A stretch of DNA of 40,451 nucleotides from Clostridia bacterium (GTDB lineage Bacteria > Bacillota > Clostridia > Oscillospirales > CAG-272), in NCBI GenBank assembly GCA_017461745.1, contig JAFTXE010000060.1:1-40451 (forward strand). Reading direction: 5' to 3'. Below the pieces are notes generated by a model. It was not told the DNA's origin. It worked only from the letters and a program-made list of their open reading frames with translations, and searched no databases. Each line of letters begins with the position of its first letter. The stretch's first letter is position 1. Positions 1 through 40,451 of this stretch are shown piece by piece. The position numbers were made by a program, and so were the translations under genes.

Positions 1-234
1 TCACAGACTGACAGTTACGAGCTGTCATCATAGGGATCTCACCTCCGCCGGGTTGCCCGCCGGCCGCGCATTTTGCACGGAAGTATCATTATCACCGCTA
101 TCTGTCATCTCCCTCCGCAAGTAGTAAGCTTGCAGCCGTTCACAGGAATAATCCCGATTATTATTCCGCGTTTCTGTGGCTTGTAGATCTCCCTACGATA
201 ACGGCAAGGTATCTGTTCAAGGTTATTTAATTGT
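1..234 (-). ncRNA. Candidate structured RNA, copy A (3' end cut by window edge)
   Basis: This stretch is about 90% identical to 19869-20096 and lies directly downstream of a perfect promoter on the minus strand. Read on the minus strand it contains several hairpins. A GCCGTT/AACGGC stem encloses a GTAGG/TCTAC hairpin and a GGAATAAT/ATTATTCC hairpin. It is followed by a CTGCAAG/CTTGCGG hairpin, a GCCGG/CCGGC hairpin and TGACAG/CTGTCA near the 3' end. An ACAGA near the 5' end can pair with TCTGT near the 3' end, closing the molecule. Differences between the two copies often keep pairing. I do not recognise a known family: it lacks the hallmark sequences of RNase P RNA, tmRNA and SRP RNA. The function is unknown. 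Confidence 0.6.
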
Positions 235-240
235 CATGCT

Positions 241-269
241 ATTATAACATAACTTTTTGTCTTTGTCAA
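241..269 (-). promoter_or_regulatory. Consensus promoter of structured RNA copy A
   Basis: On the minus strand TTGACA (264-269) and TATAAT (241-246) are separated by exactly 17 bp. The start of transcription would fall near 234. The equivalent promoter of copy B is also perfect although the spacer sequence differs, which argues that promoter function is selected. Confidence 0.8.
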
Positions 270-275
270 TAAAAA

Positions 276-320
276 TCGCTTTTATTTGATTACACCGACG
301 CAATTTTTGATCGACAAAAT
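276..320. repeat. Dispersed repeat, copy 1 (uninterrupted IS110 target-like site)
   Basis: The core, roughly TTTGATTACACCGACGCAAT followed by TTTTGA, recurs at 20141-20153 plus 21768-21799, where the IS110 element splits it, and at 39612-39643. It lies just upstream of the RNA promoter. The end holds a TTTTG/CAAAA inverted repeat around ATCGA. This copy is uninterrupted and shows what the site looks like without the insertion sequence. Confidence 0.7.
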
Positions 321-384
321 TTGATTATACTTTTATCTGCCCCTACTTAATAGTCACGAGAAATGCGTTTTTAGGGGATATTTT

Positions 385-552
385 TTAAAAATATTTTTTT
401 ATTTTTTCTTCTGACTTTTTATAATACTGTCTCACCGTCTCCCAACGTATTCCCATTAACCGTCCGGCTTCAGTATAAGATAAGCCCTCTACAGCTACAT
501 ACCAAATCGCCTTAAACTGCTTTTCGGTCAAAGCGGAAAGAGCCTTACCCAT
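385..552 (-). pseudogene. 3' remnant of a sigma-70 region 4-like gene
   Basis: Fifty-five codons from an ATG at 550-552 encode a protein matching the C-terminal part of the intact protein at 21847-22305. Shared features are the AL-LT-QFK-IWYVAV core, SY-GRLMGIR-ETVR and an EKIKKYF ending. The first 100 or so residues of the intact paralogue are missing, and a stop codon lies shortly upstream in frame. The adjacent 3' flank, dispersed repeat and structured RNA occur in the same order at the other locus, so the whole block is a duplicated module of which this copy has decayed. A short expressed HTH peptide cannot be excluded. Confidence 0.65.
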
Positions 553-602
553 CTTTGAACCAAAAATATAAATGAATTAATAATTATTTTCTCGTTCCCA
601 AA

Positions 603-890
603 TTACTTCTTTATTATTTTGAAAGTATATATACTGTCTTTTGTAGTAAAAACAAGTTTGTCGTTCACATATGTTGAAACACCATAATCCGTCCGCAAAT
701 GATTCCTTTGTTCATCGTACAATACTGCATACTGACCGCCAAGAGTTTTGTTTACGCTGTCTTCAAATATATATAAGTCACCCGAAATGCCAACAAGACT
801 TTTTCTATCCCAAAAAGACGAGTCGATAATGACCCCGTTGGGTTCTATCCAAACAAGTTCTGCTATATATTTTTTGATATTATCACTCAT
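603..890 (-). CDS. Hypothetical protein, 95 aa
   Basis: I do not recognise this protein. It is 95 residues long with no signal peptide or membrane segment, and its content (many Val, Ile, Tyr, Asp and Asn) suggests a small beta-rich fold. A GGAGA ribosome binding site precedes the ATG at 888-890. The gene starts 12 bp after the stop of the upstream isomerase and is therefore probably the last gene of that operon. The segment around VWIEPNGVIIDSSFW and the late TKDSIYTFKI resemble repeated beta-strands of a propeller or lectin fold, but this is only an impression. Confidence 0.55.
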   Translation of the reverse strand: MSDNIKKYIAELVWIEPNGVIIDSSFWDRKSLVGISGDLYIFEDSVNKTLGGQYAVLYDEQRNHLRTDYGVSTYVNDKLVFTTKDSIYTFKIIKK

Positions 891-902
891 ACAAATCTCC
901 GT

Positions 903-1823
903 TTAAAGTGATGATATCTTATCTCGAAAGCAATCTCCTATCTCATATATGAGCTTTAACCACGGAGCAAGTACCTTTCTGTCAATAATTCTGAGGCTTG
1001 TTTGATTAAAGGTCTCAAAGCTAATATCCCCCTCGTATCCCACCTTGCGCAGTTCATCGCAAAAATCCTGCCAAACGATAGTGCCCGTGTAAGGAGCTTT
1101 GTGCTGATCGCTGATGCCGTCGTTATCATGAACGTGAAGCACCTTTATTCTGTTTCCAAGCACGGGAATATAGCTTCTCATATCCTGCTTCAGAAGATTA
1201 AGATGTCCCGTATCAAAGCAGAAGCCAAAGCACTCCTTGCCTGCGGCTTTGTTGTACTCGTCTATCATCTCAACTGCCTCGTAAGGATTAGAGCAAACGC
1301 CGGCAACAACCTCTCCGTCCTTGGTAAACAGATTTTCAAGACATACTACAACGTCCGTTTCAAGTAAAGTCGGGATAAGGCTTTTATAAAGCTTATCGTT
1401 CAATGCTCTTATGCTTTCGGGAGTATTTTCTCTGTCCTTTTTAGAAAGAGAAATGCCATGTATAACGAGATATTTGCATCCAACCGCTTGGCAAAGCAAA
1501 ACGTTCTTTTTATACACCTCAATCATATAGTCGAGTATTTCGGGCTTTCCTGGAATATATGCGGGAAACGGAGCGTGAGCCTGACCGATAGAAAGACCGT
1601 TCTTTCTTATCTCGGACAGCTCCTCGTCAAGAAACGCAAGTATCTCATCAAGGCTCTTTTCATATATATTTCCCGCATAAGTGCCCTTGGTTACCTGCGC
1701 TCCGGGCAGATAGTCGTTGATATTCCAATCTATGGACTCAAAGCCCGCTTCGGCATACATTCTGTAAGTTTCGGCAAGACCTATCTCATACGTCGATCTT
1801 CCCGATTGAATTGCTATTTTCAT
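903..1823 (-). CDS. Sugar phosphate isomerase/epimerase (xylose isomerase-like TIM barrel)
   Basis: This 306-residue protein has the pattern of the AP endonuclease 2/xylose isomerase-like TIM-barrel family: GQAHAPFP near residue 82, LVIHG near residue 119, CLENLF near 161, CFDTGHLNLL near 203 and VLHVHDNDG near 229. The Glu, Asp-x-Gly-His, His-x-His-Asp and a late Glu (SFETF) are the usual metal ligands and catalytic residues. Family members interconvert ketoses or inosose-type intermediates, but the substrate cannot be read from sequence. It is cytosolic, starts from an ATG with an AGGAGAA site, and lies 26 bp after the glycyl radical activase gene. A second, more distant member sits at 26105-26899. 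Confidence 0.85.
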   Translation of the reverse strand: MKIAIQSGRSTYEIGLAETYRMYAEAGFESIDWNINDYLPGAQVTKGTYAGNIYEKSLDEILAFLDEELSEIRKNGLSIGQAHAPFPAYIPGKPEILDYMIEVYKKNVLLCQAVGCKYLVIHGISLSKKDRENTPESIRALNDKLYKSLIPTLLETDVVVCLENLFTKDGEVVAGVCSNPYEAVEMIDEYNKAAGKECFGFCFDTGHLNLLKQDMRSYIPVLGNRIKVLHVHDNDGISDQHKAPYTGTIVWQDFCDELRKVGYEGDISFETFNQTSLRIIDRKVLAPWLKLIYEIGDCFRDKISSL

Positions 1824-1849
1824 AATGTTCTCCTGTTTTATAAGTATTG

Positions 1850-2752
1850 TTAAGCTATGATTACGGGTTTTGAGGTTTTGTCTTGAATATACGCCAAGAC
1901 TCCCTCAATGTTAGTTTTTTCAGAGACACCGATAGATTTTATCTGTTCATTTATTGCTTTCCCTAACTGCTCGTATTTATTACATCCGAAATCGTGATAC
2001 GGTTCAATTTCTACTTTGATAATATTAGCATACTTATTAGCAATATCGGCAATTCCTTCAAAATGCTCCTTGGTATCGTTAAAGGTCGGAATAAGCGGAC
2101 ATCTAAGGATTATTTGTTTACCAACACTGTTGATATATCTCAAATTCTCGAGTATCAACGTGTTATCTACCCCCGTATATTCTGTATGCTTGACAGGATC
2201 GGTTTCCTTATAGTCAAACAGATAGAGGTCAACAAAATCCAAACTTTGCGCTAATATATCCGTACTTATGTGACCGCAAGTTTCAATACACGTATGCAAT
2301 CCGTTTTCTTTGGCTTTCTTTAATATTTCCACGCAAAATTCGGGCTGAGCAAACGGTTCTCCACCTGATAGCGTAATACCGCCACCGGAATTTCTGTAAA
2401 AAGCCTCATCCTTCATAGCATCTTGGATAATTTCATCGGCACTTATTTCGTATCCGTATCTTTTCAATGCTTTACACGCAGGCTGAATACATCTAAAACA
2501 AGACCTACAAGCATTCCTATCAAAAACATGACCACCATTAATGATTTTGTGACATTGATTTGGGCAACTCATAACGCATCTGCCACAGGAAATACAGTTG
2601 TCTGAATTATATGATAATTCATCCGAAAAGCTATGTGACTCTGGATTATGACACCATACGCATCTTAACGGACATCCCTTTAGAAAAACAGTTGTTCTTA
2701 TCCCGGGACCGTCGCTCGTGCAAAATTTTTGTATATTAAATACTTTTCCCAA
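1850..2752 (-). CDS. Glycyl radical enzyme activating protein (radical SAM)
   Basis: The protein activates the glycyl radical enzyme encoded just upstream by abstracting a hydrogen from its glycine with a SAM-derived radical. The radical SAM motif C-PLR-C-VW-C is at residues 27-34 of the proposed product. A ferredoxin-like insert with two further cysteine clusters follows (CISCGRCVMSCPNQC and CRSCFRCIQPAC), as in activases of non-PFL glycyl radical enzymes. A GGE-type motif (SGGEPFAQPEF) binds SAM. I place the start at TTG 2750-2752 because AAAGGAG lies six bases before it. An ATG at 2803 is in frame but would overlap the 3' end of the enzyme gene. The pair is clearly co-transcribed. Confidence 0.92.
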   Translation of the reverse strand: MGKVFNIQKFCTSDGPGIRTTVFLKGCPLRCVWCHNPESHSFSDELSYNSDNCISCGRCVMSCPNQCHKIINGGHVFDRNACRSCFRCIQPACKALKRYGYEISADEIIQDAMKDEAFYRNSGGGITLSGGEPFAQPEFCVEILKKAKENGLHTCIETCGHISTDILAQSLDFVDLYLFDYKETDPVKHTEYTGVDNTLILENLRYINSVGKQIILRCPLIPTFNDTKEHFEGIADIANKYANIIKVEIEPYHDFGCNKYEQLGKAINEQIKSIGVSEKTNIEGVLAYIQDKTSKPVIIA

Positions 2753-2763
2753 GACATTCTCCT

Positions 2764-4821
2764 TTAGTAAGCAGTTCGGTTGAGTATAGCCCTTTGTTGC
2801 CATTCTGGCATATTTATAAAATATTCGCTAAAGCCATACAATCGTACAGTAAGACTCTTGTATTTATCAGGGGTCTTCATTGCATCTTCAAGCTCTCTCC
2901 GACTTAATACGGTAATACCCACGTGCAAACCGCCTTTTTCAAAGAATGTCGTTACCAAGGCTTTGAGTATTTCCGGCTTAACAGCACCAGAAAATGTCAG
3001 ATTAAATCCACCTGTTGCGGTTTTTTCAAGAGGTAGCCTTGATACGCTGTTTATAAGCGAGGTGATACCATTTCTGTCGGCGCCATAGGTAGGCGACTGA
3101 TTTTCACTGAACGGATCTCCCCAAAGCCGTCCATCGGGGGTAGCAGGAATATCTTTTGCCCATCTGTTGTCCTTATCCAATGAATAAAAGCCGGGGATAG
3201 CATATTTACCTTTTGGCAAGCTTATGCTGTTCACCATAGAAACAAAAGCCTCTCCGACCATAGCGGCATATTTGTCCACCGAAAGATCGTTTCCGTATTT
3301 GGGGAGTGAGGTGACGAATGCTAAAACGTCGTCGTTACCTTGATAATTTGACTTTACTATATCAATAAATTCGCGATAGGTAAAGCGCTTTTCCTCGAAA
3401 ACCAATTTATCTATGGCGGCGAGCGAATCTGCTACGGTAGCAATTCCCGAGAAGAATACGTTGTAAACGTGGTAAGTCAATCCGCCATTCAAGGGATAAC
3501 GGCATTTTTCAGTGCAATCACCAATGAGAAGTGCATCAAGAACAAATGCCTTTCTGTTTTTTGTAAACGAAACTTTTTGTTGAACGAGGTCTAAATGCTC
3601 TAACAAATTTTCTCTCAAAGCATCAAAATACGCCTCTACTATTTCATTGATGTTATCAAAATCTTTTTCGTAAATAACATTACAAAATGTTTGAACGGAC
3701 GGCAAAAAGTATTCTTCACGTATATTTCGATGATTTAGGTCAAAGGTACAACAAGCCGAATAGGTGAAGTCACTTGCAATTTCTTCGGACAAGCCCTTTT
3801 CCAACAGAAACGACTTTACAGAGGTGTATGAATAAACGTTCATCTTATCCGTCAGTACCGTTAAAGCCTCGAATGTTGCATCGGTAAATTTCTCGTTAGC
3901 GCCGGAGTCAAGTAGTACGACTATCTGGGGCTGCGCCATATTTACCTTTTTAGCTGCGGCAAGAATGGCGAATGAAAGCTCATTTGGATTTTCTCCGCCT
4001 ATATTTACGTACTGCTTTGAGGAGTTGCATAAAATAGGCTTACGCTTATAGTTCCACGACGTGCGTCCGCATATTTCGTTGGTTTTTATAAAGAATCCCG
4101 CAAGGATATCCTCTATTTCTTCTTTAGTCGTTCCGTTGGCAAGCTCCTTCAGATAATACGGATATAACGACTGATCCAAACGGCCGAAGGCGTAATCTCT
4201 TGCTCCTACGTAGCAGCTTGCTATTAGGTGGACGATCCACGCTCCCTGTAATGCGGAGTATAAATCGTATGCCGGCTCGTAGGGCACTCTTTCAAGCGCA
4301 TCGGCGGCTCTTGTTAATCCCTTACTACGAGCTGCATCTGCATATCTTTTGCTGTATCTGCGTATGGCTTCAACGACTATGCGGGCGTTTTCATAAAACA
4401 CCATTGATTTTTCATCGCTGCGTTGCTCGGCGTTTTTCTTTATATCGGCGAGTATTCCCTTATATCCCTTCTGCCATAATCTTGCGTATTCGGGACTCAT
4501 ATGTCCGTTGGATTTAAGCGTTCTATTGGGAACTCCCTCGAAGCTATCGAGTACACCTTCAACAACACGACCGACAAAAATATCATTTTCATCTACCGGA
4601 ACGGATACGTTGTCAAGCATTCCCGCCAAAATGTTAGCGTGATAATTTAATGATTCAACATTATATACACTTGTGTCGAGATTATTTAAAAATTTCTCTC
4701 GTTCTATAAAACAAGCTGTATTATCACTTTCAAAAACAAGCTCTTTTAGATAATTTAATTTTTCGTTTATTATTTTCATATCAATTTTACCAAAAAGCGT
4801 ACGGATAAAAGAGAAATACAA
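2764..4821 (-). CDS. Glycyl radical enzyme of unassigned subfamily
   Basis: The 685-residue product has the C-terminal glycyl radical loop RLYGFSEYF with Gly663, in place of the commoner RV-x-GYSAYF. The conserved TPDGR-GDPFSENQSP-G stretch precedes it and a GGLHVGI strand lies near 635. The active-site cysteine loop reads SACCTFD, with a Cys-Cys pair at 357-358 as in pyruvate formate-lyase. The usual GCxEP glutamate of dehydratases and lyases such as glycerol dehydratase or choline lyase is absent. The protein is shorter than most family members (750-850 residues). A TTG start at 4819-4821 is chosen because AAGGAGG lies at ideal spacing; the in-frame ATG 14 codons later has no such site. Substrate unknown; neighbours suggest a sugar- or polyol-derived compound. 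Confidence 0.9.
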   Translation of the reverse strand: MYFSFIRTLFGKIDMKIINEKLNYLKELVFESDNTACFIEREKFLNNLDTSVYNVESLNYHANILAGMLDNVSVPVDENDIFVGRVVEGVLDSFEGVPNRTLKSNGHMSPEYARLWQKGYKGILADIKKNAEQRSDEKSMVFYENARIVVEAIRRYSKRYADAARSKGLTRAADALERVPYEPAYDLYSALQGAWIVHLIASCYVGARDYAFGRLDQSLYPYYLKELANGTTKEEIEDILAGFFIKTNEICGRTSWNYKRKPILCNSSKQYVNIGGENPNELSFAILAAAKKVNMAQPQIVVLLDSGANEKFTDATFEALTVLTDKMNVYSYTSVKSFLLEKGLSEEIASDFTYSACCTFDLNHRNIREEYFLPSVQTFCNVIYEKDFDNINEIVEAYFDALRENLLEHLDLVQQKVSFTKNRKAFVLDALLIGDCTEKCRYPLNGGLTYHVYNVFFSGIATVADSLAAIDKLVFEEKRFTYREFIDIVKSNYQGNDDVLAFVTSLPKYGNDLSVDKYAAMVGEAFVSMVNSISLPKGKYAIPGFYSLDKDNRWAKDIPATPDGRLWGDPFSENQSPTYGADRNGITSLINSVSRLPLEKTATGGFNLTFSGAVKPEILKALVTTFFEKGGLHVGITVLSRRELEDAMKTPDKYKSLTVRLYGFSEYFINMPEWQQRAILNRTAY

Positions 4822-4867
4822 TGCTTTCCTCCTTTCCGTACGCTTTAAACTTTAATTTAAAAACTGT

Positions 4868-6253
4868 TTAGCTGTTAAAGCCTATATCGGCATATACCAT
4901 AAGGTGATCCGATGCCGCAAGCTCGTCTTCCGTAGTTGCACCCGTGTAATGAACATAAGCCGTGACGTGTTCTGGATCATAGAATATATGGTCTATACTG
5001 TTTCCGTATCTTGCAGGAGTTCCGGGGGTATGCGTTCCCCTATAACCCTCACACTTTGAAACAGTTGCGTGTGTTTCGGCTTCTACCATTCCGTTATCGG
5101 TAATTAATTTATAAGCGGTAGTATTTTTATCAAAATTAAAGTCACCCGCACAAAGGAACGGGATATCACCGTGCTCCGCTTTTATCGAAGCGATAATTTC
5201 AATAAGTTGTTCTACATTTCCGTACGTCCATTTTGCCGCAAGCTGTGCTATTTGCTCGTCGGAATAATTTTCATATCCTTCATAGCCCTTGCTTGCTACC
5301 GCTCCGTGATAATTTGTAACGGCAAAGATTTTTCCCGAATCCTTGAACTTCAATACAGCCCATGAATAGCATTTAGTAGATGTACCCGTAAATCTATCCC
5401 TAAGCCATCCGCCACCGCTCTCAACAAGCGTAAACGTATCTGTACGATAATAAATAGGAGTATATATGGCAGTTCCAGAACCGTCCAGATGCTGAGATAT
5501 AGCCGCCTTATAATTCATAGTCAACGCCGCACCTATGCGTGTATAACACGCTGCATTATACTCTTGAAAACATATAACAGTAGGGTTATAATCTTCAATA
5601 AGATTAAGTATATGAGTACGTCTCTTTTCGGGTTCATAATTATTAAGTGCCACATTAAGAGTCATAATTCTCATATCCGCATCCTTATAAATAGCGGACA
5701 TATCTTTTGTTCCCTTGATTATTTCGTCTCGGGGAATTATTATTCCATTTTCTTTATCCGCATTTGTAATGTATTTTTCCATAAAAACATTTACTGCCTC
5801 AACTATAGCATCGTTAGTAGCACCTGTGATCACAAGTTTGCTCCCCGAAACCAAAATAATATATTCACCCTCGCTTAAGTCCTTCAATGCTTCCTTGGAT
5901 TGCTTACGGTTGGTTTGACCTATAAGTATTTCAAAGGCGTCGTTTTCAACCGTTCCGGACTCTCCGTTTGCAGTGTGAGACACCATCTCTATGTTGGATG
6001 AAAAATTATTGTTCATACGTTGTTGAAGCAAATTTACAGTTGACGTAAGCTCCTTATCCCCAAACAAAGCATGAACTATTTTAAATTCGCTGCTTCCATC
6101 AGAATTTATTATGTTGAGGTAATCTGAAATCTCATCACTAATAGGATCATCGGATGTGCTTTCTTCGCCACTATTTTCTTTTGTACATCCCGTGATCAAA
6201 AGCATCACCAATAATAGCACAGAAAGGCAAGCGAACAAAAATCTTTTTTTCAT
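4868..6253 (-). CDS. Surface lipoprotein with endonuclease/exonuclease/phosphatase domain
   Basis: The 461-residue product starts with a lipoprotein signal peptide (lipobox LLITGC), so it acts outside the membrane. Residues 60-180 hold a module with the motif EILIG-TNR-QS, also found twice in the lipoprotein at 30937-33021 and resembling the accessory domain in front of some glycosidases. The second half is an EEP hydrolase. Visible catalytic elements are MTLNVAL, CFQEYN with the metal-binding Glu, AGDFNFD and a terminal ASDHLMV Asp-His pair. EEP enzymes hydrolyse phosphodiester or phosphomonoester bonds. The ATG at 6251-6253 has TGAGGT upstream. It follows the solute-binding gene by 17 bp. 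Confidence 0.85.
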   Translation of the reverse strand: MKKRFLFACLSVLLLVMLLITGCTKENSGEESTSDDPISDEISDYLNIINSDGSSEFKIVHALFGDKELTSTVNLLQQRMNNNFSSNIEMVSHTANGESGTVENDAFEILIGQTNRKQSKEALKDLSEGEYIILVSGSKLVITGATNDAIVEAVNVFMEKYITNADKENGIIIPRDEIIKGTKDMSAIYKDADMRIMTLNVALNNYEPEKRRTHILNLIEDYNPTVICFQEYNAACYTRIGAALTMNYKAAISQHLDGSGTAIYTPIYYRTDTFTLVESGGGWLRDRFTGTSTKCYSWAVLKFKDSGKIFAVTNYHGAVASKGYEGYENYSDEQIAQLAAKWTYGNVEQLIEIIASIKAEHGDIPFLCAGDFNFDKNTTAYKLITDNGMVEAETHATVSKCEGYRGTHTPGTPARYGNSIDHIFYDPEHVTAYVHYTGATTEDELAASDHLMVYADIGFNS

Positions 6254-6270
6254 AAAATGTACCTCAGCCA

Positions 6271-7722
6271 TTACGGCATTTGTGAAAACTTTTCTACACA
6301 CAGCTTAAGTGAAACCTTCGCGAGATTGGTATTTGTTGTTATGTGTGAAGAAACGGACGATTTTTCTGCAGTATCCCAAAGATTTAAAAGTTGAGTCATT
6401 CCAAGAATTTGGGTATCGTAAACGTAGTCGGGGTTGACAAATGTTGCATCACGTACTATACAAACCATTTTATAGTCAGTAACGTTTTCAGACAATTTAT
6501 AACCAAAGAACTCTTCCCAAATAACAGGATAAACGTTATTATAATTCTGACAGCTCAAAGCTTCGATTGCAGTGGCTATAATATCCGAACGATGAGCAAC
6601 GTTTCTGTTAACGCCCCAGAAAAGATCATATCCTGCCGACGAATAATTTTCTTGATTTTCATCATACTTAGGGAAAGGAATCATCCCCCATGAAAATGTT
6701 ATATCATTGCGGTTTTCGACGAGAGTTCTCGTTTCGGAGAAGATAAACAAAGATCGCCCATTCTTAAATATATCCACGTTGTATGAAGTAACGCCTTCAT
6801 ATTCGCCGATTCCATTTGCGTACAATCTTTCCATCAAATTTATGTAGTTTAAACAACGTTCGGTATCAGCATTGATCCTATTGCCACCTTTTCCATCTTG
6901 CGAAATAAACGAACCGACAAGATTTGCCTGAGCACAAAGATTTCCGGCATAAGCAGAAACATAGCCATACTGATCCTTATCAGGAGTAATCTCGCCATCA
7001 CCGTCCTTGTCTACCTTCAAGTTTTTTGTCATCTCTATCATATCTTCGATATACCAATTTCCTGCTATTATATCATCATAAGGTATTGTAATACCGTTTT
7101 CATTGGCAATATCTTTGTTATAATAAAGTCCCATATTCATATAGGGAGACCATACCCCCAAATAGCTTGAAGTGAAGTAAAGCTTATTGGCAATTTGGAA
7201 CTTTTTAGAAGATGCAGTCCACCAAGGCTTATCCAGATTTACAAGATCCATAGATTTTATGTTGAGAAAACAACCGTTGACAGCATTAGCTACAGTTCTC
7301 GTATCGTGGTTATATACTATGTCGAAGGATGTTTCACCAACAAGAGTTTCATTCTCAACAGTTGACTGAACTACCTTTTGATCTCCGGGTATGAGGAGAT
7401 CAATTTCCATGTTGAAACGCTCTGAAACGTTATAATACGATTGCACCATAGCATCGTTTACGATATTTCCCGTAATTTCCTTTTGAAGAATGTAATCAGG
7501 CGTATTTCTCCACGTAGGCGTAAGAATTATTACCTTATCTCCGCCGAAATTATTTTCAGGCAGATCGTCGGCAATATATCCGTCATCGTTTTCTTGTGTA
7601 TTAACTACATTTGAAGTTCCTACGTCATAGCCATCCTCTGTATCAGCACAACCAACGAATCCAACCGTGAGAGTGCCGAGCAAAAGCAAGGCAATAAGCA
7701 ATAATGAAATCTTTTTAATCAT
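6271..7722 (-). CDS. Extracellular solute-binding lipoprotein (ABC sugar type)
   Basis: This is a family 1-like solute-binding protein of about 483 residues with a lipobox (TVGFVGC) and an acidic linker after the cysteine. An EF-hand-like loop DKDGDGEITPDKDQYG lies near residue 240, as often seen in clostridial binding proteins. It should capture an oligosaccharide or similar ligand and present it to an ABC permease, yet no permease or ATPase gene lies next to it. The start is placed at ATG 7720-7722. An ATG three codons earlier touches the AGGAGG site and is therefore unlikely. A distant relative is at 34108-35541. Confidence 0.85.
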   Translation of the reverse strand: MIKKISLLLIALLLLGTLTVGFVGCADTEDGYDVGTSNVVNTQENDDGYIADDLPENNFGGDKVIILTPTWRNTPDYILQKEITGNIVNDAMVQSYYNVSERFNMEIDLLIPGDQKVVQSTVENETLVGETSFDIVYNHDTRTVANAVNGCFLNIKSMDLVNLDKPWWTASSKKFQIANKLYFTSSYLGVWSPYMNMGLYYNKDIANENGITIPYDDIIAGNWYIEDMIEMTKNLKVDKDGDGEITPDKDQYGYVSAYAGNLCAQANLVGSFISQDGKGGNRINADTERCLNYINLMERLYANGIGEYEGVTSYNVDIFKNGRSLFIFSETRTLVENRNDITFSWGMIPFPKYDENQENYSSAGYDLFWGVNRNVAHRSDIIATAIEALSCQNYNNVYPVIWEEFFGYKLSENVTDYKMVCIVRDATFVNPDYVYDTQILGMTQLLNLWDTAEKSSVSSHITTNTNLAKVSLKLCVEKFSQMP

Positions 7723-7736
7723 TCTAATCATCCTCC

Positions 7737-8720
7737 TTAAAGCTCAATTTCCGCAAGCGTTGCGGGCGCTTCGTGCGCCGTATTCACTACTATGTCGTTG
7801 GTAACACAGTCAAAGCAGGAAACTATAAGCTTTCCGTTCCATATGATAGGTTCACCGGGCTGATCAAGTCCGCCGTCAAGTCCGTCGGTGTCTCCGTTTT
7901 GCGCAAGCTTGGTAACCGTTCCGTCGGGAAGTATCTTGACGATAGCGTTCACGCAGAAGTCTGCGATATAGAGATTGCCCTCATCGTCCATTATCATTCC
8001 GTCGGTGCTTTCGAGGTTTTCCTTGTCCTGTGCCCATATCTCGTTGGACTTAACGGACATATCCTCGTTAAAGGTAACCTTATAAACTGCTCCGTCACCG
8101 AAGTTTCCAACAAGGAGATTTCCCTCGCGGTCAAACTCGATTCCGTCAACACCGTACTGATCGTCGGGGTTTTCCGTTACGAAGGTAGTAAGTATATTCT
8201 TGTCGTCAAGAGTATTTGTGATGTCGATATTCTCATCGTCAAGCTTAAAACGGTAAACGCAGCTAACAAGCTTACCCGACGGGTGCTTTACAAGCTCAAG
8301 CGTGCTTTGAGTAACGTAAACATATCCGTCGCGAATACGCATTCCGTTGGGATGCTCCATATTCTTGGCAACTACCGTTGTCTTAACTATGTTGTTTCCG
8401 TCGAGCCTTACGCGGAGTATACGTCCCTTTCTTATAAGCTCGGGGCGTCCGGGCCAGCCTTGGTTGTCGCATATGTAAAGGTCGCCGTCAGGACCGAATG
8501 CGATACCCATAGGACTTGCAAGTCCCGTTTGTTCGTGAACGGGAACGTCAAACCACTTGGTTATGTTTTTGTCTTTGTCGATCTTGAGGATACAGCCCTT
8601 TAGTGTCTGATCGGCGTAGTTGGGGCAAGCAAGTATAAGATTGCCATCCTTGTCGATAGTCATACCGTCGGGTGTTGCCACGTAATCGGGTAAAACAGCA
8701 AAAAGTTTTGATTTTTTCAT
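7737..8720 (-). CDS. SMP-30/gluconolactonase/LRE family protein
   Basis: The 327-residue protein is a six-bladed beta-propeller of the SMP-30/gluconolactonase type. It shows repeated blade motifs of the form PDGMTIDKDGNLILA, PMGIAFGPDGDLYICD, GVDGIEFDREGNLLVGNF and STDGMIMDDEGNLYIADF. Family members open aldonolactones produced by sugar dehydrogenases, using a divalent metal. There is no signal peptide, so it is probably cytosolic. It lies between a regulator and a solute-binding gene in the same strand as the dehydrogenase and kinase genes, which fits a role in an oxidative sugar route. AGGAGA precedes the ATG. Confidence 0.85.
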   Translation of the reverse strand: MKKSKLFAVLPDYVATPDGMTIDKDGNLILACPNYADQTLKGCILKIDKDKNITKWFDVPVHEQTGLASPMGIAFGPDGDLYICDNQGWPGRPELIRKGRILRVRLDGNNIVKTTVVAKNMEHPNGMRIRDGYVYVTQSTLELVKHPSGKLVSCVYRFKLDDENIDITNTLDDKNILTTFVTENPDDQYGVDGIEFDREGNLLVGNFGDGAVYKVTFNEDMSVKSNEIWAQDKENLESTDGMIMDDEGNLYIADFCVNAIVKILPDGTVTKLAQNGDTDGLDGGLDQPGEPIIWNGKLIVSCFDCVTNDIVVNTAHEAPATLAEIEL

Positions 8721-8777
8721 AATATTCTCCTAATATGTGGCGCTGCAAAAGCAACGCTCACGCGGGACACGCCCTAT

Positions 8778-9542
8778 TTATCGGAGAACGTATCCCATAC
8801 ATTTTGAAATTTGTTCTGCTGTTTCCATAAGTCTTTCTCCGCAACGGTCATATATTTCCTCTGCGGTACAATAAACCGTGGAAAGTGAGCAGCCTACTAC
8901 TCCTATCACCTTTCCTGCGTGGTCAAATACGGGGGCGGACATACATACGATACCGTGACCGAATTCCTCGTCGTCAAGAGAATATCCTCTCTGCCGTATC
9001 GTAGCAAGCTCCCGTCTGAGCATATCGGGATCGGTGATAGTCTTTTGTGTGCGCTTGGTCAATTGATGACCGTTTATATATTGCTCTATGTATTCATCCG
9101 AACTAAAGGCAAGGAGAGCCTTACCGGGACCTGTGCAGTACAGAGGATAGCTTCCGCCGACCACACCGGCAACTCTTACGTTCTGAACGGAATCAAAGTG
9201 TGAGAGATACAGTACCTCGTCATTGCGAAGAATACCGAGGTACGTGCTTTCACCGTATTCTTTCCAGAATTTCTGGAGTATCGGCACACCGATATTGCAA
9301 AGAGTAGTACGGCTTACGACCTTTGCGGACAGACAGAACGGCAAAAGAGTCAGGGTATAGCACGACTTATCGTCGCTCTGTACCCAGTTTTCTTCCTCAA
9401 GAGTATGGAGTATTCTCGATACCATATTCTTGTTTATCTCCGTTCTTCTGCTTATCTCCGAGATGCCGATAGGAGTTTTTGACTCTGCAAGAGCCTCTAT
9501 TACCTTTACGCAAAATCCCACTGCGGGCGCTGAATTAGACAT
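8778..9542 (-). CDS. IclR family transcriptional regulator
   Basis: The N-terminal 70 residues form the winged helix-turn-helix typical of the family (IGISEISRRTEINKNMVSRILHTLEEENWV). Residues 80-250 form the effector-binding domain (RVAGVVGGSYPLYCTGPGKALLAF, GYSLDDEEFGHGIVCMSAPVFD). IclR proteins respond to carbon-source metabolites and usually control an adjacent catabolic operon. This one sits between the kinase-dehydrogenase-aldolase genes and the lactonase gene, all on the same strand. The upstream gap (9543-9592) contains a TACCA/TGGTA inverted repeat over the likely promoter, a possible autoregulatory operator. Confidence 0.9.
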   Translation of the reverse strand: MSNSAPAVGFCVKVIEALAESKTPIGISEISRRTEINKNMVSRILHTLEEENWVQSDDKSCYTLTLLPFCLSAKVVSRTTLCNIGVPILQKFWKEYGESTYLGILRNDEVLYLSHFDSVQNVRVAGVVGGSYPLYCTGPGKALLAFSSDEYIEQYINGHQLTKRTQKTITDPDMLRRELATIRQRGYSLDDEEFGHGIVCMSAPVFDHAGKVIGVVGCSLSTVYCTAEEIYDRCGERLMETAEQISKCMGYVLR

Positions 9543-9592
9543 GTCTTAAAGTCCTCTCTTAATATACGTTTTACCAAAATTTTCTTATGGTA

Positions 9593-11116
9593 TTAACTTA
9601 TATTATACAAAAAATCGAACGTTTTTTCAAGAGCAAAGTAACAATCATCAAAGTTTTTCTTGATTTTTTTGTATTTCTCGTTGTTTTCCTTGTTGGTATA
9701 ATATACTTTTTCGGTTTTCAGGAAACGGTCTATCACGTTGAAATCCTCAAATGCGCCAACACCAACGCCCGCGGTTATAGCCGCGCCCATAGACGTTGCT
9801 TCCTCAAGGAAGTTTGGCATTTGAATGGAAACTCCGAGCACGTCGGCAAGTATCTGTCTCCATATGGGTGATCTTGCGCCGCCTCCTATGAGAACGAGAT
9901 CGTCTATCTTCGCTCCCTCATTGCGGTACACTTCAAGGATAAGTGACAAATTCATTGCCACTCCCTCCATGACCGCGCGGAGCATATCGCCCGTTCCGTG
10001 TTCAAGAGTAAGCCCTACGAACGAGCCCTTGGCTTTTTCATTCCATCGGGGACTGCGTTCGCCAAGCAGATAAGGTAGGAACAAAAGCCCTTTTGCTCCT
10101 GTGGGGGATGCCTCAACTGCCGAGCAAACAGTATCGTAAAGCTTACCCTTCTCATTCTTGTCCTTAAACTCTCTGTCGAATTTGCAAAGGGTGTCAACCG
10201 CCCAGCTGAGCGAGCCTCCGCCGCATTGCATAGTTCCACAGGGGGTAACGAGTCCAGGGACAATATGAGCAAAATTGAAGTTAGTCATCTTCTCGTCGCA
10301 TACGGGTGTTTTTGACGCGTATGATATCCAAGAAGACGTTCCGAGGCAGAGATAAGCTCTGCCCTCAGCAACAGCGCCCGTGCCGACTGCGGCGCAAACG
10401 CCGTCTCCGCCGCCGCACACTACGGGAGTACCCGAAAGAAGTCCGCAAGCAGATGCGGCTTCATCGGTTACCGTTCCCGCCACATCAATGGAACAAATTA
10501 TATCGGGGAGCTTTGCCCTGTCAAGCTCGCAAGCATCAATGACCGTATCCGACCACTGCTTTGCGCCAAGATCCATAAGGCAGGTAGCCGACGCGTCCGA
10601 GGGCTCGGTCACCATTCTGCCCGTAAGCTTGAGGATAATAAAATCCTTTGCATTAAGCATTTTGGCGGTACGGGCGTATATTTCGGGCTGATTGTCGCGC
10701 ACCCACATGAGTTTGGTAGCACTGTAAGAGCTGCTTATTCTGTGTCCCGTAATATTGTAAAATTCCTTTTCGCCGATATTTGCGCGCAGCTTGCTTTCCT
10801 GCTCGGTAGAGCGCATATCCGCCCATATCATAGCGTCGCGGAGAGGCTCGCCGTTCTTATCAACGCAAACGCAACCCATCATCTGACCGCTGAATGAGAC
10901 TGCCGCAATATCCGCCGCATTCACCTCTGCGGTAAGTGCCTTTGTGCTTTCACACACTGCTCCCCACCAAGCCATGGGGTCTTGTTCTGCCCAGTTGCCG
11001 TTCGATACCTTAAGGTCGTAGCCGTAGGTAATGCTTTTAACGAGCTGACCGTCGGTGCTGTAAAGCGTTGCTTTGTTTCCCGACGTACCAAGGTCGTGAG
11101 CAAGTAAGTATTTCAT
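9593..11116 (-). CDS. FGGY family carbohydrate kinase (xylulokinase-like)
   Basis: At 507 residues this is a full-length FGGY sugar kinase. The N-terminal phosphate-binding loop HDLGTSGNKATLYS, the Ala-Val-Ser-Phe-Ser-Gly-Gln-Met-Met-Gly strand, the WADMRS motif and the C-terminal signature LIGGGARSPIWRQILADVLG are all present. It phosphorylates a ketose or polyol with ATP. Xylulokinase is the closest general match, but the substrate may differ because the gene clusters with a DeoC-type aldolase rather than xylose isomerase. The ATG follows GGAGG at 6-7 bases. It lies 12 bp downstream of the dehydrogenase gene and shares its operon. Confidence 0.88.
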   Translation of the reverse strand: MKYLLAHDLGTSGNKATLYSTDGQLVKSITYGYDLKVSNGNWAEQDPMAWWGAVCESTKALTAEVNAADIAAVSFSGQMMGCVCVDKNGEPLRDAMIWADMRSTEQESKLRANIGEKEFYNITGHRISSSYSATKLMWVRDNQPEIYARTAKMLNAKDFIILKLTGRMVTEPSDASATCLMDLGAKQWSDTVIDACELDRAKLPDIICSIDVAGTVTDEAASACGLLSGTPVVCGGGDGVCAAVGTGAVAEGRAYLCLGTSSWISYASKTPVCDEKMTNFNFAHIVPGLVTPCGTMQCGGGSLSWAVDTLCKFDREFKDKNEKGKLYDTVCSAVEASPTGAKGLLFLPYLLGERSPRWNEKAKGSFVGLTLEHGTGDMLRAVMEGVAMNLSLILEVYRNEGAKIDDLVLIGGGARSPIWRQILADVLGVSIQMPNFLEEATSMGAAITAGVGVGAFEDFNVIDRFLKTEKVYYTNKENNEKYKKIKKNFDDCYFALEKTFDFLYNIS

Positions 11117-11128
11117 ACCTTACCTCCG

Positions 11129-12157
11129 TTAGAAACGGATTACCATTTTCATAGCGGGCTCACGTCTCTTTATGATATCAAACGCCTTCTCGATGTCGTC
11201 GAAGTCAAATATGTGAGATATGTAGTCGTTGGGATCAAGAACGCCGTCCTTTATCCACTGTACTATCTGGTCGTGCGCTCCCGCCTCTGCTTCCTTCAAT
11301 GGGAACTGATGGAAATGAAGCGTCCAATTGTAGGGACACTTGCTCCAATCGACCTCGGTGCTCATATTCTCGGAAATACCGTAAACGCATACCTTAGCGT
11401 CAGACTTGATGACCTCAAGCGCCTGATTGATAAAGGGATTGTAGCCAACCGCGTCAAGTGCGAAATCAAGTCCCTCGGGACAGATAGCTTTGATAGCGTC
11501 AACCATGCTCTCATTCTTGGTGTTGATAACGTAGTCCGCTCCGCACGCCTTGGCTCTTTCAAGCTTTTCATCCTGAATATCCATGGCAATAACAGGAGAC
11601 ATACCCATAAGCTTTGCAAATTTAACAAAGCTGAGTCCAACGGGTCCAAGTCCAAGGATAGCAATGCTCTTGCCACTCTCGAAGCCAAAGCGCTTCATCG
11701 TGCTGAGTACCTCGCGGAAGGTGATTATCATAGCCGAGCTTACGGGATCGAAATCTGCGGGGAGCTTGCACTGTCCCCAGGCGAATGCGTCGGGGGTAAG
11801 ACCGTCGTCAGCCATAGCCTTTGCGTCAGTCACGATATTGTATTCGGAGTACGTGCCCCAGCCGCTGTAATAGCCCTCGGGAACGTCCGACCAATAGGGC
11901 ATAAGCACGAGGTCGCCAATCTCAAAATTGGTTACCTTTGCGCCCTTTTCAATAACTCTTCCAACGCCCTCGTGACCGAGAACGACGGGATAATTGTCAA
12001 CGCCCTTGAATTTACCGTGAATTATCTTGGTGTCCGTGCCTGCGCAAACTCCGCAGCTCTCTATTTTAACGAGAGCGTCGTAATCGCCGTATTTTGGCAT
12101 GGGCATATCGTCAACTATTTTGCAGGTCTGATCTGCATAAACAACGTAGCTTCTCAT
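11129..12157 (-). CDS. Zinc-dependent medium-chain dehydrogenase
   Basis: The 342-residue protein is a classical zinc alcohol/polyol dehydrogenase. It has the catalytic-zinc strand CGVCAGTD, the GHEGVGRVIEKG motif and the Rossmann loop GLGPVGLSFVKFAKLMG. The structural-zinc cysteine cluster is not evident after the GHE motif. It oxidises a secondary or primary alcohol of a sugar or polyol with NAD. The start codon overlaps the stop of deoC by one base (TAATG), which indicates translational coupling. Together with the downstream FGGY kinase and upstream aldolase it forms a compact three-gene catabolic unit. Confidence 0.9.
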   Translation of the reverse strand: MRSYVVYADQTCKIVDDMPMPKYGDYDALVKIESCGVCAGTDTKIIHGKFKGVDNYPVVLGHEGVGRVIEKGAKVTNFEIGDLVLMPYWSDVPEGYYSGWGTYSEYNIVTDAKAMADDGLTPDAFAWGQCKLPADFDPVSSAMIITFREVLSTMKRFGFESGKSIAILGLGPVGLSFVKFAKLMGMSPVIAMDIQDEKLERAKACGADYVINTKNESMVDAIKAICPEGLDFALDAVGYNPFINQALEVIKSDAKVCVYGISENMSTEVDWSKCPYNWTLHFHQFPLKEAEAGAHDQIVQWIKDGVLDPNDYISHIFDFDDIEKAFDIIKRREPAMKMVIRF

Positions 12158-12825
12158 TACTTTTTCTCCTTATTGTAATCGTTGAGTATTGCAAGCGTAG
12201 AGCTGCAACCGACGCGCTCCGCGCCCGCCTCGATAATAGCAAGACAGGTAGCAAGGTCGCGAACACCGCCCGCAGCCTTTACCTTTACCGCATCTCCGAC
12301 AGCTTCTTTCATAAGCTTTACGTCCTCAAGAGTTGCGCCGCCCTTGCCAAAGCCCGTCGAGGTCTTGATAAAGTCGGGGCGAACCTCAAGAGCTATCTTG
12401 CAAAGCTCACGCTTTTCGTCGTCGGTGAGATAGCAGTTTTCAAATATGACCTTCGAGGTCACGTTGTAGGAACGGCAGAGAGCTACCATTCTTTCCATTT
12501 CGTCCTTTACGTAGTCGTATTCGCCGTTCTTTACCTTACCGACGTTTACGACGTAATCAACCTCACCCGCGCCGTTCTTTATAGCCTCTTCGGCTTCAAA
12601 GAGCTTGCACTCAACAGTGGTTATGCCGAGAGGGAAGCCGACGGCGGCGTCAACGAGAACGTCGCTTCCCGCGAGATATTCCGCGCAAAGCTTTACCATT
12701 CCCGTGTTTACGGCAACCGAGCAAAAGCCGTTCTGCCTTGCCTCGTCGCAAACTCTTTTCAGCTCTGCGGGAGTGGTGCTTGCGGCAAGAATAGTGTGGT
12801 CAAAATATTTTGCAAAATTATTCAT
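12157..12825 (-). CDS. deoC: Deoxyribose-phosphate aldolase
   Basis: The 222-residue protein matches the bacterial DERA family. The Schiff-base lysine is Lys154 in FIKTSTGF, the second lysine is Lys183 in VKAAGGV, and Asp90 lies in GEVDYVVNVG. Such enzymes cleave 2-deoxyribose 5-phosphate to acetaldehyde and glyceraldehyde 3-phosphate. None of the usual partners of nucleoside salvage (phosphopentomutase, thymidine phosphorylase, cytidine deaminase) are nearby. The partners here are a dehydrogenase and an FGGY kinase, so it may cleave another deoxy- or keto-sugar phosphate. It is the first gene of the coupled deoC-dehydrogenase-kinase unit. Confidence 0.92.
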   Translation of the reverse strand: MNNFAKYFDHTILAASTTPAELKRVCDEARQNGFCSVAVNTGMVKLCAEYLAGSDVLVDAAVGFPLGITTVECKLFEAEEAIKNGAGEVDYVVNVGKVKNGEYDYVKDEMERMVALCRSYNVTSKVIFENCYLTDDEKRELCKIALEVRPDFIKTSTGFGKGGATLEDVKLMKEAVGDAVKVKAAGGVRDLATCLAIIEAGAERVGCSSTLAILNDYNKEKK

Positions 12826-12841
12826 TGAAAAACCTCTTTGC

Positions 12842-12887
12842 GCTATGCTTCAACGCTTGAGAGTTTTACGCAAGGCTGAAGCATAGC
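12842..12887 (-). terminator. Hairpin between the GDPD gene and deoC
   Basis: GCTATGCTTCA (12842-12852) and its exact complement (12877-12887) form an 11-bp stem just after the GDPD stop codon. On the minus strand it is followed by a purine stretch and a short TTTTT, so it is a plausible but imperfect terminator or a processing site. Confidence 0.5.
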
Positions 12888-12895
12888 TTAAATTT

Positions 12896-13984
12896 TTAAT
12901 TGTTGTAATACGTATCTGCCACGAATTGGCAAGCAGAGAGCGGATCGTTTACCATTGCTCCATTGACTCCGTAGCTCAAAAGCTTGGCGTATGCCTCTGC
13001 GTTCTCGTATGCGTAGCAATCGGCGTGAAGTCTTATCTTATCTTTTATATAATTAAGATTTGTCGAATGCGTACTGAAGAAGGTATCTATACCGGCTACG
13101 TTTGTCACCGTATCCTTCCAGCCCGAGAAACGCGCGATCATAGGCATTCCGTTCTTGGCTAATTGGTTTGCCCGATCAGTCCATGAGTCGCTCGTTGAGG
13201 TCGTCAGCTGCGCAAGATAGTAGGGAGCAAGTCCGCCCGCGCTGTCGGGTATCTTTGTCTTAATGTCGTTCAGACAGTAATATCCGTACGATATGCCAAC
13301 GCCGCCGATATATATCATGGTATCCCAAGCCTCATGCTTTGCAAATATGGGAAATGCAATATCGGCTACGTCGTTTCGGGTGAATGCTTTACTTGTCGAG
13401 TCGTAATCAAGCTCAAGCTTGTCGCAATAGAGGAACATTCTTCCCTTTGCTACTATGACCGCCTCTTCAAGTGTGGGGATAAGATAGTCGGTCACAGCCG
13501 CATTAGTTCCGCCTGCGCCAGCCTTAAGTCTTAAGCAACGAAGCTCTGCAAGCGTCCAATCACTAACGTTTGCTGACATGGGCAAGGTCATTCCGTTTAC
13601 CGTCTTTCCCGCCATGTCCGAGAAATTCGTGGTCTTGGTAAGCGTTTCGTCATGCACAAGCACGGGAATACCGTCCTTGGAAACTCTGACGTCAACCTCG
13701 CACACGTCAACTCCCATCATACAAGCGCTTATTATTGCTTCAATGGAGTTTTGGGGATACCTTGCCGTATCACCTCTGTGCGACCATACCATAAATCTTC
13801 CGTCGGGATCGTTCAATGCCTGTCTCTTTTCCTCAAAGTCAAGCATTTCTTCGGGAACGTCGAACTCGCCCTCCCAGCTAAGCTTCATAGCCGTGGGGTC
13901 ACTTATGTAATCTTCTCTTTTGACTGACTCAGTCTCGTCAAAGATTACCTCCGTCGCAGTAGGAATAAACGAGGAGATTGTCAA
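12896..13984 (-). CDS. Glycerophosphodiester phosphodiesterase domain, +1-frame part of a secreted fusion
   Basis: This frame encodes a GDPD TIM barrel with the HRG motif (VWSHRGDTARYPQNSIEA), CEVDVRVSKDGIPVLVHDETL carrying the metal-binding Glu-x-Asp and catalytic His, and a conserved end MVNDPLSACQFVADTYYN. These enzymes hydrolyse glycerophosphodiesters to glycerol 3-phosphate and an alcohol. The open frame alone has no signal peptide and only a TTG with no ribosome binding site near 13984. It overlaps the end of the secreted protein at 13938-15320. The stretch after 13939 aligns residue by residue with the second locus (27983-28924). I conclude that it is normally made by a +1 frameshift at 13937-13952, giving one 807-residue secreted protein. 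Confidence 0.85.
   Translation of the reverse strand: MTISSFIPTATEVIFDETESVKREDYISDPTAMKLSWEGEFDVPEEMLDFEEKRQALNDPDGRFMVWSHRGDTARYPQNSIEAIISACMMGVDVCEVDVRVSKDGIPVLVHDETLTKTTNFSDMAGKTVNGMTLPMSANVSDWTLAELRCLRLKAGAGGTNAAVTDYLIPTLEEAVIVAKGRMFLYCDKLELDYDSTSKAFTRNDVADIAFPIFAKHEAWDTMIYIGGVGISYGYYCLNDIKTKIPDSAGGLAPYYLAQLTTSTSDSWTDRANQLAKNGMPMIARFSGWKDTVTNVAGIDTFFSTHSTNLNYIKDKIRLHADCYAYENAEAYAKLLSYGVNGAMVNDPLSACQFVADTYYNN
13937..13952 (-). promoter_or_regulatory. RF2-type programmed +1 frameshift site, locus 1
   Basis: On the minus strand the message reads GGA GGT AAT CTT TGA C. GGAGGT (13947-13952) is a strong internal Shine-Dalgarno sequence, separated by one codon from the slippery CTT (13941-13943), which is followed by TGA (13938-13940) and C. 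This is the same order and spacing as the autoregulatory site of prfB, AGG GGG TAT CTT TGA C. Slipping one base gives Leu-Asp-Glu-Thr and enters the GDPD frame. Confidence 0.82.
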
Positions 13985-15320
13985 CAGTTATGGTATCAGC
14001 GTTAACAAAATAAAGTCCTATACTATACGTTCCGTTTGTCTGGTCAGTATTCCAAAGCAATCCGTCAAGAGTTTGTGTCGTCTGATCGGCATGATTATAA
14101 ACACTATACGTGTTATCAACCATGTCCTTGTGAATAGTATAGGTAATAGTCAATTTATTATTACCAATTGTTCCTGTATATGTTTGTTGCGAAAACCACC
14201 TTGTAGTGCCCGCGGCTTCAGCTACGAACAGCCACGCACTGTTATCGTTTGTAAGAAATCTTCCTCGTGATTGCCATGTGTCATCATCACAAACAGCAAG
14301 ACCTATTCCACCGCCCTTTGTTCCGCCAAATACAACGTCAAACTGAAGAACAAACGTGTCTTCTCCGTTAGCAAATAAAATATCACTATTAAGACCGGGA
14401 ATGGTCAAAAGAGAATGAGCCATATCATGACCGGTCATTGTCGATTCCCAGTTATCTATATATTCTTGCTCTTCTGTATGTCCCTCTCGAGCGCTTTGGG
14501 TTGTATTAAATACCAAAGTTCCGTTATTGTATTTTGCTTTTACATCTTTTCCGTAGATATAGTTCGCTCCACTTGCGCAGAAATTATCTTTCCAACCAAG
14601 GAAAGTTGTAGCGTCAGCAAAATCTGCGGTATTTGCCATATCGTCGTATGCTTCGAAATAGCGTACTTTAGATATGTCAGGAGCGTCATTTCCAAGCTTT
14701 GTTACAAGGAATTTATTTGCAAAATCGTCTATAAGATTTTTGCCGTCTGTTCCAAGATTTTCGTCGTTGGCAAGATACGCGCGATACGCAACGTAGCCGA
14801 CAGTTCTCGAGGAGTCAGCCTCGTTGTACTCTGCATAAACCACCTCGTCGCCAACCTTAACGTATCCGATACCCGAGAAAGAAAGCATTACGTTGTCGTC
14901 AAGAATGTTCTCAAGAGAGCCTGCGTAAACGTAGTATTCCGTGTCTTCAACTGTTTCGGTATCAAAGGGATTTGCATAAGTAGCCTTTACTTTTACGTAA
15001 GCGGCGTTCTCAAATCCCTTAACTTCCTTGTAAGCGTCGAGCGCTTCCATAGTAAACGCGCTTGCGCCCTTAACATACTGCGTGGGGGTAATAAGAGTAC
15101 CTATCTCAACGTTTGAAGCACCGTTTGCTGTAACAATAGCATCAAGCTCTGCCTTATTTATCATGGTCTGGAAGCGTATTCCCGCAACATCACCTATACG
15201 GACGGAAGCACCCTCAACTGCTTTCATATCAAGTGTAAGAGGCGTTTCCGCAAAAGTTCCTATACTGAACATACCAAGCAACATTATGGTTGCAAGAAGA
15301 AAGGATATTATTTTTTTCAT
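13938..15320 (-). CDS. Secreted protein with shared surface domain and concanavalin-like domain, zero-frame part of fusion
   Basis: The 460-residue zero-frame product begins with a clear signal peptide (MKKIISFLLATIMLLGMFSI, cleavage after TFA). Residues 30-200 contain a domain with SVRIGDVAGIRFQT, GTLITPTQYV, a YYVYAGSL strand and VGYVAYRAYL. The same domain closes the zero-frame part of the protein at 29007-30905. Residues 215-455 resemble a concanavalin A-like jelly roll ending in VDNLLVYS, a signature also ending both repeats of the lipoprotein at 15485-17362. The frame ends in TGA inside an RF2-type frameshift site, so a fraction is expected to continue into the GDPD domain. AGGAGG precedes the ATG. 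Confidence 0.85.
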   Translation of the reverse strand: MKKIISFLLATIMLLGMFSIGTFAETPLTLDMKAVEGASVRIGDVAGIRFQTMINKAELDAIVTANGASNVEIGTLITPTQYVKGASAFTMEALDAYKEVKGFENAAYVKVKATYANPFDTETVEDTEYYVYAGSLENILDDNVMLSFSGIGYVKVGDEVVYAEYNEADSSRTVGYVAYRAYLANDENLGTDGKNLIDDFANKFLVTKLGNDAPDISKVRYFEAYDDMANTADFADATTFLGWKDNFCASGANYIYGKDVKAKYNNGTLVFNTTQSAREGHTEEQEYIDNWESTMTGHDMAHSLLTIPGLNSDILFANGEDTFVLQFDVVFGGTKGGGIGLAVCDDDTWQSRGRFLTNDNSAWLFVAEAAGTTRWFSQQTYTGTIGNNKLTITYTIHKDMVDNTYSVYNHADQTTQTLDGLLWNTDQTNGTYSIGLYFVNADTITVDNLLVYSYCDGGNL

Positions 15321-15337
15321 TTTTACATCCTCCTATA

Positions 15338-15457
15338 TCATACTTCCAACGCCCAAGCGAGATCATTCTCGGCGGGGTCCGGGTCTCCGCTTGACGCAAT
15401 AACGTCAGCGATGTGTATTAATACCTCTATTTGAGGCTCGGAATATAATTTTTTCAT
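15338..15457 (-). CDS. Small peptide of the (Y/W)xxP leader type, 39 aa
   Basis: A short reading frame from ATG 15455-15457 encodes a peptide beginning MKKLYSEPQIEVLIHIAD, with SSGDPDPAEND following and LEV at the end. AGGGAGA lies at suitable spacing. It fits exactly between two secreted-protein genes and has the same layout as the 48-residue peptide at 27817-27963: Lys-rich start, aromatic residue then Pro, (I/V)E(V/L)L(I/V)I, AD, and a Ser-Gly-Asp/Asn-rich second half. This pattern recalls leader regions of ribosomally made, modified peptides, but no modification enzymes are nearby. Function unknown. Confidence 0.6.
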   Translation of the reverse strand: MKKLYSEPQIEVLIHIADVIASSGDPDPAENDLAWALEV

Positions 15458-15484
15458 AATATATTCTCCCTATTATTTTTTTGA

Positions 15485-17362
15485 TCACTGTGCCGTATAA
15501 TAATTATCCTGATTATCGGTTGCAGGGGGATTTTCATCTCCGCTGTAAACTATAAGATTGTCAAGAAGTGCATTGTTGCCGTATTGAAGAGCAAATCCAA
15601 TAGAGTTGCTCGTAGCCGCTACCAAAGAATCATATCCGTCGGACAATGCGCTCGTAGTTCCCGCGAGAACGAATTCACTCATTACGGCGGTCTTCGCGTA
15701 GATCTTTATAGTGTTGGTAGCAGGATCAACAACTATTCTTACCGTGATTGCTCCAACGTCGCTCTCACGAAGCTTATTACCAAGAACCTGACCTCTGTTC
15801 ATAAGAGAAACGTCCGTAAGAAGCTCATTTGTTGTACCGGAACCGGTGGTGGTAAGATAATCAAGACGCACATGTCCGCCTGCGGCAACTCCGCAAGCAA
15901 CGCCGTTCGCACCGTCCATATTAAGTATTATATCAAACATTGCTGCCCATGATGCGGTATCTATATCGAGTGCTCCGTCACCATTAACATCCTTACAACC
16001 GTAAGCGATATCATACTGTATTGTGAATTTTTCGTTATAAAGCGCAGCCATCTTTACAGCATCGTCAAGAGCCGCTATCTTAAAGAAGGAATATTTTCCG
16101 GTAGTATCCTTTTCTCTCGTATCTCCTGCAAATCCCGAGAAGCTACTCATCATCAAGCGTCCGTTGTCTATCCACATATACGTGGTAAGTCCGCCGTCGC
16201 TGACACAGGTAATTCCAAGATCCTGCATAAGCTGAGTGCTGATACCGTTAACGGTGTTTACATCCATTATTCCGTTTTCAAAGGAGCTTTCATAATCGAA
16301 ATCTTCATAATAGAATATAGTGCCGCTACCAGCCTGCTGTCCCGTAGATTCTCCGCTAAAGTTGTCGGGAACTATGGTTACGGGACATTCACCGAGTCCT
16401 GAATAAACGAGAATGTTATCATAGTATGCGTTAAGACCGCCACAGTTGTGAAGAACAACCGCCTTGGATGCTGCCGCCATCCAACCAACATATCCGTTGC
16501 CCATTACGGTCTCTCCAACCTTAACGAAAGCGGTATCGGGATCGGTGGATTTCTTAACGTAGAATATCGGTCCCTTTTCGGGATCTATCTGAAGTCTTAC
16601 CGTAACGGAAAGATTGAGCAGAGGCGCCGTTGCTCCGGGTGCTTCGTTCAAAAGCGCGCCTGAAATACTGCTTGCTGCGGTATTTCCTGTTGCGGCAATT
16701 CCGCTGTTACCCAAAGCATACGCCTTACCCGCGGTTATGTTTTCAAACAAACCTGTACCGCTGGCACGTACCGCCGCATCCGTCCAGTTGTTCTCACTGA
16801 AATTTACTACAATAGAGGACAATGCATTTGCGTTTGCAATATCGTGTGTAAATGCGATATCATACTGCAGAGTGTAGCCACCGGGAGCCAGTGTCTGCAT
16901 AACCTCATCGTTGAGCTGTGAAATCGCATAAAATGAGTGTCCCGGAACCGTAGCATCTCCTACATTCCAAGTATTAACGTGAAGTCTGCCATTCTCAAAA
17001 TCAAACTTAACATCCGATTCACCCATAACCTTGTCTGCTTCAACAGTAAGCTTCTTCCAGTTGAGGGTAGCAAGTGCGGAGTTGTCGGTCGTGTTTGAAT
17101 ACTTTTGGAAATCTTCAAAGTAGATTACCTGACCGTCGGGAAGCTTTGTGCCTTCGCCTTCACCTTCGCCTTCACCTTCGCCTTCACTCTCGTCTCCGTT
17201 TCCACCTCCGTTATCATTGGATTCCGAATCTGATGAGGATTTATTGGTGTCGGCTTGTGTTTCCGTTTCGCTATCTTCTGTGGTTGTACCGTCGTCACAA
17301 GCAATGAAAGACAAGCACATAATCATAGCTAACAACAGAGCTAAAATTTTTGTTACTTTCAT
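15485..17362 (-). CDS. Large surface lipoprotein with two jelly-roll repeats
   Basis: The product of about 625 residues starts with a lipoprotein signal (lipobox LSFIAC) and a very acidic Asp/Glu/Ser/Gly linker that ends in a GEGEGEGEGEG run. Two related domains of about 250 residues follow. Each starts with (V/F)(I/Y)YFEDF, contains a YTLQYDIAF or FTIQYDIAY strand and closes with LDN(I/L)(L/I)VYSG, typical of concanavalin/LamG-like carbohydrate-binding folds. An EF-hand-like DVNGDGALDID occurs in the second. The start is ATG 17360-17362 after AAGGAGA; the longer in-frame start lacks a signal peptide. A near-consensus promoter at 17516-17544 makes it the first gene of an operon. Probably a glycan-binding surface protein. 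Confidence 0.8.
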   Translation of the reverse strand: MKVTKILALLLAMIMCLSFIACDDGTTTEDSETETQADTNKSSSDSESNDNGGGNGDESEGEGEGEGEGEGTKLPDGQVIYFEDFQKYSNTTDNSALATLNWKKLTVEADKVMGESDVKFDFENGRLHVNTWNVGDATVPGHSFYAISQLNDEVMQTLAPGGYTLQYDIAFTHDIANANALSSIVVNFSENNWTDAAVRASGTGLFENITAGKAYALGNSGIAATGNTAASSISGALLNEAPGATAPLLNLSVTVRLQIDPEKGPIFYVKKSTDPDTAFVKVGETVMGNGYVGWMAAASKAVVLHNCGGLNAYYDNILVYSGLGECPVTIVPDNFSGESTGQQAGSGTIFYYEDFDYESSFENGIMDVNTVNGISTQLMQDLGITCVSDGGLTTYMWIDNGRLMMSSFSGFAGDTREKDTTGKYSFFKIAALDDAVKMAALYNEKFTIQYDIAYGCKDVNGDGALDIDTASWAAMFDIILNMDGANGVACGVAAGGHVRLDYLTTTGSGTTNELLTDVSLMNRGQVLGNKLRESDVGAITVRIVVDPATNTIKIYAKTAVMSEFVLAGTTSALSDGYDSLVAATSNSIGFALQYGNNALLDNLIVYSGDENPPATDNQDNYYTAQ

Positions 17363-17515
17363 AATTGTTCTCCTTATCTTTGAATTAAGTATAAGTTGTT
17401 CATTGTTATTAAAATATCGCAGCCATGCTGATTTAATATCCACCACCATCCCCTTAAATAAAATACCATTGCCGTTAAGTCAGCGTTTGTTGCATATATT
17501 TATAACTTCGTTACA

Positions 17516-17544
17516 AGTATATCACAAAAACAATTTCGTGTCAA
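17516..17544 (-). promoter_or_regulatory. Promoter of the surface-lipoprotein operon
   Basis: On the minus strand TTGACA (17539-17544) and TATACT (17516-17521) are separated by 17 bp. Transcription would run into the lipoprotein gene at 17362, leaving a leader of about 150 bases in which I see no clear riboswitch. Confidence 0.7.
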
Positions 17545-17599
17545 TAGCTTCGAGATAATTTATATAGATGATACGGATATTTGTATAAATTGCCAAATA

Positions 17600-17638
17600 A
17601 AAAATCAGCTTGGAATGTAAATTTCCAAACTGATTTTT
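17600..17638. terminator. Bidirectional intrinsic terminator
   Basis: AAAAATCAG pairs with CTGATTTTT and TTGGAA with TTCCAA across a seven-base loop, with one mismatch between the two stem parts. Both strands end in a T run. It separates the fbp side from the surface-protein operon. Confidence 0.75.
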
Positions 17639-17684
17639 ATAGGTTTACGCTAAATTGAGTACATAAAATATAGATTATGGAAGA

Positions 17685-17822
17685 ATGCTTGAAAATATTG
17701 TTGCGATAGAGCTTTTACGCAGCGGTTATGAGGTATGCGGTTTACATAGGAGTGCTTTACAAAAAGAGATAGATTTTGTAGTTAAAGAACATCCGCTTTT
17801 TTCTTTTTTTAGGTTACCTTAA
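17685..17822 (+). pseudogene. C-terminal remnant of a DUF4143-type AAA ATPase
   Basis: Forty-five codons encode MLENIVAIELLRSGYEV and KEIDFVVKEH. These match the conserved C-terminal nuclease-like segment of DUF4143 ATPases, where LEN-VYLELLRRGYEV and KEIDFVA are usual. No AAA domain precedes it and the frame ends soon after in low-complexity Phe-rich sequence. It is a decayed leftover on the plus strand between two minus-strand units. Recognition is from the motif only. Confidence 0.55.
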
Positions 17823-17854
17823 TGTGACAGCTCCTTTCCCTTACATATTAAGTT

Positions 17855-19675
17855 TTACAGATGAGATGAATATGCTTCGGATAAGAAACTCTTCAACACG
17901 TCTATCTCGCTCTGAAGCTTTTTGCCGATATCCGTTTGCTTGACGAGTATTCTACTGTCATACTTTCTCAGTTGTCTTACCTCGCTTCTGAGATCGGATG
18001 CGTTATTTACTACGTCCTCGCTTGACGTAAACGGCTGATGACAGATAAGATAAAGACCTTGTGAGTTATTTACAAGTGTATATCCTGCGATGCCTGTCTT
18101 CTCGTGGTACGCCTTGGACAGTCCTCCGTCTATGGTTATGTGTCTGCAATTTCCGCTTTCGGGGCTTTCCCCGCTCTTTACCTTGACGGGCATATGACCG
18201 TTGACTATGACGGAATTATCTCCCGTCGCGCCGAACTCCGTAAGCACCCTCAGACAAAATTCTTCTTGGTTTACGAGACTATAATATTCGTCCTTGTTTT
18301 CCTTTTCGACATACCGCTCAAAGTATTTAGTATACACGCACATTTTGTCACGTCCGTACAGGGGAGATTTCTTACCGCACCACAGATACCACATATAGTC
18401 AACGGAATATTTATCTCCCTTGGCGGCATCACGAACAAGCGCGTCAAGTCTGTCGTAAAGGCTCTTGCCCGAATATTTATCATCACCAACGCTTATCTGT
18501 GAAAAGCTACCGTCCATCTCCGTTGGAACACAGCCGTGCATAATAAGATTATCATTGAACACCTTATACATACTGCCGTACTTGAGAAGCATTCTCATAT
18601 GCTCACCAAGTCGCTTACTGTGTCTGAACTCGTCAGTCAGAACTTCAATAAGCTTTTCTTCCTTTTCGGTCAGCGTGTTCGAGGGGTACAGTATTCTATC
18701 GTTCATACAAAATTCGGGATGCTCGGATATAAGTCTGTTTTCCAGCTTTAGCTGTATTACCGTTATAGCCTTTGTCATACGGGCAAGAATCTCGTCCTTT
18801 TCAAAGTCGCTCTCACATCCGTATATGTCGGAAATAAGAAAAGCCTCACATTTGTCGTCAGCGTATTCCTCTGATGCAAAGGTAACGAGAGGGCGAAGAT
18901 TTATACCGTAATTTTCTATGACCTGAAGATTTCTGTAAACGCAATTTATCCTTATTACGTTGCACATACACGCGGCATTACCGAAGTATGCGCCCATCCA
19001 AAGAACGTCGTGGTTGCCCCACTGTATGTCAAAGGAATGAAAGCGAGATAGCTCATCCATTATGATATCACAACCATTGCCTCGGTCGTATATATCTCCA
19101 ACGATATGAAGATGATCCACGGCAAGATGATGTATGAGTCTCGCCATCTCGATTATAAATCTGTCGGCGTTGCCAAGCTCGATTATGCTTGACACGATCT
19201 CCGAATAATAATTCGCCTTATCGATACTGTGCTCAGGCATATTTATAAGCTCATCCATTATGTAGCGGTAATCCTCGGGCATTGCCTTTCTTACCTTTGA
19301 ACGGGTGTATTTTGCCGATACGAGCTTGGATACCTCAATAAGATCATAGATGGTCTGTCTGTACCAAGATGGAGTGCATACGTTATCATCATTTTTCAAA
19401 ACACGCTCGGGGTAATATATAAGCGCTGCGAGCTTATTCTTCTCCGTCTCGGACATTCTTTCTCCAAATGCAAGGTCAATTTTTGTCCTTATGACGCCTG
19501 ATGCATTGCGGAGAATGTGGAGAAAGGTCTCTGACTCTCCGTGAATGTCACTCAAAAAATGCTCTGTGCCTTTTGGTAAGTTGAGTATGGCTTTAAGGTT
19601 TATCAGCTCACTTATAACCGACTGCGCCGTCGGAAATTGCTTTGCAATTATTCTGTTGGTTCCGTTATCGTTCAA
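17855..19675 (-). CDS. fbp: Fructose-1,6-bisphosphatase, class III
   Basis: The 606-residue protein is the large Firmicutes-type FBPase. It carries a calcineurin-like phosphatase core with HFLSDIHGESETF near residue 41, a HIVGDIYDRGNGCD segment, the WGNHDVLWMGA motif and NGHMPVK. It dephosphorylates fructose 1,6-bisphosphate in gluconeogenesis. The start is TTG 19673-19675 behind AGAGGT. It has its own perfect promoter at 19720-19748, so it is transcribed independently of the structured RNA gene further upstream. It is a housekeeping gene between two accessory blocks. Confidence 0.95.
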   Translation of the reverse strand: MNDNGTNRIIAKQFPTAQSVISELINLKAILNLPKGTEHFLSDIHGESETFLHILRNASGVIRTKIDLAFGERMSETEKNKLAALIYYPERVLKNDDNVCTPSWYRQTIYDLIEVSKLVSAKYTRSKVRKAMPEDYRYIMDELINMPEHSIDKANYYSEIVSSIIELGNADRFIIEMARLIHHLAVDHLHIVGDIYDRGNGCDIIMDELSRFHSFDIQWGNHDVLWMGAYFGNAACMCNVIRINCVYRNLQVIENYGINLRPLVTFASEEYADDKCEAFLISDIYGCESDFEKDEILARMTKAITVIQLKLENRLISEHPEFCMNDRILYPSNTLTEKEEKLIEVLTDEFRHSKRLGEHMRMLLKYGSMYKVFNDNLIMHGCVPTEMDGSFSQISVGDDKYSGKSLYDRLDALVRDAAKGDKYSVDYMWYLWCGKKSPLYGRDKMCVYTKYFERYVEKENKDEYYSLVNQEEFCLRVLTEFGATGDNSVIVNGHMPVKVKSGESPESGNCRHITIDGGLSKAYHEKTGIAGYTLVNNSQGLYLICHQPFTSSEDVVNNASDLRSEVRQLRKYDSRILVKQTDIGKKLQSEIDVLKSFLSEAYSSHL

Positions 19676-19719
19676 ATTTACCTCTCTTTCTCGTTGCTCG
19701 GTTTTGCGGAATAGGGTAA

Positions 19720-19748
19720 ATTATATCATAAATGGTGGAATTTGTCAA
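19720..19748 (-). promoter_or_regulatory. fbp promoter
   Basis: On the minus strand TTGACA (19743-19748) and TATAAT (19720-19725) lie 17 bp apart, 45 bases upstream of the fbp start codon. This shows that fbp does not need the promoter of the structured RNA at 20103-20131. Confidence 0.8.
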
Positions 19749-19861
19749 CAATATTTTTGTGTGGATTTTCGACACGTATTGTCTTTTTTCTGCCATTAGT
19801 GTGCTTTTCTTATACGTTTCTTTCGCAACAGCTCGATACATAAAAGTTTGCGGTAAGTTTT

Positions 19862-20096
19862 ATACCTCTCACAGACTGAAGGTTACGAGCTGTCATCATA
19901 GGAATCTCACCTCCGCCGGGTTGCCCGCCGGCCGCGCGTTTTGCACGGAAGTATCATTATCACCGCTATCTGTCATCGCTCTCCGCAAGTAGTAAGCTTG
20001 CAGCCGTTCCCAAGAATAATAATTATTCCGCGTTTCTGTGGCTTGTAGGTCTCCCTACGATAACGGCAAAGTATCTGCTCAAGGTTATTCAGTTGT
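19862..20096 (-). ncRNA. Candidate structured RNA, copy B (complete)
   Basis: This is the full-length counterpart of 1-234, transcribed on the minus strand from a perfect promoter. The 5' part (ATAACCTTGAGCAGA) and the 3' part (TCTGTGAGAGGTAT) can pair to close the molecule. Internal stems include GCCGTT/AACGGC, GTAGG/CCTAC (a G-U pair in copy A becomes G-C here), GAATAA/TTATTC with a shortened loop, CTGCAAG/CTTGCGG and GCCGG/CCGGC. Near the 3' end GGAGGTG precedes ATGATG; a 27-codon frame follows but is probably incidental. No terminator T run is visible at the end. The family is not recognised. Confidence 0.62.
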
Positions 20097-20102
20097 ATTA
20101 AT

Positions 20103-20131
20103 ATTATATCACAGCATTTTGAGTGTGTCAA
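20103..20131 (-). promoter_or_regulatory. Consensus promoter of structured RNA copy B
   Basis: TTGACA (20126-20131) and TATAAT (20103-20108) on the minus strand are 17 bp apart. Both hexamers are perfect, as at copy A, while the spacer has diverged. The IS110 insertion lies only 22 bp upstream of the -35 hexamer. Confidence 0.82.
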
Positions 20132-20161
20132 CAGCTCTGCTTTTTATTTGATTGGTACAAT

Positions 20162-20360
20162 ATAAGCGTAGCTCTATACTGAGTAAATTGGTATAGTCAG
20201 CTATGCTTATTTTTGTTATAATAAGGAGGTAACGGGCTGACGGTTATTTGGTGAACTTCGGGTTCGTGCAGTAAACAGTCACCCACCTCCTTGTTATAGA
20301 GATTCGATTAAGCAGGTTGTTCTGTTTTTTTCGGGGTTGGGGTACCCCAACCCCGAAAAA
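20162..20360 (+). ncRNA. Predicted bridge RNA of the IS110 element
   Basis: The left end folds into three hairpins. Stem 1 pairs ATAAGCGTAGC (20162-20172) with GCTATGCTTAT (20200-20210). Stem 2 pairs 20218-20230 with 20285-20297 over 13 bp and carries the putative target loop. There TTATTTGGT (20244-20252) resembles the left target flank TTATTTGATT (20144-20153), and GCAGTAA (20268-20274) is the reverse complement of TTACTGC across the right border (21766-21772). The following part contains AGCAGGTT (20311-20318), identical to the element's own right end (21759-21766), as expected for a donor guide, then an exact G/C-rich palindrome around 20341-20346. The 3' end is not determined. Confidence 0.8.
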
Positions 20361-20442
20361 ATGCGTTCGCGTCACGAGCCAAAGATGAGTCGTAATAAGC
20401 TTGGTGGAAACGTTACGAAAAAACAAAAGAAAGGAGTTTTTT

Positions 20443-21639
20443 ATGATCAGCGTTGGAATCGACGTATCAAAAGGAAAAAGCACCGTGTGCTTTTTCAAGC
20501 CGGGCGGCGAGATATTAGTAACACCGTTCGAAATTGCGCACACCAAAGGTAAATTGAATGAGCTTGCTGACAAGATCAATTCTTACGGAGAGGAGGTTCG
20601 GGTCGTTCTTGAAAATACAGGCTATTACCATTGGTCTGTTGTAAAGGTACTTGTTGAGCGCGGCATTTTCGTTTCAGCAGTTAATCCGCTGAAAATGAAG
20701 AGGTTTTGTTCCCAAAACATCAGAAAAGTAAAAAATGACCGCATAGACGCTATACATATCGCATCCTACGGTCTTACCTATTGGCACGAGCTTATCCCAA
20801 TACAGAGCAGCGAGGACACCTATAGAGAATTGCTTCTGTTATCCAGACAATACCATAACGTAATAAGCCTATTGATCAAGGCAAAGCTGAATTTTGGAAA
20901 CTTGATCGATCAGGTTATGCCGGGTATTACTTCGATCATCAGAGACGATCGAGGCTCTAAACTAACGGAATTCGTAAAGAAATACGTGCATTTTCAGCAC
21001 ATTGACTGTATGGGAGAAGCTCGTTTTGTTCGGGATTTCTGCAAATGGTCACAAAAACAGGGATACCGAGTAGATCACGAACGTCAGGCAAAAAAGATCT
21101 TCGCCCTTGTTCAAAACGGTATCCCTGTACTTCCACACACACCAACCACGAAAATTGTTGTTTTGGAAGCGTTACGGAGAGTTAACGAGCTTGAAAACTC
21201 TCGTGACATTATTTTAACACAAATGAACGAGCTTGGCAAGACCCTACCCGAATATTCTTTAATTTCCGAGATGAAATGTATAGGCGAGGGATTAACGCCG
21301 AGGATCATCGCAGAGATCGGTGACGTCAGAAGATTTCACAACAAGCACTCTCTTATTGCCTACGCCGGAATTGACGCACCGCCATACCAATCAGGCTCGT
21401 ATAATGCGACGGAACGCCATATTACCAAGCGCGGCAACAAATATCTGCGAAAGGTTATCTTTGAGGTTTGTCTGAGTTACATACAGCACAAACCCGAAGG
21501 AGATCCTGTGTATGAGTTCATTGAGAAGAAGCGTTCCGAAGGCAAATGCGGCAAGGAAGCCTTGGTTGCCGGCATTAACAAATTCCTTCGCATTTACTAC
21601 GGAAAGATTACCCCGCTATACCGTGAATTAGAGATCTAA
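20443..21639 (+). CDS. IS110 family transposase (recombinase)
   Basis: The 398-residue protein has the IS110 architecture. The N-terminal RuvC-like DEDD domain shows GIDVSKGK with the first Asp, VVLENTGYYHW with the Glu, and VKNDRIDAIHIA with the last acidic pair. A coiled central region follows. The C-terminal Transposase_20 domain shows ECIGEGLTPRIIAEIGD-like residues (as MKCIGEGLTPRIIAEIGD), YAGIDAPPYQSGS with the expected catalytic Ser, and KRGNKYLRKVIFEVC. In this family the protein uses a bridge RNA to pair donor and target DNA. ATG 20443-20445 has AAGGAG at good spacing; a longer in-frame start at 20401 lacks one and would run into the RNA region. Confidence 0.95.
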   Translation: MISVGIDVSKGKSTVCFFKPGGEILVTPFEIAHTKGKLNELADKINSYGEEVRVVLENTGYYHWSVVKVLVERGIFVSAVNPLKMKRFCSQNIRKVKNDRIDAIHIASYGLTYWHELIPIQSSEDTYRELLLLSRQYHNVISLLIKAKLNFGNLIDQVMPGITSIIRDDRGSKLTEFVKKYVHFQHIDCMGEARFVRDFCKWSQKQGYRVDHERQAKKIFALVQNGIPVLPHTPTTKIVVLEALRRVNELENSRDIILTQMNELGKTLPEYSLISEMKCIGEGLTPRIIAEIGDVRRFHNKHSLIAYAGIDAPPYQSGSYNATERHITKRGNKYLRKVIFEVCLSYIQHKPEGDPVYEFIEKKRSEGKCGKEALVAGINKFLRIYYGKITPLYRELEI

Positions 21640-21662
21640 TTACATACAACCGAATACCTCTC

Positions 21663-21690
21663 GGGCGAAAAATTCTATCCTTTTTCGCCC
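21663..21690 (+). terminator. Transposase terminator
   Basis: GGGCGAAAAA (21663-21672) pairs with TTTTTCGCCC (21681-21690) over an eight-base loop and is followed by TTTT. It lies 24 bp after the transposase stop. Confidence 0.75.
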
Positions 21691-21767
21691 TTTTGGTGCT
21701 TCTTCTATTACCTCAAAATTTTTCTCTATTATTTTCAAAAATACTATTGACTTTTCTTAGCAGGTTT

Positions 21768-21799
21768 ACTGCGACGCAATTTTTGATCGACAAAATGCG
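21768..21799. repeat. Dispersed repeat, copy 2, right part (left part at 20141-20153)
   Basis: ACTGCGACGCAATTTTTGAT followed by CGACAAAAT continues the repeat interrupted by IS110. It corresponds to 291-320. The original uninterrupted site would have read TTTATTTGATTACTGCGACG. Confidence 0.75.
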
Positions 21800-21846
21800 A
21801 ACATAAATTATATTTATCCCTCACTTAATAGCCACGGAGAACGAGT

Positions 21847-22305
21847 TTATAGGGGATTGTTGGGGAAATATTTTTTGATTTTTTCTACTGCTCTTTTATA
21901 ATGCTCTCTAACCGTCTCTCCTCTTATTCCCATAAGCCTTCCTGTTTTCGCATAAGACAGACCGTCCACGGCTACGTACCAAATGGTCTTAAACTGCCTA
22001 TCTGTCAAAGTAGAAAGAGCCTTGCGCACTTTTGAAATGTTTTCCATTCTTACCCCATGTTGTGATAGATCGCTATCTTGCTCCTCGATATAATGTCCTT
22101 GCTCGAATAAGTAATCCAAAGAAGTATGTCTTCTTGTTTCTTTTCGTTGTATCAAATCTTCCTTGTGCTTGTCCAATATGTAGAACTGCGTTATTTCGGG
22201 ATCGTTTGCTTCGTCTATTGCTCGTGCGGTTTCGTCATCAAGCCACACAGATATTTTCTTTTGTTCACCCTTTTCATTTTCTACGAACGTAGTATATTTT
22301 TTCAT
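21847..22305 (-). CDS. Sigma-70 region 4-like HTH protein, 152 aa
   Basis: The C-terminal half is a region-4-like helix-turn-helix (LSTLTDRQFKTIWYVAVDGLSY, GRLMGIRGETVREHYKRAVEKIKKYF). The N-terminal part contains KKISVWLDDETARAIDEAND and a charged linker. No region 2 is present, so it is not a full sigma factor; small proteins of this type are frequent in clostridial mobile elements as regulators. The start is ATG 22303-22305 after AGGAGGAAT. An upstream in-frame ATG at 22443 would add a hydrophobic stretch but has no ribosome binding site. A truncated relative is at 385-552 with the same flank order. Confidence 0.8.
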   Translation of the reverse strand: MKKYTTFVENEKGEQKKISVWLDDETARAIDEANDPEITQFYILDKHKEDLIQRKETRRHTSLDYLFEQGHYIEEQDSDLSQHGVRMENISKVRKALSTLTDRQFKTIWYVAVDGLSYAKTGRLMGIRGETVREHYKRAVEKIKKYFPNNPL

Positions 22306-22312
22306 TTTTATT

Positions 22313-22357
22313 CCTCCTGATTCTTGAAATTTTTGATGTTCAAAAATCAGAAGGAGG
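22313..22357 (-). promoter_or_regulatory. Hairpin that can sequester a ribosome binding site
   Basis: On the minus strand CCTCCTTCTGAT pairs with ATCAGGAGG, with an inner ATTTTTG/CAAAAAT stem and ACAT loop. The 3' arm contains the AGGAGG of the sigma-like gene, so the folded leader would hide it. This could be a translational switch. Confidence 0.5.
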
Positions 22358-22461
22358 CGCACGAATATGTAAAGAACTACTAAAAAAATAAAAGACGCAC
22401 ATACTTCCACTCTAAACAGAGCAAAAGCATAAACGTCTTTCATACTTACAATTTATAGTTA

Positions 22462-23442
22462 TTACACCGTCAGCACGACCTTACCAATATTCTTACCCTT
22501 ATAGAGAATATTGTGTGCCGCCTCTGCCTCTTGTATGGGCAGAACTGCATGGATGGTAGGCTTTACAAGTCCCGCCTCTATCTTGGGATATACGTCACGT
22601 ACAAGGCTTGCAAGTATATGCGCCTTGACCTCGGGCGTACGCGAACGGAGCGTGCTTCCGATGATACGAACATTTCTCACATAGATATTTTTGAGGTCAA
22701 TTTCGGTCTTCGTTCCCGCGAGTGCCGCTATCATTATCCATCTTGCTCCGTGTGTAAGATAGTGAATACACTTGCCCATTATCTCTCCGCCAAGACAGTC
22801 TATAGCCACGTCAACTCCGTGTCCCGCTTCAAGCTCTTCCTTGAGGACGAGAGAAATGTTCTCTTTTGTAGTAACGACCACTCTGTCCGCGTTAAGATGC
22901 TTTATATTCTCTGCAATTTCCTCGGTAAGTACGGTAGTAATTACCCTCACGCCAAACGCCTTTGCCATGGGGATAATAACGCTTGCAAGTCCGCTTGCTC
23001 CTGCGTTCATAAGCAGAGTATTACCCTCTTTTATATTACCCTCGATAAAGAGGTTGAGATACGCGGTAGCGAACGCCTCTGGGATTGCCGCCGCTTCTAC
23101 CATAGAGCAGTTCTTGGGAACGGGCATAAGCATATCGTACTTTACGTTTACGTATTCGGCGTATCCGCCGCCGCCAAGCAGAGCGCAGACCTTGTCGCCT
23201 ACCTTCCACTGTGACTTCTCTGCGGCTACCTTGCCCACCTCTATGATAGTTCCCGCGATCTCAAGTCCCATCCATTCGGGACAGCCTGCAGGGGGCGGAT
23301 AGTCTCCCTCTCTCTGCATAAGGTCAGCGCGGTTAAGTGCCGCCGCTTCTATTTTTACAAGACAGTCTTCGTCTCCGCATACAGCCGTGGGAACGTCATC
23401 CCAGCGCAGAGACCTATCGTCATTTACAAGTATTGCTTTCAT
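22462..23442 (-). CDS. NAD(P)H-quinone oxidoreductase-like medium-chain dehydrogenase
   Basis: The 326-residue protein belongs to the zinc-free quinone oxidoreductase branch (PIG3/QOR type). It shows LNRADLMQREGDYPPPAG, WMGLEIAGTIIEVG and a nucleotide loop MNAGASGLASVIIPMAKAFG. No catalytic zinc cysteine or GHE motif is present. Members reduce quinones or enones with NADPH. The ATG at 23440-23442 overlaps the stop codon of the MBL hydrolase gene (ATGA), which indicates translational coupling; the six-residue longer start has a worse context. It is the last gene of the second catabolic run. Confidence 0.85.
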   Translation of the reverse strand: MKAILVNDDRSLRWDDVPTAVCGDEDCLVKIEAAALNRADLMQREGDYPPPAGCPEWMGLEIAGTIIEVGKVAAEKSQWKVGDKVCALLGGGGYAEYVNVKYDMLMPVPKNCSMVEAAAIPEAFATAYLNLFIEGNIKEGNTLLMNAGASGLASVIIPMAKAFGVRVITTVLTEEIAENIKHLNADRVVVTTKENISLVLKEELEAGHGVDVAIDCLGGEIMGKCIHYLTHGARWIMIAALAGTKTEIDLKNIYVRNVRIIGSTLRSRTPEVKAHILASLVRDVYPKIEAGLVKPTIHAVLPIQEAEAAHNILYKGKNIGKVVLTV

Positions 23443-24047
23443 TTTTTCTCTCCTAAACATTCAATGCATTTTATTAAACAGTTAAGCACTCCATCTCTCC
23501 CGAATACACCGTCCTTATTCCAAGGCTCGTATGCGTGTGAAAAGAGTATGTTTGTAATTGTTTCATCGTTTTCTATTCTTTTGATAGTTTCAATATACGC
23601 CTCTCGGTCTTGTGTGTAACATCTGTACTTATCCACGCCCGCGCCTTGCAAACCGTCACCCGAGATAAGCGTATGAGTTCGTCCGTCAAGTACGCCTATG
23701 CAGTCCTTTGTGTGTCCTGCCATGGGGTAGGTGCAGATACCGTCACAGACAGTACGAACATCGGTTATCACCTCTATCTGAGGACATAAGAACAGTATTC
23801 CTTCAAGTCCCCCTGCATGGTCTCCGTGTCTGTGGGTTAAAATCAAGGCTCTGACATTAGAGATTTTCTTTCCCATATTTTTAAGTGCAGGGACAATAAA
23901 CTCGTCCACGTCACGTGCGTTCGAGGCGCAATCCACAAGTATATCACCCTCGTCTGTTTCCAGCAAAAACACAGAGGTATATACCGTATCAAAGGGTATT
24001 TTCAGTCTGTATATTCCGTCTGTTTCTTTGTGAAAATTATTATCCAT
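23439..24047 (-). CDS. MBL-fold metallo-hydrolase
   Basis: The 202-residue cytosolic protein has the HxHxDH metal motif (LILTHRHGDHAGGLEGI), a later GHTKDCIGV histidine and ISGDGLQG aspartate, and a terminal LFSHAYEPW histidine. This is the glyoxalase II/lactonase-type MBL fold. It probably hydrolyses a thioester, lactone or phosphoester intermediate of the neighbouring pathway. The start lies 3 bp from the stop of the Gfo/Idh/MocA gene and its end overlaps the next gene by 4 bp. Confidence 0.87.
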   Translation of the reverse strand: MDNNFHKETDGIYRLKIPFDTVYTSVFLLETDEGDILVDCASNARDVDEFIVPALKNMGKKISNVRALILTHRHGDHAGGLEGILFLCPQIEVITDVRTVCDGICTYPMAGHTKDCIGVLDGRTHTLISGDGLQGAGVDKYRCYTQDREAYIETIKRIENDETITNILFSHAYEPWNKDGVFGRDGVLNCLIKCIECLGEKK

Positions 24048-24050
24048 ACT

Positions 24051-25070
24051 CTATACGATCGTTCCGCAACATTTTAGTATTGTTTTGAACAACTCAAGCT
24101 CATAGTCTAGAGTATATGGATTTTCTTTCTCTCCACGCACCATTTCCGCAAATGCAATAAGCATTGCTTCATAACGTTGAAAGGAAGGTGTTCTATCGTG
24201 GATTTTATTTGTTTTGCCAAGCTCATTTAAAAACGATTCCGATTTTTCAGTATAGACCATATATCGCCTGTTCTCGTCAGAAACCAATACCTCAAGCGGT
24301 CGTATTTCCACAGTTGCTTTCGAGCCGCACACAACTAACTGACGTCTGTCAAATCCACCTATTTCTGAGCCTCCGGTTCGTACTACGGAAACTGCATCGG
24401 GATATTTGAGAACGGCAAAGCCAAGATCTTCAGAGCTTACGCTATCAAGACCTGTCACCGTATTTAAGGGAACAACTTCGGTAGGAACACCTTGTATTTG
24501 CATAACGATGTCAATCAAGTGACAACCGAGAAAGAACATCATGCCGCCCTTGAAGGTTGATAGCCAATCGCGTAAAGCCTTTGATACCGCTCTGCTCATA
24601 TGCGCTTCAACACTATATATTTTTCCCAATTCACCCGCTTGAGCACGTTTTATTACATCTGCAATATATGGGTTATAGCGGTACATATAGCCTATATGAA
24701 ACACCTTGTCGCTTTTTCTTGCGGTGTTGATAAGGTTTTCAAAGTCGGATAGGCATTGGCTTCCCGGTTTCTCCATATGTACGTGCTTTCCATGCTCAAT
24801 AGCCATTGTAGCATATTTTGTTAAATGTATTTCGTCTGTTTCTACTGCTACGGCTTCTATGGTAGGATCGTTAAGAACATCATCAAGAGAAAGTTCCGTA
24901 TAGTTGGCAAAAAACTTTTTGATCTTACCCTTACAAGTCTCTCTTTCGTCCTCAACAAGAACGTATCCAACCATTTCAAAAATATCGGGTAAAGAATTTA
25001 TAGTGTTGAATATTTCGGCAGAGTGGCTATGCCTATTTACTCCTATCTGCGCTATTCTTATTTTTCGCAT
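24051..25070 (-). CDS. Gfo/Idh/MocA family oxidoreductase
   Basis: The 339-residue protein has the Rossmann N-terminus (RKIRIAQIGVNRHSHSAEIF), in which the usual GxGxxG is degenerate. The signature EKPGSQCLSDFENLI and YMYRYNPYIADVIKRAQAGELGKI follow, with a C-terminal beta-sheet domain (GGMMFFLGCHLIDIVMQIQG) supplying the substrate site and the HLID histidine. Family members oxidise or epimerise sugars and cyclitols with NAD(P). It overlaps the upstream dehydrogenase by 13 bp. In some bacteria these two types are fused into one bi-domain oxidoreductase. Confidence 0.87.
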   Translation of the reverse strand: MRKIRIAQIGVNRHSHSAEIFNTINSLPDIFEMVGYVLVEDERETCKGKIKKFFANYTELSLDDVLNDPTIEAVAVETDEIHLTKYATMAIEHGKHVHMEKPGSQCLSDFENLINTARKSDKVFHIGYMYRYNPYIADVIKRAQAGELGKIYSVEAHMSRAVSKALRDWLSTFKGGMMFFLGCHLIDIVMQIQGVPTEVVPLNTVTGLDSVSSEDLGFAVLKYPDAVSVVRTGGSEIGGFDRRQLVVCGSKATVEIRPLEVLVSDENRRYMVYTEKSESFLNELGKTNKIHDRTPSFQRYEAMLIAFAEMVRGEKENPYTLDYELELFKTILKCCGTIV

Positions 25071-26080
25071 TCAAGCCGTCTCCAATCAAATTGAACTGTG
25101 GGGAAATGCGAGTCATTTGCAAGCCGTTCATATACCGCGGGGGCATCCTCGGGCGAATACGTTTCTTCTATAAGGCTCATAAAGTCAATACGTCCACTCT
25201 CTATAAGTTTAAGTATAGTTCTTTCGTCATCAGCCTCACACCACCAACCCTCAAAGGACTCGTTTTTAGGTCTTGCCATAGTATGCGCTCCAATGAGTGT
25301 GATGCCGGGGCCGTGTACCTTGTGGTAGTAATCTATGGAAAAGTCGGAGCTTCTCGTGCAACCAAGAAGAGCGATGCGTCCGAATCTTGCCATACAGTCA
25401 AGAGCCATATCAAGACCCTTGCCGTTGCCTGTTACCTCAATAGCAACGTTAACACCTTTTCCCGTTATTTGCCTTACCCGTTCAACAAATCCATCTTCAA
25501 ACGGATCAAGCGCAAAGTCTGCACCAAGTTTGAGCGCCTTTTGACGCCTTTCTGCCACGGGATCAACCGCAATTATCGGAACGGCTCCTGCGCATTTGAG
25601 AAGCTGAACTCCGATAAGTCCGAGAACACCAAGACCGAATACTATTGCAGATTCACCTATCTCCAAGCGACATTTGCGAATAGCTGCAAGAGGGAAGGTT
25701 GCTATGTGCGTAATTGCGGCTTCATCAAATCCGATATCGTCTGACATCTTATATACTTTATCTTCGGAAAGCTTACAATATTCCGCATGCTTCGACCACG
25801 AGCAAGATACGCGGTCACCGACGCTTACGCTCGTTACCTTATCTCCTACGGCAACGACAGTTCCCGACGAGCTATATCCGCACTGACGGGGGAATACTAC
25901 CTTTCCGCTTCTGTTTACACTTGTATTGGGGTCTCCAATAAGATTTGCTCTCTCCGTACCGCTACTGATGGTTGACACAGCAAGCTTAACTAAAACCTCG
26001 CGTTCTTTAAGAGTGGGCACAGCCTTATCTATAAGCTCGGCTACGCATGGAGATGTGAAAATAATATTTCTGTTGCTCAT
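25058..26080 (-). CDS. Zinc-type dehydrogenase of the bi-domain oxidoreductase group
   Basis: The 340-residue medium-chain dehydrogenase shows STISSGTERANLIG in place of the usual CGxCGTD, CGYSSSGTVVAVG, the FGLGVLGLIGVQLLKCAG nucleotide loop and EVTGNGKGLDMALD. The missing GHE motif and the SGTER sequence place it with the dehydrogenase halves of bi-domain oxidoreductases of sugar metabolism. It likely acts with the overlapping Gfo/Idh/MocA enzyme. The end of the gene overlaps that gene by 13 bp. Confidence 0.85.
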   Translation of the reverse strand: MSNRNIIFTSPCVAELIDKAVPTLKEREVLVKLAVSTISSGTERANLIGDPNTSVNRSGKVVFPRQCGYSSSGTVVAVGDKVTSVSVGDRVSCSWSKHAEYCKLSEDKVYKMSDDIGFDEAAITHIATFPLAAIRKCRLEIGESAIVFGLGVLGLIGVQLLKCAGAVPIIAVDPVAERRQKALKLGADFALDPFEDGFVERVRQITGKGVNVAIEVTGNGKGLDMALDCMARFGRIALLGCTRSSDFSIDYYHKVHGPGITLIGAHTMARPKNESFEGWWCEADDERTILKLIESGRIDFMSLIEETYSPEDAPAVYERLANDSHFPTVQFDWRRLECEK

Positions 26081-26104
26081 AATTGTCTCTCTCTGTAATA
26101 TAAT

Positions 26105-26899
26105 TTATTTTCCGCTACGTATAGCTTCAATTTGATTCTTTATTTTAAGAGCAGCCTTACCGGCGCGTTCATAATACTCCTCGGGCGTGATTTTGTTGTA
26201 ATGATTGCTCTGTTTAGTTGAAATCTCTAACATAATACTGCCTTCATAAGGACTTTCCGCTATTTGACGCGCAACTCTGTCAAAGTCTATCTTTCCGTCG
26301 TAGGGAATCATATGATGGTCACCGTCAAGCATATTGTCGTGGATATGCAGAGCCTTGAGCTTATCTCCGAACATAGGCATAAACTGTCGTTTGTCTCCCG
26401 AGCACGCCTCGTGTCCTACGTCCCAGCAAAATCCGGATTCGGGAAACTGCTCAAGTATAAACGCAAGATTCCCGTAAGGACGGATATTCTCACATGCTAT
26501 TTCCACGCCAAGCTCTTTAGCTCGTTCAAATACCTTTACGAAGCGTGTATATCCTCTTTCATTTGGACGTGGTGGAGTATGTCCCGCCGTCACGTGAAGC
26601 ACAAGAGTTGGGATTTCATATTTTCCGCACTTTTCAACACTGTCCATTATACGAGAAAATATTTCCTCACTTCGCTCACTGTTACGCCATATATCGTTTA
26701 CATTTGACGTTTCGGTGGAGAGTGGTCCGTGCAGATTTTCGCAGAAAATATTCTCCTGCTTTAATCGATTAACGACCTCGTCCAACCGAGGATTTTCAGA
26801 ACCAATGAATGTATTTTCAAAATTATTTCGTTTCATTAGCGCTATTTGAGTATCGTCATCAAGCCCCACATAGCAATTATAGCTTATTCCTAATCTCAT
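26105..26899 (-). CDS. Sugar phosphate isomerase/epimerase (TIM barrel)
   Basis: The 264-residue protein has the xylose isomerase-like pattern: NLHGPLS near 58, TLVLHVTAGH near 98, EIACENIRPYGN with the metal Glu, GFCWDVGHEAC with Asp and His, KALHIHDNMLDGDHHMIPYDGKIDF and MLEIS. It is shorter than the member at 903-1823 and only distantly similar. Such enzymes act on inosose, hydroxypyruvate or ketose intermediates. It is 1 bp from the cytosolic GDPD gene and 24 bp from the dehydrogenase gene, so all are co-transcribed. Confidence 0.85.
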   Translation of the reverse strand: MRLGISYNCYVGLDDDTQIALMKRNNFENTFIGSENPRLDEVVNRLKQENIFCENLHGPLSTETSNVNDIWRNSERSEEIFSRIMDSVEKCGKYEIPTLVLHVTAGHTPPRPNERGYTRFVKVFERAKELGVEIACENIRPYGNLAFILEQFPESGFCWDVGHEACSGDKRQFMPMFGDKLKALHIHDNMLDGDHHMIPYDGKIDFDRVARQIAESPYEGSIMLEISTKQSNHYNKITPEEYYERAGKAALKIKNQIEAIRSGK

Positions 26900-26900
26900 A

Positions 26901-27686
26901 TTACTGCTCTATATCGTTTATCCATTCGGGTTTTATACGTCCGTTTGTCTCTACGTAATCGGCTTTGAAATTTACCACTGCGTTTTCGAGTTCCTCGCGC
27001 GTAGATATTATCCATATTCCAAGCTTGCCGTACTTACGTACTCTATTGCAAAGGTCAACTGAGGCTTTCTCGCCCTTATACCAAGAAAGGCGCGGAAGAT
27101 CGTAACAGACCCAAAATATGATTTCTCTGTTATCAAACGTTTCCTTTACTATTTTAAGAAAATTTTCAAACAGATCAATCCCGTCATAATGTAACGTAGC
27201 GCGAGGAACAAATTTTGCCGCTTCTTGCAAAGACTCAAGGGAATCGCAAGTCATACCAACGTTTATGCTTCCTTTTCTCTCTGCGATTTCTTCAAGAAAG
27301 GCTTTGCGTATATCATCGGGAAATTTAGTCCACACGTTATCAAACTTCAACGGCACGGTAGGATTTTCTTCTGCAAAATCCAAAACATCGGAAAGGGTGG
27401 GGATTTTTTCGCCTTTGAATTTTTCATCCTTCCATGAGCCATACTCGTATGAACGTGCCTGCTCAAGCGTAATATCCGCAATATTCAAGTCCGGCGCTAT
27501 TCCGTTTTCATCTCTTGCGGTGCGCTTCAGCGATTTATCGTGAAGCATAACGAATTTGCCGTCAAGCGTATATTTAGGGTCAAGCTCAATAATGCCGTAG
27601 CCTTGGTCAACGGCGGCTTGATATGCTAATATCGTATTCTCCGGATATTCATAGCTTACGCCTCTGTGCGCCTGTAATTTTGTCAT
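26901..27686 (-). CDS. Cytosolic glycerophosphodiester phosphodiesterase
   Basis: The 261-residue protein is a compact GDPD without signal peptide. AHRGVSYEYPENTILAY holds the HRG and the E-N, YGIIELDPKYTLDGKFVMLHDKSLKRT carries the Glu-x-Asp and catalytic His, and a later KFDNVW lies where a lysine-containing strand is normal. It would cleave imported glycerophosphodiesters to glycerol 3-phosphate and an alcohol. It differs strongly from the two secreted GDPD domains in this window. It starts 30 bp after a strong hairpin, so expression may depend on read-through or a weak local promoter. Confidence 0.88.
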   Translation of the reverse strand: MTKLQAHRGVSYEYPENTILAYQAAVDQGYGIIELDPKYTLDGKFVMLHDKSLKRTARDENGIAPDLNIADITLEQARSYEYGSWKDEKFKGEKIPTLSDVLDFAEENPTVPLKFDNVWTKFPDDIRKAFLEEIAERKGSINVGMTCDSLESLQEAAKFVPRATLHYDGIDLFENFLKIVKETFDNREIIFWVCYDLPRLSWYKGEKASVDLCNRVRKYGKLGIWIISTREELENAVVNFKADYVETNGRIKPEWINDIEQ

Positions 27687-27718
27687 TTTGTTTTCCTTTC
27701 ATTATGTGGTTGATCTAA

Positions 27719-27757
27719 AACACGCTCCCGAATGCCGTCGGCATTCGGGAGCGTGTT
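27719..27757 (-). terminator. Strong hairpin after the second secreted operon part
   Basis: A perfect 18-bp stem (AACACGCTCCCGAATGCC and its complement) closes a three-base loop. On the minus strand TTTTAG overlaps and follows the stem. It lies between the small peptide gene and the cytosolic GDPD gene and probably ends or attenuates transcription. Confidence 0.7.
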
Positions 27758-27816
27758 AACTTCTGATTCCGTAACCGGTCAATATGATTTTGAAGAATAT
27801 TTTTGAATTTATATTC

Positions 27817-27963
27817 TTATTCCGATGCATTCGAGCTCGGAGTATTTCCTTTTATCCAGTTTTCACATTCTGCTAAAAACGGATCGTTGCCAGAATTCTG
27901 AAGAATATCGTCAGCAGAAGAAATTACCAGTAATTCCACGATAGGTTTTTTCCACTGTTTCAT
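27817..27963 (-). CDS. Small peptide of the (Y/W)xxP leader type, 48 aa
   Basis: ATG 27961-27963 lies behind an ideal AGGAGG site and opens a 48-codon frame starting MKQWKKPIVELLVISSADD, with NSGNDPF and WIKGNTPSSNASE following. It resembles the 39-residue peptide at 15338-15457 in order and motif. It directly follows a secreted GDPD gene, as the other precedes one. The longer frame to 28023 would overlap the GDPD 3' end without a ribosome binding site. No maturation enzyme or exporter is nearby; function unknown. Confidence 0.65.
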   Translation of the reverse strand: MKQWKKPIVELLVISSADDILQNSGNDPFLAECENWIKGNTPSSNASE

Positions 27964-27982
27964 GTTTTTCCTCCTAATATTT

Positions 27983-28924
27983 TTAATCGTTGTAATACGT
28001 TTGTGCCACAAATTTACAAGCACTTAGCGGATCGTTTACCATTGCTCCGTTGATACCATTTTCATTGAGCAACTTAAACACGTCTTCTTCAGTACATTTG
28101 TAGCAATCTGCGTACAATCTCATTTTACTCTTTATTTTCGCAAGGGAGTCATTCTGTTCATTAAGAAATATGCCGACCTCGTCACTACTCACAAAACCAC
28201 TACCTGAAACGGAAATACGCGCAAGCATCGGCATATTGAACGATTCAAGTTGCTCCGCTTTAGTCACTCCGTCAGAACAGGCCTCATTGCTAAATATCGC
28301 TTGATAGTAAGGAATCAACATTCTATTCTCCGTCTTATCCAAAAGAAGTTTTCTACAGTTATTTCCGACTATTACGCCCATTCCTGCGTTATATATCATA
28401 GTATCCCAAGCCTCATATCTTTCGAATATTGGGAATGCTATATTGACTACATCGTTCCTGGTAAATCCGGTATTTGTTGTATACTCAGTATCAAGCTTAT
28501 CGCAAAGCAGAAACATTCTGCCATTTGCTACTATAACCGCTTCTTCAAGCGTGGGGATAAGGTATTCGGTCACAGCCGCATTCGCTCCGCCCGTGCCTTC
28601 TTTAAGTCTGAGGCAACGAAGCTCTGTAAGAGTCCATTCACTGACATCTTCTGACGTGGGTAAGATGATTCCATTTACCGTCTTACCTTTCATGACTGAA
28701 AAGTTGGTCGTTCTTGTAAGCGTGTCATCATGCATAAGCACGGGGACATCGTCCTTGGAAAAACTCACGTCTATCTCGCATACGTCAACGCCCATCATGC
28801 AGGCGCTTATGATGCCCTCAATGGAATTCTCAGGATAGTGTACAGATTCACCTCTATGCGCCCAAACCATAAATCTTCCGTCGGGGTCATTTAATGCCTT
28901 TCTCTTTTCCTCGAAGTCAAGCAT
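27983..28924 (-). CDS. Glycerophosphodiester phosphodiesterase domain, +1-frame part of second secreted fusion
   Basis: The frame encodes a GDPD barrel closely related to the one at 12896-13984: VWAHRGESVHYPENSIEG, CEIDVSFSKDDVPVLMHDDTL and the end MVNDPLSACKFVAQTYYND. The first ATG is at 28922-28924, but homology with the other locus extends upstream in the same frame to 29017 (REEYIEDPTALKLSWEDEFD). That stretch has no ATG, GTG or TTG codon, so it can be reached only from the upstream frame. A one-base slip at CTT (29019-29021) yields a 973-residue secreted protein. HRG, Glu-x-Asp and the catalytic His are intact. Confidence 0.87.
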   Translation of the reverse strand: MLDFEEKRKALNDPDGRFMVWAHRGESVHYPENSIEGIISACMMGVDVCEIDVSFSKDDVPVLMHDDTLTRTTNFSVMKGKTVNGIILPTSEDVSEWTLTELRCLRLKEGTGGANAAVTEYLIPTLEEAVIVANGRMFLLCDKLDTEYTTNTGFTRNDVVNIAFPIFERYEAWDTMIYNAGMGVIVGNNCRKLLLDKTENRMLIPYYQAIFSNEACSDGVTKAEQLESFNMPMLARISVSGSGFVSSDEVGIFLNEQNDSLAKIKSKMRLYADCYKCTEEDVFKLLNENGINGAMVNDPLSACKFVAQTYYND

Positions 28925-29006
28925 TTCTGCGGGGACATCAAACTCGTCCTCCCAACTGAGTTTAAGGGCGGTGGGGTCTTCTATGTATTCTTCTCTTGTG
29001 ACATAT

Positions 29007-30905
29007 TTAGTCTTGTAGAAGATACCCCCTTATGGTCTTAAGTTCGGATTCTGCCCCATCTTTCGCGTCAGGATTGTAAGGACTATAGGAAGCTACTTCA
29101 CCAATAGCATACTCGCTGTTTGCAGGAATCACATACTTGTAAGTATCGTTTGGGGTATCACTTCTGTCATAGTAAGCTGCATTGGCAACGTAAGCGATAC
29201 TTCTTGTTGCGTACTGTCCCGAATAAACGATATCATCGTTGATCGTTACGTAGCCGATAGCGCTGTAATCCCAATCGTAGTTAGCTTCCTTGATGTCTGT
29301 AATAGAGCCGCAGAAGTAGTAATACTTATCATGCTCCATGTCCGCGCCTTTAAGGTCACTGTTGAACACATCCGTTCCGGTAACAGTGGAATTTACGTCA
29401 AGGTAGTTGCCCTCGTTAAGTGCGTCAGCGGTGAAAACATTATTAGCCTTTGCAGGGTCTGTAAGATAGTCGTTGGGAGTTATGAGAGTACCGAAGTCCA
29501 AAGAAATTTCTGCCTTTGTCAGTACAGCATAATCCGCTTTGTTAACAGCGGTTGAAAATCTCAGACCCGAAACACCATCCTTGTTAAGTCTTACGGAAGC
29601 GGTCTTCAGAGTATAGAATGAAAGGCTGTAAAGCTTTTCGCCGTTTTTAAATACATATCCGTGATTAGCATCTGTAACAGGGTAATTGTCATTTGTAGCG
29701 CCGCCATCGTTGATATTCTGATAGTATACCGTCTTGCCGATAGCTGCGTTCATGTCAAATGCAAGTTTACCTGATGCGAGTTCGTTTGATTTAAATGACG
29801 TAGCATTTATAGTGCCACCTTTTTCCGTATAGCTATAATATGCATCAACAGAAATGTCTGAATTATAGTAATTATTTCCTATATCCGTATCACTTGTAGT
29901 TCCCCAATATAATTGTCCTATTTGAGTTCCCGTAATATTTCCATTATTGTAGCATCCCTCCACCTTGGTAGCAGAGTAAGCCATTCTTCCCACAATTCCT
30001 GCCACACAAGTTGTGTCACCTAAAATATCTCCGGTATTGTAGCAATAATAAATGCTAAGTTCAACTGCCTCTTTATAACTGTATGCAACTATACCGCCAA
30101 GACTTTCCGTACCTTCGATTTTAGCCTCATTACCACAGCTTGTAATGGAGACCTTACTTGCTGCCTTCATATATCCTACGATACCTGCGGCATATTTAGC
30201 AGACTCTATTTCTCCTCGGTTTGTGCATTGAGCTATTGTTGTATCAGTACCGTTTAACATTCCTACTATTCCTGCCGCTATGTTGGTACCTGAAGATATA
30301 TTTCCCGTGTTTATACAATTCTCAATTGTTAAGGTAGAACCACTGGCATATCCTATTATTCCACCTGCAGGAGTTGATGTTGAACCTTCTGCTGTTTCTA
30401 TATTTCCGGTGTTCGTACAGTTAATGAAATCTGCACTTGTATTGTAAACAAAGCTTGTCAATCCTGCTGCTGTAATATAATTGGAGGAAATGCCCGTCCA
30501 CGCTCCTGATGTAAGATTTTGAGCGTTAGTAACTGATGCATTGTTTGTAACGTTTTTAAAGGTTGTTTTGTTGGTGCCCGTTACAAGACTTGCAAGAGCG
30601 GCATAACCTGTAACCTCGCCGTCAATGGTAAGATTTTCAACGGTAGTACCGCTTACCGTCTTAAAGAGAGGTACGCTTGTGGTAACGGTATAACCGTTTC
30701 CGTTAAGCGTGCCCGTAAATTCCTCAGTTACCGTTGCAGTAACGGTTACAGGACCCGTAAGATAATAGTTAACGTTGTCATCAGTTTGTGCCACTTGAAG
30801 AATTGTTTTGTCTTCTGCCGATACGCTTAAGGGTATCATTGTAAATAGCATTAACAATGAAAGGACAAGCGCAAGCAGCTTAGTTATTTTTCTTCTGTTT
30901 CGCAT
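29007..30905 (-). CDS. Secreted GLUG-repeat protein with shared surface domain, zero-frame part of fusion
   Basis: The 632-residue zero-frame product has a signal peptide (LLALVLSLLMLFTMIPLSVSA). Residues 60-330 are repeats of about 25-30 residues of the form (A)GGI(I/V)GY..., C.NTG.I, typical of GLUG-like beta-helical surface domains. Residues 435-600 contain SVRLNKDGVSGLRFST, DFGTLITPNDYL, YYYFCGSITDI and RSIAYVANAAYY, the same domain as residues 30-200 of the protein at 13938-15320. The frame ends RGYLLQD; RGYL is encoded by AGG GGG TAT CTT, identical to the frameshift site of E. coli prfB. It probably continues into the GDPD domain by a +1 shift. Confidence 0.85.
   Translation of the reverse strand: MRNRRKITKLLALVLSLLMLFTMIPLSVSAEDKTILQVAQTDDNVNYYLTGPVTVTATVTEEFTGTLNGNGYTVTTSVPLFKTVSGTTVENLTIDGEVTGYAALASLVTGTNKTTFKNVTNNASVTNAQNLTSGAWTGISSNYITAAGLTSFVYNTSADFINCTNTGNIETAEGSTSTPAGGIIGYASGSTLTIENCINTGNISSGTNIAAGIVGMLNGTDTTIAQCTNRGEIESAKYAAGIVGYMKAASKVSITSCGNEAKIEGTESLGGIVAYSYKEAVELSIYYCYNTGDILGDTTCVAGIVGRMAYSATKVEGCYNNGNITGTQIGQLYWGTTSDTDIGNNYYNSDISVDAYYSYTEKGGTINATSFKSNELASGKLAFDMNAAIGKTVYYQNINDGGATNDNYPVTDANHGYVFKNGEKLYSLSFYTLKTASVRLNKDGVSGLRFSTAVNKADYAVLTKAEISLDFGTLITPNDYLTDPAKANNVFTADALNEGNYLDVNSTVTGTDVFNSDLKGADMEHDKYYYFCGSITDIKEANYDWDYSAIGYVTINDDIVYSGQYATRSIAYVANAAYYDRSDTPNDTYKYVIPANSEYAIGEVASYSPYNPDAKDGAESELKTIRGYLLQD
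29015..29030 (-). promoter_or_regulatory. RF2-like +1 frameshift site, locus 2
   Basis: The minus strand reads AGG GGG TAT CTT C TAC. AGGGGG (29025-29030), TAT and CTT (29019-29021) match the prfB signal base for base, but CTA replaces the TGA stop and the zero frame ends three codons later at TAA (29007-29009). Slip of tRNA-Leu from CUU to UUC is sterically as good as the CUU to UUU slip of prfB. The pause would have to come from the internal Shine-Dalgarno and the CUA codon. Confidence 0.7.
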
Positions 30906-30936
30906 GATTTAAAATCCTTTCTTATTATATTTAATT

Positions 30937-33021
30937 TCAAAATTTTATTGTTTTGTCGCCTTGCTCGGAGATGATATGCTCCGTTACCGTTCCTGCCTTG
31001 AACAAAAGACCTGCAGGACCGTTGCCCTGTGACTGTTCATTGAAAATAATGTTTGACGTAGGCCAGAATGCTACCGTTGGATCAACGGTTCTATAAAGTT
31101 CCCAAGAGCCTCCGTTTGCCAAGCCATGATGCGCAAGCTGGAGATAGTCGCTCTTTACGTAGCTTCCGAAATTATCAATAATAATATCAGCCGACTGCTT
31201 TTGTATATCTCCCGTCCATAAAAACGTTTTTCCCGACAAAGTCATTCGTGTGACTACAGAGCTATCGTTCTGCGATTCGAGAGCATTGGGATAACAGTCT
31301 TCCCACGTGTGCAAAACCTCAAATTCCGCACCGTGAATGTTGAATTTCATTCCTGTATGCACCCTTACGACCTTTGCTTCACCTACGAATGCGTTTGTGG
31401 TTTTTTGATACGTTCCGTTTTCGTAGAACTTTGATAACAGCCCGTCAGAGTCCACGTCTCCGATATATTTGGTTGGCAAATTGTGTATAGCGTATTCAAG
31501 AACATATTGGTTTCCGTATTTGGTTGCAAAATTTGCGAATGCACCGCAGTGGTCTTGATGTATATGCGTAAGATACCACGCGGCAATAACGGGAGTGCCC
31601 TCACTCTTGTTCAGCTCTTGTAACTTTCTGTGCAACCAATCCGCGTTACTTCCTCCGTTGCTGCCGCCGTCAATGATTATAAAGCTTCCGTCCTCAAGGG
31701 TTATGATATAAGTCATTCCGTTTCCTTTGTTATCATAGTCCAGCTTTAATTGAGTTACGGAATTCTCCGTCACTTTGCCGGTGTTTTCAAATGAAAGAGG
31801 AAGCAATCCGTCGTTAAATGGGGATACTATTATTCTTACAGAATCGTCTTTCGCCGTGTAATACGTATAAACTAATTCTTTACCATCTTTATAATAGGAG
31901 CGATAAAGATTTCCGCTTATCTCGTTTTCGTCGTGTTTCGTGTATCCGTCTTGCTCGAGGGTGTTGCAATATGCATAAAACCCATCGGAATTTGTATCGG
32001 TATAGTAAAGCTCATAGGCATTATCGCTGACATCTGCTATACCGCTAAGCTTACCACCTACGTATTTTGGAACGTCCATAAGCCAAACGAAATTTCCGAC
32101 CTCGCTTTTATAGACGTCGTTTTTGATAAGCAGATCACACTTTCCGTCAACAGTCTGTCCCAATGAGTCGTATATTATTTCTATAAACTCATCCTTGGCT
32201 TTTGCTGTTCCCGAATCGGAGCTACCAACTATAACTATTTTGTTTCCAACCTTTTGGATAGCGTATTCGTTTATTTTCAGAGACGCTTTTACTTGTTTTG
32301 ATTCAGGTCTATTAGTATCCCCAACGAGAATCTCAAAGCTCTCACTGTCAGCAACCTCGCCCGATTTCAGATAATCGGTAGTAAAATTGATCGAAGTGCC
32401 GGTCAACTGTGAAATAGTGCTGTACAATCCTTTTGCGCACTCCGTTATGTTGTAGCTTGCATCCTCGGAGCGAATGATGGAATAAATTGCCGTTCCGTTC
32501 TTTATTATATCCGTTGTTGTCAACGGTTCGCTTATATAACAAAGCGTTGAAGGGAGCGTGAGCTTTGTTCCATTGGCAGCTTTAACATACGTATCGTTGA
32601 AATAAGCGAATGCCGAGGATAGAAGCTCTGCGTCATATGCGGCAATTATTATCTTTTCATTAATTACTAAAACGGCATATCCTCTGCCGTCTATTTTTTT
32701 ATAAACGTCGGTAGATTGCTCGCGATTAGTTATTCCAACCAGTATTTCTTTTTCTTGCTCTTGTGTTTCTTCGTCTAATGCAACCGTCAATTCCGCTGAA
32801 ATTGCATCTTTTATTAAACCTTGAAGCTCTGTGGCTTTCTTTTTGCCCGACGAGTCCGTTTGCTTGGAATATACTATGCTGTAAGCCGAAATGTCGATTT
32901 CAATATTTTTGGGAGCTTCGGTATCCGTTATTTCGTCGTCGGTATTACCGTTCTTGCACGAGGCAAGAACGGTAATAAGCATCAAAAGAGCAAGCGCAAC
33001 TGCAAAAATTCTTTTGCTCAT
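30937..33021 (-). CDS. Surface lipoprotein with ComEC-like MBL domain
   Basis: The 694-residue protein has a lipobox (ITVLASC). The first 300 residues contain two copies of a module with EILVG-TNR-(Q/E)S and a following VI.....(I/V)VI.(A/G) strand, also found in the EEP lipoprotein at 4868-6253. The C-terminal 250 residues are an MBL hydrolase of the ComEC/Rec2 type: IIIDGGSNGG, YLTHIHQDHCGAF with the HxHxDH motif, LWTGDIQ and LQLAHHG. Extracellular MBL domains of this sort cleave phosphodiesters or phosphoesters. It lies in the operon downstream of the solute-binding and anchored surface protein genes. Confidence 0.83.
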   Translation of the reverse strand: MSKRIFAVALALLMLITVLASCKNGNTDDEITDTEAPKNIEIDISAYSIVYSKQTDSSGKKKATELQGLIKDAISAELTVALDEETQEQEKEILVGITNREQSTDVYKKIDGRGYAVLVINEKIIIAAYDAELLSSAFAYFNDTYVKAANGTKLTLPSTLCYISEPLTTTDIIKNGTAIYSIIRSEDASYNITECAKGLYSTISQLTGTSINFTTDYLKSGEVADSESFEILVGDTNRPESKQVKASLKINEYAIQKVGNKIVIVGSSDSGTAKAKDEFIEIIYDSLGQTVDGKCDLLIKNDVYKSEVGNFVWLMDVPKYVGGKLSGIADVSDNAYELYYTDTNSDGFYAYCNTLEQDGYTKHDENEISGNLYRSYYKDGKELVYTYYTAKDDSVRIIVSPFNDGLLPLSFENTGKVTENSVTQLKLDYDNKGNGMTYIITLEDGSFIIIDGGSNGGSNADWLHRKLQELNKSEGTPVIAAWYLTHIHQDHCGAFANFATKYGNQYVLEYAIHNLPTKYIGDVDSDGLLSKFYENGTYQKTTNAFVGEAKVVRVHTGMKFNIHGAEFEVLHTWEDCYPNALESQNDSSVVTRMTLSGKTFLWTGDIQKQSADIIIDNFGSYVKSDYLQLAHHGLANGGSWELYRTVDPTVAFWPTSNIIFNEQSQGNGPAGLLFKAGTVTEHIISEQGDKTIKF

Positions 33022-33022
33022 A

Positions 33023-34084
33023 TTATCTATGTTCCTTTTTTCTAATCGTAACTCCTACAAATCCCCAAGCACCTACGACCGCTACTGCTGTTATTCCGAG
33101 ACTTGAAGAGCAGCCTCCGGCTTTTTCTGCCTCCTCTGTTTCGAGAGTCGTGTTCTGAGTATTATTTTCAGTATTATCATTTACTTTGTCGGTATCAGGC
33201 TGCGTATCCGTTGTATCCGTATTAGGCTGTGTATTCGTATCACCTGTATCGGGTGGATTCGTATTATCTGTATCCGCTGCTGCTTCAAAATCTGCCACAT
33301 TATACACCTGCTGCATAATAGCATCATGGTCGAGACCGATTCCGTCATATATAGCGTACGTTCCTAATTTCATCGTAGTTTGCGCAGTGGGAATGCACAT
33401 TCCGAAATGACCATTCATGGTCTTATCAGCATCCTCGGCAGCATTATACTTCTGATATTTCTCTCCTGCTCTCAATTCGCCTGCAACACCTACTTTGGTT
33501 CCATTTGCGTACATTGTGCATATGGTGGAGGAATTGCTATCCACTTCTACTACCATTGTGATTATATCGGTTGCAGGAAATTCGGTTTGATTGCTGGAAG
33601 CGGAACCATCTGGAAAGGGTGTTACAATAAGACGTTGAGTGGTAGTCAAAGTTCCTTTTGTCTCGGTTTCAACCGCTGTACCATGTACAAGATACGCATA
33701 TCCGTTCAGTCTTTGGAATCCCGCGATATACGCTTTGTTTTCGCTATGACCAAAGGATGCAAACATACTTCCGCTTGTATGAAGCGTATCAAGCTTGAAG
33801 TTTACCGCAAATGTCAGCTTTGTCTTACCATTCAAAACATCTTGATCACTTGATAACTTGTATATATCTCTGTGAGTGTCATTTTTTGCCTGAATCGTAA
33901 GAACGCCGTCGGCAACCGTAGCGTTATACTTATCGGTAGCTGTATATTTGGAAGCATCGTCAAAGGTTTCAAGATATATAGGTTGAAGCGTATTTGTTTG
34001 CTCATCTGCATAAGACACCACGCTTAAAAGTGCTGAAATCAATAAGGAAATACATAAGATTAGAGGTAAACAACGTTTTTTCAT
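33023..34084 (-). CDS. Surface protein with jelly-roll domain and C-terminal Cys-TM-Lys/Arg anchor
   Basis: The 353-residue protein has an N-terminal signal peptide (CISLLISALLSVVSYA). A beta-sandwich domain starting with LETFDDASKY occupies residues 35-260. A Thr/Asp/Asn/Pro-rich linker follows (TGDTNTQPNTDTTDTQPDTD). The tail reads GGCSSSLGITAVAVVGAWGF then a hydrophobic stretch and RKKEHR. Such Gly-Cys plus transmembrane plus basic tails occur in clostridial secreted proteins and suggest processing or membrane anchoring. There is no LPxTG motif. It lies 2 bp from the next gene and 23 bp from the solute-binding gene. Confidence 0.78.
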   Translation of the reverse strand: MKKRCLPLILCISLLISALLSVVSYADEQTNTLQPIYLETFDDASKYTATDKYNATVADGVLTIQAKNDTHRDIYKLSSDQDVLNGKTKLTFAVNFKLDTLHTSGSMFASFGHSENKAYIAGFQRLNGYAYLVHGTAVETETKGTLTTTQRLIVTPFPDGSASSNQTEFPATDIITMVVEVDSNSSTICTMYANGTKVGVAGELRAGEKYQKYNAAEDADKTMNGHFGMCIPTAQTTMKLGTYAIYDGIGLDHDAIMQQVYNVADFEAAADTDNTNPPDTGDTNTQPNTDTTDTQPDTDKVNDNTENNTQNTTLETEEAEKAGGCSSSLGITAVAVVGAWGFVGVTIRKKEHR

Positions 34085-34107
34085 ATTCTATAATCCTCCT
34101 AAATTTA

Positions 34108-35541
34108 TTATCCAAAAACTTTAACACTGTTTTCATATTTAAATAACTCAGTAGTTACTTTCTCTGCACGACCTGAAATTTCGGAAGCAATAATATTTGT
34201 CTCAGAATTAAGTATTTTATCAACAAAATCTCTCATTCCCGAAACACCAAGATGGAGTCCGAGGTCAGTGGTTGCCGATGCGAATATCAAATCGAGCATC
34301 TCTACACTGTCTGCATCCTTAGCAGCTCGTCCCTGAAGAACATTATCGTAATATGCTACACGAACCGTATCGGTCGAACAGTAACACATATATTCAAGTA
34401 CAGCTGAAACAAAATCAGGGTCAGTAATTGTTCTCGGAACGATATAAGTTCCCGAGCTATGCGCCTGGAAGGTCGAAATATAATTTTCTTGATCTTCATC
34501 GTACTTGGGAAGCGGAATAAGCGCATACTCATCTTTAACTTTACTTGCTGATGCTATGACATCCTTCATAACTCTTGCCTGATAAAGCGCCCTTCCTTCA
34601 TTAAATATCTTAACAACTTCCGTATATATATTGCCGCCTGTGTTTATATTCTGAGCTTTAAGCTGGAATGATCCGTCTACACTGAATTTCCATATTTCCT
34701 GTAATTTCTCAATACTGGTTGCATTATTAAGGTTAAATTTAAGGGAACCTTTAGAATCATGTACAACAGTCTTTATGTTAGAGCTTGTCATAAGTGCGGT
34801 GGCAACATTTTTCGAACTCAAAAAGCCCCATGTATCATTATGATCCATAACACCGTCTCCACTGGTATCACCCGTTACATTTGCGCAGTTTTGCTTGAGT
34901 TTTTCAATAGTCCACTTGCCATCACGTACTGTTGTATATATTTCGTCGGCAAGTCCGTTTTCTGTTGCCATTCTTTTGTTAACGATGATAGACCATGAGT
35001 AGTCCATTATTCTTTGGGAAAAATCCCCCGAAAATACCATACGCTTTCCACCAATTTCAAACGAATCTATCAAATCGGTATTCCACCAAGACTTTTCAGG
35101 CGCCATATACGTCAACTTTTCGATGTCAACAGCTACACCGTTAAGTATTGCTTCGTTCATTCCCGAATATTTGTGTCCGTACAACTCAAAAGCATCATCT
35201 CCCGCTGAAACCGTAGCTAACATATTTGAGCCTTCGGTAAATGTGAGCTTAATACCGTACTTGTCCTCAACCATCATATTTCTTTTATAAACCGCATCGT
35301 TAATTACTTCACCGTTTATTCCTTCGCTAAACATATCGGTTTTCGAATATTCATTACTCCAAGCTCTAAACTCTTTACCTTTCCATTCATCTGTATCGGG
35401 AACCTCACATACGTTTGACATATCCTTCTCAGTAGTCACAGATATACTTTCTTCTGTTTCGATTGGCTCTTCCTTAGCACAAGCGACAAAGACACCTGAA
35501 AGCATTAAAATGCACAAAGTTAAACAAATTATGCGTTTCAT
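34108..35541 (-). CDS. Extracellular solute-binding lipoprotein
   Basis: The product of about 477 residues starts at ATG 35539-35541 behind GGAGG and has a lipobox (LSGVFVAC) and acidic linker. WKGKEFRAWSNEYSKTDMFSE, an EF-hand-like DTSGDGVMDHNDTWG and LIPLPKYDEDQENYIST are shared in pattern with the protein at 6271-7722 (there IPFPKYDENQENYSS). The longer in-frame start at 35652 would lack a proper signal peptide. It is the first gene of the second run and is divergent from the AraC regulator. No permease is encoded nearby. Confidence 0.85.
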   Translation of the reverse strand: MKRIICLTLCILMLSGVFVACAKEEPIETEESISVTTEKDMSNVCEVPDTDEWKGKEFRAWSNEYSKTDMFSEGINGEVINDAVYKRNMMVEDKYGIKLTFTEGSNMLATVSAGDDAFELYGHKYSGMNEAILNGVAVDIEKLTYMAPEKSWWNTDLIDSFEIGGKRMVFSGDFSQRIMDYSWSIIVNKRMATENGLADEIYTTVRDGKWTIEKLKQNCANVTGDTSGDGVMDHNDTWGFLSSKNVATALMTSSNIKTVVHDSKGSLKFNLNNATSIEKLQEIWKFSVDGSFQLKAQNINTGGNIYTEVVKIFNEGRALYQARVMKDVIASASKVKDEYALIPLPKYDEDQENYISTFQAHSSGTYIVPRTITDPDFVSAVLEYMCYCSTDTVRVAYYDNVLQGRAAKDADSVEMLDLIFASATTDLGLHLGVSGMRDFVDKILNSETNIIASEISGRAEKVTTELFKYENSVKVFG

Positions 35542-35712
35542 AATATTACCTCCATCAATATACGTTTTATTTTTTGCAAAATGATTTTTACGAGCAGACC
35601 GATACAACTGTTGAGTGTATTTTACAAATATTCCTCTCCTTTCTTGGCACAAAAGCTAAACACACACAAAGCAAACGTTCAAAACATAAAACTTCTTACA
35701 TTTTACATAATT

Positions 35713-35741
35713 AGTTTAACATATTTTAAATTGCTTGTAAA
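35713..35741 (-). promoter_or_regulatory. Probable promoter of the second surface operon
   Basis: On the minus strand TTTACA (35736-35741) and TAAACT (35713-35718) are 17 bp apart. It faces away from the AraC promoter at 35778-35806, leaving 36 bp between the two -35 elements, an arrangement suited to control by a shared regulator. No other gene or RNA is seen in 35542-35847. Confidence 0.55.
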
Positions 35742-35777
35742 TAAACAATATTTTCTTGTTGTTGCACGATATTAAAG

Positions 35778-35806
35778 TTGACTTGTGCTTACAATTGTGT
35801 TATAAT
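35778..35806 (+). promoter_or_regulatory. Promoter of the AraC-type regulator gene
   Basis: TTGACT (35778-35783) and TATAAT (35801-35806) are separated by 17 bp, about 40 bp before the start codon. Confidence 0.75.
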
Positions 35807-35847
35807 AATTATGAACAACACGCAAATACCAAATTTGAGGTGTAAAT

Positions 35848-36681
35848 ATGTATGTTATATACGTTAAATGGGCATCTGTGTTAAAAATAGCCGGAAGCTT
35901 TGCGGTTAGTGACGGTTGGCTTCACAACGGAAAGGTTGCCCGCAGAAATTGTCTGGCTTTTATAGAAGACGGTGAGTGCACGTATGAGATCAATTCCAAA
36001 AAGTATTCTTTAAAGCAGGGCGATTTTATTATAATACCGCAGAATTCTTTCTATAAGCCACATACAAACAGCTATTGTAAATACGATTATTTTCACTTTG
36101 CGGCTGAGTATATAGGAGAAACGGAGTTTGCAAACGACGTACAGCATTTAAGCATACCCAACGGAATATCCGTGAGCAGATGCTTTTTCTTGCCCGAATA
36201 CGGAAAAGCAAGTGATACTCTCCGAAAATATTTGAAAAATATTTTAGAGGAGAAAACTACTTCTTCGATGAGCGCGGAAAGACACATGAATATATTGTTT
36301 TTGAATGCCCTTAATCATCTTTCAGACATTGTCAGTAACAACGATAAAGATAAGATCGCTTTTCAAATTTACGACTACATTATTCAAAATTTATGTCAGC
36401 CTATAACTCTGACCAGTGTTGCACAGCATTTTGGCTATACAAAACAGCACATCATAAATGAGTTCAAACACGAATACGGGGTCACGCCTACAGATTTTAT
36501 CATTAAAAAACGTCTGGATTTAAGCACGGAATATCTTCTTGAAACAAATATGCAGATAAGTGAAATATCGCAAAAATGCGGTTTTAATACGCCACATTAT
36601 TACTCCCGTAAATTCCATGAGAAATTTGATCTCTCTCCCGAAAAATACCGTCAGAAATACGGAACGGGGATTTCTTATTAA
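35848..36681 (+). CDS. AraC family transcriptional regulator
   Basis: The 277-residue protein has an N-terminal cupin-like sensor domain (FIEDGECTYEINSKKYSLKQGDFIIIPQNSFYKPH). The C-terminal 100 residues form the double helix-turn-helix: LTSVAQHFGYTKQHIINEFKHEYG then TPTDFIIKKRLDLSTEYLLETNMQISEISQKCGF and PHYYSRKFHEKFDLSPEKYRQ. AraC regulators of this form usually activate neighbouring carbohydrate genes in response to a sugar. It is transcribed away from the solute-binding gene at 35541, its most likely target. A GAGGTG site precedes the ATG. Confidence 0.92.
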   Translation: MYVIYVKWASVLKIAGSFAVSDGWLHNGKVARRNCLAFIEDGECTYEINSKKYSLKQGDFIIIPQNSFYKPHTNSYCKYDYFHFAAEYIGETEFANDVQHLSIPNGISVSRCFFLPEYGKASDTLRKYLKNILEEKTTSSMSAERHMNILFLNALNHLSDIVSNNDKDKIAFQIYDYIIQNLCQPITLTSVAQHFGYTKQHIINEFKHEYGVTPTDFIIKKRLDLSTEYLLETNMQISEISQKCGFNTPHYYSRKFHEKFDLSPEKYRQKYGTGISY

Positions 36682-36791
36682 AAAAGATATTTGCGTGGGA
36701 TAACATGTAGTAATTTTATAAAGCAAATGAAAAACAAATCGATAGCACATACAACCGAAGAAAAGAATTGTAAAACTTTTCTTTGGATAAA

Positions 36792-36820
36792 TTGACAAAA
36801 TTCTCACAGTATGGTATAAT
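36792..36820 (+). promoter_or_regulatory. Consensus promoter of the FRG gene
   Basis: TTGACA (36792-36797) and TATAAT (36815-36820) are 17 bp apart. Transcription would start near 36827, only about 9 bases before ATG 36836, so either that ATG is used nearly leaderless or translation starts downstream. Confidence 0.78.
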
Positions 36821-36835
36821 ATTTGTGAAATTATT

Positions 36836-38116
36836 ATGGAGGTGAGTGTCTTCTTCTTTTTCTTCTTTTTTGAAAATCTATATACTATTCCTGTAATCAA
36901 TTATGCATTTAACAAAGTATGCGTAAGAAAGATGCTTGACGACGGATACTGTGATATGAGTTGTTTTATTGACAGTAAAATCACTCGGGTAGAAATGCTT
37001 TATCGCTTAACTGCTATTAAATCAAAATACGTTGAATTATATCAACATCCATATCAAACCAACGGTAATGTATGGGACAGAGAATACGATGTGTTCAAAG
37101 AGGAATGTGGCTTTGAAAATATGCTTATGGATGAAGCCACCGCAATAGTATATTGGACATATCAGACATGTGCAAATGAAAAGGATAAGATGGAGTTTAC
37201 TCTTGATTTTTTTAAGTATGATAAAAATCTACAAGGTATCTCCGAAAATATTAAATACGAAAAAGGGGTATTTTATAATTCTGGAGAGATTGAGTTAAGG
37301 ATAGTTTCTTCTATTTCGGATTTTAACAGAGCGATAGGCTCATATCAAAAGGGTTGTGAGGTATTGTATTACAGAGGGCATGCTAATGCCAACTATCGTC
37401 TTCAGCCCTCTATTATACGCAGAGCGTCATGGTTACATAATGAGCGAGAAATGTATAACGAGCTAATGATTGCTTGCCCCTCGGATTTTGAAAAATGTAC
37501 AAGTCATCTTGAAAAGCTCGTAAAAATGCAGCATTACGGTCTCCCAACAAGGCTTTTGGATATAACCAAGAATGCATTGGTTGCACTATACTTTGCTTGT
37601 GAATCTCAGTACAATAATTACGGAGAAATAATACTTATTTCAACTGACAAGGATTCCATATATTATCCACAAAGCGATACGGCATCCATTTTGGCAAGTC
37701 TTCCCGCATTTAGATATAGAACACAAGAGTTGTTTTCAAGGTTGGCTCTTGATACATCTGTTACCAAAAAGGATTTTAATGTTGAGGCGGCTCGTTTGAT
37801 ACATGAGATCAGGCTGGAGAAGCCCGCCTTCAGTCCGGATATAGAGAAGAAAGATCTTCTTAGAAATATCATAGTTCTTGCAACAAAGAATAATAATAGA
37901 ATTATTAAGCAAGACGGCGCTTTTATTCTCTGCGGTTTATCCAAAGACCCGAAAGAATTAAACAAATTCAGATATCGTAAAAAAGGTAAAACGGTTGTTC
38001 TTTTAGTGACAAATAAAGAAAAAATATTAGAGCAGCTCTCAACTTTTTCAATAGATCGTGCGACGCTTTTCCCTGAGATAGATTGCGTTGCGGACTCTAT
38101 TAAAGGTAGATATTAG
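36836..38116 (+). CDS. FRG domain protein
   Basis: Up to 426 residues. The FRG domain lies in the middle: YYRGHANANYRLQPSIIRRA near residue 180 and MQHYGLPTRLLDITKNALVALYFAC near residue 240, with the conserved Arg-Gly and the PTRLLD-ALYFA core. Its biochemical role is not settled; it is common in accessory and phage-defence regions. The start is uncertain. ATG 36836 sits upstream of a GGAGGTG sequence that would normally precede a start, and the codons after it form a polypyrimidine tract encoding seven phenylalanines in a row. ATG 36932 (MLDDGYCDM) is an alternative. Two more accessory genes follow on the same strand. Confidence 0.8.
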   Translation: MEVSVFFFFFFFENLYTIPVINYAFNKVCVRKMLDDGYCDMSCFIDSKITRVEMLYRLTAIKSKYVELYQHPYQTNGNVWDREYDVFKEECGFENMLMDEATAIVYWTYQTCANEKDKMEFTLDFFKYDKNLQGISENIKYEKGVFYNSGEIELRIVSSISDFNRAIGSYQKGCEVLYYRGHANANYRLQPSIIRRASWLHNEREMYNELMIACPSDFEKCTSHLEKLVKMQHYGLPTRLLDITKNALVALYFACESQYNNYGEIILISTDKDSIYYPQSDTASILASLPAFRYRTQELFSRLALDTSVTKKDFNVEAARLIHEIRLEKPAFSPDIEKKDLLRNIIVLATKNNNRIIKQDGAFILCGLSKDPKELNKFRYRKKGKTVVLLVTNKEKILEQLSTFSIDRATLFPEIDCVADSIKGRY

Positions 38117-38190
38117 ACTTACCGATATTGCAAAAGCTTTCTTTAGTGGAATACGATACTTATTAAAAACCAGTCTATGAGGTATTGTAA

Positions 38191-39609
38191 ATGTTTGAGT
38201 TAACCAAAATGACAATTGAAGAAATGTGCCATACTACGGAAAGGCAGATGTTTGACCGTAAAAGTGCAAAGATCGATGCCAAAGCCTTGTCAACTCCTAT
38301 TATTGCGTTTGCTAATGCCGACGGCGGATTGATTGCAGTTGGAATAGAGGATGATGGAACTGTTACGGGTATAGACGATTACACCTCAAATATCAACGAA
38401 TTATTGCGTGTACCTTTCGATTATTGCAGACCTACTGTTCAGGTATTTACCGAAACTGTTGATTGCATAGACTGTTGCGGAGACAAAAACCACATATTGC
38501 TTATAAAAGTTTGCCAAAGCAGCGAGCTTCACGCAAATTATAAGGATGAGGTGTTTTACCGTGTAGGCGACAAATCCAAGAAAATGTCTTTTGAGGAACG
38601 CATGCAGTTGCTCTACGCAAAAGGAGCAAGATATTTTGAGGATGAGCCTGTTGCGGATTCCTCAATAGACGATATTGATATGGACTTTGTAGCCAAGCAT
38701 TGCAAAAAGATTGGCTATACAAGGTCTGCCGAGGAATATATTTGCCAGAATAAAGATTATATCGTTAGAAAAAATAATCGCGAGGAGATGAGCGGAGCAG
38801 CTATCCTGCTGTTTGGTAAAAATCCTCAAAGATTTTTTCAACGGGCAAGAGTTCGCTTTATAAAGTATGAGGGTACAGAAGCAAAGGTCGGCGCGGAAAT
38901 GAATGTCGTTAAGGATATTCCGTTTGAGGGGCGTATTTTGGATCTTGTAGAGAAAACGCTTGATTTCGTGAAGGGGCAAATCAAGGAACGCACGTATCTT
39001 GGAGAGGACGGTCGCTTTACAACTGTCCCTGAATATCCCGAATTCGCTTGGAAAGAACTCATAGTCAACGCTATCGCGCACCGTGATTACAGCATTAAGG
39101 GAACGGATATTCAAATCAAAATGTTTGACGATCATATTACCGTTGAAAGTCCCGGAACACTTCCGGGAATAGTCCGTTTGTCTAATATACGCCAAGTTCA
39201 TTTCTCACGTAATCCCAAGATTGCCGAGTTTTTGCATGAGTATGATTATGTAAAGGAATTTGGCGAGGGTGTTGACCGCTTATTTCTTGAGATGAAAAAG
39301 GCGGGACTTACTACACCGGTGTATGAAGTAAACTCATTTATGCTTAACGCTACGATCTCCAATATCAAAAATGTCGGAGAAAATGTCGGAGAAAATGTCG
39401 GAGAAAATGTCGGAGAAAAGCTTAACAAGCGCGAAGAGAGCATTCTTGAATTGATACGCGCAAATCCGCACATTACTATTGAACAGCTTTCTGCTCTATC
39501 GAATGTTTCAACGAGAACGATAGAGCGAAATATCCGTTCTCTTAAAAAGAAAAAGTACCTTGAACGAAACGGCTCTGACGTAAGAGGCGAGTGGATTATC
39601 AAGAAATAA
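38191..39609 (+). CDS. AlbA_2/Schlafen-type ATP-binding protein with C-terminal HTH
   Basis: The 472-residue protein starts with an AlbA_2 (Schlafen-like) domain: ERQMFDRKSAKIDAKALSTPIIAFANADGGLIAVGIEDDG. An HATPase_c_4-type segment follows (EFAWKELIVNAIAHRDYSIKGTDIQIKMFDDHITVESPGTLPG, then RNPKIAEFLHEYDYVKEFGEGVDR). A flexible repeat NVGE x4 links it to a winged HTH (IEQLSALSNVSTRTIERNIRSLKKKKYL). Proteins of this build are usually called transcriptional regulators or putative DNA-binding proteins and are frequent on mobile islands. GAGGT precedes the ATG at good spacing. Confidence 0.88.
   Translation: MFELTKMTIEEMCHTTERQMFDRKSAKIDAKALSTPIIAFANADGGLIAVGIEDDGTVTGIDDYTSNINELLRVPFDYCRPTVQVFTETVDCIDCCGDKNHILLIKVCQSSELHANYKDEVFYRVGDKSKKMSFEERMQLLYAKGARYFEDEPVADSSIDDIDMDFVAKHCKKIGYTRSAEEYICQNKDYIVRKNNREEMSGAAILLFGKNPQRFFQRARVRFIKYEGTEAKVGAEMNVVKDIPFEGRILDLVEKTLDFVKGQIKERTYLGEDGRFTTVPEYPEFAWKELIVNAIAHRDYSIKGTDIQIKMFDDHITVESPGTLPGIVRLSNIRQVHFSRNPKIAEFLHEYDYVKEFGEGVDRLFLEMKKAGLTTPVYEVNSFMLNATISNIKNVGENVGENVGENVGEKLNKREESILELIRANPHITIEQLSALSNVSTRTIERNIRSLKKKKYLERNGSDVRGEWIIKK
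39370..39417 (+). repeat. 12-bp coding tandem repeat, four copies
   Basis: AATGTCGGAGAA is repeated four times without a change and encodes Asn-Val-Gly-Glu four times in the linker between the ATPase and HTH parts. Copy number changes would keep the frame. Confidence 0.92.
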
Positions 39610-39611
39610 AT

Positions 39612-39643
39612 TCGCTTTTTTGATTACAGCGACGCAATTTTTG
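39612..39643. repeat. Dispersed repeat, copy 3
   Basis: TCGCTTTTTTGATTACAGCG and the following ACGCAATTTTTGA match the repeat at 276-320. It lies directly after the stop codon of the ATP-binding protein and before the SWIM gene. Neither the structured RNA nor the sigma-like gene is adjacent here. Confidence 0.75.
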
Positions 39644-39664
39644 AGTGGTTATGTGAGGTATATT

Positions 39665-40120
39665 ATGGGACTCCTTGAGTGTACAAGCAGTGCATCGTTA
39701 TGGCGCGGTTACGATTATTTTAAAGAAAAACGGGTCTTGCAAATAACCGAAACAAGTGATGATTGTTATAAAGCGTTAGTTTCGGGAAATTCGGATACTC
39801 CCTATCAAGTTGAAATAAATATAGCGCACCCAAGAAAATCGACCTGTAACTGTCCTCACGCAGACGGTAAGCGTATCATATGTAAGCATATGGTTGCTGT
39901 GTATTTTACCGTAAGACCATTGGAGGCGGAGCGTATCTATCGTGAAGCTATCAGGTGGCAGCGGGAAGAAGAACAACGTCAAGAGGAAGAAGCGGACAGA
40001 TTGGTAGAAAAGGTTCATTCAATGAAAAAGAATGAGGTGTGTCAAGCACTTCTTGAATTGTTGTTTGACGGTCCTGAGTGGCAGTATGACCGATTTGTCA
40101 GAGAATATTTAGACGAATAA
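39665..40120 (+). CDS. SWIM zinc-finger protein, 151 aa
   Basis: The small protein holds a SWIM zinc finger (STCNCPHADGKRIICKHMVAVYF; C-x-C-x(n)-C-x-H) at residues 62-85, preceded by GYDYFKEKRVLQI, the usual lead-in. A charged Glu/Arg-rich helix follows and the end (ALLELLFDGPEWQYDRFVREYL) may be an interaction segment. SWIM fingers bind DNA or protein. ATG 39665 is chosen because GAGGT lies seven bases upstream; a longer frame from 39620 would translate the dispersed repeat. It is the last gene before the tRNA fragment. Confidence 0.85.
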   Translation: MGLLECTSSASLWRGYDYFKEKRVLQITETSDDCYKALVSGNSDTPYQVEINIAHPRKSTCNCPHADGKRIICKHMVAVYFTVRPLEAERIYREAIRWQREEEQRQEEEADRLVEKVHSMKKNEVCQALLELLFDGPEWQYDRFVREYLDE

Positions 40121-40153
40121 ACTTATAGCATCAATAAAGCATCAAAGAAAAAA

Positions 40154-40174
40154 TCGGCAGTTTAAAACTGCCGA
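40154..40174. repeat. Palindrome, probable minus-strand terminator
   Basis: A 21-base perfect inverted repeat around CGGCAGTTT is followed on the minus strand by TTTTTT. It would stop transcription coming from the tRNA side. No gene is seen in 40121-40236. Confidence 0.6.
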
Positions 40175-40236
40175 AAATGAGCGCAAAAGCGGTCAAAAAG
40201 TGAGGAAAATCAATGTGTTTGAAGTCCACAGAGCCA

Positions 40237-40281
40237 CTCCAAAACCGTGGGTCGCGGGTTCGAATCCTCCTGCCCCTGCCA
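40237..40281 (+). other. 3' fragment of tRNA-Trp, likely attachment-site remnant
   Basis: CTCCAAAACCGTGGGTCGCG (anticodon CCA), GGTTCGAATCC (T loop) and TGCCCCTGCCA (acceptor strand and CCA end) are the 3' 45 bases of a tRNA-Trp gene. The matching 5' half, which must contain AGGGGCA, is absent from the preceding sequence. One base of the T stem is mismatched. Elements that integrate into tRNA genes leave such 3' copies at one end. Confidence 0.72.
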
Positions 40282-40321
40282 AAAACAAGAAAGTCGATGC
40301 AACGCATCGGCTCAGATTACT

Positions 40322-40359
40322 GACAAAGGGTTCAGGACTACGGTTCTGAGCCCTTTGTC
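40322..40359. terminator. Hairpin downstream of the tRNA fragment
   Basis: GACAAAGGG pairs with CCCTTTGTC and TCAG with CTGA around a ten-base loop. There is no clear T run on either side, so its role as a terminator is uncertain. Confidence 0.45.
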
Positions 40360-40363
40360 GTAC

Positions 40364-40392
40364 TTTACAGGGTTTGAGAAATATGGTATAAT
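40364..40392 (+). promoter_or_regulatory. Promoter of the gene entering at the right edge
   Basis: TTTACA (40364-40369) and TATAAT (40387-40392) are 17 bp apart and point to the partial gene at 40426. Confidence 0.65.
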
Positions 40393-40425
40393 ATAGGTGT
40401 AAAAAGAAGTACGGAGGAAACACCT

Positions 40426-40451
40426 ATGTTCACGGAAAGAAGCGGAAAGCA
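40426..40451 (+). CDS. Start of a gene cut by the window edge
   Basis: ATG 40426-40428 lies behind CGGAGGAAACACC and opens MFTERSGK before the window ends. The promoter at 40364-40392 and the ribosome binding site support a real gene, but the product cannot be identified from eight codons. Confidence 0.5.

What the first reader, a model, noticed from the sequence alone, without database searches (positions are those of the whole stretch)
12896..15320. RF2-type programmed +1 frameshift fusing a secreted surface protein to a GDPD enzyme
The zero frame ends in GGA GGT AAT CTT TGA C, the same layout (internal Shine-Dalgarno, one spacer codon, slippery CTT, TGA, C) that lets prfB regulate itself. 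The +1 frame continues as a GDPD enzyme that otherwise has no signal peptide and no good start. The fusion is exactly in phase: 460 codons plus 347 gives 807 residues. I know of this signal as a hallmark of release factor 2 genes; here it would tie the ratio of bare to enzyme-bearing surface protein to TGA termination efficiency.
Basis: partly seen in the sequence, partly recalled or inferred. Interest (0 to 1): 0.93.

Follow-up and report, generated by a model that had tools for sequence, protein, structure and literature searches.

The report
Frameshift-joined secreted hydrolases of Clostridia
In bacteria related to the Oscillospiraceae, genes for predicted secreted surface proteins run straight into an enzyme encoded in another reading frame, and a conserved slippery sequence at the joint, of the kind otherwise known from release factor 2 genes, is predicted to make some ribosomes change frame and so add the enzyme to the protein.

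Summary
On the minus strand, a 460-codon ORF with a predicted signal peptide ends GGA GGT AAT CTT TGA C, and a GDPD continues in +1 for 347 residues. A second GDPD pair 15 kb away has the same kind of joint, AGG GGG TAT CTT CTA, as do two other genomes. Downstream of the joint all six pairwise dN/dS values are 0.11-0.25, and the 31 codons before the first shared ATG are also constrained, so the GDPD frame is evidently translated from at or before the joint. In 0.94 Mb scanned, 32 SD-NNN-CTT-Y sites occur; only the four GDPD joints combine a long ORF ending there with a long +1 ORF. TGA after CTT occurs only in the focal copy of the four (others CAA or CTA), and this genome's own prfB has no frameshift, so RF2 sensing is not the general rationale. 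Ten further loci join the same stalk domain to other out-of-frame ORFs; all five -1 cases have an in-phase slippery heptamer, and in-frame fusions to the same enzyme types exist. Frameshifting itself is inferred, not measured.

The parts
13938..15320 (-). zero-frame predicted secreted protein, 460 aa: signal peptide (by eye), stalk domain, lectin-like jelly roll
   Evidence: stalk domain 14718-15227; AlphaFold model, mean pLDDT 76; Foldseek hits to CBM66 and legume lectins among others. No Pfam or NCBIfam match
13947..13952 (-). internal Shine-Dalgarno-like GGAGGT, 3 nt upstream of CTT
   Evidence: SD-like hexamer at the same spacing in L008, L009 and the paralogue
13941..13943 (-). predicted slip codon CTT (followed by T)
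13938..13940 (-). zero-frame TGA stop, followed by C; of the four joints only this one has TGA here
12896..13939 (-). GDPD in the +1 frame, 347 aa plus stop, without signal peptide
   Evidence: dN/dS 0.12-0.25 against three relatives
29007..30905 (-). paralogous zero-frame predicted secreted protein, 632 aa, with the same stalk domain at its C-terminus
   Evidence: domain 29127-29618
29025..29030 (-). SD-like AGGGGG of the paralogous joint
29019..29021 (-). predicted slip codon CTT of the paralogous joint; the next zero-frame codon CTA (29016-29018) is the rarest Leu codon in 26 window genes (3.1%)
29007..29009 (-). zero-frame TAA of the paralogous joint, after CTA CAA GAC
27983..29017 (-). 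paralogous GDPD in the +1 frame, 344 aa plus stop, 60% identical to the focal GDPD

Best explanation
This is likely a programmed +1 ribosomal frameshift: at a conserved Shine-Dalgarno-NNN-CTT site at the end of a predicted secreted stalk/lectin-like protein, some ribosomes would slip +1 and add a GDPD-family enzyme that is encoded in the +1 frame. The anatomy, its conservation and the selection on the +1 frame are shown; the slip itself, its efficiency and secretion of the product are inferred. Proposed steps: (1) translation starts at the surface protein's ATG, giving the signal peptide; (2) at the joint the SD-like hexamer pairs with 16S rRNA three nucleotides before CTT, straining the P site; (3) tRNA-Leu on CTT re-pairs on TTY one base on, helped by a slow next codon (TGA followed by C in the focal copy, rare CTA in the paralogue and L009, CAA in L008); (4) ribosomes that do not slip stop within four codons and release the bare stalk, those that slip make stalk plus GDPD. 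The result would be two secreted forms from one gene at a set ratio. Other loci of the same stalk family appear to use the same device with other out-of-frame ORFs (metallo-beta-lactamase fold, endonuclease/exonuclease/phosphatase) and with -1 slippery heptamers.
For: Same joint and same +1 relation in four loci of three genomes, two of them diverged paralogues. AGG GGG TAT CTT CTA CAA GAC is identical in the paralogue and L009, although synonymous sites differ at pS 0.74 in their zero frames and 0.59 in their GDPD frames; AGG, GGG and CTA are rare codons here (8%, 4%, 3% of their families in 26 window genes). GDPD-frame dN/dS 0.11-0.25 in 6 of 6 pairs. In the 31 codons between CTT and the first shared ATG pN/pS is 0.16-0.38 in 6 of 6 pairs, and L008 and the paralogue have no ATG/GTG/TTG there. 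Of 35 listed zero-frame homologues of the focal protein, 20 end in GDGGYL plus 0-3 residues although their lectin part is 32-94% identical to the focal one, 13 end differently, one is an in-frame EEP fusion, and one is the focal copy itself. 4 of 32 motif sites in 0.94 Mb have the full layout, all GDPD joints. In-frame fusions of the same stalk to MBL and EEP enzymes exist. All 5 of 5 -1 joints carry an in-phase X_XXY_YYZ heptamer versus 4 of 121 other terminal loci (Fisher p 5e-7; classes set by my inspection).
Against: No reporter, proteomic or ribosome-profiling data. The DNA comes from draft, largely metagenome-assembled genomes, and only four GDPD joints were available as DNA. Relatives of this GDPD without an N-terminal partner exist (L045, L050, P0021), so an unsecreted product is conceivable. 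An ATG after 17 codons of the +1 frame (focal, L009) or the conserved ATG of MLDFEEK could start a shorter protein; an upstream TTG (focal) and GTG (L008) lie inside the overlap. Three of four joints lack the TGA that stalls prfB ribosomes, and GGAGG and GGGGG sit one base differently relative to CTT. T-runs at -1 joints are also mutation hot spots. A crude background control was not clean (22 of 297 other genes).
Confidence: 0.82

Rival explanations
1. Two proteins, not one: the GDPD is translated separately by termination-reinitiation or internal initiation, and the SD-like sequence serves as its ribosome-binding site.
For: Frames overlap and the SD-like sequence lies just before the zero-frame stop. 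ATGs occur downstream (MKLSW in focal and L009; MLDFEEK in all four); TTG (focal) and GTG (L008) occur upstream in the overlap. Unsecreted GDPD relatives exist (L045, L050, P0021). Nearby ATGs also exist in some other joints (L121, L219, L137, L299, L304).
Against: No start codon at usable distance downstream of the SD; L008 and the paralogue have none in the 31 codons that are nevertheless under protein-level constraint. Those codons correspond to internal sequence of longer in-frame secreted homologues such as P0041. The separate product would lack a signal peptide, while 24 of 29 distant homologues with a long in-frame upstream part have a signal-peptide-like start.
Confidence: 0.1
2. The frame change is an old indel (pseudogene, phase variation or assembly error) without function.
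For: Draft and metagenome assemblies; G- and T-runs lie at several joints; frame breaks at homopolymers are common mutations.
Against: The same frame relation recurs in four loci of three genomes, including two paralogues 60% identical in the GDPD; dN/dS is below 1 on both sides; the zero-frame tail is conserved in 20 of 35 listed homologues. For the single -1 loci this rival is weaker than frameshifting but not excluded.
Confidence: 0.04
3. One reading: the in-frame TGA makes enzyme output a sensor of RF2 and TGA termination efficiency.
For: The focal copy has the complete CTT TGA C. Some zero-frame homologues end exactly at the Leu codon (P0129, P0131, P0146, P0195), so other TGA copies may exist.
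Against: A-site codon is CAA or CTA in the other three joints; own prfB lacks the frameshift; P0174, whose lectin part is 94% identical to the focal one, ends GDGGYLQQD, as L008 does, so TGA looks derived.
Confidence: 0.12
4. For the T-run (-1) joints, transcriptional slippage rather than ribosomal frameshifting joins the frames.
For: T7 runs at L120, L137, L219 and L121.
Against: The L295 heptamer is G_GGT_TTT with only four T; strong hairpins follow the slip site at L219 (z -6.0) and L121 (z -4.0), as at ribosomal -1 sites, though L120 and L276 show none.
Confidence: 0.2

Closest known systems
prfB (release factor 2) autoregulatory +1 frameshift
   Same: SD-like AGGGGG or GGAGG, three-nucleotide spacer, CTT slip codon, +1 direction; the focal copy also has TGA followed by C. 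Passages of PMC12421855 give AGGGGG, CTTT, TGA and C as the conserved elements; PMC5009743 (passages) notes GG_GGG is sometimes GG_AGG.
   Different: Gene is a predicted secreted protein plus GDPD; the slip lies at the end of a 460-667-codon ORF whose own product looks complete; three of four copies have a sense codon after CTT, and CTTC instead of CTTT; no autoregulatory logic.
Bacterial -1 programmed frameshifting at X_XXY_YYZ heptamers (IS elements, dnaX)
   Same: In-phase T_TTT_TTT, T_TTT_TTC or G_GGT_TTT at five stalk-enzyme joints, some with a following hairpin; PMC4066793 (passages) describes the motif class in E. coli.
   Different: Predicted secreted proteins with a C-terminal hydrolase, not transposase or DnaX; same structural position as +1 joints of the same family.
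GeneTack programmed-frameshift clusters (Mg chelatase, DUF111, DUF772, spore germination; PMC3711429, section 19 part 1 and passages seen)
   Same: Conserved frame transitions in cellular genes with in-frame fused homologues.
   Different: The words glycerophosph and beta-lactamase do not occur in its main text; the SD-CTT +1 cluster that I saw described there is prfB.
In-frame secreted GDPD, MBL and EEP fusions of related bacteria
   Same: Same enzyme types, same (MBL, EEP) or analogous (GDPD) predicted secreted N-terminal parts.
   Different: One continuous frame, so a single fixed product; the 29 in-frame GDPD cases lack the stalk domain.

Membership tests
prfB-type SD-stimulated +1 frameshift signal | SD-like purine hexamer three nucleotides upstream of the slip codon | tested here: met
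   4 of 4 GDPD joints: GGAGGT or AGGGGG, then NNN, then CTT
prfB-type SD-stimulated +1 frameshift signal | slip sequence CTTT | tested here: inconclusive
   CTTT in the focal copy; CTTC in L008, L009 and the paralogue
prfB-type SD-stimulated +1 frameshift signal | in-frame TGA directly after CTT, followed by C | tested here: not met
   met in 1 of 4 joints (focal); CAA or CTA in 3 of 4. So it works like prfB but is not a copy of that signal as a family
prfB-type SD-stimulated +1 frameshift signal | gene encodes release factor 2 | tested here: not met
   GDPD, PF03009; own prfB is elsewhere and uninterrupted
prfB-type SD-stimulated +1 frameshift signal | measured +1 frameshifting dependent on SD and CTT | not testable with these tools
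   needs a reporter assay
GDPD (PF03009) | match above the Pfam gathering score | tested here: met
   84.9 bits against 23.6
GDPD (PF03009) | catalytic HRG, ExD and HD motifs | tested here: met
   HRG, EVDV, VHDE in the translation; the motif list is recalled, not from a call
-1 programmed frameshift (other stalk-enzyme joints) | in-phase X_XXY_YYZ heptamer | tested here: met
   5 of 5 -1 joints; 4 of 121 other terminal loci
-1 programmed frameshift (other stalk-enzyme joints) | downstream stem-loop or other stimulator | tested here: inconclusive
   z -6.0 (L219), -1.7 (L137), -1.65 (L295), -0.4 (L276), -0.1 (L120)
pseudogene or decayed frame | relaxed selection downstream of the frame break | tested here: not met
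   dN/dS 0.11-0.25 in 6 of 6 pairs
translationally coupled separate gene | start codon at usable distance from the SD | tested here: not met
   none in the 31 codons after the slip in L008 and the paralogue; an ATG after 17 codons (focal, L009) is out of range of the SD

The most novel reading that the evidence does not exclude
A family of predicted secreted stalk proteins in Oscillospiraceae-type Clostridia uses ribosomal frameshifting as an interchangeable joint: at the same structural position, prfB-like +1 sites and -1 slippery heptamers each attach a hydrolase (GDPD, metallo-beta-lactamase fold, EEP phosphatase/nuclease) to a fraction of the molecules, a Gag-Pol-like dosage device for extracellular enzymes. 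It would be the first recurrent use of the release-factor-2 signal outside prfB known to this search.
Probability: 0.6. Interest if true: 0.9.

Novelty: new variant of a known kind. Interest (0 to 1): 0.8.

Why it matters
The SD-CTT +1 signal is described as a hallmark of prfB: PMC10885494 (passages) states that all +1 RECODE entries with the CUU-stop motif are prfB. Here essentially the same signal sits in predicted secreted proteins, in three of four copies with a sense codon instead of the stop, in a genome whose own prfB lacks it. That separates the mechanical part of the signal (SD plus CTT) from its release-factor logic and gives natural variants to test. It also suggests that one gene can make a bare and an enzyme-bearing surface protein at a fixed ratio, and that gene callers split such proteins and lose the enzyme's signal peptide: none of the 36 close GDPD relatives that I read (P0005-P0040, some of them fragments) starts with a signal peptide by eye.
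Full report
What is there. On the minus strand the ORF 15320-13938 encodes 460 residues with a signal-peptide-like start (MKKIISFLLATIMLLGMFSIGTFAE, by eye), a stalk domain and a lectin-like C-terminal half, and ends GGA GGT AAT CTT TGA C. In the +1 frame 347 codons follow, matching Pfam GDPD at 84.9 bits against a cut-off of 23.6.

The same joint twice in one window. A search of the own genome with the GDPD found a second copy 60% identical at 27986-29023. It too follows, in +1, a predicted secreted ORF (30905-29007, 632 aa), and its joint reads AGG GGG TAT CTT CTA CAA GAC TAA. The +1 frame there has no ATG, GTG or TTG before the ATG of MLDFEEK.

Other genomes. One scan of genome contigs gave two relatives: L008 (SVQL01000011.1, Oscillospiraceae bacterium SIG616) and L009 (JAGAPH010000095.1, Clostridia bacterium, water deer cecum), both with the split in the same phase. 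L008 has GGA GGT TAT CTT CAA CAA GAC TGA; L009 has AGG GGG TAT CTT CTA CAA GAC TGA. I inspected 35 more distant loci. 29 are complete at the 5' end and have at least 100 in-frame residues upstream of the GDPD; 24 of those show a signal-peptide-like start by my heuristic, and none carries the stalk domain. Of the other six, L045 and L050 look unsecreted and four run off the fetched stretch. P0021 is a further unsecreted type among the close proteins.

Is the +1 frame translated, and from where? Nei-Gojobori dN/dS downstream of the slip is 0.11-0.25 in all 6 pairs of the four loci (L009 covers only 138 codons). The 31 codons between CTT and the first shared ATG have pN/pS 0.16-0.38 in all 6 pairs; these counts are small (about 17 synonymous sites) but agree. 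Ribosomes therefore appear to enter this frame at or before the joint, where L008 and the paralogue have no start codon in that segment. L008 does have a GTG, and the focal copy a TTG, upstream within the overlap, neither with a recognisable SD (by eye). That favours frameshifting over initiation.

Is the signal selected? In 0.94 Mb (one strand counted, both scanned; about 0.91 Mb distinct) of window plus loci there are 32 sites of eight SD hexamers followed by NNN CTT Y. Four have a zero-frame ORF of at least 100 codons ending within 12 codons and a +1 ORF of at least 100 codons; these four are the GDPD joints. Because the loci are homologous, four is not four independent events. The paralogue and L009 share 21 of 21 nt from AGG to GAC while synonymous differences are at pS 0.74 (zero frame) and 0.59 (GDPD frame). 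AGG GGG TAT CTT would be the coding of RGYL with probability 0.001 under window codon usage. Among 35 listed proteins related to the focal lectin-like part, 20 end GDGGYL plus 0-3 residues, 13 end otherwise (YKAEAAA, YNSASN and the like), one is an in-frame EEP fusion (P0202) and one is the focal copy itself. P0174, 94% identical to the focal lectin-like part, ends GDGGYLQQD, as does L008; so the focal TGA looks like a derived state. Zero-frame and GDPD proteins in the metagenome listings share exact longest-contig lengths in four cases (P0127/P0018 23122, P0132/P0035 8558, P0131/P0030 5473, P0178/P0007 58301), which suggests but does not prove that they are neighbours.

RF2 logic. Own prfB (G000:C51) matches TIGR00020 over positions 4-353 of 353 without an internal stop and shows no SD-CTT-TGA. 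With CAA or CTA after CTT in three of four joints, termination by RF2 cannot be the general control. CTA is the rarest Leu codon in 26 window genes (3.1%), so a slow A site is a plausible substitute; that is inference, and CAA in L008 is not rare.

The wider family. The zero-frame partners share a stalk domain (alignment A2) that often ends its protein. Searching it in genera g1 and g29, in the family and in the order, and fetching regions for part of the hits, gave 193 distinct hits, 126 of them within 40 residues of the zero-frame stop. Twelve of the 126 have a long out-of-frame continuation that I judged to be a partner rather than a separate gene with its own start and signal peptide: +1 in the paralogue, L009, L119 (MBL by Pfam), L233 (247 aa, unidentified), L304 and L299 (similar to in-frame MBL fusions) and L121 (EEP by Pfam); -1 in L120 (EEP by Pfam), L219 and L295 (similar to in-frame EEP fusions), L137 (MBL by Pfam) and L276 (similar to MBL fusions). 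With focal and L008, where a lectin-like domain intervenes, this makes 14 loci in seven genomes, six of them in this genome. L121, L219, L137, L304 and L299 have an ATG near the joint, so for them a separate start is not excluded. In-frame fusions of the same stalk to the same enzyme types exist (P0162, L275, L247 for MBL; L220, L225, L302, L135, L118 and others for EEP).

-1 joints. All five have an in-phase X_XXY_YYZ heptamer with Y = A or T in the last 25 codons; so do 3 of 114 terminal loci without a partner and 1 of 7 +1 loci, L121 (Fisher p 5e-7). Around the domain end of in-frame proteins 6 of 51 have one (35-codon stretch). Hairpins directly downstream are strong at L219 (z -6.0) and L121 (z -4.0), suggestive at L137 and L295, and absent at L120 and L276. 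Since homopolymers also mutate easily, individual -1 loci are less secure than the GDPD joints.

What it works like, and what it is. It works like the prfB frameshift (SD, spacing, CTT, +1) but fails two defining features of that family: it is not release factor 2, and the in-frame TGA is met in only one of four joints. I therefore call it a new variant of programmed frameshifting. PMC10885494 (passages) says all +1 RECODE entries with the CUU-stop motif are prfB; PMC3711429 (section 19 part 1, and word searches) names other frameshift families, none of this kind in what I saw. My literature searches listed nothing on these proteins.

What is shown and what is inferred. Shown: the layout, its conservation, selection on both frames, motif statistics, in-frame relatives. 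Inferred: that ribosomes slip, how often, that the product is secreted, what the stalk binds and what the GDPD cleaves. Given a predicted lectin-like partner, a surface-held phosphodiesterase acting on glycerophosphodiesters or teichoic-acid-like polymers is a guess.

Noticed in passing
window 19896-19960 and 28-92, minus strand: Two copies of the Rfam pemK cis-regulatory RNA motif (RF02913; 73 and 69.8 bits against 34.8), one about 220 nt upstream of the FBPase_2 gene 17855-19675, one at the window edge.
   Followed up: no
window 15338-15457, minus strand: A 39-codon ORF (MKKLYSEPQIEVLIHIADVIASSGDPDPAENDLAWALEV) lies just before the focal gene, whose AGGAGG follows its stop; looks like a small leader or precursor-like peptide gene.
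   Followed up: no
window 15485-17449, minus strand: A 654-aa predicted lipoprotein-like protein (LSFIACDD) with two repeats ending DN(I/L)(L/I)VYSG; a relative lies at the same place next to the GDPD locus in L008. No Pfam match.
   Followed up: partly
L121 (G000:C22:4000-13000), joint at 4352-4465: A T_TTT_TTG heptamer and a strong hairpin resembling that of L219, but the EEP lies in +1 instead of -1 relative to the zero frame; slip direction, phase variation or an indel cannot be told apart.
   Followed up: partly
L233 (G000:C88:7500-11600), minus strand: Stalk protein ends CTT CAA TAA and a 247-aa unidentified ORF follows in +1; same CTT CAA as L008 but no SD.
   Followed up: partly
L226 (G018:C52:53500-58000), oriented position about 3629: A 731-aa ORF ends and an ORF resembling (by eye) the region upstream of the metallo-beta-lactamase domains follows in -1 without signal peptide; possible further case outside the stalk family.
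   Followed up: no
P0005-P0036 (metagenome proteins): Close GDPD relatives differ in patches of alternative sequence (for example LVFDYNSTDGVVENGVAG in P0022 against LELEYDSTNKVFTRNDVAD in P0013), as if segments were exchanged between copies.
   Followed up: no
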